Origin: Cyprinodon diabolis
Taxonomy: Eukaryota > Chordata > Actinopteri > Cyprinodontiformes > Cyprinodontidae
Direction of reading: 5' to 3'
DNA: 64,000 nucleotides
Assembly (NCBI GenBank): GCA_030533445.1
Contig: CM060065.1
Coordinates: 4,970,974 to 5,034,973 of the forward strand
The stretch's first letter is position 1; each line of letters begins with the position of its first letter. The position numbers and the translations under genes are program-made. A model generated the notes under the pieces. The model was not told the DNA's origin, ran no database searches, and worked only from the letters and a program-made list of their open reading frames with translations. This document shows positions 1 through 64,000 of this stretch, in pieces.

Positions 1-734
1 TAGGCTAAATATCTCTGTTTCTGAAGGTCTTCAGAAACCTGAGTTCTCTTTATAATGCTGAGCAGAAGTAGTGAAGTTATTGGTAACCTCCCACATCTCC
101 TTCATATCTTTCCTCCTTTGTCTCAGTTCCCCGCCCCTCTCGTCTCTGCTCTCTGTTTACGTGGCAGCAGAGGCAGACGAAGATGGAGGGGAGGAAATTA
201 TGCTCAGTGGGACACTTGGAGGATCAGTTTGAAATTGAAATGAGGACGACCAACCCACCACCCTCTTTCTCAAAACAGCCTTCGGACATATTCCCTCTCT
301 ATCCTACTCTCTCCTCGCCCCTCCTGGACTCCCAGCCCTCCCTGCTGAATGAATGAGAAGAAGGCGTTAGCTTTAAAATAAAGCAAGAAAAAGTGGATCT
401 GTTTTTATATCAGGTTCTGGGTGCAGTTTGCTTGAATAAATGTGTTCATTCATTTCTCTCTCTAATTCCCGTATCCAGTACACTTTTCTTCACATCTTTC
501 ACTGGCATTTTTTCTTTTTACAGTGGAGTCTGTATGTATATTGCATATCTGTAATAAGAATATCAAGTTCCTAGAGATGTGAACACAATGCCTAAATGAC
601 CTCATCGATCTACTGTAATCCTTCTCTGACCAAGGGGAGCTTTTATGTCTTTTTGATGTGTGCCACTGAGCCTGGGTCCCTAATAACTCTTAGGGACTCA
701 ACATTTACTTCAAATGAACCTAGAAATATGTAGA
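1..734. other. Intronic or intergenic DNA, no gene supported
   Basis: No gene is supported. There is a pyrimidine-rich stretch near 240-345. A short open frame read from an ATG at 183 contains a laminin-G-like phrase (FEIEMRTT), but no GT donor follows it before about 374; this is treated as a finding rather than a gene. Confidence 0.4.
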
Positions 735-1036
735 ATGTTTTTCAGTGTAGCTCTGTTTCTAAAAAGCAGGACTACACTGATGGCCACTCACACTGAGCCT
801 GGTTCTGATGGAGGTTTCTTCCTGTTCAAAGGGAGTTTTTTCCTCTCCACTGCCGCTACAAGCATATTTAGTGTGAGGGATTCCCTTCGAGTCAATGAAT
901 CGATGCAATCAACTGGTTTTCCTTAGATAGAAAAGTTTGAATCAGTTTCACTGTGTGATCTGGTGAACTGTAAAGTGCCTTGAGATGACATGTGTTGTGA
1001 ATTGGCGCTATAGAAATAAACTGAATTGAATTTTGT
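735..1036 (+). mobile_element. L2-like LINE, 3' end fragment (copy A)
   Basis: The block contains the sequence seen nine or more times in this window: a GAGCCTGGTTCTG/GGAGGTTTCTTCCTGTT stretch, then CTCTCCACTG, then a GGTGAACTGTAAAGTGCCTTGAGATGAC stretch and a terminal GGCGCTATAGAAATAAACTG. It is the 3' UTR of the same LINE whose reverse transcriptase end is seen at 10892-11638. It is 5' truncated and non-coding, and lies about 280 bp upstream of the first cadherin exon. Confidence 0.85.
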
Positions 1037-1318
1037 AGATATCTCTAATGCAAAATGGTTCCATATTTTTCCTTTGGTCTCTTCTCTCCAAAGACAGATG
1101 CAGCCGAGAGAATGTCTTGCTTTTATTTGCTGTGATAAGTGGGAAAAAGGAATTTTCAGATGTCTTTAAACCTTACACTTGTCCACCATAGACTTTGCAT
1201 GTAAGCCAGTGAAAACATGTTTGAATGCGCCATGAGTCACTTAATTCAGTTTTATTCGTCTTTCTTGTGAGGTGGCTGTTTTCTCCATCTCCGTATTTAT
1301 GTCTCTCTCCATCTCCAG

Positions 1319-1583
1319 ATCTTTCAAGGCCTTCTTTGTGTTTTCTACAACCTTGGTGACGGACACTACAACTTAACCCTGCCCAGCTATCGCCTTGACA
1401 ACGGGGAGTGGCACGAGGTCTTTTTGGACAGACATGACAACATGATGACGTTACGGCTGGACGGTGGTGGAGGGAAACGGGAGGTGACGGGATCACAGGG
1501 CAGAAGCCGAGAAATCATCATCAACTCCACCGCCGTGATGTTGGGAAACTCCTTCCCCTCTGAAATAAACAAGAGCTTCCAAG
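1319..1583 (+). CDS. Type III (neural-cadherin-like) cadherin, internal exon: laminin-G domain
   Basis: This exon encodes 88 codons plus one base of a laminin-G domain in a classical type III cadherin, a calcium-dependent adhesion receptor at the plasma membrane. The acceptor is a pyrimidine-rich CTCCATCTCCAG ending at 1318 and the donor is AAG/GTGGGT at 1584, so phase runs from 0 to 1. Visible laminin-G strands are GLLCVFYNLGDGHYNL, LDNGEWHEVFLDRHDN and MTLRLDG, followed by VMLGNSFP near the end. The next exon starts GC-TGC-ATG and completes the usual FQGCMRDLRLNG closing strand of the domain. The frame is open throughout with no frameshift. DN-cadherin and chicken Hz-cadherin have laminin-G then EGF then transmembrane order, which the three exons here reproduce. 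A Fat- or Celsr-type cadherin is less likely because the membrane follows so soon. Confidence 0.8.
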
Positions 1584-1867
1584 GTGGGTGGGAACTGCAT
1601 GCAGCTGGCTTGGTGTCTGCCCTGATGCTTCCACACCACAGCTGTTTGGATCAAAGGCCATGAGAGATTTTGTTTTGATTCATTTATAAAAACAAAATGA
1701 AAATTTCTCTCAGTCACCTTGGGGAATTTTTTTAGCTGTTGTCACCAGAAACACGTGGATCTGTTGCGTTACAGTGCATCTCTGCCAACACGTTCTAATC
1801 TAAACTCCTCATCAGGATGATTTCTGTTCTGGTTGCGCCTACAGACCTGGTGAGAAAGGTGATCCAC

Positions 1868-2850
1868 CCATCACACTGCGTCACAATGTTTCACAATGTG
1901 TTACGCTGTACCAGACTCTGTCACGCTAGGTCACTTTGTATCACACTGTTACATTGTGTCACTCTCCGTCACTCTGTGTCACACTGTTGCACAATGTGTA
2001 ACACTGTGTCACATTATGTAACACTGCATCACACTGCGTGACACTGTCACACTTTGACATACTCTGACACACACCGTCACACTTTCTCATACTGTGGCAC
2101 ACAGTGAGACACAGTGAGACATAGTTTCACACTGTGTCACACTTTGTCACACTGTTGCACAATGTGTAACACTGTGTCACATTTTGTAACACTGCATCAC
2201 ACTGCATGACACTGTCACACTCTGACACACTGGCACACACCGTCACACTGTCTCACACTGTGGCACACAGTGAGACATAGTGTCACACTGTGTCACTATA
2301 TCACACTGTTGCACACTTTGTCACACTGTCTCACACTGTCACACTGCCACAAAATGTGTCAAATTATGTCACACTGCATCACACTGTCATACAGCCACAC
2401 TGTGTCACACTATTTCAGACTGTGGCACACAGTGTCACACTGTTGCACACTGTGTCATACTTTGTCACACGGTATTACACTGTGGGTCACACTTAATCAC
2501 AGTGTATCACACTGCATCACAGTGTATCACACTGCATCACACTGTCATACTGCCACACTGTGTGACACTGTTACACTTTGTCACACTGTGGCACACAGTG
2601 TCACACTGTTGCACACTGTGTCATACTTTGTCACGCTGTATTACACTGTGGGTCACACTGTATCACGGTGTATCACACTGCATTACACTGTAATGCACTG
2701 CATCACACTGTTTCACATTGCATTACACTGTACAGCACTACATCACACTGTATTTCATTAGGTTACATTGTATTTCACTGTTTTACACACTTATAACTCT
2801 GTATCAGACTGTTTTACACTGTTTCACATTGTGTCACACTGGATCCCACT
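1868..2850. repeat. TCACACTGTG-type degenerate satellite, about 980 bp
   Basis: The stretch is an irregular tandem array built from 8-12 bp variants of TCACACTGTG, TCACACTGTT and GCACACTGTG, with related GTGACACAG-sense patches near 2095-2120 and 2265-2280. Because the period varies, no frame has a consistent repeat, yet several + strand frames stay open and give His/Cys/Thr/Ser-rich phantom ORFs (SHCVTLHHTV type). These are not proteins. Confidence 0.9.
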
Positions 2851-3807
2851 TTGGTGTGAGGTTTGAGGTATCTGTGAAACCTCCTTTGTGAATTTGCTGA
2901 TACGCACTTGGTGTAAGTTTTAACCTGTTGGTGTTTCTGAGTCTCTGAGTTCACTTCAGTTTCTACGTGATTGATCCTATCTCACCAAACTACTGAAATC
3001 ATGGTTTATTTACTGTATTTTGGCTTTGATGTAGGTTACTTTTGTCTGATACTGCATTTGATCTGGAAATGTTTGAGTAGGAAAATAAAAAGAGGAGCAC
3101 ATAGTGTTTTAGACCCTTAAGAAACCTTCTGTAGTTTTTAAGTATATTTAGTTCACAATCAAATTACAACAGTTTTGTTTAGTTAGATTTTGTAAGACTT
3201 CTTTGCTAATAAAGTTCTGTTCCTTCTGTGTTTCTTCAGCGTTCGTTATTTTCCGACAGTGATGCAGATTTTTAATTTTTGTTGAAATGCGACAGAAATC
3301 AATCATCTTTATATAAAAGAAAATAAAGCATAGTTCAGATCATTTGTGCTTCTGATTCTTGTTATGAATCTCGCTCCGCTTGTCTGTGAAACTCATTCAT
3401 GGATTATTTATTAGGCTGTTTATGGGGTCGACAGCTGAGGTATAACTGGTTTGAACTGCTGTCACTTCTGTCATTTTACAACATGAAGTGAGCAAACCTT
3501 CATCGTAAACACTAAAGAGATGACTCAGAATGAAAAGGGTCAGAAACGTCTTTCTTACGGCACAAATAACAGACATAGCAAAGCAGCTCAGGTGACAGCG
3601 AACAATTAAACCAAGAGATGATCAGATTGATGTAGAAATGCCTCCGGGATCCAAATAAACATGGTAGGCGGAGTCCTTCCTGCGTCTGAATGAGAGCGTA
3701 ATGCTTCAGATGTGATGGGACATGTTTGATGTATCACAGAGGAAAAGGAAAAGGGTTGTATTTCCATAAAGAGTGTATGAGATGGGTTAGGACACCATGT
3801 TTTTCTT
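2851..3807. other. Intronic DNA without recognisable features
   Basis: The DNA is AT-rich and single-copy-looking. I see no coding frame, terminal repeats or tandem structure here. Confidence 0.4.
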
Positions 3808-3815
3808 TATAACAG

Positions 3816-5344
3816 CAGAGGCGTAGCCAGAACATTTTTATAAGGGTAGCCAGGCAATAACCAATGTACACTGAAGGGGGGCCGAAAGTGGATCGGCACC
3901 AGAACCTCAAGGTCAGTCTACACTGTTCCAATAGAAAAATGAATGAGCACGTCCTTATTTTCTAAATAAAGACAAACTATACTTTCCTACAGCCTTTTGC
4001 TAATAAAACATTTAAACATCCGTGCTTTCTAGATAAAAGGTATAGTGAATAAAAATCTTTCAGGTCTGAGTTCTGGGGCAAATATCTTTTCTATTGTCAT
4101 TACTTACCTACTTCTATCAATAATCACTCTGCATAAAATTTATATTTACAAGTACTAATATCTACATAAATTGATTATATAATAAGTTTTTATTAAAATA
4201 GTTAATTATCTATGATTTCACTGAAGACTCCTAGATGACTTGCAGACACATCCTTTTCTCTTTACCACATATAAAACAAAATCAAGTTCTGAAAAGTGGA
4301 TAAATTCCATACTTATCGTCTTTAATGTTAGTATATTGATGTGCATAATTAACCTCAGTGTATTTGTTGTCAAGTTATTGTTAATATATGAAAAATTAAA
4401 ATGTTTTGAACATTCCACTTTAGAGTATTGCTGCTGCCACCATCTGTATTAAGCTGCGTTCACACCAAACGCAGCAGGAGCATCGAGTTTACATGGAAAA
4501 TCAATGGTTGACGCGCATCAAGGCACTGCAAAATGTCCCGCAGCGCGTCTGAGCAGCTGAAGCAGCGTGTCGGGAGCGTTTAAGCACCTGACCCGCGCGA
4601 CGCGCCGCTGCTTGAGATGGAAAAATTTAACTCGCGGTGCATCAACCAATCAGAGATGCTGATCTGGGAGCAGGAGGAGAGATAGACACAGCGCTGATGA
4701 TACAGATCATTATGATCATTCCTCTGAAACTATTTATTAACGCCTAAATTAACTAAAAATGCTGAAACCTGCCGGCAAAAAAATGTTCGCTTTTATTATC
4801 CTGGTGCCTGCAGTTTGGATTATGTACATGAAAACCGCTTTCCAGCCACGGCGGCAATGTAGGCAACCAGGCCAGAGGCTGCTGTTGGATAGGATTCCTA
4901 GTGACAGCACACCGCCGGTATGTGGGGGTCTGAGCGGCTCCGACAGAAATAATATTAGGAGGCAGGATGACAATCTGGATGAACTGACTGCACTGATTAA
5001 GTTTTCAGGTGGATTTTCCCACTTAAAAACATATTAAAACTACTTTATTCCCACTGATCACAGCAAATACAGCTGCAGGGCAAAGAAAGGATAGGGTAGC
5101 TCCGCCCACGCGTCAGGCCCACTTTTCGATCGCGCAGCCAGAGCAGCAAAGCTGCTTCAGCCGTGCGTCAGAACTAAACTGGTACAAGCATAAAAAATGA
5201 AGCAGCAGACAGGTTTTTGCTGCTCCTGCTGCATTTGGTGTGAACGCAGCTATTGAGGGAAAAAAATGGTATGGGTGGCCATAGGGGTGGCAAATGATTG
5301 GCTAAGGGTGGCCGCCCCTGGCCCCCCATATAGCTCCGCCCCTG
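3816..5344. mobile_element. hAT-like non-autonomous element (copy 1), interrupted
   Basis: The ends are CAGAGGCGTAGCCAG on the left and a right end whose complement is CAGGGGCGGAGCTAT. The flanks TATAACAG (3808-3815) and TATAAACAG (from 5345) look like an 8-bp target duplication with one added base. The same element is at 48009-48748, there without the 800-bp insertion that sits at 4452-5251. No transposase frame is present. Confidence 0.75.
4452..5251. mobile_element. PIF/Harbinger-like element nested in the hAT copy
   Basis: The terminal inverted repeats are 31 bp with one mismatch, beginning AGCTGCGTTCACACCAAA and ending in its complement. The flanking ATTA/ATTG resembles a short duplication, and the insertion is absent from the sister hAT copy at 48 kb. 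A 92-codon open frame (4759-5037, +) is found again, inverted and broken, in the copy at 17220-18145. I do not recognise this protein, so the superfamily call rests on the ends and flank only. Confidence 0.6.
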
Positions 5345-5546
5345 TATAAACAGGCATCAGTGAGAAAGAACCTTCATATCTAATCACATGCAGTCTCATC
5401 AAGGAGAGACTGTGACTTTTTCAATTATTAATGAATGATTGATATGACACTGTATTGGCCTAGTTACTGAAACAGACTGGAGGAAGTCCTTCTATGGAGC
5501 CACTTATAAACTCACTACAGAGGCTCAGTTACATCACTGTTAATAG

Positions 5547-6032
5547 CCTCATTTACACTACCCTTTTGAAACCGTGCGAAGGTCTGAGCACGCACAACTG
5601 AATGGAACTAGTTCATCTGTAGGGCTTGGAACAGTTCAGTTCTGACTGGGTTCTCAGATAACAAAGAGCACATCTCCTCACAGTCAGCCTCCATAATCAT
5701 GAAACTGTCGATCAACGTCTCTCGTTATTTCCTGCGTCTGTAAGTCCTGGTTAGACCATCGTTTGCCGTATTCACTTCCTATAAGCCGATTCTGTCAAGT
5801 TCATTGCCTTCTTCGCCTGACTCTCCGCAAACAACAAAATAGGACAATGATATCAAAACAAAAGTTCCAGAATGTTACGGGCGCTGCCATGTTTTTTGCT
5901 TGTTTCCCTCTAGCGATTAGTAGTACCGTAGACCGCCACTAGGAGGCGAGGAACCTTGCTAGTGTGGTGTGTAAATGGACGTTAGGAATCGAGCTCGACA
6001 CGGATCGGTTTAAGAGGGTAGTGTAAATGGGG
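5547..6032. mobile_element. MITE with CCYCATTTACACTACCC termini
   Basis: The left end CCTCATTTACACTACCC is matched in reverse complement by the right end (GGGTAGTGTAAATGGGG); the repeats extend to about 25 bp with mismatches. The interior is non-coding. A related fragment begins at 27293 (GCATTTACACTACCC). Confidence 0.6.
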
Positions 6033-7017
6033 TTAAATGTGAGCATGACTCGGCCGACTGGACTCCTCAGACTGAGGACGTTTCTGGAAGAAGAGACTAA
6101 ACATTTCAACAAAGAGGAACCGTCCAAAAAGCTCGGTTTTTGGACTCTGACCTTGATGTTGGAAATGTGTCAAGATGGTTTCTGTCCTAGTTTGCAGAAA
6201 AGCTGAGAAAAAATTGGTCAAATTGGAAGTTTTCAGAGTTTTCAGTCCAAAAAGGTTAACCAATGAAATAGCATCCACTAATAGAAATTAGTCATTCCCT
6301 CTATTATTGATGAAAGCCATAATGGATTACATGTCACCAGCGTCTCCAACCTGAGCCTTGGTTCTGCGCAGCTTCTCCAGAGTTTCTGTCTGTCTTTGTT
6401 TCTGTCTTTATCCAGTCAATAATCCAGCCAGGTATCAAGCCTTCTCTCCAGTTTTGGGTATAAAATATTTTCTGGGGGTATCGGAGCAAAGGGGGTGAAA
6501 TGTACAGATGGACGTTTTCTTTTTGAGGCAAAGACTTAGAGGAGAGCTTGATATCGGTGGCTTACTTGAGGATAGAGAGTTCATTGGAGAAGGTCATTCC
6601 TGATTGGAGAGATGCTGGCCAAGGCTGAACAGAGGAAGAGGAGCTGTTTGGATTTTATAGATTTTCTGGCTGATATTTCTGATATGCAGGTTTCAGTCCA
6701 ATCGATGAGCTCAAGGACAGTTAGATAAAAAACTAAAAAAATATGAAGAAAAGACTTAAAAAGTAAGTGGAAGAAAATTCAGGGTGATTTTCTGGAACGT
6801 TGAATTTCCAGCAGCCAGATGAGGAAATTACAGACAGGTGTTCTGACTGCAGCGGGACCATCCAACAAAAATACTTTCTTCAAAAAAGGATCTCACAGAT
6901 CACTAAAAACATTTCCAACTGTGTGGTTCTAATAACCCAAGCCAAAATGCAAACGTCTTCAGAAGGTGACTTTTAATCATCATCAAGTAGAACTTTTTGA
7001 TTCCTGATCATATTTGC
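6033..7017. other. Intronic DNA without recognisable features
   Basis: I see only short chance frames and no repeat ends. Confidence 0.35.
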
Positions 7018-7400
7018 GGGTGAAGATTCTCAGTCATCCAAGTCATAGTCATTCCAAATAACTTAAAAAAACTTTCCAGTGGACTTTGTTTCCAAGTTTG
7101 AAGATGTTTCTCTTCCCACCCAGGAAGCTTTTTCAATTAAAAATGTCAGAAATAGCGTTGAGCTCCAGGTTTTATACAGTATCCCAACAAAGCCTTGTTT
7201 TTGTTTAGAACATATGCAAATTGAAACGGACCAACGGGTCCACCCCTTTGGAATGGGGGTCGTTTGACTTCTTTGTTAGCCTGCAATGCCCCATACCTGT
7301 CTATGTCTCTGAAAGGAGGGTTGTTAAAGGGATTGTTGGCCTGGCGGATTAGGTGACTGGGCACCGCACAATAGCAGCCCACTGCTCCCCAAGGGGATGG
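7018..7400 (-). mobile_element. Penelope-like 3' tail repeat, copy 1
   Basis: On the minus strand 7018-7170 reads AAGCTTCCTGGGTGGG, GACTTTGTTTCCAAG complement, then TGACTGAGAATCTTCACC, which is the tail also found at 18.76, 37.07, 47.04, 55.4 and 59.04 kb. The next 200 bp contain a TACCTGTCTATGTCTCTGAAAG stretch that recurs beside the copy at 58.9 kb. Confidence 0.6.
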
Positions 7401-7839
7401 GTTAAAATGCAGAGTGAGTTTAACTCATGCTGAAACCAAGGTCCAGTCGTGAAGCTCGTTATTTATGCAATACAAAAAAACAGGAAATGCTTTTTCCCTT
7501 ATATGCAACTGTTTAAAAAAAATCTGCTGATGGTGCCAATGTTCACACTTGAAACTGCAACCTCCAGAACATAATGTTAGCTTAGTATCAACAGACTACT
7601 ATGGTGAGGTTTTCCCATCTTGACATTACCCAGCAGCCCTTGCAGCTACTCCAGCCTCACAGAACATCACAATGACTGAATGAGTGACTGGTGGGAAAAG
7701 TAGACTGACTGACAGAAAGCTACTGACTGTATACAGTTAATCATGACCTACAGTTCAGAATTCATGTTTATCTGAATAAACACTTATTAAAAACAAATAT
7801 ATCTTATTGAATATTATTTATTTATCACCAGTTATCATT

Positions 7840-8107
7840 GCATAAAAGCTTTCTAATGCAGTTTGTGTTGCATTTTGGAAACAGAAGATTAGCTGGTCTA
7901 ACGCACCACCTGGCTTGAGAAACCTCTTCAAAGACTTACTTTTGCTTATTATTTAGGTAGCACACCAATATCATCCTAATCTTATTTTATTCTTATATCT
8001 TATTTGTACTTACAATCTTATTTTTTCTTTCTTCTGTGAACAGTTGCACTGCAAGAAAACAAATATCCAGCAAGGGTTTAATAAAGCTATTCTGATTCTG
8101 ATTCATG
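7840..8107 (+). mobile_element. LINE 3' end with TTCTGATTC tail
   Basis: The segment ends in AATAAAGCTATTCTGATTCTGATTC, a polyadenylation-like signal plus a short tandem tail of the kind seen at CR1/Rex1-clade 3' ends. Nothing coding remains, so the clade is inferred from the tail alone. Confidence 0.45.
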
Positions 8108-8529
8108 AAGCCCTTTGGCAGAATTCAAATGAGCCATTTTAATCTAGATTAATTCCAAGATTACAGTGAGATTAATCGACAATAAAGTCATAGGGAAGTG
8201 ATATGTAAAATTAAAATCATTCTGGCTTAACAATGTATATAAATGTACTCTTTATCAGACTATATTGTCCCAAAATGATTTATTTAAAAAAAATCCTGTC
8301 TTAAAATCTGTGTTTTTTTTTTAATTTATTTTCTTTTATGCAGGCAGTTAGTTATAAGTCAGCCTGAACACCTAAATTTGGCTAATCCATGGTTATCTGT
8401 CAATCTAATTTTTTTGGTCATAGCATCTTGATTCATATGTCGTAGCTAATATATGCAACGGTTCAAATAAGAAGTAAGCATCATTTCCTTTCCTATTAAG
8501 TTCCGTCCCAGTGTTCATGGGGATGCCAG

Positions 8530-8905
8530 TTCTGTGTCAGAACTGGCAGCGTTGCGAGGCAAGGGCTCAAACATGTACGGCTGTAAGCCTTCTACACCAA
8601 ACCAAGCTTCTGCCGCACTGGCGTCCTCTTCCACAACATCTTCGTCCCGCTTTCCTCCTCTAAATAAAAAATGGATGATGGAGGAGACTCATCCACGACC
8701 TCCGACACTAAACTCTCCTCCTCTTGCATGTTTCCCCTGTCCATAGAGTTCCTTGACAGTGTCGTTTTTAAGTCACCAATTTAGTGCCACTTGGTCCCAA
8801 TGGAATTTCCCATTGGGAACCTACTAGCACTAAGTTGCTAACTGGTTAGCAAGATGCTTCTGAGAAACCGGCCACAACCAAACCTGCTTGTTTTTGGAGC
8901 TTATT
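8530..8905. repeat. Interspersed repeat, copy 1 (pair with 16730-17060)
   Basis: About 370 bp are nearly identical, and in the same orientation, to 16730-17060 (for example GCGTCCTCTTCCACAACATC and GCACTAAGTTGCTAACTGG in both). In the 16.7-kb copy the sequence adjoins a Harbinger-like element, so it may be part of a larger transposon. I could not assign a class. Confidence 0.7.
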
Positions 8906-9471
8906 TTCAAAAATTTGACCATATAACAACCAATAATAGGTTTCCTAATATACAGCCATGCCTACTGGGCAGGGTGTTCATGTGAGCAGAGGTCCTTAAA
9001 GGGTGAAAATTGTTCACCAATCAGTTACATTTAAAGAAGATAAAAACTTTGAAACAAACAGCCCAGAAGCAAGAAAGGAATTCAAGTTGTTTTTTCGCCT
9101 TTCAGTTTATGAGTCTGAGGAGACAGTTGGTTTAGAAAGAAAGAATGTTTTGATAATTGATAAAGCAAAAAGGGTCAGAAATAAAAGATGCAAGCACAGA
9201 GTGAAAGAGAGACTGAGAGCTCCCTGGAGTTAGACAGTAAGAGATCCAGACAGCTGTGCCTCAGGCAATAAAAGACAATGCATGAGTTTATTAAAATGGA
9301 TTTTAAAGCATTTCATTTCAGCTCAGGGAAGATTTATAGATTGTTGCAGATGTTGGACTGAATGTTTTCATAATTGTTCACGTCTGCAATTACTTTGGAG
9401 AAAGTCTACTTTAAAATGGAAAATAGTGGTCGAAATATTAAGTAAAAAATATAACAAGTTTGCAGTAACAG
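8906..9471. other. Intronic DNA without recognisable features
   Basis: A 76-codon frame at 9003-9233 is Lys/Arg-rich and resembles no family I know. I see no other structure. Confidence 0.35.
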
Positions 9472-9991
9472 TTAAAGCTACAGTGTGTAATAATTTCAGG
9501 GATATACAGTCAGAAATGTAATATATTATACGTAACTATGTTATTTATCATCATCTACGAGCTCAGCCTCTTAACCTTAATATTTGCGTTGCCTTAGAAT
9601 TCGTTATTTATAATTACATAGGAGCAGGTCTCGCAGCCATGGAGGCAGACATCTTAGCACTACGGCAGTGCAGAGCCAACAAACTAGCGATTGCGAGATC
9701 GCCAAAACGTCACAACGATGTAGAAAAAATAACGGGTATATTTATTATCTTAAGTCTACATGAAATCTATAGCCTACACAGACTAATGAAATACTATCTG
9801 TAAAATGATCTATGTAAACAAACCTCATCACTTGAGAAGGTAGGTGATGCGGACGTCGTGGAAGACATTTTGTCCCGTAACGCTCGCCGTACTGTTGGGG
9901 GGGAGAAGCGGTGGGGGGGGAGATGTTCATGTTGCTGCAGTCTGCAGTCTGACCGCTAGATGTCGCTAAAAGTTACACACTGTAGCTTTAA
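9472..9991. mobile_element. TTAA-flanked MITE (piggyBac-like), copy 1
   Basis: TTAA at 9472-9475 and 9988-9991 bracket termini AGCTACAGTGTGTAA and TTACACACTGTAGCT. The whole 520-bp unit is repeated in inverted orientation at 13811-14326, again between TTAA tetranucleotides. A TTAA target is the hallmark of piggyBac-type transposition. No transposase is present. Confidence 0.85.
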
Positions 9992-10164
9992 TGGGAGCAT
10001 AAACAGAAATATTTCCTCAGACATCCTGATTTTCTCTTAATGACATACCAGAGAGCAAACATTTTGACATTAAATTTGAAATCGGGCATACTGTCCTCAT
10101 TAAGCACGAATAGATATGGATAGATTTAGGAAATGTGGGGCCCTAGGCAAATACCATTCAATTT

Positions 10165-11670
10165 GAATTAAATTTCAATTCAGTTTATTTATATAGCGCC
10201 AAATTCACAACACATGTCATCTCAAGGCACTTTACAGTTCAACCAGATCATACAGTCAAATTGATACAAAGTTTTCTATCTAAGGAAAACCAGTTGATTG
10301 CATTGACTCATTGACTCAAATACAATCCCTCACACTAAGCATGCTTGCAGCGACAGTGGAGAGGAAAAACTCCCTTTTAACAGGAAGAAACCTCCAGCAG
10401 AACCAGGCTCAGTGTGAGCGGCCATCTGCCGAGGCCGACTGGGGTTCAAGGAGACAGAAGCAGAGATACAAAAAGCAGCTGTAAAAGGCGGCCCCGTCCA
10501 GGAAACACACAGCCAGGCAGACGAGCTCCAAGGCAGCTCCCATGCCAGAGGACGAAGAGAGCACATCCACTCAGTCACGGTCAGAGAAACAGGACTACAC
10601 TGGAAAACAGGCCGATCTCCAACATCTATAAACAAGGGTGTTGATGGAAGCAGCACAGCTGATGTTTCTTTCCAGGATGACGTCACAGCCAAACAGGAAC
10701 AGACGAGGCAAAGCTACTCTGAGGAAAAGCAGAGAGAGCAGAAGGTTAGAGATTGAACAAACAGATTCTGCAGAGTAGGAGAACAGAGAGAGAATGAAGC
10801 AGAATGATGAAATGGGGGTCCCTATGTCCTCCATCAGTCTAAGCCTATAGCAGCATAACTATAGAGATAGCTCGGGATAACCTGAGCCACCCTAACTATA
10901 AGCTTTATCAAAAAGGAAAGTTTTAAGCCTAGCCTTAAAAGTAGACAGAGTGTCTGCCTCACGGACTAAAACTGGTAGTTGGTTCCACAGGAGAGGAGCC
11001 TGATAACTAAAAGATCTGCCTCCCATTCTACTTTTAGAAATTCTAGGAACCACTAGTAAACCTGCAGATTGAGAGCGAAGTGCTCTGTTAGGAACATAAG
11101 GAACAATCAGATCTCTGATATCAGATGGAGCTTGGCCATTTAAGGCTTTATATGTGAGAAGAGGGATTTTAAATTCTATTCTTGATTTAACAGGAAGCCA
11201 ATGAAGAGAAGCCAGGATAGGAGAGATATGATCTCTCTTTTTAATTTTCATCAGAACTCTGGCTGCAGCATTTTGGATCAGCTGAAGGCTTTTAACTACA
11301 GTTTGTGGAATTCCTGATAGTAAAGAATTACAATAGTCCAGCCTTGAAGTAACAAATGCATGAACTAGTTTCTCAGCATCACCCCTGGACAGGAGATTTC
11401 TAATTTTTGCAATGTTCCTCAGATGAAAGAAGGAAATTCTAGAAACCTCTTTGATCTGGGATTTAAATGACAGGTCCTGATCAAAAATAACACCAAGATT
11501 TTTTACTTTATTATCTGAAATCCGTTTAATCCCATCCAAATGAAGTGACTGGCTAATCAGCTTCTTTTTCAGAGACTCTGGTCCAAAGACTATAACTTCT
11601 GTTTTGTCTGCATTTAGAAGCAGAAAGTTAAGAGTCATCCAGGTTTTTATGTCTTCAAGACAAAATACAG
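10165..11670 (-). mobile_element. L2-like LINE, 5'-truncated copy with RT end and full 3' UTR (copy B)
   Basis: On the minus strand this reads 5' to 3' as the reverse transcriptase C-terminus, about 700 bp of 3' UTR and the terminal GGCGCTATATAAATAAACTGAATTG tail. It is the best preserved member of the family in the window and defines the consensus for the shorter copies A and C-I. Confidence 0.9.
10892..11638 (-). pseudogene. LINE (L2/CR1-group) reverse transcriptase C-terminal fragment
   Basis: This 248-residue open frame is the C-terminal third of a non-LTR retrotransposon polymerase. It starts after the catalytic YADD region: LNADKTEVIVFGP near residue 8, KNLGVIFDQDLSFKSQI near 45, SRLDYCNSLLSG near 93, LQLIQNAAARVL near 117 and a terminal FKARLKTFLF. 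These are the thumb and connection motifs of L2-type ORF2. The frame lacks the endonuclease and the polymerase palm, so it cannot act alone. It ends with a natural stop just before the conserved 3' UTR. Upstream of 11638 the homology stops at about 11670, as expected from 5' truncation during target-primed reverse transcription. Confidence 0.85.
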
Positions 11671-12540
11671 GCAGGGGACCCTTTGAATTGCGTCCCCTGC
11701 CTGCGAAGACAACACATAAAACAGACCCATTATACAGATACAGAATTTTTTATAGAATAAACATACGTTATTTGTTCTAGGTTTTGTCCCTGTCTTCTTG
11801 GCCCTTCTCTGGTTGTTTTCCTCTCTATGTTTTGTACTCAGCTGACTTTTCATGCTGTCTCAAAAGGAATGAAAGATTTTTTCCAAGCACTAAGCTCACT
11901 TAGCTGATTGCTCCTTCCTGTGTTTCCAAAAAGGCTAAAGTAAATAACCCAGTCCTTCTTTTCACTGTAGACAAGCCATGATCTGCTTCTCTGTTCTCCA
12001 TTTTTCATTTGGATGAAATAATAGCTGCATGAATCATGACAGCAGACAAGATAGAGGAGAGCAGGAGGCGGGGTTACCAATCTACTTGCTCTGGAGAGCA
12101 GAGTTCACTGCTTTTGGATGTTCTCTCCAAAGTCTCCAGTAGCAGAAAAAAGTCGCTAGATTTGGCGCTAGATGCTTTTTTGAAATAAAAGAACTAGAGG
12201 GGTCTGAAAAGTCACTAAATATAGCGACGAAAGTGCTAAGTTGCTGCTCTTCGCATCGTTTGTTTTCAAATGGTTTGCTGCTGTCTGTTTGGACCTTTCT
12301 GAACATGTGCAGCAAATGGACTGATCCAATATGGTGGACAATGAAGGGGGGGCTGAGACACACTTAATATTATAAGCATTCTCATGGTATTTTAGCGAAA
12401 CTCTTTTTATCAAAAACATAAATGATGTGCTCAAATAAAGAATAGTTGCATTAACCATTCATGTAAACAGAGTTTTATGGGGGCCACCAGGAACTTAGGG
12501 TTCTAGACAACTGCCTAATATATCCTAATGGTAAATCCTC
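11671..12540 (-). mobile_element. hAT/ZMYM-like transposon fragment, inverted partner of 39120-39745
   Basis: The fragment matches 39120-39745 in reverse complement over hundreds of bases. A 76-codon frame (11850-12080) contains RSWLVYSEKKDWV and LSAWKKSF. Past its stop, a +1 frame reads RRHEKSAEYKT. Together these look like the TTF-type zinc-finger region of ZMYM1-like hAT transposases (WLVYSE...RRHE.S.EH) carrying a frameshift. The family call is inference from motif order. Confidence 0.55.
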
Positions 12541-12719
12541 CCCTTCCTCCGGGTCGAGCAGGCTCTGAAGAGGTGACTTCCTTCTCAGAGCCATCGCCTA
12601 ATCCTGTCAGTGGATGTTAACCAGACAACTAATCAACACTGAAAACCATCTTTTAGATGCATAAAAATAATTCATTGTGTCCACGTGTGCATTGCAAGTT
12701 TTTATTTTATTTTTATTTT

Positions 12720-13086
12720 TTTATGACTACAGTAGTAGCTATTCAAAATATCCCTACTTTCCTTGATGGGCCCTTGTCTGGTCCTTGGCTGGTCCCCTAC
12801 AATTCCTTTTTAAACATCAATCTTTGTACTACAGAGCACTCAAAATGGCCCTTCCCAGTCAAACAGCCGAATGGCAGCCCACTTCCCTGCAACTCCCAGC
12901 AAAATCCCCTCCAACTTCCAACCACTGGAGTGACCCTCCTCTTGAATATTTTTTTACTCTTAACTCCACCCTTTCACTGAATTACAGGAATTACCAGGAC
13001 ATGATGCTTCTCTTTAGATCTTAATATTCATTTTTAAACATCAATATTTATACTAAAATATTCTTTCTTTGATGATTTGTGGACAC
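12720..13086. repeat. Interspersed repeat with internal inverted segment, left of hAT insertion
   Basis: The segment from about 12837 to 13023 is the inverted counterpart of 15288-15475. The outer part (ACAGTAGTAGC...TTGGCTGGTC...GATTTGTGGACA) matches 58680-58810. It forms the left flank into which the hAT at 13087-15279 inserted. Confidence 0.65.
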
Positions 13087-13810
13087 CAGAGGTGTCAAGT
13101 AATGAAGTACAAATACTTCGTTACTGTACTTAAGTACACTTTTTAGGTATCTATACTTTACTCCATTACTAATTTTTCTTCTTACTTCTGACTTCTACTC
13201 ATTACATTTTCTCACGAGTATCTGTACTTTCTATTCCTTACATTATTAAAACAACCGTTACACGTTACTTTTGGCTTCGATTTAATGCAGAGGTCACGGA
13301 TTAGCGGACCGCGGTCCGGTGTTATGCGGAAAAGTGCATCCCTGCTGAATATGCATCCCAAGTCGCGGGAGCGCGCCTCGCTCTGTACAACCACATATCA
13401 ACGAGGGAAACGGATTAAACTATGACCAATTGAGCTACTTGTTGTTATATTAATGATATAAAAACGTTTAAATATTCCTCTCCTGGGGAAAACATTTGTG
13501 ATTATATGGAAGATTCATTTAAAAAATATATGGGTGTTATGAACAACATTTAATCCAAAGATTTTGACCGAGGTACGGCTGATTTATTTTTTCTAGTCTC
13601 TTGTTTTTCACACACAACAATAAACAGTGATGCCGACGTGAGTTTGGAAACTGCAAAGCTTTGTCTGAAGCGGAAAATCAAACGCGCATCTACACAGCAC
13701 AGCGTTCACAGACCAGTGTGATGCATTCACGAGCGTCAGATAGCTATGGTGCATTCAGGAGCATGGGACATTTCATATTTTCAAGGAAAGATACATAAAC
13801 GGAACAGAAC

Positions 13811-14326
13811 TTAAAGCTACAGTGTGTAATTTTTAGCGACATCTAACGTCCAGACTGCAGACCGCAGCAACATGAACATCTCCCCCCACCGCTTCTCCCC
13901 CCCAACAGTACGGCGAGCGTTACGGGACAAAATGTCTTCCACGACGTCCGCATCACCTACCTTCTCAAGTGATGAGGTTTGTTTACATAGATAATTTTAC
14001 AGAGAGTATTCTCAGGCATAATACTGCCACCTATTGTTCAGTACCGTCTCAGTTCATCTCTCTCCACTTGCCGTAGTTACTTTCGAGCGTAATGGGCGAT
14101 CTCGCAATCGCTAGTTTGTTGGCTCTGCGCTGCCGTAGCGCAAAGATGTCTGCCTCCATGGCTGCGAGACCCGCTCCTATGTAATTATAAATAACGAATT
14201 CTAAGGCAACGCAAATATTAAGGTTAAGAGGCTGAGCTCGTAGATGATAATAAATAACATAGTTATGTATAATATATTACATTTCTGACTGTATATCCCT
14301 GAAATTATTACACACTGTAGCTTTAA
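13811..14326. mobile_element. TTAA-flanked MITE, copy 2, nested in hAT
   Basis: This is the inverted copy of the 9472-9991 element, between TTAA at 13811 and 14323. It has the same AGCTACAGTGTGTAA ends. The two copies differ by a central segment near 14005-14085 (AGAGAGTATTCTCAGGC onward) that replaces different sequence in copy 1. Confidence 0.85.
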
Positions 14327-14907
14327 ATAATACAATAATGTATCTATTCAGAAACAGTGTGGGCTTTTTTTATAATACTGATTGCTCTATAATTGTAATT
14401 CTAATTTTTGTTTGATTGTGCACATCTGCTAGTTTTTTATTCTAAAAAATCTGTAATATTAGAAGCAAATTATCAAAGTTTTTCAAAAGCCAGTTTAGAA
14501 GCTCCAAATGAGGCTTCAGATCAGACAGCGACAATTACGCTGTTATTGTTTTACAGGTAGAATTAGCATTTGCTGACCCTTGACCTTTAACTGCTGATGG
14601 ATGTATAGGAATACAGTCATCTAAGTGTCAATTCCTCTGAGATAACACAGGATGCAATTTTTGGCAATTTTTTTTTTTTTTTTTCAATTTAAAAATTTAA
14701 TGTATTTTCTTTATTCAGACCCACTGATTTTTAATTGGTTACCCCTGGTTTAATGTTTGTAAATATTTATTTCCCGTCATGCAGATCATTGGTTCCATCC
14801 ACATCTAGTGAAAACTAGTGTGATTGGATGAGTCATATAACGCAAACACTCATTGGTTAGCTAAAGGAAATCATCAGTAGCAAGCAGGTGTTCTTCAAAC
14901 TGCTAAC

Positions 14908-15141
14908 GTGAATTGTCTATGCCATGCTACAATGTGGGATTCAGAAGATGTTGAAATGTCTGAAAGGTCGGACACATTTGAGAGCGTATCGGGAGACGGA
15001 GAACAACAAGACCTCCCTCATCCTCGGCCCTATCTCAGAGAATTTTTAGAAATAGTCGAAAAATTTATCTTTAATATTCATATAGAGGCATCTGGTTGTT
15101 TTTTTTTTAAAGGTTACTTTATACTTTTATACTTTAAGTAG
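14908..15141 (+). pseudogene. hAT transposase N-terminal remnant
   Basis: The 77-residue frame contains SEDVEMSERSD and QQDLPHPRPYLREFLEIV. The same phrase (SENDVEMSERSD) is found on the minus strand at 28894-29085 in the second hAT copy, so it is a real ancestral coding segment and not a chance frame. After about residue 50 the sequence turns into low-complexity terminal DNA and the zinc finger and catalytic domain are missing. I infer from its place in the element that it is the start of the hAT transposase. Confidence 0.55.
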
Positions 15142-15287
15142 TTTTTGGAGCACATACTTTTTCAATTTTACTTGAGTAAAGAGGTCAAGTTGATACTTCC
15201 ACTATTACCAGAGTGTTTTTAAACTGCAGTATCTATACTTCTACTTAAGTAACAAATGTGGGTACTTTTGACACCACTGGTGGACAC

Positions 15288-15480
15288 TAAGATCTAAAGA
15301 GAAGCATCATCTCCCGGTCAGACCCTGTAATTCAGTGAAAGGGTGTAGTCAGAGGAAAGAAATATGCATTAGGGGGTCACTCCAGTGGCTGGAAGTTGGC
15401 TGCCATTTGGCTGGTGTTTGACTGGGAAGGGACATTTTCAATGGCTGCTCCTGTAACAGCTTACATGTAGCAGCCCTTTA
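15288..15480. repeat. Right flank repeat of hAT insertion
   Basis: The sequence TAAGATCTAAAGAGAAGC onward is the continuation of the repeat at 12720-13086 and matches 58800-58870, where no hAT is present. Confidence 0.6.
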
Positions 15481-16091
15481 CATAAAAACCCAGAAGACTC
15501 TCTGACAAACTGTTCAGAGCATCCAGCAGGATTCTTGCATCTCCAGAACTCTTTCCATCATGGTGAAAACGAAAAAATGAGCATAAATGGATGCTGTCTG
15601 TGTTTGATAAAGATTGTTGTGCAGTTTATTGCTTTATATTGTGATAAAATGTCACATAAAGGAAATAGTTATATTCAAGATCATAAAATCAAACATTTGT
15701 ATAAAGAATTACAAGCAAAGCTCCTCACAGGTCAAATAAAACACAGTATAAATCTTACAGATGAAATACTTTGCTTTGTCTGCAGTGGCTCCTTCACATG
15801 GATAATGCCACTAGCTGGAGTTAGCATGAGAACTAAACTTAGAAAATAATAGAAGACCACAAAGTGCTATATATCCCACATCTAAACACATTGCTGACTT
15901 TAATCTTAGTGCATTTTTTTCTATAATTTGATAACTGACTCTAAAACCTGCTGACAGAGTAAAACCTTTTTGGTAAATTGAAAAGAAGTCAGGATCCTCT
16001 GATCTATCAGTGACACAGGGGTTCTCTTTAATGTCGGTGCAGATTTATCCCAGTTCCACTGAGTCTTCCACTCTGATTGTTTGTCCTGCAG
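15481..16091. other. End of cadherin intron 1
   Basis: No repeat or gene was recognised until the acceptor CCTGCAG ending at 16091. The frame at 15535-15849 is AT-rich and has no family signature. Confidence 0.4.
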
Positions 16092-16272
16092 GCTGCATGA
16101 GGGATCTACGCCTCAACGGTCGTTACATGCCGCTGGACAGCCAACCACGGGACGGGGTTTCCCAGGTCAGCGCTCAAGGTCTCTCCCCTGGATGCTCATC
16201 TGACTCCTGCAAGAAGAACCACTGTAAACCTCCGTTTACCTGCGTGGACCTGTGGAGAGTACATGAATGCAG
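16092..16272 (+). CDS. Type III cadherin exon: laminin-G end and EGF-like module
   Basis: The exon has 181 bp, enters in phase 1 and leaves in phase 2, with a CTGCAG acceptor and a CAG/GTAAAC donor. It begins by completing the laminin-G domain with GCMRDLRLNGRYMPLD, where the cysteine and RDLRLNG are diagnostic of the last strand. After a linker (GLSPGCSSDSC) comes a cysteine-rich EGF-like segment (CKKNHCKPPFTC...HEC) that continues without a break across the next intron as RCPPGH. This is extracellular, close to the membrane. Phase bookkeeping with both neighbours is exact, which makes chance very unlikely. Confidence 0.85.
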
Positions 16273-16378
16273 GTAAACCCTCAGTCTCACTTTGAAGTAG
16301 GAATACACCTTCAGCACTTTCAGTCAAATTCAAAGACTTATCTGATTATTCTTCAGGGGTACTTTGCAAAAATGATCT

Positions 16379-16729
16379 ACACTGGAAAAAATCTAGATCT
16401 AGCTAAGTCTTTTTTTTCCTAAAATAGGTGAATTTTCCTGGATTGAGGAGGTAAAAGAGACATTTTGCCAATGGAACACTTAAAATAAGAAAACACAATT
16501 GCATTGTCTAATTTCAAGTGCATTTTATCTAATTATCTTATTTTAAGAGTAAAACTACTTATTCCATTGGCAAACTATCTTGTTGACATTTTTACTTCTA
16601 CTACACCACAAAAAAATGTAAATCTAAATAAGTCATTTTTTATTAAAATAAGTGAATTTATTCTTGAAATGAGGAGGTAAGTTAGACACTTTGCCAATGG
16701 AACAAGACAGTTTACATATGAAATAAGAC
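16379..16729. mobile_element. MITE-like repeat with CCAATGGAA inverted motifs, copy 1
   Basis: It begins ACACTGGAAAAAATCTAGATC and has TTTTGCCAATGGAAC facing ATTCCATTGGCAAACT about 110 bp later, then a further GCCAATGGAACAAGAC. The same sequence interrupts an L2 copy at about 44000-44268. It is non-coding. Confidence 0.65.
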
Positions 16730-17060
16730 AAGGGCTCAAATATCTACGGCTGGAAGCCTTCTAAACCAAACCAAGCTTCTGCCGCCCTGGCGTCCTCTTC
16801 CACAACATCTTCGTCCCGCTTTCCTCCTCTAAATAAAAAATGGATGACGGAGGAGACTCATCCACGACCTCCAACACTAAACTCTCCTCCTCTTGCATGT
16901 TTCCTCTGTCCATAGCGTTCCTTGACAGTGTCGTTTCTAAGTCACCAATTTAGTGCTATTTGGTCCCCATGGAATTTCCCATTGGGAACCTACTAGCACT
17001 AAGTTGCTAACTGGTTAGCAAGACTCTTTTGAGAAACCGGCCACAATCAAACTTGCTTGC
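16730..17060. repeat. Interspersed repeat, copy 2 (pair with 8530-8905)
   Basis: It is same-oriented and nearly identical to 8530-8905 through AAGCTTCTGCCGC, GGAGGAGACTCATCC and AGAAACCGGCCACAA. It directly abuts DNA leading into the Harbinger-like copy at 17220. Confidence 0.7.
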
Positions 17061-17229
17061 GAGGCTTCTGTCACAACAATCCCGTCCCCTTGATATACGA
17101 CCAATCACATTCACTTTATTCATTCGTGTAAAGTCGGGAACCACTCGGGAGCATTCAGAAATCCAATAGTTGGAACAGCAGCTTCCCTACGACTTCAATG
17201 TACTGAATTAGTGTTACTTATGGCTCGGG

Positions 17230-18148
17230 CTAGGTTCAGACCGCACGCAGCAACAGCAGCAAAAACGCGCATGCTGCTTTATATTTAATGCTTGTACAAG
17301 TTTAGTTCTGATGCGTGGCTGAAGCATCTTTGCTGCTCTAACTGCGCAGTCGAAAAGTGGGTCTGATGCGTGTTGGGCTAAGCTACCCTACTCTTTCTTT
17401 GCCTGTAACAATGACAGCTATACATGCTGTTATCAATGGGTAGAAATTAGTTTTAAACGTTTTTATGTTTAAAACTAATGTTTTTAAACAAGAAAGTCCA
17501 CCTGAAAACTTCATATGTGCAGTCAGTTCATCCAGATTACCATCCTGCCTTAAAAAATAATGTTTCTCCGTCGGAGCCGCTCAGACCGCCAGTGTACTGT
17601 GCACTAGGAATCCCCTTCAACAACAGCCTCTGGCCCGGTTGCCTCTTTGCGGTTTTCCGCTACTGTTCGCGTGGCTGGAAAGCATTTTTCACGTACATAA
17701 TGCAGACTAGAGGCACCAGAATAATAAGACTGAACATATTTTGCCGACAGGTTTCGACATTTTTAGTTAGTTTAGGCGTTAATAAACCGTTTCGGAGGAG
17801 TGATCATAGTTTGTTGCATCAGCAGTGCTGTGTCTGTCTCCCTGCCAGCTCCCAGATCAGCTTCTCTGAAGGAAGTTTTTCCTCTCCACTGTTGCTACAA
17901 GCATGCTTAGTGTGAGGGATTGCCTTCGAGTCAATGAGTCGATGCAGTCAACTGGTTTTCCTTACATAGAAAACTTTAAATCAATCTGACTGGATGATCT
18001 GGTGAACTGTAAAGTGCTGCGGCTTCTGAAGTGCATCAGATGCTCAGAAGCTTGTGAGGCGTTGTTTCAGTTCTCAAAACGTGCTGCAGGACCTTTTGAT
18101 GCACCTTGATGCAAGTTGTTCAGACTGCTGCTCGCAGTCTGAACATAG
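17230..18148. mobile_element. Harbinger-like element copy 2, inverted, with an L2 insertion
   Basis: The ends CTAGGTTCAGACCGCACGCAG and the complement of CTATGTTCAGACTGCGAGCAG form the inverted repeats. The interior (CGGAGCCGCTCAGACCGCC, GCCTCTGGCC, GGCTGGAAAGC) is the reverse complement of the coding-like core at 4759-5037. An L2 3' fragment sits at 17868-18017. Confidence 0.6.
17868..18017 (+). mobile_element. L2-like LINE 3' fragment (copy C)
   Basis: It runs from GGAAGTTTTTCCTCTCCACTG to GGTGAACTGTAAAGTGC and lacks the final tail. It lies within the Harbinger-like copy. Confidence 0.8.
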
Positions 18149-18750
18149 TTTTATAGATTCTACAGCATCCTGCTGGTGCAGCGGTGGACGCCTCACATCA
18201 ATGCAGCCTCTAAACAGTACCTATTGGACGGCTCCAGCAGTAATTATCTCCTAGTGTGTGAGCAGAGGCACAGAGAGCAGGCCGTCTGCCGATATTAAAG
18301 CAAAGCTGCACCTGAGGCGTGTTCTCAGGTGAGAGCCGCTGTTCTGTTTCCATAATAAAGTGATGGAGCAGCTGTGTGACCCAGAGGGAAGAGAAAGATT
18401 CACAGGCTCTATACTTTCCCAACTCCACCTACAGCTCGCCGGCCTTTCTGTAGCTGCTGCATGGGAGCAGCTTAATAAACTCAAAGAACAAACCAGCATC
18501 CTGTCAGCGTCCCGCCAAATGCAACAGGAGCAGGAAAGGAGGCAAAGCAGCTCCGCAGAGGGCTGATCTGACATTAATCTCTTAGATCAGGGCAGTAAAT
18601 GGATCAGCCCAGATGGGCTTTGTTATTTTTGTTCTCAAGAGACATTATGTGTGCTGTGAGTGGATGTGAGATCAGGAAAATGTGTGTGTCTCATGTTCAG
18701 TGGGTGAGAAATTACAGCTCAGAAGAAGGGTTTAAACTGTGCCACTGGTT
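18149..18750. other. Intronic DNA with an unrecognised 68-codon frame
   Basis: The frame at 18360-18566 (+) encodes a hydrophilic, Gln/Glu-rich, helix-like peptide (LQLAGLSVAAAWEQLNKLKEQ). No splice context, neighbour or homologue can be named. I record it without calling a gene. Confidence 0.25.
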
Positions 18751-18755
18751 GTTAA

Positions 18756-18905
18756 CTGGTAAAGATTTTCAGTCATCCAGGTCATAGACATTCCAAAAAA
18801 GTTAAAAAACAATCTACTGGACTTTGTTTCCAAGTTTGAAGATGTTTTGCTTTCCATCCACGAAGCTTTTTTAATTTGAAATATCAGAAATAGAGTTGAT
18901 TTCGA
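18756..18905 (-). mobile_element. Penelope-like 3' tail repeat, copy 2
   Basis: In reverse complement it carries AAGCTTCGTGGATGG, CATCTTCAAACTTGG and the GGATGACTGAAAATCTTTAC ending of the family. Confidence 0.6.
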
Positions 18906-19639
18906 TGCTTGTTGATTCAGACCAACACTCCATACCAGTTGGTGGCGGTAATGCACCATTTCGTTGCGTTCCAATAAATTCCCATAAAGAAAAAGGAGAG
19001 TGTTTGCTAACGAGCCATTAGCATGGGAAGTAGTGGCCTTACACAATCGTTCTGATTACCTACTTCCACTTAGCCTGCCTCAAATAACATTTCGCTGTGA
19101 TGGCAGAACAGTTTCCATTAATTGTTTTAAAAACTTTGTTTTGCAAGTTAATTTGGCCAAGATTCCATTCTGTGTCTATTTTTTCTTTTGTACTGCCGTG
19201 CAGAAAAATTGCAGCTGCTGTAAGATGTCTGAGTAATGTTCTATATACCGTTGTGGTAACTGTACTTTTTCAATGAACCTAGTATTTTATAGGCTCAAAG
19301 AGACACAAAATCTTGTTTTTATTCATTCCACTGGTAGTCTGATTTGATCAAATAGAAATAAAGGCCTGCCTCTTATTCTAGCCTCCCTCCAATAATGGCC
19401 TGGACCAAGATGTACCTGAGTGAAATAAAGGCCCCAGCCTATATTAGAGGATTTACGGTAGCTAGTGAGCTACATCAGTCTGGGTTGCTGCTGTTGCTAC
19501 TTTTAGACACAGCAGGCAAACCTGTGGCAAGCCGGGCGATGGGAAAGAAGAGAGCAGAGAAAGTGTGGACTGCTGGAAGAACTGTGGTGAACTGGTGAAA
19601 GTAAAGTGAAATGGTGCTCAATGATGACCCTGAACATTT

Positions 19640-19830
19640 AGAGGATGTTTGGCTCAACCTGCTGCTGTGAAGCAGGATTCTCCACCATGAACAGAATCAA
19701 AAATAAATATGGATCCAGGCTCAAAATGAGCTCCTTGATATGTGCTTGAGAATGGCTTAGTCTCCATTCAAACCCAGGTTTAAAGCCTTGCAGGGCAGCA
19801 TAAAGCCCACTGCTCTCATTAAGGCAGAAA
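19640..19830 (+). pseudogene. hAT dimerisation-domain remnant
   Basis: The frame from 19666 reads CEAGFSTMNRIKNKYGSRLK, which is the C-terminal hAT dimerisation signature (C-E-x-G-F-S-x-M-N-x-I-K). Stops follow within about 80 bp, so this is a decayed fragment. The preceding 300 bp (from about 19330) probably belong to the same element but show no clear frame. Confidence 0.6.
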
Positions 19831-20056
19831 AAAGAAAGAAAAACGGTCGGTTCAGGTGTTTTATAAAATATGGGAATTAGGAAAATGTCTATTTACTAAA
19901 CTGAATGATTGTTGTTCTTTTAGATATTAAAATGGAAAAATGTTTCTATTTTTTTTAAGTAATGTATAACATGAATGCATAAAAACCTAATTTTATTTCA
20001 GCAAAGAAACGGGAGAAAATAAAATAAATGTTTTCCTTTCTTATTTTTGTTATATA

Positions 20057-20258
20057 CAGGTGCTGGTCATAAAATTAGAATATCATGAAAAAGTAGATTG
20101 ATTTCAGTAATTCCATTTAAAAAGTGAAACTTGTATATTATATTCATACATTACATACAAACTCATATATTTCAGATGTTTATTTTGTTTAATTTTGATG
20201 ATTACAAATGACAACAAATGAAAATCTCAAATTCATCATATCAGAAAATTAGAATATT
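20057..20258 (+). repeat. Tc1 left inverted repeat, 202 bp
   Basis: It is the reverse complement of 21467-21668 over the whole length and includes an internal repetition of the AAAATTAGAATAT motif at its outer and inner ends, as in IR/DR-type Tc1 elements with two transposase-binding sites per arm. Confidence 0.95.
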
Positions 20259-20344
20259 ACTGAAGACCAATAAAAACAAAGGATTTATAGAAATGTTGGC
20301 CAACTGAAAAGTATGAACATGAAAAGTATGAGCATGTACAGCAC

Positions 20345-21385
20345 TCAGTATTTAGTTGGGCCTCCTTTGGCCTGTATTACTGCAGCAATGCGGCGTGGCA
20401 TGGAGTCGATCAGTCTGTGGCACTGCTCAGGTGTTATGATAGCCCAGGTTGCTCTAATAGTGGCTTTTAGCTCTTCTGAATTGTTGGGTCTGGTGTATTG
20501 CATCTTCTTCTTCACAATACCCCATATATTTTCTATGGGGTTAAGGTCAGGAGAGTTTGCTGGCCAATTAAGAACAGGGATACCATGGTCCTTCAACCAG
20601 GTACTGGTAGCTTTGGCACTGTGTGCAGGTGCCAAGTCCTGTTGGAAAATGAAATCTGCATCTCCAAAAAGTTGGTCAGCTGCAGGAAGCATGAAGTGCT
20701 CTAAAACTTCCTGGTATGTGGCTGCGTTGACCCTGGACCTCAGAAAACACAATGGACCAACACCAGCAGATGACATGGCACCCCAAACCATCACTGACTG
20801 TGGAAACTTTACACTGGACTTCAAGCAACGTGGATGAAGTGCCTCTCTTCTTTTCCTCCAGACTCTGGGACCTTGATTTCCAAAGGAAATGCAAAATTTA
20901 CTTTCATCAGAGAACATGACTTTGGACCACTCACCAGCAGTCCAGTCCTGTTTCTCTTTAGCCCAGGCAAGACGCTTCTGACGCTGTCTGTGGTTCAAGA
21001 GTGGCTTGACACAAGGAATGCGACAGCAGAAACCCATGTCTTTCATACGTCTGTGTGTGGTGGTTCTTGAAGCACTCACTCCAGCTGCAGTCCACTCTTT
21101 GTGAATCTCCCCCACATTTTTGAATGGGTTTTGTTTCACAATCCTCTCCAGGGTGCGGTTATCTCTCTTGCTTGTACACTTTTTTCGACCACATCTTTTC
21201 CTTCCCTTCGCCTCTCTATTAATGTGCTTGGACACTGAGCTCTGTGAACAGCCAGCCTCTTTAGCGATGACCTTTTGTGTCTTGCCCTCCTTGTGCAAGG
21301 TGTCGATGGTCGTCTTTTGGACAACTGTCAAGTCAGCAGTCTTCCCCATGATTGTGTAGCCTATAGAACTAGACTGAAAGACCAT
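20345..21385 (-). CDS. Tc1-family DDE transposase, intact frame
   Basis: This frame encodes the enzyme that cuts out and reinserts the flanking Tc1 element at TA dinucleotides. It has 346 codons from the first ATG. The conventional Tc1 start is the internal MGKTADLTVVQKT at residue 13, which gives 334 residues, the usual size. The N-terminus holds a helix-turn-helix (GKTQKVIAKEAGCSQSSVSKHI) and then a second HTH with a GRKK AT-hook-like stretch. Catalytic residues are visible: D in FSDESKF, D in FQQDLAPAHSA, and E in SPDLNPIENIWG, in the DD34E spacing. There is no frameshift or stop. The stop lies just inside the left inverted repeat. Expression would depend on outside promoters; activity is not shown by sequence alone. 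Confidence 0.92.
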   Translation of the reverse strand: MVFQSSSIGYTIMGKTADLTVVQKTTIDTLHKEGKTQKVIAKEAGCSQSSVSKHINREAKGRKRCGRKKCTSKRDNRTLERIVKQNPFKNVGEIHKEWTAAGVSASRTTTHRRMKDMGFCCRIPCVKPLLNHRQRQKRLAWAKEKQDWTAGEWSKVMFSDESKFCISFGNQGPRVWRKRREALHPRCLKSSVKFPQSVMVWGAMSSAGVGPLCFLRSRVNAATYQEVLEHFMLPAADQLFGDADFIFQQDLAPAHSAKATSTWLKDHGIPVLNWPANSPDLNPIENIWGIVKKKMQYTRPNNSEELKATIRATWAIITPEQCHRLIDSMPRRIAAVIQAKGGPTKY

Positions 21386-21466
21386 TTAAAGGCTTTTGCA
21401 GGTGGTTTGAGTTAATTAGCTGATTAGAGTGTGGCACCAGGGGCCATCAATTTTGAACCTTTTCAC

Positions 21467-21668
21467 AATATTCTAATTTTCTGATATGATGAATTTGAGA
21501 TTTTCATTTGTTGTCATTTGTAATCATCAAAATTAAACAAAATAAACATCTGAAATATATGAGTTTGTATGTAATGTATGAATATAATATACAAGTTTCA
21601 CTTTTTAAATGGAATTACTGAAATCAATCTACTTTTTCATGATATTCTAATTTTATGACCAGCACCTG
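21467..21668 (-). repeat. Tc1 right inverted repeat, 202 bp
   Basis: It is the partner of 20057-20258, with the same outer and inner ATATTCTAATTTT motifs. Confidence 0.95.
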
Positions 21669-21689
21669 TATGCATTTCATTCTGTTTGC

Positions 21690-22434
21690 AGCAAAGAGCC
21701 CAGTTGACATTAAAAACCTCCACTGAAGCCAAATATCACTGTCCTTCATTCCACCGCCTATAAACTCTCTCAGTAAATTATAAACTTTAATGTTTGACTA
21801 AATTTTCACAGCGTTCTGTTTTCAATAAACCTGTTTTTCTGTCCTCCTGGAGAATTTTAACTCATAGCAGTGAAGTCACCGGTATTATGTGTTCCATCCA
21901 GAAAATGACTTCACTAAATAACCCAGCATTGTACACAGGGATCAATGTGCACATTGTGTTTTCTACTCCCAGGCCTATCAAAAATATTTTTATAGATTGC
22001 CTGTGCGCACGCTCAAATCTCAATACAATTTGCAATAAAACTCTCAGGTTAAGTGTCATCATTTATCAAGCATAAAGCAATTTTACAATTGCTCTGGGAA
22101 ACGGGGGAATTGAAAGATTCTCTTCTGTAGAAGTAAAAGTCAATCAGCTTCAGCTGCACATTTGTGCATCATTCCTTTCCAAAGTTTTATTTCTCAGCCC
22201 TCTTAGAAAAACAAATATGCATCAGCAGCGGCTCAGCGGACGCTCCTGCTGCTCTAACGGATGGTTTTCTCTCCACTGTCCCTTCACTCGCTGCCTCTAA
22301 AGGTTTTATTTCCAGCCACCCCTCTGAGTCAGGGTGTTTGTTTTTTTTTGTTCTTCTTCTTTTCTTCATGTGTTGTCAGCAGACCACCTTTAGGGCGGAG
22401 GACCTCACTTCATAAGGTTAATGCAGAACCAATG
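21690..22434. other. Intronic DNA without recognisable features
   Basis: Only short chance frames are seen. There is a T-rich run near 22340. Confidence 0.35.
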
Positions 22435-22442
22435 TTTGTAGG

Positions 22443-23833
22443 TAGTGATGTTATGAGATGAGCCAAGGCTTCGAGGCGTGTCTCAAGAAGTCTCTTTCTG
22501 CAAAGCGCATATCGAGGTTTGCTTCATTTGGCGGAGGAGCCAAAATCAACCATACCACCGCCATACCACGTGACGCTTCGGGAAGTGATTCAGATCATCA
22601 GGAACTTTGACAGGCATTTAAACTGTTTTAAATCTGTTTACACTGTTGCCTTCAGGCAGATGATACAGAGCAATCAGAACAAGAACCAACCGCCTTAGAG
22701 ACAGTGTTTACCCGACAGCAATAACAAAACTAAATGCAACCAAAAATAACCATTGATAATCATGGATGATGTGTGTGAGAATGTACTATTCTTATTAGCT
22801 GTTTTGTATCAGTTATTGTTATTTTTTTCTTATATTATGTGTAAATGGTGGTGACAGTGATTTTTGTTTTTAAGCATATGCACTGATTGATTGCACTTTT
22901 TAAAATTTCGTTGTTCTTGTGACAATGACAATAAAGATAAATTGATTGAATTGAAACAGCCTCAGTGTTTAGTCAAGATGTGGGAGTTTGTAGGAGAGCT
23001 GTGGTCCGTTGGAAATAATTTGGATATATTCTAATAATAGATTGGATGGGAGAACAACCAATCTAGTTGGTTAAAACTATTTTGGTTAGATTAAACAATG
23101 TAATGATCAGAATTTGAACAAACCGCTGGTTTCAGTTGTGTCATTAGTGCTTTGTACTTGGCTTCTGTGGTTGAGGCAGTACAGATGTGGTATCTTCTGT
23201 AAGACGTTGCCCTTCAATCCAAAGGTTGTTGGTTTGAACCTTGGTATGCGCCTTTGAAAGTTGCTGTACTCCTTAACCAGCATTTTGGCCTAAGTTACCA
23301 TTTTGTTTTGGTTTGCCCTTTTACCAACATAGATTGAGTAAAAACACTGCCAAATTAGATTGGTTGGTTTAACTAAAAGATTGGTTCAACACATAACTTC
23401 CAACCAGATTAAAACCAAAAATGGTCATATGTTATTATTTCTTTTTTTACATTTTTTAAACTAAAATGACTAACACCTTTCATTTTGCTCATCATTGACC
23501 AATTTTCACAAACACTTTCAGTATCTGCTTAAGCTTATTTAACTAAATGACTAAAATGCCAAAACGTATACATTTAAATATTATTCTGTTCATTTTAATA
23601 ACAAAAATCCTTACAAAGGATTTTATTATACACACCAATCATTAGAAATTTCAAGGGAACTTAAATGGAGAAAAAAACAAAAAAAAACTATTGCAAAAAA
23701 TCACTAACTGTAGTTCTGCACTCCACCAGTAGGTGGTGACATGTTCAGATGAAGCTTTATGAACTGTGGAGGTCATTGAAGCAATTAGCCCAAACGGTTT
23801 GATGTATCATGAGGCTTCATCTCACCATCACTA
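22443..23833. mobile_element. hAT-like element with perfect 8-bp target duplication (copy 1 of inverted pair)
   Basis: The termini are TAGTGATG and CATCACTA. Identical TTTGTAGG flanks lie at 22435-22442 and 23834-23841. The inverted relative is at 25731-26773. A LINE 3' end interrupts it at 22624-22957. No transposase frame remains. Confidence 0.9.
22624..22957 (+). mobile_element. LINE 3' end nested in hAT
   Basis: It ends in AATTTCGTTGTTCTTG, GTGACAATGACAATAAAG and a TTGATTGAATTG tail. The junctions TTTAAAC/TTGAAAC are an imperfect target duplication, and the sister hAT copy has the empty site (CATTTAAACAGTCTCAG in complement). Confidence 0.75.
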
Positions 23834-23841
23834 TTTGTAGG

Positions 23842-24462
23842 TTAAGCATTTTCTTTTAAAACCTGTTTTCCTCTAGACGTCTGCTGTAGCATAAAGACGG
23901 AGGTTTTACAGTCATGGTCGAAGGTTTATGCAAAATTATGGTCTTGAACAAGGGCTCTGCAACCCCTAAGAGGTCCATGAAGGTACTGCATGAGGATCAC
24001 GAAAGTTTTTGTTGATTAGACTTTTTTTTATATTCCCCCGTGCATTATTTTCCACTTATTGAAATGTCTTTAATCCACATTAACATGAATTCAACACACT
24101 ATAATAAGCAGATAAATGCATTTAGTCATCAATACACACATTCAGCGAAACACAGGAGCTCTTTCAAGCTGGGCACCGTTTCATTCACAACACCTGTCCA
24201 ATTAACCAGGAATCAGAATCAGAAATACTTTAATAATCTCAGGGTGAAATTACTTTCGTTACATTACTCCATCTGTAATAGAGTGACTATAGGACCAGTT
24301 TGATATAACATAATTTCATGCAACATATACAATTAGGGGGTCCCTGCCCCATCTCGCCATCAGTTTGGGGGTCCTTGGCCTGGAAAACGTTGAATATTAC
24401 ATCTTGAATATTAAAACTGAGATGTTATTCATTCATTATGAGTATTGCATCAACAGGCACAC

Positions 24463-24498
<36 letters not shown>

Positions 24499-25079
24499 GG
24501 TTTCATGCTGTCTTTGTGAACAAAATGACAGCAAAAAGGTTTGTCTGCAAGTTTCCACTTGACATTTTAGCTTTACAATGATAGACAAAGCTGTACCCAC
24601 AGTTTCTTTCAGGTTTGATAAATGGCAGTTGCACTAATGAGTTCTAATGATGGATCAATATAATTTGAGGCCATTTCACACTGTTTAAACATGTTGTTTC
24701 AGTAAAAGGCATTTTATATACTTAGCAATACACAGAGAATCTAGTGGACAGGATGTCTGAACAGGAAACCCTTGCTCAAAGAAATAATGGAGTGCAGAGG
24801 TGAAAGAACAGTTTATGTGTCAGGATAACATCTTTTTCCATTTCAGACTATGCCAAAACACCACACACACATTCCAGCCCGCATAGAACGTTGTAGTGCA
24901 CATACATTCACACAATGTTATAAAGAAGGTACAAATATAGCTGAAGAGGGTGAAGAGTCGGGGGGAAATGCTTTGAGACTTCTGAAATGTGAGCGCTGTA
25001 TTTGTTAATTGTTGGAAAACATTGGAATATGACTTGTCGATGAACGTTTTCCCCCATGCAGTGGAGAGAATCGTCGCCA
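23842..25079. other. Spacer between inverted hAT copies
   Basis: A (TC)n run lies at 24466-24496. The remainder is AT-rich with no supported gene. Confidence 0.4.
24466..24496. repeat. (TC)n microsatellite
   Basis: It is an uninterrupted TC run of about 31 bp. Confidence 0.95.
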
Positions 25080-25680
25080 GTGTCTTCATTTTTTGTCATA
25101 AGAGAATTCTACCATTTTGAGCCCCAACGCTACAAAGATACATGCATGGATTAGTTTTTCTAGGTCCTGCTGGGACATTAGTGCTTTAAATTTGCTTGAA
25201 ATTTTCTTAAGGCGATAAAAGGCTAAGTTAATAACTACCTTTATGTGCCTCTGAAGGTTTGTTCAAGTCTGAGTCCATCATGAAACCAAGATTTTGGCCA
25301 CAATCGCTGGTTTCTAGCTGTAGCTAAAGCTTTGAGCTAACTCTGGATCTGGTCCAAAGATTCTTATCCAGTTTGGTTTTTATTAAGTTCTACAAAATGA
25401 TGGTGCATCCACATATTGACCTGTTCTCAGCATCCTTCCAACAGATGGGTTCATAGTCACCTGCTGACATTGCGATATAAAGCTGTGTGTCTTCTGCATA
25501 GTTATGGTAACTGATCTGGGTGTTTGCTACAATCTCAGCTAAGGGGAGCATGCAGATGTTGAATAGGAGGGGCTCCAGAATGGAGCTTTGAGGCACCCCA
25601 CATGTGATATTTCTGGTCTCTGACAGCTTGACCCACTTCTCCTGTAGTCACTCTGTTTGCTTTTATCCAGCCAGGCTACA
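25080..25680 (-). pseudogene. L2-like reverse transcriptase palm fragment
   Basis: On the minus strand the frame reads PQSSILEPLLFNICMLPL and then ISYHNYAEDTQLYI, matching the PQGS(I/V)LGPLLF and YADD motifs of L2/CR1-type polymerases. The second catalytic box is YAED instead of YADD, and the GP of GPLLF is mutated to EP, so the copy is dead. Sequence downstream to 25080 continues the polymerase in several frames. Confidence 0.75.
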
Positions 25681-25730
25681 TGTAGAGTTTTTAAGTACAA
25701 AAAAGTCTAATAGTCTTTATTTCTGTTCAC

Positions 25731-26773
25731 TATTGATGGTGAGATGAAGCCTCGTGAGGCATTGAATCATTTGGGCTAATTGCTTCAATGATCCCTACAG
25801 TTCATGAAGCTTCATGTTAGCATGTCACCACCTACTGGTGGAGCGCAGAACCATAGTTAGTAATAAAATCTGTGATTTTTTTTTTTTGCAGTTGTTTTTC
25901 TTGTTTTTTATTTTTTTCCCCATTTAAGTTCCTTTGAAATTGTTAATTATTGGTGTGTATAATACAATCTTTTTGAATTTTTTTTGTGTGTGTAAAAAGA
26001 GAACAGTCAGTTTCGGGGCACTGTTTTTCTACCATTTTAGTAAAATAAGCTCAAGCAGACTGTTAAATTATTTGTGCAAATTGGGTAATGATGAGCAAAA
26101 TGAAAGGTTTAGTTGTTTTTATTCTCAAATAATTGTTTTTTCACAGTTTTTGTTTTTAATTGTGTTGGAAGTCATGTGTTCAACCAATATTTTGGCAAAA
26201 ACCAACCAATCTAATTTGGAAGTGTTTTTACCCAATCTATATTTGTACAAGGGCAAAACAATACAAATTAATCACAGCCAAAATACTTGTTAAGTATTAG
26301 AGCAACTTTCAAACATCCAAGGTGGGTCTTGATCCATCAAGCTTAGGATTTAAAGTCAATGTCACACAGCTGAAACCACTGGTGAATTCAGGTTAGAAAG
26401 CATTACTACTTAACATTAATGTTACAACTGTAACCAGCGGCTTGCTCAGGTGTTGATCATTATATTCTTTAATCTAACCAAAATAGTTTCAACCAATCTA
26501 TTCTTAGAATATAAACAAACTTTATCCAACTTACAGCAGCTCTCCTATAAACTCCCACATCATCTTCACTGAATACTGAGACTGTTTAAATGCCTGTCGA
26601 AGTTCAGGTTGATCTGAACCCCTTCCTGAAATGGTCATGTGGCGAGGCTTCGAACCGCATCGATTTTGGCTCCTCTCCTAAATGAAGCAAGCCTCGATAC
26701 ACGCTTTGCGGAAACGCCCCCTCCCCTACTCGCCACATGCCTCGAAGCCTCGGCTCATCTCAAAGCATCACTA
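25731..26773. mobile_element. hAT-like element copy 2 (inverted relative to 22443-23833)
   Basis: It starts TATTGATGGTGAGATGAAGCC and ends CATCACTA. The flanks CTGTTCAC (25723-25730) and CTTTCCAC (26774-26781) share 6 of 8 bases, consistent with an old target duplication. It lacks the LINE insertion of copy 1. Confidence 0.8.
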
Positions 26774-26781
26774 CTTTCCAC

Positions 26782-27791
26782 ACTTTCTGTGCAGGAGGCA
26801 ATAGTAGGAAAAATGCGAACCCTGTCACTGGTCTAGCAACACTGAGATGGCCATCCAAAGCCAACACTGATCAACAAGCTTTGAAAAAGGTGTTTGTGTC
26901 TAATTATAAGGTGCAAAGGCAGCAACCCTATAAAAGGACAAAAAAGTCTTAACATGCAATAAAGTAATTGTTGCATTAACTGACAGCTGCATTAGCGCAT
27001 TAATAACACGTAAGTGTTAATTAATTGACTGTTGGTTGAGCGTTTCATTTCCACTTTAACAGAAGAAATTTCAGTTCCGGTTGATTTTGAAAGAAAGCCC
27101 CAGTGGACTGAAGGAAGACATTATTTCCCATGAACAGCAGTGGTAAATGCTGTACAATCCTGATTTCCAGTCGCCTGCAGGTGGATTGAACTGCATTTCA
27201 GTTTCCACTGGCAGTTTGAAATATGAAAGGTGATGAGGTAATGAATCTAACTGGTGAAACAATGTCAGATGACGATGATAAAAACAAAAGCTGCATTTAC
27301 ACTACCCATCTGAATCCGATCCATGCCAAAGACAGACTAACATAGTAAATTTATTATCTTCGCGCTGACATGGTAACTAGGCTCCTATTGATGATCCAGG
27401 ACACTACACCTCTCAAGGTGGGAATAATGCAAACAAAAATGGCAACACCCATAACATTCAGGGACTTATATGCCTGGATAGCGTCCACCACCCAGATTTC
27501 ACTGAGCGTCGGTCCTTGCATCATCCCAGGTCACACTATCCTCTTTTGATGCCATTTGTTGTTTATTGTTAAAGCGATACAGACCCCCTCAGGCCATAAC
27601 AGAGGGGCCATTCTACTAGTTGGAAGTTGACATGTAATCACAGAAGTTAGAAAAATATTTAATACATGTAGAAAAGTTACTTAGTTTTGGTTTATGATTT
27701 CATATTTTAAATAACCTATACATGTATCTTACATAGTTTTTTTTTTTCTTACAGCATACAATCAAAGATATACAAGAGAATAAGATGAGAG
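26782..27791. other. Intronic DNA with MITE fragment at 27293
   Basis: GCATTTACACTACCCATCTGAA at 27293 is a single end of the 5547-6032 MITE family. Otherwise there is nothing recognisable. Confidence 0.4.
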
Positions 27792-28072
27792 CAGTGGTGT
27801 TAAAAGTAAACACATTTGTTACTTAAGTAGAAGTATAGATACTGCAGTTTAAAAACACTCTGGTAAAAGTTGAAGTATCACCTTGACCTCTTTACTACAG
27901 TAAAAGGGAAAAAGTATGTGCTCCAAAAACTACTTAAAGTATAAAAGTATAAAGTAACCTTAAATAAATAAAAAAAAAACAGCCAGATGCCACTATATGA
28001 ATTAAAAGCTCAATTTTTCGACTATTTCAAAAAATTCTTAGAGATAGGACCAAGGATGAGGGAGGTCTTGTG

Positions 28073-28916
28073 CAATGGGGAGTGACGGATTACATGTAAC
28101 GACGTTACGTAATTTAATTAGAAAAAAGAGTAACTGTAATTCGCTACAGTTACAATTAGAAAATATGTAATTCAGTTACAGTTACTTCCGAAAATATTAA
28201 GAATCACAAATTTAGTTACATTTTTAAAAAAAATATAAAGAAAAACCTTTACGAAATATGTAATGATATTTTTATTGCTTCGCGCCCTGTATCGCCGTTT
28301 CCCGCTACGGCTCCTTGTCTCTATCATATTTGCCACTCTGATGATCCATCCTGTGCTGGTGGAGCCTCCTTGAGGAACAGCAAGCGAGCGGACGGTTATA
28401 TTTCAGCTCAAGCAGCGAATCAAAAATGACAGCCTTCCAGCACTGGAAATTTAAGGAGCATTTCATTTACATCTGTTAAAATGGCTCAAATTTAACCGTG
28501 CAGTGCAAGAAGTGTTTGCCGGCTATCAATCTGAACCTGCTTGTGTTAGTCTGCAAACTGCGTAAATGGTAGAGCCTGGTGGAGGAACAGAAAAGAGTAT
28601 GGCCCGATGAGAGGAGTCTGAGAAAATCATACATGCCTGGTGCTGGCATCTCTTCTTGTGTTCATCCTGTGATTGCCTGTCAGCAGTTCCCCCTCAGCTT
28701 AGTGCTTTTTTAAGGTTCACATTCAGTTCTCAAAAATTAAATGTTGAACATGGGTCAATACTCATTAAAACCTTAAAGTAATAAAAAAGTGATCAAAAGT
28801 AATTAGTTTCATTACTTTTTAAAAGTAATCGAAAAAGTTACACAATAATTACATTTTAAACAAGGTAACTTGTAACTGTAACGGATTACATTTTTAAAGT
28901 AACTTACCCAACACTG
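28073..28916. mobile_element. Small hAT element nested in hAT, 8-bp target duplication
   Basis: Identical GTCTTGTG flanks lie at 28065-28072 and 28917-28924. The ends are CAATGGGGAGTGACGGATT and the complement of CAGTGTTGGGTAAGTTAC. Both ends are rich in GTAAC/GTTAC words. There is no transposase. Confidence 0.9.
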
Positions 28917-29085
28917 GTCTTGTGTCGCCTGTGTCCGACCTTTCAGACATTTCAACATCATTTTCTGAATCCGACATTGTAGCATGGAATAGACAATTCA
29001 CGTTTGCAGTTTGAAGAACACCTGCTTGCTTCTGATGATTTCCTTTAGCTAACCAATGTGTGTTTGCTTTATATGACTCATCCAA
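28894..29085 (-). pseudogene. hAT transposase N-terminal remnant, copy 2
   Basis: The minus-strand frame contains MSDSENDVEMSERSD, matching the remnant at 14908-15141. The frame then runs into the nested hAT at 28924 and ends in its terminal DNA. Confidence 0.5.
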
Positions 29086-29339
29086 TTACACTAGTAAAAC
29101 ACTAGTAAATGTGGATGGACATCTAGTGAAAACTACAAACATTAAACCGAAGCCAAGAGTAACAAGTAACATTTGTTTTAAAAAATGGAAGGAATAGAAA
29201 GCACAGATACTTGTGTGAAAATGTAATGAGAAGAAGTCAGAAGGTGGAAGAAAAATAAGTAATGGAGTAAATTATATGTAACAACCCTTAAAAGAATGAA
29301 ACAAACTCAGTCCTAAAAAATAAATGTTCTTTATTAAAC

Positions 29340-29345
29340 AAACAA
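29340..29345 (-). terminator. AATAAA polyadenylation signal of solo LTR
   Basis: It is AATAAA on the minus strand, about 63 bp before the LTR end. Confidence 0.5.
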
Positions 29346-29459
29346 AGAAATCCTTTCCTCTCTTTCTACAACACGTATAGCATTAAGGTAGACAATATAA
29401 TATTTACATTCTGACATTGGTGGATGGTGGACAAACCCGCATAACCAGAACCAGAAAGT

Positions 29460-30008
29460 CAATTCAATTCAATTCAGTTTATTTATATAGCGCCAAATTC
29501 ACAACACATGTCATCTCAAGGCACTTTACAGTTCAACCAGATCATACAGTCAAATTGATACAAAGTTTTCTATCTAAGGAAAACCAGTTGATTGCATTGA
29601 CTCATTGACTCAAATACAATCCCTCACACTAAGCATGCTTGTAGCGACAGTGGAGAGGAAAAACTCCCTTTTAACAGGAAGAAACCTCCAGCAGAACCAG
29701 GCTCAGTGTGAGCGGCCATCTGCTGAGGCCGACTGGGGTTCAAGGAGACAGAAGCAGAGATACAAAAAGCAGCTGTAAAAGGCGGCCCCGTCCAGGAAAC
29801 ACACAGCCAGGCAGACGAGCTCCAAGGCAGCTCCCATGCCAGAGGATGAAGAGAGCACATCCACCCAGCCACGGCCAGAGAAACAGGACCACACCTGAAG
29901 ACAGGCCGATCTCCAACATCTACAAACAAGGGTGTTGATGGAAGCAGCACAGTTGATGTTTCTTTCCTGTATGACGTCACAGCCAAACAGGAACAGACGA
30001 GGCAAGCT
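29460..30008 (-). mobile_element. L2-like LINE 3' fragment (copy D), nested in LTR
   Basis: It is nearly identical to 10170-10720 in copy B. It begins at its 3' end with CAATTCAATTCAGTTTATTT and stops at ACAGACGAGGCAAGCTAC. Confidence 0.9.
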
Positions 30009-30522
30009 ACTAGTCGCACACTTATAAGAGTGAACAAGGAAAAACAAACAAATGATTGAAAAAAAGATAAGAAACAAAACAGTTAGTCCGCCCTGACAAG
30101 TGAACAACGGGACCAAAGACACCAAACAGGGTCGGACTAACTAAAAACAGCAAAACATAAACCTAAGGACAGCAGGAGCAACAAAAACCATCCCTGTAAA
30201 CAAACATAAAACACCAAATTACAAAAAAAATGCAATCAAAGTATAATTTTAATAACTACTTTAAAATCTCTAAAAATACCTGTATCACGTACATTACCCT
30301 CATCTGCCCGCATACACAGCCTGGTCTAAAAAACCCGCAGGGCCTCCTAACAAAGAAAAGAACGGTTAAAATATACATTTGTCATAATAAAAATTCAATA
30401 TAACCCACACTCTTTAAAAGCACTCACCCACATTCTTGACGAATCTATAAGATGTGTGGAACCAAGAGGCGTCCTGGCGTCCCATGGAAACTGACACCTT
30501 TCAAGAAATGCTTGCAGCTTCC

Positions 30523-30532
30523 GCTTTTATAC
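30523..30532 (-). promoter_or_regulatory. TATA box of solo LTR
   Basis: It is GTATAAAAGC on the minus strand, about 35-45 bp inside the LTR start. Confidence 0.55.
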
Positions 30533-30643
30533 TGCCTGGACAATGCCCACCATACCACCTGCAACATATAGATACCTAAATAGTGTACTTAAGAACACTA
30601 ACGAAGTATTTGTACTTTGTTACTTGAAGTACAAATACACCTG

Positions 30644-31560
30644 TACACACCACGCTCAAAATTATGGTTACCTAATATAAAATAATATAGTGTGACCCTC
30701 AGCGCTATTGGTTATCGTTAATTAATAAGTGAAACAAAGATTTTACCAAAATTGTATGAAAGAAGTTCTGAAACCACCCCATTGCATCCACAGATACTAA
30801 AGAGTCTGAAAACCTGTTGCTTGGTGACAGATTCATTAGAGACCGATGGTTTCTGGATGATTGATGTTCCAAATGGGTTTCCAGCATTTCACATGCACGT
30901 TTGCATTACAAAGCTGCGGCAAGTTGAGGCCTCCTGTTGCACAGACCGAATCAAACACCGCTCTTAGCTTTCTCCACTACTCTCAGCAATTGCTCTGCAT
31001 TTTTGAAACAGCATCTTATATTCAGTCTGTCCAGCCTACTAGCTTTTAATCTTGCACCCCACTTTCGCCTTTCTTTCTATCCCCATCCACTCACCCTTAT
31101 TATGCATCAAGCTTTTTTCCCAACAATACTCTGTCTCACACTCAGCCCCTCCATTCATCTTTTTATTATTTCTATGACTCATCATCATGAGTTTTCTAAC
31201 ACTCCACCTGTGCCAAAGGCACACTTTACCGCTCTACTCTCTTGCTGTGCGTTCGCTCTTTTTTCTTTTATCAGAGCTAACCCTTAGAGGATGATGGGAG
31301 TGCAGTAGGTGCTAGCAAAGAGCCGCTAAGCCCAGAAAACCTCGGCCTAGAGTAGAAACCATCAATATGCTTAATGGACTTATGGCCTGCAATTTTACAT
31401 TTAGATTAAATTGATTTAATGTTTGATAGTTTTTATAAGATGTGTCCTTTTAATATATCTAATTCAGAGCCATTTTTTTAAATAAAAAGTTAGTCAAGCA
31501 ACAACACGTACTGACTTCCTGTAGGTCAGGCTCTGATTGGTGGAATAGAGACAGGAGTAG
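30644..31560. other. Intronic DNA without recognisable features
   Basis: No repeat or coding signature was recognised. Confidence 0.35.
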
Positions 31561-31570
31561 AGGTGGCGAA

Positions 31571-31982
31571 GTGGGCTACTGTTAACATGGTGTTAGTAAG
31601 GCGCGCTAATGTTAGCATAGTGTTAACATGGTAGGCTAATTTTAGCTTGGTGATAGCAAGGCCGGCTAATGTTAACATGTTGACAGCAAGGTGGGCTAGG
31701 GTTAGCATGGTGATAGAAAGACTGGCTAATGTTAACATGTTGACAGCAAGGTGGGCTAGGGTTAGCTTGGTGATAGCAAGGCCGGCTAATGGTAACATGT
31801 TGACAGCAAGGTGGGCTAGGGTTAGCATGGTGATAGAAAGACTGGCTAATGTTAACATGTTGACAGCAAGGTGGGCTAGGGTTAGCTTGGTGATAGCAAG
31901 GCCGGCTAATGTTAACATGTTGACAGCAAGGTGGGCTAGGGTTAGCATGGTGATAGAAAGACTGGCTAATGTTAACATGGGC
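31571..31982. repeat. 60-bp minisatellite arranged as 120-bp dimers
   Basis: The core unit is GTTAGCNTGGTGATAG...TGTTGACAGCAAGGTGGGCTAGG. From 31681 each unit is exactly 60 bp, and two variants alternate strictly (GCATGG/GAAAGACTGG and GCTTGG/GCAAGGCCGG). Shorter degenerate units lie at 31571-31680. Because 60 is divisible by 3, both strands stay open (31526-32044 minus, 31647-32015 plus); neither is a believable gene. Confidence 0.9.
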
Positions 31983-32179
31983 CGTTTCGCGTTCTTGTGT
32001 GCTGATGTGTTGTAAACGTCATCAGCCTCAGCCCTAGCTAGCACAGTTCCAATTCAAGAGAACAGTACGCCGAGAACAGACAAAGTCCCCGGATGTTGTT
32101 CTTGCCCCTCCCTCTTTACCCAGCATGCATCAGAGCAGACTTGTCTGTTCTTGAGATTGACAGCTGTCCCAGCTTCCTT

Positions 32180-32885
32180 CACACTAAGCATGCTTGTAGC
32201 GACAGTGGAGAGTAAAAACTCCCTTTTAACAGGAAGAAACCTCCAGCAGAACCAGGCTCAGTGTGAGCGGCCATCTGCTGAGGCCGACTGGGGTTCAAGG
32301 AGACAGAAGCTGGCATAGAGAAAGAAACAGAGATACAAAAGGCAACTGTAAAAGGCGGCCCCGTCCAGGAAACACACACCCAGGCAGATGAGCTCCGAGC
32401 CAGCTCCCATGTCAGAGGATGAAGAGAGCACATCCAGTTAGTCACAGTCAGAGAAACAAGAATATGCTAAAAAACATGCAGATTTCCAACATCTGTAACC
32501 AAAGGTGTTGATGGCAGCAGCACAGCTGATATTTCTTTCCAGGATGGAGTCACAGCCAAACAGGAACAGACCAGATGAATCCATGATGAGAAAAATTGGA
32601 GAGAACATAATGTTAGAGATTGAACTAAGAGATTCTGCAGAGGGGGAGAATAGAGATAGAATGGAGCAGAATTATGAAAAAGGGGTCGCTATGTCCTCCA
32701 GCAGTCTAAGCCTATAGCAGGATAACTATAGAGATAGCTCAGGATAACCTGAGCCACACTAACTATAAGCTTTATCAAAAAGGAAAGTTTTAAGCCTAGC
32801 CTTAAAAGTAGACAGGGTGTCTGCCTTGCTGACTAAAACTGATAGTTGGTTCCACAGGAGAGGAGCCTGATAAATAAAAGATCGG
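32180..32885 (-). mobile_element. L2-like LINE 3' fragment (copy E)
   Basis: It matches copy B from TCACACTAAGCATGCTTG to GAGGAGCCTGATAA, and lacks the terminal ~150-bp tail. A stretch AAGCTGGCATAGAGAAAGAAAC is extra relative to copy B. Confidence 0.85.
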
Positions 32886-32889
32886 AAAC

Positions 32890-33518
32890 AGCAGCAGAAA
32901 CATTTCAGTTCCAAAAAAATATGTGAATCCAAGAAGCAATAGCTGAGAGCAACGTGTAGCTGAAGAAGGTTTTTAATAAGGTCTGTTTCAGCAGCAGATC
33001 AGAACTTCTGTTTGGATGATCTGCTGCCTCTGTCATTAAAACACTACAACTCCCCCAGGTGGGTAATGCTCTACTGGTGTAATACAAATGAGCACAAGGT
33101 TAAAAAATGTAAGTTATAAACCGTGTAAAATGTAGGTCTGTATTTTAGTATTTTAATGACTATTCATGGCGTTTGTAGGAGCCGGGATATGGGCCTCAGG
33201 GAGCGTGAAAGAATTATTCATCTCCAGATGTAACACACACACACAGCCTTGTACTCTTCAAGTTGTTCACGTGCAAAAGTGATTCTAGATATGTGAATTC
33301 CTTTCTTTCTGTGAAAATCCTTCAAGCATGAACATTCCCAGAGATGTGTGCACAGTTGTTATGTAGATGAGGAGAAGCAGCCTATTTTAGAAATAATGCA
33401 GCTGATTTGCATCCTGATTGAGTCTTAGCAGTGAAACTGTGTCAGTTTCTGATCAGTCATCCCCCCAGCATGCGCACGCCACTGGTTTGGGACTGGTTTT
33501 GGGACTGAAAATCATATA
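32890..33518. other. Intronic DNA without recognisable features
   Basis: I see nothing recognisable here except a short CACACACACA run near 33235. Confidence 0.35.

Positions 33519-33595
<77 letters not shown>
33519..33595. repeat. (TA)n microsatellite, left of mariner
   Basis: It is an uninterrupted AT run of about 75 bp ending at the mariner terminus. Confidence 0.95.
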
Positions 33596-33598
<3 letters not shown>

Positions 33599-34712
33599 TC
33601 ACCGGCCACTTTATTAGGTACACCTGTCCAACTGCTCGTTAACACTTAATTTCTAAGCAGCCAATCACATGGCGGCAACTCAGTGCATTTAGGCATGTAG
33701 ACATGGTCAAGACAATCTCCTGCGATTCAAACTGAGCATCAGTATGGGGAAGAAAGTTGATTTGAGTGACTTTGAACATGGTCCGAAAAAGAAAAAACAT
33801 CCAGTGAGCGGCAGTTCTGTGGGCGGAAATGCCTTGTTGATGCCAGAGGTCAGAGGAGAATGGCCAGACTGGTTCGAGCTGATAGAAGGGCAACAGTGAC
33901 TCAAATAACCACCCGTTACAACCAAGGTGGGCAGAAGAGCATCTCTGAACGCACAGTACGTCGAACTTTGAGGCAGATGGGCTACAGCAGCAGAAGACCA
34001 CACCGGGTGCCACTCCTTTCAGCTAAGAACAGGAAACTGAGGCTACAATTTGCACAAGCTCCTCGAAATTGGACAATAGAAGATTGGAAAAACGTTGCCT
34101 GGTCTGATGAGTCTCGATTTCTGCTGCGACATTCAGATGGTAGGGTCAGAATTTGGCGTCTACAACATGAAAGCATGGATCCATCCTGCCTTGTATCAAC
34201 GGTTCAGGCTGGTGGTGGTGGTGTCATGGTGTGGGGAATATTTTCTTGGCACTCTTTGGGCCCCTTGGTACCAATTGAGCATCGTTGCAACGCCACAGCC
34301 TACCTGAGTATTGTTGCTGACCATGTCCATCCCTTTATGACCACAATGTACCCAACTTCTGATGGCTACTTTCAGCAGGATAATGCGCCATGTCATAAAG
34401 CTGGAATCATCTCAGACTGGTTTCTTGAACATGACAGTGAGTTCACTGTACTCAAATGGCCTCCACAGTCACCAGATCTCAATCCAATAGAGCATCTTTG
34501 GGATGTGGCGGAACGGGAGATTCGCATCATGGATGTGCAGCCGACAAATCTGCGGCAACTGTGTGATGCCATCATGTCAATATGGACCAAGCTCCCTGAG
34601 GAATGCTTCCAGCACCTTGTTGAATCTATGCCACGAAGAATTGAGGCAGTTCTGAAGGCAAAGGGGGTCCAACCCGTTACTAGCATGGGGTACCTAATAA
34701 AGTGGCCGGTGA

Positions 34713-34714
<2 letters not shown>
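33596..34714 (+). mobile_element. Mariner/Tc1-like element inserted in a TA microsatellite
   Basis: The inverted ends ACTCACCGGCCACTTTATTA and TAATAAAGTGGCCGGTGAGT are about 26 bp. Both sides are (TA)n, the natural target. The element is about 1.1 kb, and the transposase is damaged near its start. Confidence 0.9.
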
Positions 34715-34788
<74 letters not shown>

Positions 34789-34873
34789 TTTACCAGTATA
34801 CCCTGCAGGAATAATAAAAGCTGGCCAGATGGGGAGGTACAGGCCACAGATGTTAAGACACGAAAGCTCTTAA
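33860..34873 (+). pseudogene. Mariner/Tc1 DDE transposase, N-terminally disrupted
   Basis: The frame keeps the catalytic core: D in WSDESRF, D in FQQDNAPCHKA and E in SPDLNPIEHLWD. The expected start, ATG at 33744 followed by GKKVDLSDFE, is in a different frame and joins directly to HGPKKK. Most of the first helix-turn-helix is therefore missing through a deletion that is not a multiple of three. The C-terminus is also off: after LKAKG the frame passes the normal stop region, reads through the right inverted repeat (YLIKWPVS) and into (TA)n as an YIYI run, ending at 34873 in unrelated LINE DNA. The copy is not functional. Confidence 0.88.
34715..34783. repeat. (TA)n microsatellite, right of mariner
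   Basis: It is a TA run of about 69 bp between the mariner and the R4/Dong-like LINE remnant. Confidence 0.95.
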
Positions 34874-35345
34874 CCATGCACCGAGGGTACCAGCCCAAAT
34901 CCAGTACTGTGCAAAGAGGCTGAGACAATCCAGCACATAAATGCAGGGTGTAAAATGCTGGCAGGGAAAGCTTACATGGAACGCCATAACCAAGTGGCTA
35001 GAATAGTATTGAGGAACATCTGTGCAGAGTATGGCTGGAAACCACAAGGTCAAAGTGGGAAACCCCTCCAAAGGTGGTAGAGAATGATCAAGCCAAGATC
35101 CTGTGGGACCACCAGATACAGACAGACTGAATATTAATGGCAAACCAACTGACATTGTGGTGGTGGACAAAAAGCAGAGGAAAGCCGCTGTGGTTGTCAT
35201 AGCAATGCCAAGGGACTGCAACATCAGGATAAAGGAACATGAGAAACTAGAGAAATGTCAGGGGCTCAGAGAAGAGCTGGAGAAAACCTGAAAGGTCAAG
35301 GCATCAGTGGTACCCGTGGTCATTGGGGCCCTTGGGGCCCCAATA
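34784..35345 (+). pseudogene. R4/Dong (Rex6)-like LINE, endonuclease-end fragment
   Basis: Broken frames read YPAGIIK, DVKTRKLLTMHRGYQPKSST, then AGCKMLAGKAYMERHNQVA, then PTDIVVVDKKQRKAAVVVIA and KEHEKLEKCQGLREELEK. The PDIVVVD...V-V-A segment is the PD-(D/E)XK restriction-like endonuclease core of R4/Dong-type LINEs. Stops and frameshifts interrupt it, and a central piece between the first and second blocks is missing. A second fragment of the family, minus strand, is at 49811-50107. Confidence 0.75.
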
Positions 35346-36600
35346 CAGTATGTCATATTAAATTAAGCATTCATTTCCGCATGATTTGCTCCTATCAGTT
35401 TAATAATAATATCGTGCATGCTCTTATCGAGAGCAAGACGGGAGAAGCTGTAGGCTTTGCTGTTTGCAGGTGGTCTGGAGCGCAGCGGGCGGTGATGGAG
35501 GATGTGGATATCAGGGTAACACAGTGTAGCTGCGTCCAGCCGGCTGTGATAACAAACCTTCTCGTCTGTTTTAAAACTTGTGCACTCTGCTCCTCATCTA
35601 TAAGTTAACAGCTGTTTCTGTGCGCAGCATGCTCGCACACTCTTTTTACCATAATAGTAGTTTATATGCAACTTTTCCCCCTAATTCATAAAATGGTAAA
35701 ATCGGGGACATTTCCGGGGCCAGTTTTAGCCAGGGAGAGGTGGTCGAAAACGGGGACTGGCCCAGGAAAATTCGGGGTCACCATACTTCACATGCTTTGA
35801 AAGTTAGCATGTCTGCATGTAAAAGCAAGCTAGTTGCTATTTACTGTTATAGAGAGCAAATAATAGAGAATATATCTTCCAGAATTACTGTTAAGCAGCT
35901 GTTTGACTTACATCTGTGGATAATAGTGTATTTGAAATAAAATTAGGTTTTTAACTTTATGTTTTCAGTAACTATTTACCGTCGTTATTATTGTTTTGTT
36001 TTTGAGTATAAAATGAAAACTGTTATTTACCATAGCAGTGCTTCTGTTAAAACATGAGGAGATGCCGATCAGGACAGATTCTGGTCTCCTTATTGACAGG
36101 CAGTGTGAACAGAAAGCTCACAATAGAAGCACTGATGTCTGCGTGACTGGCGGGTGTCTGTTTAACACCCACACAGTCTGCAGCTAGGCATAATGAACAC
36201 CGAGTGCTGAGCTTTGGAGAACAACCACAGAAAGTTATCCCGTGAAATATCTGTCCAGCAGCTGGGGCCATGTTTCCTCCCAGCGTTATGAGCAAAGCAG
36301 GCATTTTCTCTGAACAGCGGATATTAAATGTGAAGTGGGCCTCAGACAATCCACTCAGCTTTGCTTTTGCTCTTAAGCAGAAAAGCAACATCACTGGCTG
36401 TCTAAACACTTCCATGTTTGGGTGTTTTTGGACTAAAAATGGAAATTAAAACACGCAGATCTGCTCTGCAGCACATAAACCAAAATAAACACACAATGCT
36501 CGTTTTGTTTGCATTCAGGAAACCATGAAACCAGTTGAAATAAGAGAGAAACTAAGCTGAACTATTTCCACAATATGATTTCACTTTGTCTTAAAGATCA
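35346..36600. other. Intronic DNA without recognisable features
   Basis: No gene or repeat end was recognised. Confidence 0.35.
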
Positions 36601-37160
36601 TTAACCTGTTCATTGCTGCTACGTTGATCATCTTAAAACAAATAATCAATCAAGCCATCTATGTTAAGAGAGAAAAACCAACATTAAACAGAGGTGGTGG
36701 ACTCAGATTCCAGCTTCCAAAAACATACAATTCAATCATAGACATGATCTCTTCCAGATATCACCAAACCCCCCACCCCATCACAGAGGAACGAGGGACC
36801 TACCTGCTCCAGCCGGTGAAGAATACCTCCTTAACGACCGACCCTTAACAATCATAGACAGGTTTCAGGTATTACTGGAGACCATCCCCCCCTTAATGGC
36901 AATCCCCCCTTTAACGACCGACCCCTAGAATCATAGACAGGATCAGATATTACAGGCTAACGATGGAACTAAACGACCCATTCATCGGTTACCATTTGCA
37001 TGTTTCCAAGCAATACAAGGCCTTGTCCATATAAGACTCAAACTCACTGCGGATCCAGACATTTGAATTGAGAAAGCTTCCTGGAGAGGTGGCGAAACGT
37101 CTTCAAATCTTGAAAACCAAGTCCAGTGGATATTTTTTGAATTTTTACGGAATCAATTTC
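36600..37160 (+). mobile_element. Penelope-like element 3' end, with coding remnant
   Basis: The frame at 36624-36848 contains INQAIYVKREKPTLNRGGGL and PKTYNSII, resembling the C-terminal end of the GIY-YIG region of fish Penelope-like elements. About 300 bp later (37067) comes AAGCTTCCTGGAGAGGTGGC, CGAAACGTCTTCAAA and AAGTCCAGTGGAT, the tail that recurs alone elsewhere in the window. This copy links the tail repeat to its parent element. Confidence 0.6.
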
Positions 37161-39110
37161 TTCATTGTCAACTACAATTTGCATTGTAATTGAGATTTCA
37201 GTTTTAATACCATCTGCTCATCACATACATCACATACATTGGGGTGGGGGGGCGCTGACAGGGGGAACGATATGCTTAGGCCATGTGTGCCACAGAACGC
37301 TGCTGTTGGCATTGTTATGGCTGCCAGGGGCCCCCAGCAAGAGGCTGTCCCCTATAGCGCTGCCTTTATCTCTGTGGAAAGATAGGAGCCACATTGGGGA
37401 GGGAGAGGAGGAAAAAACATATCTCAGTTTATTCTTGACAGGATACAGTTTGAGATATCAAAAAAACCTCAGCACAAGAAAAGCACATAGAAACACGACA
37501 CAAACATTTCAGCAGAGGGTCACATCGGAGGCTGGAGCCACATGAAAGTTAATCTGACATTTGAGCATCAGTTGTGTGTATGATGAGTGCCTTCTACAGG
37601 CCGTTGTCCAATATTCCAAATTGTTGGGCTTTTTGCTCGAAACGAGCGTGCACATCCAAGATCATCTCACCTTTGAGTTCAACCACGGCAGCCAGCCTGC
37701 GTTCATACGGCTCAGCTCACGGTCCTGCTCGTTCACAGCCTCTGTGAGCGCGTCAACCGCTGCCGGCAGCCTGATCAATGCCCAAATTGCCACCGGCATC
37801 CTCTGTGATTGTAGATATATCAGGTATCCTCCAAATCTAAACCGGAGAAATCCGAATATCATAAAACCGAAAATCCATACATCTTCGATATCCTCCACTG
37901 AGAGCATTGTAAAACACACCATCCTCCAAGCCTTCCAGGAGCCCATGGTTTATCCCACAAAGTATGTCCCAGCAGGACAGGAAAGGTCTCCTCTTCCATG
38001 TCTTCCAGTTGAGAAAACTTGATCAACTGCATTGAGAGACCAGCTGACCAATCCTTTGTTTGAATTTGGTTGATATGAAGAGAGGACTCAGAAAGACAGG
38101 ACTTATAGATGAATGCATTAAGGAGCTCAATAAACTACAAACTCATCTAAAAGATCTGTAACTTACATCAACTGGTGAACCTAAATCATAGATTATAGCT
38201 GTTGCTCACAGATTAGCTGATGAAAACACAAATTTCAAGTTGTCAGCAGTTGGAGTATTATAAGAGCAGTGATTATTGAAAGACGACATGCAGCCTGTGG
38301 GACTGCTTAAACTAAACCTTTGTCTGCTTTCTAAGCTCCTCTTGATTATTTTCCTGGTTCAGATCAGGCCAGTTTGCAAACCAGTCCATCCCAGTAATGC
38401 CATGGGTATTACAGCTGATATTGATACATTTAGCAGGTTGGACAGCTGCAGTCGGACATGAAAATGAATTCCAATCTTTATAAAAGTCATCCTTCATGAA
38501 TGTTGCTCTGCTGACTTTGAAGTTGACACAGCCGACCCTGGATTTAGTGCCTCTCCACTCCACCTTGAAATCAAATATTTGCACTTATTCTCCCTGGATC
38601 TTTGACTTTTCTTTGTTATTTTTGCAACTGCAGAGGGAGCCACTGTCAGATATGCTTGCCCAATTCTGTACCTGCGCTCATGTGGGTTTATTATGGTAAA
38701 TATGCACCGAAGGGCTTTACTGTGTATCCTAAACAAATTGAAAATAAACAGAATTTAAACAGAGCTGTAGAAACTAATAATTGTCCAGAACAACATTTGC
38801 TTGCAGCCAGACTGAGCTACTGACATTTAATAGTAAATTCATATAGCAGGACGATGGGGCTTTAAAGTCTGGAGATGCTGCAGACGTATAGACCCACTAA
38901 TAGCCTCCATCATCAGGAAGCTACATCTTTATTGATAACAGTGCACAGTGTGAACATCCGGCTCATTATCCAGTCTCCTTCTGGTTCATTTAGTTAACCA
39001 GAGGCCACAATTAGAGTCTGGTTTTTAGCAAAGGGATGAATCTGCATCTAAAAAAGAAGCTGTGCTCATCAGACATAAGCCTCGCGTCACATGAAGCCCC
39101 ACAGCTAGAT
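37161..39110. other. Intronic DNA with unassigned frames
   Basis: Two overlapping frames, 37561-38022 (+, 153 codons) and 37662-37946 (-, 94 codons), are open but match no family I know. A G-rich run lies near 37240. No splice evidence supports either. Confidence 0.3.
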
Positions 39111-39119
39111 ATAAATCTG

Positions 39120-39745
39120 GAGATTTACCATTAGGCAATACTAGGCAGTTGCTTGAGGCCCAAGTTCCTGGGGGCCGTATAAAAATCTGTTTACCTGTAT
39201 GGTTAATACAACTATTCATTTGAGCATTTTATTTATGTTTTTGATAAAAAGCGTTTCGCTATAAATGCCATCAGAAAGCTTGTAATATTAAGTAGATTGG
39301 TAACCCCGCCTCCTGCTCCCCTCTATCTTATCTGCTGTCATGATTCATGCAGCTATTATTTCATTCAAATGAGAAATGGAGAACAGATAAGCAGATCATG
39401 GCTTGTCTGCAGTGAAAAGAAGGACTGGGTTATTTTCTTTGGCCTTTTTGGAAACACAGGAAGGAGCAATCAGCTAAGTGAGCTTAGTGCTTGGAAAAAA
39501 TCTTTCATTCCTTTTGAGACGGCATGAAAAGTCAGCTGAGTACAAAACATAGAGAGGAAAACAACAAGAAAAGGGACAAGAGGAGAGGGACAAAACCTAG
39601 AACAGATAATGGATGTCTATTCTATTAACATTTCTCTATCTTTATAATGGGTCTGTTTTATGTGTTATATTCTCAATTCAGAGGGCCCCCTGCCTGTCAA
39701 TTCAGAGGGCCCCCTGCCTGTCGGCATCACCAGTGCTGATCCTAA
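39120..39745 (+). mobile_element. hAT/ZMYM-like fragment, partner of 11671-12540
   Basis: The 76-codon frame 39297-39527 matches the one at 11850-12080 at most positions and stops at the same point. A +1 continuation reads RRHEKSAEYKT. The right side ends with a 24-bp direct duplication (39673-39696 and 39697-39720). Confidence 0.55.
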
Positions 39746-40628
39746 AGGCGTCACTCATCTAGGGTCTCCCGTTTGTTATTTAGGAAAGAAGAATCCATAT
39801 TTCATGAAGTCTGCCTGGTACCTGGTTCTCTATGCTCAGCTGACAGATGTAAACCAGCACTGGGTCTTCTGCTCTGCTGGGAAACAATAAGCATCAGCTG
39901 ACAGTGCAGGAGATGACTCGCTTTCAGGGATGTGAGACTCAGTAGATCGTTTTCCTATCTGCCACTGAGACTCACTTAAAACAAGCAGGTCCTCAGGTCA
40001 GGACCCAGCAGGTGAGAGTAACCGCCTTGATGCCTGTCAGGGTTTTTTCTTTTAAAGAGGCACGATGAAGGGGTGGTTCTTCAAACTGAAGTGCAAGAAG
40101 AGGAAATGCACTGAGATGTAACACATTTCTCTGGTTAAACAAGATTATATCAAATGTGAAAGATTTGCCAGCAGAAATATATGTGCAGATAAGTTTCAGA
40201 GTCCCTAATTTTTGAAGGACTACTTTCTTAAAGTGCTTTATTTTTAGTTAAAGGTATATATGAGGCAGTTTTTATTTAACAAGCATAGAAATGATGAGTA
40301 TTTATGGACTGATGGTGGCCTGAATAATATGAGCGTATAAAACTATATCTATTTATGTAATAAACATGAGCAATAACTAGCGTCTAGCTCAGTGTCCCAT
40401 TCCTGGAACATTTTAACAAGTCTCTTAGTTCAAAGGGATGGAGGGACGGGCGAGGCTTTATGCTACAGATAACGCTGTATGGTTGTACAGACCATAACAT
40501 AACTTTCCTGTAATTAAATAGATATTTCTAATTAATCTTTAACATTATATTTTTCTAATTTTGAAAACCCTGTAGTGTAATAACTCACCACAGGGATTTA
40601 ATAACAAAAATGTAATAAATTAAACATT
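39746..40628. other. Intronic DNA without recognisable features
   Basis: Nothing recognisable was seen. Confidence 0.35.
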
Positions 40629-40708
40629 AGTATTGTCATGATGGGTAAACGGAGGCAAGCCCAAGATGCAGAACAGACACGGAGGAGGCAGGGAAAAAGT
40701 TCAAAATG

Positions 40709-40714
40709 TTTAAT
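40709..40714 (-). terminator. ATTAAA polyadenylation signal of the 2.5-kb LTR
   Basis: It is ATTAAA on the minus strand within CAGAACTTTTATTAAACATT, near the LTR end as expected for the R region. Confidence 0.5.
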
Positions 40715-41181
40715 AAAAGTTCTGAAACACACGGTAAAGCACTGGGACTGGAATGGGTCAGGGGCTGGTTCACTGGAGTCTTGACTGGGACTGGAGACTG
40801 TGGGTTAGCAGAGAGCATGAGAGGCTAAGCATCTAGCTTCAGGCTTAGCAGGGCAGTACTAGATTTGAGCTTCCAGCTCACAGCAGAGATCAACAGGGGA
40901 TTAGCACAAAGGGATCTTCTGGCTGAGCTTCCAGCTCTTAGCAGGGAACAACGGGAAAAATCCACGTATGATTCTTCAAGCTGATTCCACGTAGGTACCT
41001 CCAGGGAAACTCCACATAGGAGTCTTAGGTTAAATCCACGTAGGAATCTTCGGGTTGGCTCACCAGGGCAGATAGCAGGTTAAGCTCACCTAGAGCTTCT
41101 GGCTAGAGACATGTTTCCTGTGATGCAGCTCTCCCAGAGCTGCAGGCCTGAGACAGGTTACCAGTGAGGCAGCTCTTCCAG

Positions 41182-42893
41182 GGCTTCACGAGGAGACAGG
41201 AGGTTAAGCTCATCCAGAGCTTCACAAGGAGACAGGAGGTTAAGCTCATCCAGAGCTTCACGAGGAGACAGGAGGTTAAGCTCATCCAGAGCTTCACGAA
41301 GAGACAGGAGGTTAAGCTCATCCAGAGCTTCACGAGGAGACAGGAGGTTAAGCTCATCCAGAGCTTCACAAGGAGACAGGAGGTTAAGCTCATCCAGAGC
41401 TTCACGAGGAGACAGGAGGTTAAGCTCATCCAGAGCTTCACAAGGAGACAGGAGGTTAAGCTCATCCAGAGCTTCACGAGGAGACAGGAGGTTAAGCTCA
41501 TCCAGAGCTTCACGAAGAGACAGGAGGTTAAGCTCATCCAGAGCTTCACGAGGAGACAGGAGGTTAAGCTCATCCAGAGCTTCACGAGGAGACAGGAGGT
41601 TAAGCTCATCCAGAGCTTCACAAGGAGACAGGAGGTTAAGCTCATCCAGAGCTTCACAAGGAGACAGGAGGTTAAGCTCATCCAGAGCTTCACGAGGAGA
41701 CAGGAAGTTAAGCTCATCCAGAGCTTCACGAGGAGACAGGAGGTTAAGCTCATCCAGAGCTTCAAGAGGAGACAGGAGGTTAAGCTCATCCAGAGCTTCA
41801 CAAGGAGACAGGAGGTTAAGCTCATCCAGAGCTTCACAAGGAGACAGGAGGTTAAGCTCATCCAGAGCTTCACGAGGAGACAGGAGGTTAAGCTCATCCA
41901 GAGCTTCACGAGGAGACAGGAAGTTAAGCTCATCCAGAGCTTCACGAGGAGACAGGAGGTTAAGCTCATCCAGAGCTTCAAGAGGAGACAGGAGGTTAAG
42001 CTCATCCAGAGCTTCACGAGGAGACAGGAGGTTAAGCTCATCCAGAGCTTCACGAGGAGACAGGTGGTTAAGCTCATCCAGAGCTTCACGAGGAGACAGG
42101 AGGTTAAGCTCATCCAGAGCTTCACGAGGAGACAGGAGGTTAAGCTCATCCAGAGCTTCACGAGGAGACAGGTGGTTAAGCTCATCCAGAGCTTCACGAG
42201 GAGACAGGTGGTTAAGCTCATCCAGAGCTTCACGAGGAGACAGGTGGTTAAGCTCATCCAGAGCTTCACGAGGAGACAGGTGGTTAAGCTCATCCAGAGC
42301 TTCACGAGGAGACAGGTGGTTAAGCTCATCCAGAGCTTCACGAGGAGACAGGTGGTTAAGCTCATCCAGAGCTTCACGAGGAGACAGGTGGTTAAGCTCA
42401 TCCAGAGCTTCACGAGGAGACAGGAGGTTAAGCTCATCCAGAGCTTCACGAGGAGACAGGTGGTTAAGCTCATCCAGAGCTTCACGAGGAGACAGGAGGT
42501 TAAGCTCATCCAGAGCTTCACGAGGAGACAGGTGGTTAAGCTCATCCAGAGCTTCACGAGGAGACAGGAGGTTAAGCTCATCCAGAGCTTCACGAGGAGA
42601 CAGGAGGTTAAGCTCATCCAGAGCTTCACGAGGAGACAGGTGGTTAAGCTCATCCAGAGCTTCACGAGGAGACAGGAGGTTAAGCTCATCCAGAGCTTCA
42701 CGAGGAGACAGGAGGTTAAGCTCATCCAGAGCTTCACGAGGAGACAGGTGGTTAAGCTCATCCAGAGCTTCACGAGGAGACAGGTGGTTAAGCTCATCCA
42801 GAGCTTCACGAGGAGACAGGTGGTTAAGCTCATCCAGAGCTTCACGAGGAGACAGGAGGTTAAGCTCATCCAGAGCTTCACGAAGGGACAGGA
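41182..42893. repeat. 36-bp minisatellite, about 47 copies, exact period
   Basis: The unit is GAGCTTCACGAGGAGACAGG plus AGGTTAAGCTCATCCA. The period is exactly 36 bp for at least 45 units with no indel. Variants are substitutions only: CGAGG/CAAGG/CGAAG, TTCAC/TTCAA and AGGAGG/AGGTGG. The AGGTGG form occurs only from about 42060 on. Because 36 is a multiple of three, three frames stay open for 579-598 codons (two minus, one plus); these are by-products of the repeat. Confidence 0.97.
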
Positions 42894-42940
42894 TTCCAAC
42901 TAAGATCAACACTGCGGCGTTGAGGCAAGGTCTGAAGTCA

Positions 42941-42950
42941 GCTTATATAG
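42941..42950 (-). promoter_or_regulatory. TATA box of the 2.5-kb LTR
   Basis: It is CTATATAAGC on the minus strand. The minisatellite begins about 50 bp downstream, so the array would be transcribed. Confidence 0.55.
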
Positions 42951-43315
42951 GAGAGGTCTTCTGATGAGAGGATTAGCAACAGGTGTGCAGGAAGGTTCCA
43001 GCTCCAGAAGACCCACGGCGCACTCTGCTGGAGACAGAGGGTAGTCTCCAGATCCCCACAGTAACTCCAACCCTAAGGGGAAAACACAGAGCAGAAGAGG
43101 ATCCTCGGCGCCCTCTGGAGGGCAAGCCTGAGGATCCTAACAAGTATTTTATTTACTGTCACTGCAAACTGAAAGTCTTCATCTTCAGTCTTGAATTTAT
43201 GCAGAGAGCTTTTAGCTACGGCAGCCGAGAGCTGAAATACTAATGCCTGTAGAGATATTCATTACGCCAAAATGTGACTGGGCCAGGTTAGGACTTCAGA
43301 AAATAGGAATCCTCT

Positions 43316-43525
43316 ACAGACTAATAAAATACTATTTATAAAATCATCAATGTAATCAAACTTCATCATCAGTTGACCAGGAAGGTGATTCACGCGGCGT
43401 GGAAGCCATTTTGTAACACAACGGCATCCATACTGTTAGGGTCAGCGGTTACTGGAGGGAGAGAAGGATGTGGGGGTGCGGGGGTCATTGTCGCTGCAGT
43501 CTGACCGTTAGATTTAGCTTAAAGG
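43316..43525. mobile_element. Diverged TTAA-MITE relative (partial)
   Basis: It matches 9770-9970 in the same orientation (ACAGACTAATAAAATACTAT, GTGGAAGCCATTTTGT, GCTGCAGTCTGACCG) and runs into GCTTAAAGG, but is well diverged and lacks the left half. Confidence 0.65.
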
Positions 43526-43999
43526 AAAAGTCCAGTCAGCAAGGATCCTTATCTATACCTGAAACTAATATGGTCGCGGTGATTTAACAATTATAATTTC
43601 TATTGTGATCAATGAGTCTGGGAGCGGCCATATTTGCCTAAATATAACACCTCACTCCTGACATCTTTCGGCAGTCAATTCAATTCAGTTTATTTCTATA
43701 GCGCCAATTCACAACATGTCATCTCAAGGCACTTTACAGTTCAACAGATTATACAGTCAGATTGATTCAAAGTTTTCTATCTAAGGAAAACCAGTTCATT
43801 GCATCGACTCACTGACTCTTCAGCAATCCCTCACACTAAGCATGCTTGTAGCGACAGTGGAGAGGAAAAACTCCCTTTTAACAGGAAGAAACCTCCAGCA
43901 GAACCAGGCTCAGTGTGAGCGGTCATCTGCAGAGGCCAAATGGGGTTCAAGGAGACAGAAGCAGAGATACAAAATGCAGCTATTAAAGGCGGCCCCGTG

Positions 44000-44268
44000 C
44001 ACACTGAAAAAAATTGAAATCTATATAAGTTATTTTTTCTTAAAATAAGTGCATTTGTTCTTGGATTAAGGAGGTGAAAGAGTCATTTTGCCAATGGAAC
44101 GAGACAATTTACACTTAAAGTAAGAAAACACAATTGCATTGTCTTATTTCAAGTGCATATTATCTAATTAGCTTATATTAAGAATAAAAATACTAATTCC
44201 ATTGGCAAACTATCTAATTTACCTACTCATATTAGGGGTATATACTCGTAATTTAGGAAATTTTCCAG
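44000..44268. mobile_element. MITE-like repeat with CCAATGGAA motifs, copy 2, inside L2
   Basis: It starts CACACTGAAAAAAATTGAAA and contains TTTTGCCAATGGAACGAG and ATTCCATTGGCAAACTATC as in 16379-16600. The L2 sequence GCCCCGT/CCAGGAAAC is split around it. Confidence 0.75.
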
Positions 44269-44797
44269 TCCAGGAAACACTCAGCCAGGCAGACGAGCTC
44301 TGATCCAGCTCCCATGCCAGAGGATGAAGAGAACACATCCAGCCAGTCACAGTCAGAGAAACAGGACTAAACTGGACAACAGGCCGATCTCCAACATCTA
44401 TAAACAAAGGTGTTGATGGCAGCAGCACAGCTGATATTTCTCTGCAGGATGGAGTCACAGCCAAACAGGAACAGACCAGATGAAGCCATGATGAGAAAAA
44501 GTGAAGAGAACATAATGTTAGAGATTGAAATAATAGATTCTGCAGAGTTGAAGAATAGAGATAGAATAGGGGGGACCCATGTCCTCCAGGAGTCTAAGCC
44601 TATAGCAGAATAACTATAGAGATAGCTCAGGATAACCTACGCCACTCTAACTATAAGCTTTATCAAAAAGGAAAGTTTTAAGCCTAGCCTTAAAAGTGGA
44701 CAGGGTGTGTGCCTCACGGACTAAAACTGGTAGTTGGTTGCACAGGAGAGGAGCCTGATAACTAAAAGATCTGCCTCCCATTCTACTTTTAGAAATG

Positions 44798-44955
44798 CAA
44801 CAATTAAATAATAATGCAACCGCAGTAACTTTATCATATTTAGTTACTTTAACACAATTGTTTTATGTCCCACCCTGCTAACATAAAACAATTGTGTAAA
44901 AGTAACTAAATATGATCAAGAAAATGCCAAAAACGGTTATATTATTTTTTTCAGT
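44798..44955. mobile_element. Hairpin-forming insert inside L2 copy F
   Basis: L2 copy B reads AGAAATTCTAGGAACC here; in copy F about 158 bp separate AGAAAT from TCTAGGAACC. The insert holds a stem of two 36-nt arms (44833-44868 and 44881-44916) with one mismatch and a 12-nt loop. There are no obvious target duplications. Confidence 0.75.
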
Positions 44956-45110
44956 CTAGGAACCATTAGTAAGCCTGCAGATTGAGAGCGAAGTGCTCTG
45001 TTAGGATCATAAGGAACAATCAGATCTCTGATATAAGATGGAGCTTGGCCATTTAAGGCTTTATATGTGAGGAGGAGGATTTTAAATTCTATTCTGGTTT
45101 TAAATTTTTT

Positions 45111-45956
45111 TCAGTTTGAATAACATTAGTGGAAAACTTTCTGACAATACAAAGTGTAAATAGCTGAACAGATTATTTTGAGGTGAGCATGATTACAGAA
45201 TAATAACCCATCTTGGCAGACGACACACTGCATTGACTCCTCATTTCTCTGTTTGGTGGCAGAAGACAAACAATAATGAGATAAATGGAAGCAGTGCTCA
45301 GAATCTAATGTTGCTCTTTGGTTTTGAAGGTAAGCCGTTACTTATAAGGATGAGCGCCTCGCCAGACGTCACACACGGTGAGAACGGACAGCCCGGAGCT
45401 GCTCCCCAGACACTGAATGGGATGCAGCTCTCGTCAAATGTTTGTTTAAGTTGTTTCACCCAAATGAGCTTTTAATTACAGTAGTGCTTTCCGAAGTGAG
45501 GCAGAAAATGTGGCCCCATCTGCATAAAATCACCCTTGTTACTGCCAGCGCCGCAGTCAGCGTTTTCATCTCCCGCAGTTCCCTCTCTATTAAAGTCTAC
45601 ATCCCTGTAAGATCAATGATTAAAGGAGTAATTAACTTCTTCCAATGGTGGGAAGTTGTAATAAATATTCCATAAGATTAGATGTGGGTGGTAAGAAGAC
45701 TGATTTACTCTAATAGATGCACCAAAGAAGCTGCCCAAAGTATAATTAAAGACATAGTTTTAACCCCTAAAACCATTTGCAATTTTCACTAATAGTATGA
45801 GAAACTTACTTCATTATGGTTTCATATGGAGACCAATTTCCTCTGGCTTTAACTTTTTCAAATGTGCCTTTTTTTTCTAACTTCTGTGAAAAAACCTATG
45901 GCATCAGAACCAGAATCTGAAACTGCATTCACAGGTTTTCAGAAAATGGTCTCTTG
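45111..45956. other. Intronic DNA without recognisable features
   Basis: No gene or repeat end was recognised. Confidence 0.35.
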
Positions 45957-46370
45957 TAGGGCTGGGTATTTTCGCCAAACTCCTGAATCGATTCGATTTT
46001 GATTCATTCAGTTCTAAATCGATTAATTTAGATTTGATCTGTTTTTACGCTAATGAAAGTGGTTCAACTATGTTTCAAAATACTCATGTATTTTGTTTTT
46101 TCTTGTCACATTAAACACAAAGTGCAAACTTGTAAATCTGACAGTTTAAACGTGAGATGTGAACAAAACTAACTATCTATATAACTAACAAAGCTATATT
46201 TGCAGCTGTCTGGCTTGAAGTCATCCTGAGTGCATCTTTCCTGCTCATTTGAATGCGAACGTCACGCGTCACTTTAAAATGAATCGATCTCATTCCCTAG
46301 ACATCGATTTTGCAAAAATGTAAAGGACTCAATTCAAAATCGGTTAAATCGATTTTTTTACACAGCCCTA
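45957..46370. mobile_element. MITE with TAGGGCTG termini (hAT-like)
   Basis: The ends TAGGGCTGGGTA and ACACAGCCCTA are inverted. The interior near both ends has ATCGATTC/AATCGATT words (CTGAATCGATTCGATTTTG and GGTTAAATCGATTTTTTT), giving a partial stem. It directly adjoins the Rex3-like fragment. Confidence 0.6.
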
Positions 46371-46374
46371 ACCC

Positions 46375-46648
46375 GTAGTGTGTCTGGGCTCTCCCTTAGA
46401 AGTAGGGTGAGGAGCTCGGTCATTCAGGGAGGACTCAGAGTAGAGCTGCTGCTCCTCCATATCGAGAGGAGCCAGTTATGGTGGCCGGGGCATCTGGTTA
46501 GGATGCCTCCTGGACGTCTCCCTGGTGAGGAGTTCCAGGCACGTCCCACCGGGAGGAGATCCAGGGGGACAACCAGGGCACGCTGGAGGGAACATGTTTC
46601 TCGGCTGGCCTGGGAACGCCTTGGGGGTTCTCACAGAGGAGCTGGTCC
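46375..46648 (+). pseudogene. Rex3/RTE-like LINE C-terminal fragment
   Basis: The frame at 46380 reads [35 protein letters not shown] and [11 protein letters not shown], the C-terminal region after the reverse transcriptase in fish Rex3/RTE elements. It runs straight into a GATG tail. Short GATG tandem tails are known for Rex3, so this is a 5'-truncated insertion in the + orientation. Confidence 0.75.
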
Positions 46649-47034
46649 ATGGATGGATGGATGGATGGATGATGGATGGATGGATGGATGGATGGATGAT
46701 GGATGGATGGATGGATGGATGGATGGATGGATGGATGGATGGATGGATGATGGATGAATGGATGGATGGATGATGGATGGATGGATGGATGGATGGATGG
46801 ATGGATGGATGGATGGATGGAGGATGGATGGATGGATGGATGGATGGATTGATGGATGGATGGATGGATGGATGGATGGATGGATGGATGGATGGATGAT
46901 GGATGGATGGATGGATGGATGGATGGATGGATGGATGGATGGATGGATGGATGGATGGATGGATGATGGATGGATGGATGGATGGATGGATGATGGATGG
47001 ATGGATGGATGGATGGATTGATGGATGGATGGAC
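46649..47034. repeat. (GGAT)n array, 3' tail of the Rex3-like LINE
   Basis: It is about 385 bp of GGAT units with GATGATGG phase slips and single substitutions. All frames on both strands are open (HPSI/MDGW ORFs), with no coding meaning. Confidence 0.95.
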
Positions 47035-47043
47035 TTTTTTTTT

Positions 47044-47265
47044 CATTCCGTAAAAGTAAAAAAAAATATCCACTGGACTTGGTTTCCAAGATTTGAAGAC
47101 GTTTCGCCACCTCTCCAGGAAGCTTTCTCAATTTCTCATGTTTGGATTGAGAAAGCTTCCTGGAGAGGTGGCGAAATGTCTTCAAATCTTGGAAACCAAG
47201 TCCAGTGGATATTTTTTAACTTTTACGGAATGACTATGACCTGGATGACTGAGAACCTTCATCAG
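47044..47265. repeat. Palindrome of two inverted Penelope-like tails
   Basis: Left arm 47044-47132 and right arm 47146-47232 are near-perfect inverted copies around a 13-bp centre (TTCTCATGTTTGG). Each arm holds AAGCTTCCTGGAGAGGTGGC, the AAGTCCAGTGGATAT segment and TTTTACGGAATG. The right arm continues as TGACTATGACCTGGATGACT. Confidence 0.9.
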
Positions 47266-48000
47266 CAGACTGTTTTTTTCCCTCCTCTATTATGTTTATG
47301 CCAGACTTGCTATATGTAGAAAAATGGGATCAAATACATTTCTTTTTCAGCAGCAGTTTTCTTTTTTCATAAACTAAAATAAATGTTTAACCTTCAAACT
47401 GCTGGCCCCAATTGTAGCTCCATCAATACCCTTGCCTAAACGTCCTAGTTCTCTGTGTGGTTTGTGTTGGACACAGTTAAACACCTTTAGGTTTAAAGTT
47501 CCCTTAATTGTGGAGTGGAAGGAAGGAGATGATTTTCAACATTTGAAATTAAGAATCATTAGTATTCTCCTCCCTTTTAATCTGAAACATTTATAAAAGT
47601 CCAGTGCCGTCAGCTGGCCTTTAGAAGTCACATAATTAGTAAGCAATTTTCCACCTCCTTTTAATTAAATTTTAGTTTAAGTGGTGCTGTTCTCCAGGCA
47701 TCGAGAAGAGCAAGATAAACAGCTGAGAAAGGCAGGGATAGCGCTGTGGAAAAGTTCAAGCAAGGTAAGGTCATTAATCATTAGAAAACATCATGGAAAT
47801 AAAAGTTCTGCAACCAGTTGGTGCTGTTGGCTTCAGATGACCGACATGGCAAAGACTCCAAGGACCAAAGAACTTGTAAAGACTGATTTCATCACAATTT
47901 AAAATGTGTGTGTGATACCGCAAGCAACATCTGACCCAAATATCTTTACTGATGTGTTAGTATGTTAAGCTGGATGAAAACAGAAATGTGATGCAAAGCA
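47266..48000. other. Intronic DNA without recognisable features
   Basis: Nothing recognisable was seen. Confidence 0.35.
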
Positions 48001-48008
48001 CCTGTAGG

Positions 48009-48748
48009 CCGAGGCGTAGCCAGAACTTTTTTATAAGGTTGGCCAGGCAATAACCAATGTACACTGAGGGGGGCCGAGTGGATCGGCGCCAGAACCTCAG
48101 GGTCAATCTATAGTGTTCCAACAGGAAAATTAATGAGCAAATCATTGATATTTTCTAAGTGAAGACAAACTATACTTTCAAAAAGCCTTTGCTGGATCCA
48201 TTTATTCAAGTCTCATTCATGTCTGCTTTCTACATAAAAGGAATAGTGGATAAATTCATTCAAGTTTGAGTTCTGGGCCAAACATCTTTTCCATTGTCAT
48301 TACTTACCTCCTTTTATCGTTAATCATTTAGCATAAAATTGATATTTACTATTAATATTATATTTAAATACATTGAGTATTTAATAGGTTTTTATTAAAA
48401 TAGTGATTTATCTCTGATTTCACTGAAGACTCCTACATTACTTGCTGAGACAACCTTTTCTCTTTACCCCATAAAAAACTAAATCTGCTTCTGAAAAGAG
48501 CAGGATTCTGTACTTATCATCTTTAATGTTAGTATATTGATGTGCATAATTATCCACAATGTTTTTATTGTCAAGTAATTGTTAATATATGATCAATTTT
48601 AATGTTTTGAATATTCCACTTGAGAGTATTACCGCTTCCACCATCTGCATTAGAGGAAAAGAAATAGTAGGGTTGGCTGCAGGGGTGGTCAGTGATTGGC
48701 TAAGGGTGGCCATCGCCACCCCTGGCCCCCCATCTAGCTCCACCCCTG
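48009..48748. mobile_element. hAT-like element (copy 2 of 3816-5344), uninterrupted
   Basis: The ends are CCGAGGCGTAGCCAG and CTCCACCCCTG. The flanks CCTGTAGG (48001-48008) and CTTGTAGG (48749-48756) match at 7 of 8 bases. It has the empty site for the 800-bp Harbinger-like insertion of copy 1. Confidence 0.85.
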
Positions 48749-48929
48749 CTTGTAGGCTGTAACAAGTGTCATGAGTGTCTGTTGATGGGTGGACAACCTC
48801 AAAACCAAGTTTTAAAGAATCTAGAGATAAATTTCTTGCTTGTTAGGACATATGAATGAGCTGTTAAAGTTGTTCAAATTAAACAAGGCAAAAACGTTCT
48901 TCTCAAATTGAGCCCTTTAGACAAGTAAT

Positions 48930-49340
48930 CTTTTTGTAATTTCATTAAGGATCCCCATTAGCTGTTGCCATGGCAAACAGCTAGTCTTCCTGGGATCCAG
49001 ATTAAAAACAGACAATACAAAGCACAGTCACAAATATTACATTTCCAAAAATGTAATTTCTCAACAAATAGTTTAGAAATTATCAGGGAATGAACAAGTA
49101 AAATAAAATATCCAATTAAACAAAAACACTTCAGGGCATCAAACAGAGTCTCTTTTTAAAGGATAATTTGCTATTAGTGCAGCAGATGTATGAAGGGTGA
49201 TTGTTCGAAAGATACAATACTCTATATAAAAAATATATCTTTATAGCATTGTTCTTTGGACCTGGTAAAAAAGCTGCCCATATCCTGGCACCTTTGGTGT
49301 TGTGATGATGAACAGAATTAATTAAACAATGTAAACAACT
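48930..49340 (-). mobile_element. LINE 3' UTR fragment (minus strand), unclassified
   Basis: The segment ATTAAGGATCCCCATTAGCTG, TTCCTGGGATCC and GCTGCCCATATCCTGGCACC resembles, in complement, a recurrent fish LINE 3' UTR ending in TAATGGGGATCCTTAAT. No coding part is left; the assignment rests on memory of the motif. Confidence 0.4.
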
Positions 49341-49364
49341 GGTTAGTTTAAAAAAAATTGAGAT

Positions 49365-49808
49365 TCAATTCAGTTTATTTCTATAGCTCCAATTTACAGA
49401 ATGTCTTCTCAAGTCACTTTATAGATCCAGATCAATCAGATCATCCAGTCAGATTAAAGGTTCCAAGTTTCTATTAAAGGAAAACCAGCTGATTGGATCG
49501 AGTCATTGACTTTAATGGATTTTCTCCTCCTGGATGAGCAGGTAGCTATGCCGCTATGTCTGGGAAAGAAACAGGGCTACACTGGAAAACAGGCCAAGCT
49601 CTAACATCTGTAAACGAAGGTGTTGATGGCAGCAGCACAGCTGATATTTCTCTTCAGGATGGAGTCACAGGAACAGACCAGATGAAGCTACTATGAGAAA
49701 AAGCAGAGAGAGCAGAACGTTAGAGATTGAACTAAAAGATTCTGCAGAGTTGGAAAATAGAGATAGAATGAAGCAGAAATGATTAAAAAGTGGTCCCTAT
49801 GTCCTTCT
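49365..49808 (-). mobile_element. L2-like LINE 3' fragment (copy G), internally deleted
   Basis: It begins ATTCAATTCAGTTTATTTCT and then skips from GATCGAGTCATTGACT to ACAGGGCTACACTGGAAAAC, losing about 250 bp present in copy B. It ends GGTCCCTATGTCC. Confidence 0.85.
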
Positions 49809-49810
49809 TT

Positions 49811-50104
49811 AATATATATATATATATATAAAAAAAAAACTACTGTTTTCTCACCCCTCGTGGGGTGGTATGTGTCATCCTCAAGCTCGGGTCCTCTACC
49901 AGAGGCCTGGGAGTTTGAGGGTTCTGCGCAGTATCTTAGCTGTTCCTAGGACTGCGCTCTTCTGGACAGAGACCTCTGATGTTTTACCTGGAATCTGCTG
50001 TAGCCACTCTCCCAGTTTGGGGGTCACAGCCCCCAGTGCTCCAATTACCACTGCTGCTCTTACTTTCCACATCTTTTCTAGCTCCTCTTTCAGCCCTCGG
50101 TATT

Positions 50105-50107
<3 letters not shown>
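49811..50107 (-). pseudogene. R4/Dong-like LINE 3' end, minus strand
   Basis: In complement, 49850-50107 reads ELEKMWKVRAAVVIGALGAV, TPKLGEWLQQIPG and SAVLGTAKILR, the extreme C-terminus of the same family as 34784-35345. A TA/A-rich tail follows at 49811-49840 and the 5' side is cut by (TA)n at 50108. Confidence 0.7.

Positions 50108-50188
<81 letters not shown>
50108..50188. repeat. (TA)n microsatellite
   Basis: It is a TA run of about 80 bp adjoining the R4/Dong-like fragment. Confidence 0.95.
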
Positions 50189-50189
<1 letters not shown>

Positions 50190-53100
50190 TGTATATATTA
50201 AAGAGAATTGGTCCTAGCACTGATCCCTGGTGTACTCCACAGGTAACCTTTGAGCATTAGGAAGATTTGTCATTAGCATGAAAAACCTTAAATTTGATCT
50301 AGATCTATAGATCTAGATGTCATTGTCTGTTCAGTTACATTGGGTTGCTCTAAATACACTACATTGCAGAGTCCAAATGGAACACAGGTTTCTGAGTTGG
50401 ACTAACAGAGAAGCCTAAAACACAAAATATTTGTTTCTTATTTTATGGAGCAATAATCAAAGTTTCAGTCTTTTGAGAGAAAAGCTGAAATAGTTTTTAC
50501 TTTACCACAGTTTTATAAACCATATAGTATAGCATGATGTCATCAGCATAAAGTGATTACGGACATTCCTAAAGTGGTGGATTACCTGCCCAACACAGAA
50601 CAATTTTATACCACATGAACATTTTTATATATTTTTTTTTTTTTTTACCAGATCTGTTCCTTTTTCATCTATTATATTACATTTATAATAGATGAAATCT
50701 AGTATCTGTGGTTCTATGATACCAAACCTCAGCAGGCAGGTATTCCTAAAACAATAACAGAGACTGGGAGCTGTTTATTAATTAACTCTTATAACCAGGT
50801 GGGGTCCAGTAGTTTTGATAAAATTTCTTCCTTTGTAAACACTAACCTTTGACACCTACTGACATTGTTTTTTAGTCAAACAAAACTTTATTTTCTCAGC
50901 AGCCAGGTCTGCTCTGGTTGGTGTGTTTGTGCTGAAGGAGTGAAGGTAAACTGGTTGTTATATGAGACTTAATGAGAATTTTGTTTTAGCAGAAAACAAA
51001 CTCATTATTTTTCCTAGTGTGTAATGATTTGTTTTCTTATTCACATTATTATACATTAAGCTGTTACAGGAAACAGCCAGTAGTTTCCAGGGTCTGATTT
51101 TTAAAAGGAAACACATTAATTTTCAGGTCAGCTGTAGCTCCCTATCCTTCGTTGGATATTGCCCTAATAACTAATATTTTTCTCTTAGCCAGTTGTAGCG
51201 AATGTCCACATAGAGCTGCAAAGCTGGGTACACAATGACTTGTGTTTGCCCAGAAGATATGAAATAAAAGCAAGTTAAACTGTACAGTTATTTGTCTTGT
51301 CCAGTGCAGTGCATTGGTTGCCCGATAGCGACCTGGGAAATGAACTGCAGAGTTTTAAGCCACTGAATGTCATTTCAAACCATGAAATTTTGCTGAATAG
51401 ATTTCATATTATAAATGTCTAAATGTTGCATACTCTGTGGTGGGCTAAAGTGCCGGCATTTAAAATGCATTAATGTTTTTTTTATTCATTTTATGATCAA
51501 AAGTTTATTCAACTGTTGTTTTCTCCCGTTACTTGTGCTAAAGGAACTATCCATGGTCCTGAATTACCTCCCGCTCTCCTTTCAGTTTACATGCCACAGA
51601 ATAAGCACATGCCTCCAGCTGCTGTACAATCCTCTGCAGCGCTTCTTTTTATGCATCTAACAGTCACAGATAAAAAAAACTCACACAGCTTTGAACTGCC
51701 CGTGTTAAAGGAAATGTCTGCTCATATTCAGAATTCATACTTAATTAAATTGAATTGAATCACTGGCGTAAGATGTCAGGACTAAGGTGTTACTATATTT
51801 GGGCAAAAATTGCCCCTCCTAGACTCAGTGATCGTGATAAAAATTATTGTTTTTATTTTTTTACTGAATAATTCAAAATGTATTAAAGAACCGCAAACAT
51901 ATTAGTTTTAGGTATAGATATTAATCCACTGATTATTCCTTGCTCACCGGACTTTTCCTGTAAGTCCAAATCTAGACCAAGGCAGTCCACTGAGCTTCTA
52001 CCTGGGCTACCATGTGATGAGATTTACACCAGCTTGTTACTTCTTTGGTCACTGTTAGCTTTAGACTTTGCTTCAACTGTTCTCCTCCATTATGCCGAGA
52101 GTTGTTTAATCAAATAATATTCAGACTGTCATCAATTGAACACATTTCACACTAGGTGTGTGTTAGTACGACAAATGAAAATGTGAATTAAGCTCAAATT
52201 GTGGGCAAACAGATAATTCTGCACATATATGGAATAAATTCACTACAACTTCCATTCAGAATATAAGTTTATTAACAAAAATCCGTCAGTCGAACATATT
52301 TCAGTTGAAAACAGATCAAGTTAAAAAGGAAATGATGCAGTGATATAACAGCTCAGCCTGTATTGTATGTTTGGACTGTATTGAATTTGGACTGATCTCA
52401 AATTAGCTCTTAAACTAATTGAGATAAACTGGAATGTTTTCAAACCAGTTGGGGTAAATAAAACATGATTGTCCAAATAATACTTAATTAAACAATGTGC
52501 TTAATCAGAAACCAGTAATTATCTAGATAATGGCCTGTATGCCCAGCTCCGCTACTTCCTAAACTTGGCCACTGTCGTCATGGTTAATGAGGTCAGACTA
52601 TGAAAGACAGGAAACAAAGGTGCTGCTGAAGTTCAGAAAGTAGTGGAGCTGCGCAAATAGCCCACTGATAGGATAAAACCACTTTGCTTTGTTAGCCAGG
52701 TTTGGTTTTTGAAGAAAAAGGCTAGAAGCTACCAGACACAAGGGAACTCGTTTTAAAGGACTTCTTCGTCATCTTTTAACAATAAAATATCATTAAAATA
52801 GCTGTATACAGTGCCATATTAGCGTTCAAACCTTAATTGAAATCATGTCAGCATGGAGTTGGCCACCTTGTGATCTCCATTTGCTTCTGGCTCGCTTGTT
52901 CTTACACAACAATAAGCATGTAGAATGAGCAGAAAACATAAAAAAAAAAACCTTTGTATTGCAGCCAAAAACTCTTACCCTTACTTTTCCAAACCTCTGT
53001 CCTCTATGATCTCTGTTTTGGGATGCTGAGCTATCCACAAAGTTTAAGAAAGTTTGGTCCAGGCTACATTGGATGGGCCTGTGTTCATGTGGCGGAGCCT

Positions 53101-53280
53101 GGAGGTTAGTTTAGGTTCTGAGTTACTCTTGTAGTCTAATACAGAATGTTAGAGACAGTGTGCTTTGCAGCAGTGTGGTACTGAAATAGCCACAGAGCTT
53201 TTGAGCAGTTCAAATGTTCTGATCCTTGGCCTGCCATTCAGGAGATCTCACCAATGTGGTCAGGTAGGTGGGTTTGACTC
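50190..53280. other. Intronic DNA, mostly unassigned
   Basis: It contains a 22-bp perfect palindrome at 50297-50318 and a poly-T run near 50630. No gene is supported; the frames at 51415-51758 have no family signature. Confidence 0.35.
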
Positions 53281-53284
53281 GAAT

Positions 53285-53780
53285 GCAATCCCTCACACTA
53301 AGCATGCTTGTAGCGACAGTTGAGAGGAAAAACTTCATTTTAACAGGAAGAAACCTCAAGCAGAACCAGACTCACTGTGAGCGGCCATCTGCCGAGGCCG
53401 ACTGGGGTTCAAGGAGACAGAAGTAGACATAGAAAAAGAAGCTGAGATATAAAATGTTACTATAAATCAGCTCCACACGCAGCCCCGTTCAGGAAACACA
53501 CAGCCAGGTAGACGAACTCCAAACCAGCTCCCATGTCAGGAGATGAAGAGAGCACATCCACCCAGTCACAGTCAGAGAAACAGGACTACACTGAAAAACA
53601 GGCTGATCTGGAACATATGTAAACAAAGGTGTTGATGGCAGCAGCACAGCTGTTATTTCTTTCCAGGATGGAGTCACAGCCGAAATGAAACAAGAAGAGG
53701 CAAAGCTACTATGAGAAAAAATATAATGTATATATAAAATGAAGCAGCATGATGAAAAAGGGGTCCCTATGTCTTCAAAC
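53285..53780 (-). mobile_element. L2-like LINE 3' fragment (copy H)
   Basis: It runs from AATCCCTCACACTAAGCATG to GGGGTCCCTATGTC. It ends about 65 bp upstream of the cadherin exon at 53847. Confidence 0.85.
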
Positions 53781-53846
53781 CGACTTTATTGAATCCAAAA
53801 GCAATTGTCATGACACCATTTTTCCCCCCTTAAAATCTGTCTGCAG

Positions 53847-54091
53847 GTGTCCACCTGGTCACATGGTTCGTGTGAACGGCACCAAAAAGTCCTGTGTGTA
53901 CACCCTGTGTGCTGCTCGTCCCTGTCACAGAGGAACCTGCGTAGCCCAGTCCCCCTCAAAGTTCACCTGTCACTGTCCAGAGGGCTTCAGAGGGCGCCAC
54001 TGTGAGACGACATTAGCAATTTACAGAGACGACGTGGGCCTGAGCTTCAGCTCACTCTTTGCCATCTGCATCTGCTTTATGGCGTTACTGG
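53847..54091 (+). CDS. Type III cadherin exon: EGF-like modules and start of transmembrane segment
   Basis: The exon has 245 bp, enters in phase 2 and leaves in phase 1 (CTG-G/GTAAGT). It finishes the first EGF-like module (RCPPGHMVRVNGTKKSC, with an NGT glycosylation sequon) and encodes a second complete one: CAARPC, HRGTC, and FTCHCPEGFRGRHC, six cysteines in EGF order. After ETTLAIYRDDVG the chain turns hydrophobic (LSFSSLFAICICFMALL), the beginning of the membrane helix. Laminin-G, EGF and membrane order is that of DN-/Hz-type cadherins. The catenin-binding cytoplasmic tail should follow in later exons, which I did not find with confidence in the remaining 9.9 kb. Confidence 0.85.
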
Positions 54092-54285
54092 GTAAGTGAT
54101 GCATTTGATCACAGCAGGGGGGCAGAAATGGGTCAATTGTCACAGGCCCAGGACAGAGGGGGAAAAACAATTGACACTCTGACCATTAGAAATACAGGCA
54201 GATGTAATCTTTCACATAATTTTTGTGAGAAAAATATAAAATCTTAGATTAATTACATAGATAGATAGAAAGACAGATAGATAGG

Positions 54286-54287
<2 letters not shown>

Positions 54288-54339
<52 letters not shown>
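54288..54339. repeat. (TA)n microsatellite
   Basis: It is a TA run of about 50 bp preceded by GATA-type units (ATAGATAGATAG near 54258). Confidence 0.95.
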
Positions 54340-54341
<2 letters not shown>

Positions 54342-55395
54342 ATATGCTATATAAACTAACTTTAAAGTTCGTTTCACTGCAAACTAAGAATGTCAGATCT
54401 TCAGAAGTCCATCGCACAGAAACAAAGACAAAAACGGAAGATGACACTGAAGCGTTGAGGGATTTAATGACCAAATATTAAAAATAAGCTGAGGATGACA
54501 CAGGAACAGGTCCAGAGTTGCAGCAGAATGATGCCCATTCAGAGCCAATTAAGAAACTACGCGTTTATCAATTGATTTTAAAGTATAGCATCCGCTAGCT
54601 TGTGTCAGGGAGAAAAACACATTTACTTTTACAGAAAGCTTCGCGGGCCGGCATGTGTTTGAGGAGGAGACAGAGAGCCATCCCTTCCAATCGTGCAGAG
54701 CGGGGGCCCAAAAAGTCTGTGTTGTCCCAGGCCCTAGCATAGCTCTCAGCTACCCTGCATGTGATGTTTTTATGATTTGACAGCTGGATGTTTGTGGTGT
54801 GAACATTTTCCTCATTTATTGAAGGAGTCAAACAATTCTAAATATAAATACTCCAGGTGCTTATTTGTATACTGTATGAAGTAAAATATACCAAAATAGT
54901 TTTTTTCTCATTCCAGATCATCATCGAGTTGTAATATCATCCTAACCTCAATAAATATAACATTTGTTTTTCAAATGATTAGATTTTTTTAAAGTATTTT
55001 AAGGCCAAACTAGACATCTGGATTGAGGAATGATTCCCAGTTCGCAGTAATTAGTTGTGCAACCTTGGCATCAGCGATGCCTCTAGGTGTTTATGTTAGC
55101 TGACCAGGAGTCTTTATGTTGCTAATTGGGGGGTTTATTGAGCACAGGCATCCTGTTAAATGCTATTTAGGTCCAGCGAAAACATGATGTGTTAAACTTT
55201 ATCTTTTTGTGTTCTGTATTTTATCTTATTAGGTTATTTAGGAAAATGGAGTTTCTTCATGAAACTAAACAGAACATTTTGTAAAGTAGAGATAATGAAA
55301 CAAGTTAAAAACGTGTTCTCACACAGAGAACAAAGCTTTTTCAACTCAAAATTGAATTGGGTTCGATTTGAAATTCAATTCAAATTTTTAATTCA
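54340..55395. other. Intronic DNA without recognisable features
   Basis: No exon with cadherin cytoplasmic motifs or repeat end was recognised. Confidence 0.35.
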
Positions 55396-55540
55396 AAATT
55401 GAATTGAAATTTTGAATTGAAAAGGCTTCCTGGATGGGAAGCAAAACGTCTTCAAACTTTGAAACAAAGTCCAGTGGATTGTTTTTTCAGTTTTTGGAAC
55501 GACTATGACCTGGATGACTGAGAATCTTCACCAGCATATT
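55340..55540 (+). mobile_element. Penelope-like 3' tail repeat, copy with ATTGAA palindromic run
   Basis: AAAGGCTTCCTGGATGGGAAG, AAAACGTCTTCAAAC and GACCTGGATGACTGAGAATC define the tail. It is preceded by a run of CAAAATTGAATTG/CAATTCAAATT words that can fold on itself (55340-55425). Confidence 0.7.
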
Positions 55541-55639
55541 CCAATTAAAGTGATTAAATGATACAAACATGAACAAGAAAATAAAAGGAAAATGGGTCAT
55601 AGCCGAGTTAAAGGCAAAAATATGGGATTTTATCTGGAT

Positions 55640-56200
55640 TTAAATTAGGGTTTCTGCTTTTTTCCAGTTTTCTGGGAGTTTATTCCAGATTAGAGGAGCA
55701 TAACAACTAAAAGCTGCTGAAAGTAGACCTGAGAGGTCTGGCTGTCGATCCACTGCCAACCAGTCTTTAATGTATTTTGGAGCTCAGCCATTCAGCAATT
55801 TCTAGACTGATAGAAGGACTTAAAAGTCTATTCTCTGCGATAGGGGGGGCCAGAGGAAGAGCTTCAGAACTGGGCTGATGTTCTCCACTTTCTTAGTTCT
55901 AGTGAGGACGCGGGCAGCAGCATTATGCATCAGCTGCAGCTGTCTGATCCACTTCTACTAAAGATGAATGAAGCAGGAAGTAGTTCTTCAACATTAGTCC
56001 TGTAATCCTGAAGATGTTCCTCAGGTGATAGAAGGTCCAGTTTGTTCAGGTCTTTATGAGCCTCTGAAGGTTCAGGTCTGAGTTCATCACTATTCTTAGA
56101 TTTAGAGCCTGATTGCTGCTTTGTAGCTGGATTGGCTGAAGCTGAATGCCACATGGGATCATTGTGGTTCTGATGGAAGTTCTGTTACAGAAAGGCAGAT
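55640..56200 (-). pseudogene. LINE (L2/CR1-group) reverse transcriptase fragment, degraded
   Basis: In complement, GATGCATAATGCTGCTGCC follows GATCAGACAGCTGCAGCTG, the nucleotide equivalent of the LQLIQNAAARVL motif of L2-type polymerases. Frames are broken throughout. Confidence 0.5.
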
Positions 56201-57240
56201 CCATTTAGATAGCTTAAAAATATTTTTAGAATTGTATTTCTTTTCAGCATTTCAAGTTTAGTTTTACTTATTTGTGAAGTTTTTTTCATTAAACAAATTT
56301 AAATCAAAAATAAGAGAAAACCTGAATGGAGGGAAATACTTTTTCACAGTATGAGCAAACATATTAGATCTTCTTCAGGCATCAGTGGGGTTCAGCGGCT
56401 CTCATTGGGAGGCCTTATTTTAAAATGATATTCCTCTCTGCCCTTGTAACCTCAACATATGCCTCATGTGTAGGAGTATATAAAAGAAAAAATAGATGCT
56501 GCATGAAATTTTGAACATATTTAACCTTCTGCTTTGGAACATTTCCTCTGCTGTTTGGTGCAGAAAAGGTCAGAACACGTTTTAAAGGTTTTTAAATAAA
56601 TGTACATAGAGGATTATCAAAGCTGCTGCATTAGTGTCCGCTCCATCGGAGAACCGGCTGCCCTTGGGTAATGAATTTATTGAAGATGAAACCTTTCACA
56701 GGAAGAGGAGATGCTTCATGTTAGGCCGCTCTCTAAAGGAAATTTCTGTGAAGACTGAGATACAAAGGTCATGTGAAGCTGGTGTTTTTCACCCTGCCAT
56801 AAGGATATACCCATGCTGAATTAAAAAAAATTCACCTCAGTGTCTTGTATCACAAAGTTGTTTGCTTTGCTCTTCCAGCTGAGGAGGTGTTTGAATCTAA
56901 GGAGGCAGATAAGTTCAGGTAAAAGATTCAAAACGTAGCCTGGGGCTCAACATCTTAACAAGAAACATAAAACAGCCAGCAAACTCTGGGTTTTTCCTTC
57001 ATTTTCAGGAAAAAAAAGAACATGTCGTTTTGTTTTTAAATCAGAGATTTAAAATCACTTCCCAAAAATATTTACCTTTAATTTGACCAAAACAGGCTCT
57101 ACTGAACATGTGTTTTCAACTATGATAATATAGTTCATATTGTTTTCTTCAACTGTCTTATGGGAAAAGTCTAACTAATATATTCAACAGAAATAATTAA
57201 CTAATTAGCTGCTGTTCTGTTTGTCCAGACCTTTCTGGAG
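56201..57240. other. Intronic DNA, with one weak 40-bp exon candidate
   Basis: The stretch 56879-56918 is bounded by TTTGCTTTGCTCTTCCAG and CAG/GTAAAA and is open in the phase required after the exon at 53847-54091. It is discussed as a finding; I do not call it a gene part. Confidence 0.3.
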
Positions 57241-57325
57241 TTAAAGCAATCAGCTGGTTTTCCTTCCATGACCTGATGGGAGATGTGATTAGAATTGGAA
57301 CAATAGAAATAAACTGAATTGAAAT
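57240..57325 (+). mobile_element. L2-like LINE 3' tail remnant
   Basis: The words CAGCTGGTTTTCCTTCCATG, GATGGGAGATGTGATTAGAATTGG and AATAGAAATAAACTGAATTG follow the family tail, with divergence. Confidence 0.6.
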
Positions 57326-57415
57326 TAATTCCATCAGCTTTAAATAGGTAAAGTAGAACTATTACCTCTACATGTTCCTAAGAGAAAGCCATACTTGGAC
57401 TGGTGTCAATTAGCT

Positions 57416-58240
57416 TTCCGTCAGTCTGCTGTTGTTCTGTCAGATCAGCAAACCCCATCAGATCAGCATACATGTACCCATAGTCAATACCCATGTGCAA
57501 GACGTCAGATTGTACAATAAAACAATTTAAGGTCAGATCGCCATACGCTTCATAAAACACCGAAAAGTAATTAATAAATCATTTTTTTTGTACATGACTA
57601 AAGGAATACACACCCATTGAGGTAGTTGAAAGTGTATTTTTTTTAACAAAACTATAGGGATAAACTAAAGGGATAAACGGGGTATGCTCATCTGACAGAA
57701 CACCGGCCTGGAAGTAGATTCTCTACGTGTTTTTTCTGACTCTTTCTTAGTCATTTCAACTTGAAGGTAAAAGTCTTAGGATTTTGTCTCAGAGGTGTTT
57801 GGGTTCTGCAGAGATGTTGGCTGTTTTTGACAACGGTAAAGTAGAAGATCTCCAGCAGCTCCTGCAGAGGATATCTTAGGTACCACTTACTGTAAGGTCC
57901 AGTTTCTGCTGGACCTTCTTCCAAACAGTGTCTATGACTAAGGACCAGTGTTCTGTCAGATGAGCATACCCGGTCAGACCAGCATATACCCAGTCAATAC
58001 CCGTTTATCCCTTTAGTTTTGTACCAAAAGTAAACTTTAAACTACCTCTAAGGGTGTGTATCCCTTTTGTCATGTACAAAAACTATTTAATTACTGACTT
58101 TTTGGTGTTTTTTGAAGCGTTTGGCGATCTGACCTTAAATTGTTTTTTGTTTTCTACAAAACTAAATGGATAAAAGTGATAAATCTGATGTCTGGCGTAT
58201 TGACTATGGGCATGCTGATCTGACCGAACACCGGTTCAGG
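57416..58240. mobile_element. Foldback element with ~300-bp inverted arms
   Basis: The left arm (57416-57716) and right arm (57930-58240) are inverted copies sharing ACAATTTAAGGTCAGATCGCC, TAGTTTTTGTACATGAC, ATACACACCC, AAACTAAAGGGATAAACGGG and GTATGCTCATCTGACAGAAC (or their complements). The terminal motif GTTC(T/G)GTCAGATCAGCA occurs at both outer ends and again at the inner ends. The 213-bp centre is unrelated. Confidence 0.85.
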
Positions 58241-58559
58241 TTCACAGCGAGGATGCTTCTTAGATCCACTGCAGACAGCTTATAGGTGGTGAGGGAGGGT
58301 TGTCCCAAAGGTCCAGAGTCATATCCCCATCTTGAGCACATGAAGCTGAGGGTGGTCTGATCCCACCACTGGACCAACTGATCCACCTTCTGTCTGTCTG
58401 ACTCTTATGGGACAAATGCCAGTCACACTTTCAGCAAACTCTGGGACTTTCACAAACAGGTTCGCAAACACACAGTCATTCATAAATGGAAAGAGAAGAT
58501 GGTAGAACGTTCCCTGGGGAGAGAATTCCCAAGGAGGGGCGTGATGCATGATCAGTACT

Positions 58560-58895
58560 CGAGTTGAGGGCGGATGAGGGGGATGGCATCCCCCTTCTTA
58601 AAAAAATCTTTAAAATTATCCACCTTTTTAAATGACCATCCCCCCATACCATCCCCTGTGACATTTTTACTGAATGTTTAAAATTTCTACTACAGTAGTA
58701 GCCCTTCAACATTTCCCCATTTTCCTTGGCTGGTCTCCTACAATTCCCTTTTAAATATAAGTCTAAAACTACTACTAAAATGTTCTTTCCTTCATGATTT
58801 GTGGACATTAAGGTCTAAAGAGAAGCGCCATCTCCTGGTCAGATGCTGTAATTCGGTGAAAGAAAGAGTCAGAGTAGAAAAATATGCACTACCTG
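58560..58895. repeat. Interspersed repeat, copy lacking the hAT insertion
   Basis: It matches the DNA flanking the hAT at 13087-15279, including GATTTGTGGACATTAAGGTCTAAAGAGAAG across the insertion point. It represents the pre-insertion state of that repeat. Confidence 0.75.
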
Positions 58896-59185
58896 TCTAT
58901 GTCTCTGAAAGTGGGTCGTGAAAGGGAATTGTTTGGCTGGCTGAATAGGAGAGGTATTCTGTTTTGCTGCAAAGGGGTTGGGGTTGCGATAATAGCGGAA
59001 GGGGTTCAACTCAATTGCAATTGAGCCTCGAATACAAATCTATTTCTGACATTTTGAATTGAAAAAGCTTCCTGGATGGGAAGCGAAACGTCTTCAAACT
59101 TGGAAACAAAATCCAGTGGATTGTTTTTACCTTTTTTGCAATGACTTAGACCTGGATGACTGAGAATCTTCACCAGCATTCTTGG
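58896..59185 (+). mobile_element. Penelope-like 3' tail repeat
   Basis: TACCTGTCTATGTCTCTGAAAG precedes AAGCTTCCTGGATGGGAAGC, CGAAACGTCTTCAAACTTGG and GGATGACTGAGAATCTTCACC. The first part is shared with 7290-7320, so both belong to one longer unit. Confidence 0.7.
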
Positions 59186-60100
59186 CATCCCTTCGCTCCT
59201 GAACGCACCTCTACATAGAGGCAACATGTCAATCGCTCCATCTAGTCGCATAATTCATGGAAACCATGAGCCAGACCTTGTTGTCCAGTATCAGTGCTTG
59301 AACTTCTAAATGCTGTGCTGGAAAAGCAGAAAATGAAATGAGGAAAATCTTCCAAGCAGGAGCTGAGGCTGGATTTACTCAGTATTAAAGATGATATACC
59401 AGTGATAGTGTGTGAGTGTGTGTAATGGTCAGTTTTTCCCAATAAAGTGTTAATACAGTAAACATTAGCTGTTGACTGGGTGTTTCCAATTATTTATGAA
59501 ATGTGTCAGCTCAACTCTTAGTTATATGGTAATTTAGAGTTTTACGCATCATTAAGTCCTCCGAAAAATGCTGTCACACTAACAGCGGCCTGTGCGGCAG
59601 AAATAGTTGTGTTAATTACTGCCTGATGCGTTGCATGAGGGGCTAATAGGAAGCCCAACCTGGAGGAGAAGGGCAACAGATCAGTTTTACTTTTCTGTGT
59701 TTCAGGGAGAAATGGCGGAGCCGTTTTTAATTCCTCCATGGAGCCAGGGCTGGATGATATTTTTCACCCCTTATTATGAACACAACTTTAGCTGGTGATG
59801 ATTTTATCTGGTGTTAATGGCTTTATTTGCCGGTTTAAACTGTTTTATTTAGTCTTTCAGATATCGGTTAAACTCGGTTTCTATTGATGAAGCTTTATTA
59901 ATCCAATGCACTCTGAAAGGCGTGGAAATGTGATGTTTGGGTTTATTCAACAGGAAATAGAACATTGCGGAGCTTTCTGTATGGTGGTAACGCAGCTCGG
60001 TGTATTATCATGATTATTTAATAAGTTTAATTTATTTAAAGTTATTGAACAAGTGGTGATGTGATGATGGGGGGAAGCTTAGAGCAGAGCTGTACAGTGA
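59186..60100. other. Intronic DNA without recognisable features
   Basis: Nothing recognisable was seen. Confidence 0.35.
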
Positions 60101-60359
60101 TTGTTACCAGTTCAAGACATGGATTCAATGAAAACTGTCATGTACGTTCAGAATGTAGGAACGTACATGACGTTTAATCAAAATAACAGAACAGAAGCAA
60201 GCTGCTGTGGATCTGCCAGGGGAGGGGGGGCGCCACCCATTACTAACACTCTGGTTGAGGGAGAAACACAGGTAAGTGACCACGATATTCTGACGGAAGA
60301 TGATTATCAGTGTGAGTCACTTACCTGGTTTAACAGTTCAGTCCATCCTGAGGCAGGAT

Positions 60360-60960
60360 CCAACGTATGAACTGCCAAACGAGATGCGACGCGGAGCAAT
60401 CCGGAGTGTCCCCGAAGCAGCAGCGTCCGTGAACAGGCAGGAGTACCAGCCAGGTCAGGCACAGCTCAGAACAGGAAAGTTCTAAGATCCAGGATTCAGC
60501 AACCTGGCCAGAGGTTCCGATCCAAACAGGAACAGACAGATCCAGGGTTCCAGCAATCCACAGAGAGTTCAGTCAGGTTCAGGGTTCCATGAGTCCAACA
60601 GAGAGCTCAGGCAGACAGGCGCAGACGGAAACAGGCAGGCCCAGCTGTTGAGAGGCAAAAACATGACACGACACCAGGAAAACCACTGAACTTTAAACTG
60701 GCTCCCTCCTCTGAGCCAAAACAGAAACGAGGCGCGCTCAGCGGGCAGATCCAGGACACAACAAAACAGTAAACACCACACTGGCCTGCAACAAAAATAA
60801 CTTGAACTAAGGCATCTAAGTCAAAGACAAAAGCACAAACTCAAACAAATAATGATCTGGCCCCGATAGCTGTGCTGAACCATATATAAAGCAGAAGGAG
60901 CAGGTGTATGAGATGAATGATAATTAGTGACCGGGGATGGTTAGGCAGGTGAGTGAAGTG
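60360..60960 (-). mobile_element. Possible LTR-like fragment (minus strand)
   Basis: The DNA is built of CAGG/CAGAC-rich imperfect repeats (60480-60660) and contains, in complement, CTTTATATATGG (60879-60890), a TATA-like box followed by a purine-rich leader-like region. The composition recalls the 2.5-kb LTR at 40634, but no TG...CA ends or target duplication could be identified. Confidence 0.3.
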
Positions 60961-61045
60961 AAATGTACCGTTAGTTTGAGAAGGTAAATAAGATGATCTG
61001 CAAGTGGTATTTTTACCACCAAAATAAGATAAGTATATATTACGG

Positions 61046-61442
61046 GCCTGTTTTTCAGTGTAGTCCTGTTTCTCTGACTGTGACTAACTGGATGTGTTCT
61101 CTTCAAGTCTGACCTTTAAGCTGGCTCCAAGCTCATCTGCCTGGCTGTGTTTCCTGGACGGGGCCGCCTTTGGAGCTTATTGACAGTTACCTTTTGTAGC
61201 TCTGCTTCTTTCTGTATCTCTGCTTCTGTCTCCTTGAACCCCAGTCGGCCTCAGCAGATGGCTGCTTACTCTGAGCCTGGTTCTGCTGGAGGTTTCTTCC
61301 TGTTAAAGGGGAGTTTTACTCTCCACTGTCGCTACAAGCATGCTCAGTGTAAGAGATTGCCTTGGAGTCAATGAGTCGATGCAATGAACTGGTATTCCTT
61401 TGATAGAAAACTTTGAATCAATTTGACTGTCTTGAGATGACG
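61046..61442 (+). mobile_element. L2-like LINE 3' fragment (copy I)
   Basis: It runs from GCCTGTTTTTCAGTGTAGTCC to TTGACTGTCTTGAGATGACG in + orientation and contains GAACCCCAGTCGGCCTCAGC. The last tail bases are lost. Confidence 0.85.
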
Positions 61443-63895
61443 TTCTCTGCGTATTGCTTAGTATGTTTAAGGCCTTTTTCCTGAACCAACATGTTTACAC
61501 AGCGGGAAATGGCCTCAAATAATATAGCTTCTATACTATCACATTTCTGCAACAGCTCCACTTCCTTCCTGTAGGCGGATGAACTTGAAACACACCAGGG
61601 TCTAGACGGGCTGTATTAAAATCTTTCCATACTGTCTGTGTTTGTGTTAAACATCCACCTTCCTCCACCTTTAGCTTCATAACGATATTCCTGAAGGAGA
61701 AGCTTGCCTTGAGCAGTCTGACAGAGCCACTGACATGTCCCCTCTGTTTAATTGGGAACACAGCAACAGAAAAGTCGGACAGAGAGCAGTTAAAGCAGAA
61801 AAAAAACATCAGATGAACAAAACAGTGAGAGAAAATGACTGAAGGAAAACAAGAGAAAATGGAGGAGATGCTGCAGTGTTGGTGGCACCAAACAGTGTTC
61901 TATCAGAGGAAAGGAAGGACGGGGACAGAGTCCTCAGCTCCTGGCACTGTCTGGTGTCTCATTGGTATTTCAGAGGGCACCTCTCTCACCCTGAAACTAG
62001 TCAGCAGAGCTCCAATCATCGTTTCTCTCCCCTCTCTTCACCTTTATTCCACTGCTCTCCTTGCAGTTTGGCTTCAGGCTCATATTAAATGCGACATCCA
62101 ACCTCGATCCGCTGAAGCTCAGCGCTGTTTTAAGTGTTAATTACATGATTTGTAGGCGTATAAGGTGCTGTTTACTCAAACCTGGAGAAATTGAGATCAA
62201 TGCTCACGGGGCTCTGGTAGTAATTTCAATCAGTAGAGCATTCTGTGCTCGATTGGTCAAGCGTTGCTCCTCCTGAAATTTAAGTAGGAGCAGCTTGATA
62301 TAAAAATGCCTTTGCAGACTCTAGGTTGGAATTCCAGGCAGCAGCTCTCTAGCAGGACGGTTTCTATCTGCCACGGCCCTGTGAGGCATCCAATCCCTTC
62401 CCGAACCGATAAACCTCAAACCTTCATGTTATTAGACTGGATTTAAACAACAGACCGACTGAAAGCTGGAAAGAAAAGAAAATGATTGATGGTTTTAGGG
62501 TGGATTCACTTCACCCTTCATAGAGCCACTGCTTCCAACATCACCGACTACGACCCTTCCTTCCTTCCTTCCTTCCTTCCTTTCTTTCTTCCTTCCTTCC
62601 TTCCTTCCTTCCTTCCTTCCTTCCTTCCTTCCTTCTCTAATGGTTTAAAGCACATGGAGGTCATTCCTTCATCCTCTCTCTTCTCTCATTCTCTTCATCC
62701 TATTTTCCTTCATCCTCTGCATTAAAAGTTATCAGTGAACAGAGGGAAGGATTTTAGTTCCTAAAACTCTGTCCAAAGAAAACAAGCAGTCTGATCAAGA
62801 CTGAAACGGCCAAACATGAAAATGAAGAAAAACGGAGCCAAAGCTGGTTTCCTCTGACTGAAGCCATGACCCAGATAGAATTTATCTAACTTGATTCTGC
62901 TTTATTCTTCTCACCTTTCTGTTCCATTCTTGGTTTTCTGATGTTCAAACCACTCTGTTTACTGAACACTAGATTTAATATCAAGGTATCAGAGCCAAGG
63001 TGGATCAATATGAAAATTCAATGAAGAAACATTATCCCGTCCATGATGTGAGAAAAGTTGAAGGGGTGTGAATAATTTTTCCCAGCTCTGTATAACAGCA
63101 GGATTTAGGCCGGTCTGGCGAGCGTCTGCAGACCACCAGTGTTATGCTGTTTCCTGCACTGATCACTGATTAGATCCATAAACTGCTGGCACGCTGTGGT
63201 GTTTCCGCGCCAATGTTCTCTCCTCTATCTTAGTTATGGACGCAGCCTCCGCTGAGTGAGCGCCTCAGCCGACTGACTGTTGGACCACTTTTACGTTTTA
63301 CTGAAAGCTCTGTGACACGGCAGGAAATGAAACGGTGTGCATGAGCCTTGAAGCCCGTTGCTACAGGCAGGGTTCTGGTTATTGCATCAGTCAAACCTGA
63401 TAGATTCCCAGCTGGTTTTCTTGGCTACGTTTAGTTTAAATATTCATTCCTATTGAGCAAAGCAGTGTGAAGCTGGGATGCACCGCAGCATGATAGCGTT
63501 GCTGTAATCAGCTTCAACAATGGATGACAGATTATAAAAAGTCCAGAGTCTAACCATTTATTGAAACAGTTGGGTTCATAATGCCTTTTTCTAGAATTGC
63601 TTCTGTGCCTCTTTGGTTCAGAGTTTACAGAAGTTTCCGGTTCATCAGTTCTCATACAGCCCAGACTATGATCCTGTGAGTTGATAAACAGCAGGAACTG
63701 ATCTGAATACGTTGCTTCCTGGCAGTAGTCGGTTCATAATATCATTTAAAATATTAAATAAACTAAGTAATGTTTTCCTCTAAAAAATAACATTTATCTT
63801 GATTTTTGCACTTTAATCCAAATATTAAATTTTCTTTAAAGGCTCAGTTTCGTATAAAGTAAAAAAAAAAAAGCTGTTATGTTGAATTGCTTTAG
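61443..63895. other. Intronic or intergenic DNA, mostly unassigned
   Basis: It contains the TTCC microsatellite at 62555-62635 and no supported exon. The frame at 61835-62140 lacks splice or family evidence. Confidence 0.35.
62555..62635. repeat. (TTCC)n microsatellite
   Basis: It is a TTCC run of about 80 bp with one TTTCTTTCTT interruption near 62580. Confidence 0.95.
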
Positions 63896-63899
63896 GCAA

Positions 63900-63990
63900 A
63901 CTTCCCCAGCTGGCCAAAGTGGCCTCCCTACTGAAGCTGCTACCCCGGCGACCCGACCCCGGATAAGCCGAAAAAGATGGAAGAATAAAA
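63900..63990 (+). pseudogene. Rex3/RTE-like LINE C-terminus fragment
   Basis: The frame reads LLKLLPRRPDPG and then stop, followed by AAGAAGATGG-like sequence, the end of fish Rex3/RTE ORFs. The tail is not expanded here. Confidence 0.6.
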
Positions 63991-64000
63991 TGGTTTGACC

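What the first reader, a model, noticed from the sequence alone, without database searches (positions are those of the whole stretch)
40634..43142. A 2.5-kb solo LTR whose transcribed part is two-thirds minisatellite
The 36-bp array sits inside a unit with TG...CA ends, 5-bp AGTAT duplications on both sides, a TATA box about 50 bp upstream of the array and ATTAAA near the far end (all on the minus strand). The array would thus be the leader or body of an LTR transcript. LTRs of this size with about 1.7 kb of exact tandem repeat inside are unusual, and the array may be expanding as part of a mobile unit.
Basis: partly seen in the sequence, partly recalled or inferred. Interest (0 to 1): 0.75.

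Follow-up and report, generated by a model that had tools for sequence, protein, structure and literature searches.

The report
Solo LTR swollen by a minisatellite
This is a leftover end of a common retrotransposon whose start-of-transcript region is built of short tandem repeats, and in this copy one 36-base repeat has grown to 47 copies, so it shows how a mobile element can carry and seed growing repeat arrays.

Summary
Window 40634-43142 is a solo LTR with TG...CA ends, a perfect 5-bp AGTAT duplication, TATA box, ATTAAA and a 36-bp array of 47 strict units. The host genome has 2,304 places with its start-site tag at up to 3 mismatches. Eight fetched full elements have paired LTRs and identical 5-bp flanks; they are about 5 kb. 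ORFs scanned from five of them give a Ty3-type Gag and no pol domain. Eleven nt just below the TATA box are complementary to the stretch after the LTR, as in self-primed Tf1/sushi elements. This puts the RNA start near 42918 and the array in R (inferred). All 49 R stretches examined hold tandem modules. 27 of 29 other LTRs have 1-5 of the 36-bp units; longer arrays form a tail, and one is longer than this one. Another copy has a 25-bp x 44 array in the same R. Unit numbers agree between the two LTRs of an element in 6 of 8 pairs, more than between elements. The extreme arrays look like later growth in place. LTR minisatellites are known; the R of a seemingly self-primed element is the new variant.

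The parts
40629..40633 (.). 5-bp target site duplication AGTAT, low side
40634..43142 (-). solo LTR, 2,509 bp, of a gag-only retrotransposon family with Ty3-type Gag
   Evidence: both ends shared with paired LTRs elsewhere
43143..43147 (.). 5-bp target site duplication AGTAT, high side
42919..43142 (-). U3 (promoter part)
   Evidence: upstream of inferred start; 0 of 247 differences to both L009 LTRs over U3 plus the first bases of R
42942..42949 (-). TATA box TATATAAG
   Evidence: 31 nt from box start to inferred RNA start
42908..42918 (-). putative self-primer / RNA 5' end GCCGCAGTGTT, complementary to the PBS of full elements
   Evidence: inferred, no RNA data
41187..42878 (-). 36-bp minisatellite, 47 strict units, inside inferred R
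41083..41188 (-). older 44-bp modules related to the 36-bp unit
   Evidence: like modules in other copies
40709..40714 (-). polyadenylation signal ATTAAA near the inferred end of R
   Evidence: only ATTAAA/AATAAA on this strand of the LTR

Best explanation
The feature is a solo LTR, presumably left by LTR-LTR recombination, of an abundant gag-only retrotransposon with Ty3-type Gag that probably primes reverse transcription with its own RNA 5' end. Its inferred R region, from the RNA start to the poly(A) site, is a mosaic of short tandem modules (36/44, about 25 and about 58 bp). Shown: module number differs between insertions and mostly agrees between the two LTRs of one insertion. Inferred: small changes arise around transposition (RNA or cDNA slippage, strand transfer in R) and are inherited by daughters. 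Some insertions then run away in place, by unequal exchange, conversion or slippage, into long minisatellites. Here one 36-bp unit stands at 47, while the flanking LTR differs by about 0.5% from a relative that has 3 units.
For: 2,304 start-site tags, 0 in the reversed-pattern control. 8 of 8 fetched full elements have two LTRs and identical 5-bp flanks. Ty3_capsid, E 4.6e-12 to 2.2e-14, in ORFs of 5 of 8 elements, no pol domain in these ORFs. PBS complementarity of 11 nt in 5 of 8, 10 nt in 2, 8 nt in 1, next best 6 nt in all. Unit numbers 1-12 in 29 other LTRs; equal in 6 of 8 LTR pairs, permutation p 0.007. Array tail up to about 3.7 kb. A 25-bp x 43.8 array in R of L034. In the window array variant B lies only in units 2-23 and C-F only in units 25-46; the three variants seen twice (D, E, F) recur exactly 6 units apart. 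4 differences in 787 compared positions to the 3' LTR of L009, which has 3 units.
Against: No RNA data: start, polyadenylation and self-priming are inferred from sequence. The within/between comparison has 8 pairs, several related and chosen from the best hits, and conversion between LTRs would mimic it; by array length only 5 of 8 pairs agree. Among 6 places with same-strand neighbours about 4 kb apart, aligned lengths agree in 2 and differ in 4, which favours change after insertion. The longest repeated block of unit variants (7 units) is reached by 30 of 500 shuffles, so block duplication is weakly supported. An expanded state may have been inherited from a source copy not examined. Array length rests on one assembly. 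No autonomous partner with the same LTR was found.
Confidence: 0.78

Rival explanations
1. The 47-unit array was already long in the RNA that made this insertion: arrays grow chiefly in reverse transcription (mis-registered first strand transfer in R or template slippage) and the solo LTR merely kept it.
For: The arrays lie in the inferred R, the part used in first strand transfer; LTR pairs agree more than shuffles; L010 carries the same five-unit pattern in both LTRs but for one change; the internal part also carries 30/36/39-bp arrays that differ between copies; some same-strand pairs about 4 kb apart have aligned arrays of 322-501 bp, which I take as about 5-10 units because 322, 430 and 574 bp correspond to 5, 8 and 12 units in L010, L018 and L022.
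Against: The two longest 36-bp arrays (window and C22) are not in 5' LTRs; no other scored place matches the window array at more than 98%, though variant order was not compared; variants recurring 6 units apart suggest growth in place.
Confidence: 0.25
2. The array is an ordinary host minisatellite into which an LTR inserted, or it lies beside an LTR by chance.
For: Tandem arrays are common in this window (29 rows).
Against: At least one unit sits at the same place in all 29 other LTRs; the length series 67+36k of related LTRs includes the window.
Confidence: 0.01
3. The modules are kept because they form RNA hairpins needed by the leader (AAGCTC-loop-GAGCTT in each unit).
For: One 36-nt unit alone folds into a 6-bp hairpin, z -1.5, 18 of 200 shuffles as good; the AGCTC...GAGCT core recurs in 16 distinct forms.
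Against: No excess for 125 nt of array (z -0.5), for two 44-nt modules (z 0.9 and 0.45) or for a 710-nt stretch from the start to the PBS of L009 (z -0.9, 20 shuffles); the pair outside the core is A-T, A-G, C-G, A-C or C-T in 6, 6, 2, 1 and 1 of the 16 forms, i.e. no covariation.
Confidence: 0.08
4. The array length is an assembly artefact.
For: Single unnamed assembly; no reads available.
Against: Ordered variants with both ends anchored in LTR arms; long arrays of the unit at other places too.
Confidence: 0.05

Closest known systems
Mouse hypervariable minisatellites Ms6-hm and Hm-2 in MaLR LTRs (Kelly 1994; seen as citations, passages and a table row in PMC9659126, PMC6466679, PMC6947457; original not read)
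   Same: A minisatellite that arose inside an LTR of a non-autonomous element family.
   Different: Here a family with Ty3-type Gag and apparent self-priming; two different modules of one R region are expanded in different copies; unit number mostly shared by LTR pairs.
Human ERV9/LTR12 (passages read in PMC11853044)
   Same: LTR length varies by number of tandem repeats of more than one class (about 41 bp in U3, 72 bp in U5).
   Different: There U3 (5-17 copies) and U5; here the inferred R, downstream of the start, with 47 and about 100 copies in the two longest seen.
Gmr9/GmOgre minisatellites of soybean (abstract, background and discussion read, PMC3305785)
   Same: Ty3-gypsy family with five interleaved polymorphic minisatellites, up to 149 times per locus.
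   Different: There between coding region and LTR; here inside the LTR and also in the internal part after the capsid.
CRM1TR/CRM4TR of maize (abstract read, PMC3648361)
   Same: Tandem repeats derived from LTR/UTR of Ty3/gypsy elements; enlargement ascribed to gene conversion.
   Different: There whole loci of monomers spanning LTR and UTR; here 36-bp units within an intact LTR.
Tf1/sushi self-primed elements (passages read in PMC4600332 and PMC6317226; Butler 2001 seen only as a citation)
   Same: RNA 5' end complementary to the PBS.
   Different: No pol seen here, so the clade cannot be tested; here a tandem-repeat R lies between primer and PBS.

Membership tests
LTR retrotransposon solo LTR | TG...CA ends with target site duplication | tested here: met
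LTR retrotransposon solo LTR | same sequence as paired LTRs around an internal region | tested here: met
   8 full elements
LTR retrotransposon solo LTR | empty orthologous site in a relative | not testable with these tools
   no relatives held; paralogous repeat copies read across the join in 26 of 29 rows
Ty3/Gypsy lineage (as a non-autonomous derivative) | Ty3-type Gag capsid | tested here: met
   PF19259 above cut-off in ORFs of 5 of 8 elements (L012-L016); ORFs of L009-L011 not scanned
Ty3/Gypsy lineage (as a non-autonomous derivative) | RT phylogeny | not testable with these tools
   no RT found in this family's copies
Autonomous Ty3/Gypsy element | pol (PR-RT-RH-IN) | tested here: not met
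   no pol domain in the five ORFs scanned; hence not filed as autonomous
Tf1/sushi group | RNA 5' end complementary to PBS (self-priming) | tested here: met
   complementarity only, no RNA or biochemical test
Tf1/sushi group | RT/integrase clade with chromodomain | not testable with these tools
   no pol seen; hence not filed as a member
Minisatellite | tandem units of some 10-100 bp, number variable | tested here: met
   variable between copies; variation between individuals not testable

The most novel reading that the evidence does not exclude
The R region of this self-primed element is a minisatellite generator: because R is where the primer lies, where the strong-stop cDNA jumps and where both RNA ends are alike, each transposition cycle can change module number, so one family keeps releasing new tandem arrays of different units across the genome and tolerates a primer-to-PBS distance that varies several-fold.
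Probability: 0.25. Interest if true: 0.65.

Novelty: new variant of a known kind. Interest (0 to 1): 0.42.

Why it matters
Mobile elements are known sources of minisatellites. Here over two thousand tagged places of one R region, some in paired LTRs that serve as built-in clocks, allow one to ask when arrays change: in reverse transcription or after insertion. If R arrays of any length are tolerated in a self-primed element, the folding that brings primer to PBS must be insensitive to the distance.

Tried and rejected
Hairpin function of the unit: no folding excess beyond one isolated unit and no covariation. Long open frames through the array (579-598 aa, three frames): expected, since 36 is a multiple of 3 and the unit lacks stops in those frames; no evidence of translation. 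Autonomous partner: one pair of tags 7.2 kb apart among the 100 places listed (C10:16415783 and 16422963) was sampled with 1.1 kb; it shows the gag start and 98 bp of LTR end, then DNA that does not match the LTR arms, i.e. apparently an insertion, and no pol frame was recognised by eye. Another tag 6.3 kb from the L009 pair was not sampled. The Gag of L012 found no relative in the protein collection (1,973 candidates, none at E 1e-3). Counting long arrays by gapped patterns did not work. Species: not named; that the host is a fish is my guess from genome size and repeat types, from no call.

Literature on arrays in R of a self-primed element: searches; the one paper holding all terms (PMC3601003) was seen only in the listing. 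Not found in these searches does not mean not in print; most subscription papers are not held.

Full report
Observation. The array has 47 strict units of six types, differing at five columns.

Family. The left arm (547 bases) finds 40 scored places of 1,530 candidates at 94-100% identity in the window's own genome. A 33-base tag around the inferred start finds 2,304 places with up to 3 mismatches, against 0 for the reversed pattern; 100 of them are listed. From 20 regions chosen among the best hits (so close relatives) I cut 29 LTRs besides the window: 16 form eight pairs around an internal region, 9 have no internal end at either side (solos), and 4 are single LTRs next to the PBS or to the 3' internal end. 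Weaker partial relatives in L021 and L024 (77-86%) were left out. All eight full elements and all nine solos have identical 5-bp flanks. The other LTRs are 688-1,339 bp long.

Element. Full elements are 4.7-5.3 kb with internal parts of 2.75-3.37 kb. Frames of 976, 1,091 and 1,017 aa run from the LTR end in L012, L015 and L016; in the other five that frame is shorter (112-665 aa). Ty3_capsid and Retrotrans_gag are found in ORFs of L012-L016, and no pol domain there; the ORFs of L009-L011 were listed but not scanned. The part after the capsid is a chain of arrays of 30, 36, 39 and 79 bp in the eight elements (79 bp not reported in L014).

Priming and R. The bases after the LTR (GAACACTGCGG...) do not begin with TGG, as a PBS for a tRNA 3' end would (recalled), and are complementary to a run that starts 31-34 nt after the start of the TATA box: 11 nt in L009, L010, L011, L014, L015, 10 in L013 and L016, 8 in L012; next best run 6 in all eight. 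A shuffled PBS gave a run of 11 or more anywhere in the window's LTR arms in 7 of 2,000 trials, without asking for the position. This is the layout of self-primed elements (PMC4600332, PMC6317226, passages read). It sets the RNA start near 42918; the array then begins about 40 nt into the RNA, and the single ATTAAA at 40709-40714 puts it in R, hence at both ends of a full RNA. This is inference from sequence.

Modules. In the 30 loci (the first 30 exact matches in contig order; one is the window itself) R is built of 36/44-bp, about 25-bp and about 58-bp modules in changing number. 49 distinct R stretches all gave at least one array; 40 had both ends within reach: 393-2,217 bp, the window longest, then L034 (1,494 bp) with 43.8 copies of the 25-bp module; 9 were cut and not measured. 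The 36-bp unit number is 1-12 in the 29 other LTRs, over 5 in two. With the whole array as query, 40 of 550 candidates were scored: besides the window a place on C22 spanning about 3.7 kb, then aligned lengths of about 1.0, 0.8, 0.8, 0.6, 0.6 and 0.6 kb and a tail. Aligned lengths include some flanking module sequence (322, 430 and 574 bp stand for 5, 8 and 12 units in L010, L018, L022). Both ends of the C22 array were read, not its middle: family start-site region on one side, LTR end without PBS on the other; it is a solo or a 3' LTR, its U3 start was not read. The 25-bp array also has a few long relatives (40 of 666 candidates scored).

When do arrays change? In eight LTR pairs the unit number is equal in six, summed difference 3; shuffling numbers within the two junction types gives this or better in 0.7% and 0.6% of 20,000 trials. 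By array length five of eight agree within 1 bp. Between insertions of the same type with under 3% divergence 32 of 101 LTR pairs agree, window excluded (Fisher p 0.02 against 6 of 8); these pairs are not independent. L010 has the same alternating five-unit pattern in both LTRs but for one base. So array states travel with the element. Against a purely transpositional origin: six places with same-strand neighbours about 4 kb apart (C7, C8, C10, C16, C20, C24; pairing inferred from spacing, found because arrays are long; C10 is L010) agree in two and differ in four by aligned length. In the window array variant B is confined to units 2-23 and C-F to units 25-46; D, E and F occur twice each, exactly 6 units apart; yet the longest repeated block (7 units) is reached by 30 of 500 shuffles. 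The arms differ by 4 of 787 positions from an LTR with 3 units. I read this as a two-step history: small inherited changes, then growth in place.

Context. A LamG domain at 1271-1660 and an EGF domain at 53743-54096, both plus strand, suggest that the LTR sits in an intron, antisense to the host gene; that both are exons of one gene is inferred and the gene was not identified. The flanks joined without the LTR match the window's own two halves at 100%, and 26 further rows of 29, a repeat at 73-82% identity, run across the join without an insert; one row does not reach it.

Novelty. LTR minisatellites (MaLR), LTRs with several variable tandem classes (LTR12) and Ty3-gypsy minisatellite clusters (Gmr9) are known. 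The R position in a seemingly self-primed, gag-only family and the growth of two different modules in different copies make this a new variant, not a new kind.

Noticed in passing
window 1271-1660 (+) and 53743-54096 (+): Laminin G and EGF domains about 52 kb apart, probably exons of one host gene whose intron holds the LTR in antisense.
   Followed up: partly
window 20348-21385 (-) and 33776-34870 (+): Two Tc1/mariner-type transposase frames.
   Followed up: no
window 31571-31980: Nested 30/60/120-bp tandem array.
   Followed up: no
window 1871-2841: Degenerate TCACACTGTG-type array next to the LamG stretch.
   Followed up: no
L034 216-1310 (C1:47442026-47443120): 43.8 copies of a 25-bp module in the same R region of another copy; a further 374-bp match lies about 240 bp away.
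   Followed up: partly
G000:C22:6843677-6846586: About 2.9 kb of a diverged (67%) relative of the 25-bp module; context not read.
   Followed up: no
L012 839-1858 (-) and 7381-7971 (-): The element appears to sit inside an older antisense gypsy-type element: a Ty3-type gag stretch on one side, a protease stretch on the other.
   Followed up: partly
G000 whole genome: The LTR-end plus PBS tag has 3,346 matches at up to 3 mismatches, more than the 2,304 start-site tags, so the PBS is probably shared by a wider clade.
   Followed up: no
window 41103-42912: Three reading frames stay open through the whole array, low complexity.
   Followed up: partly
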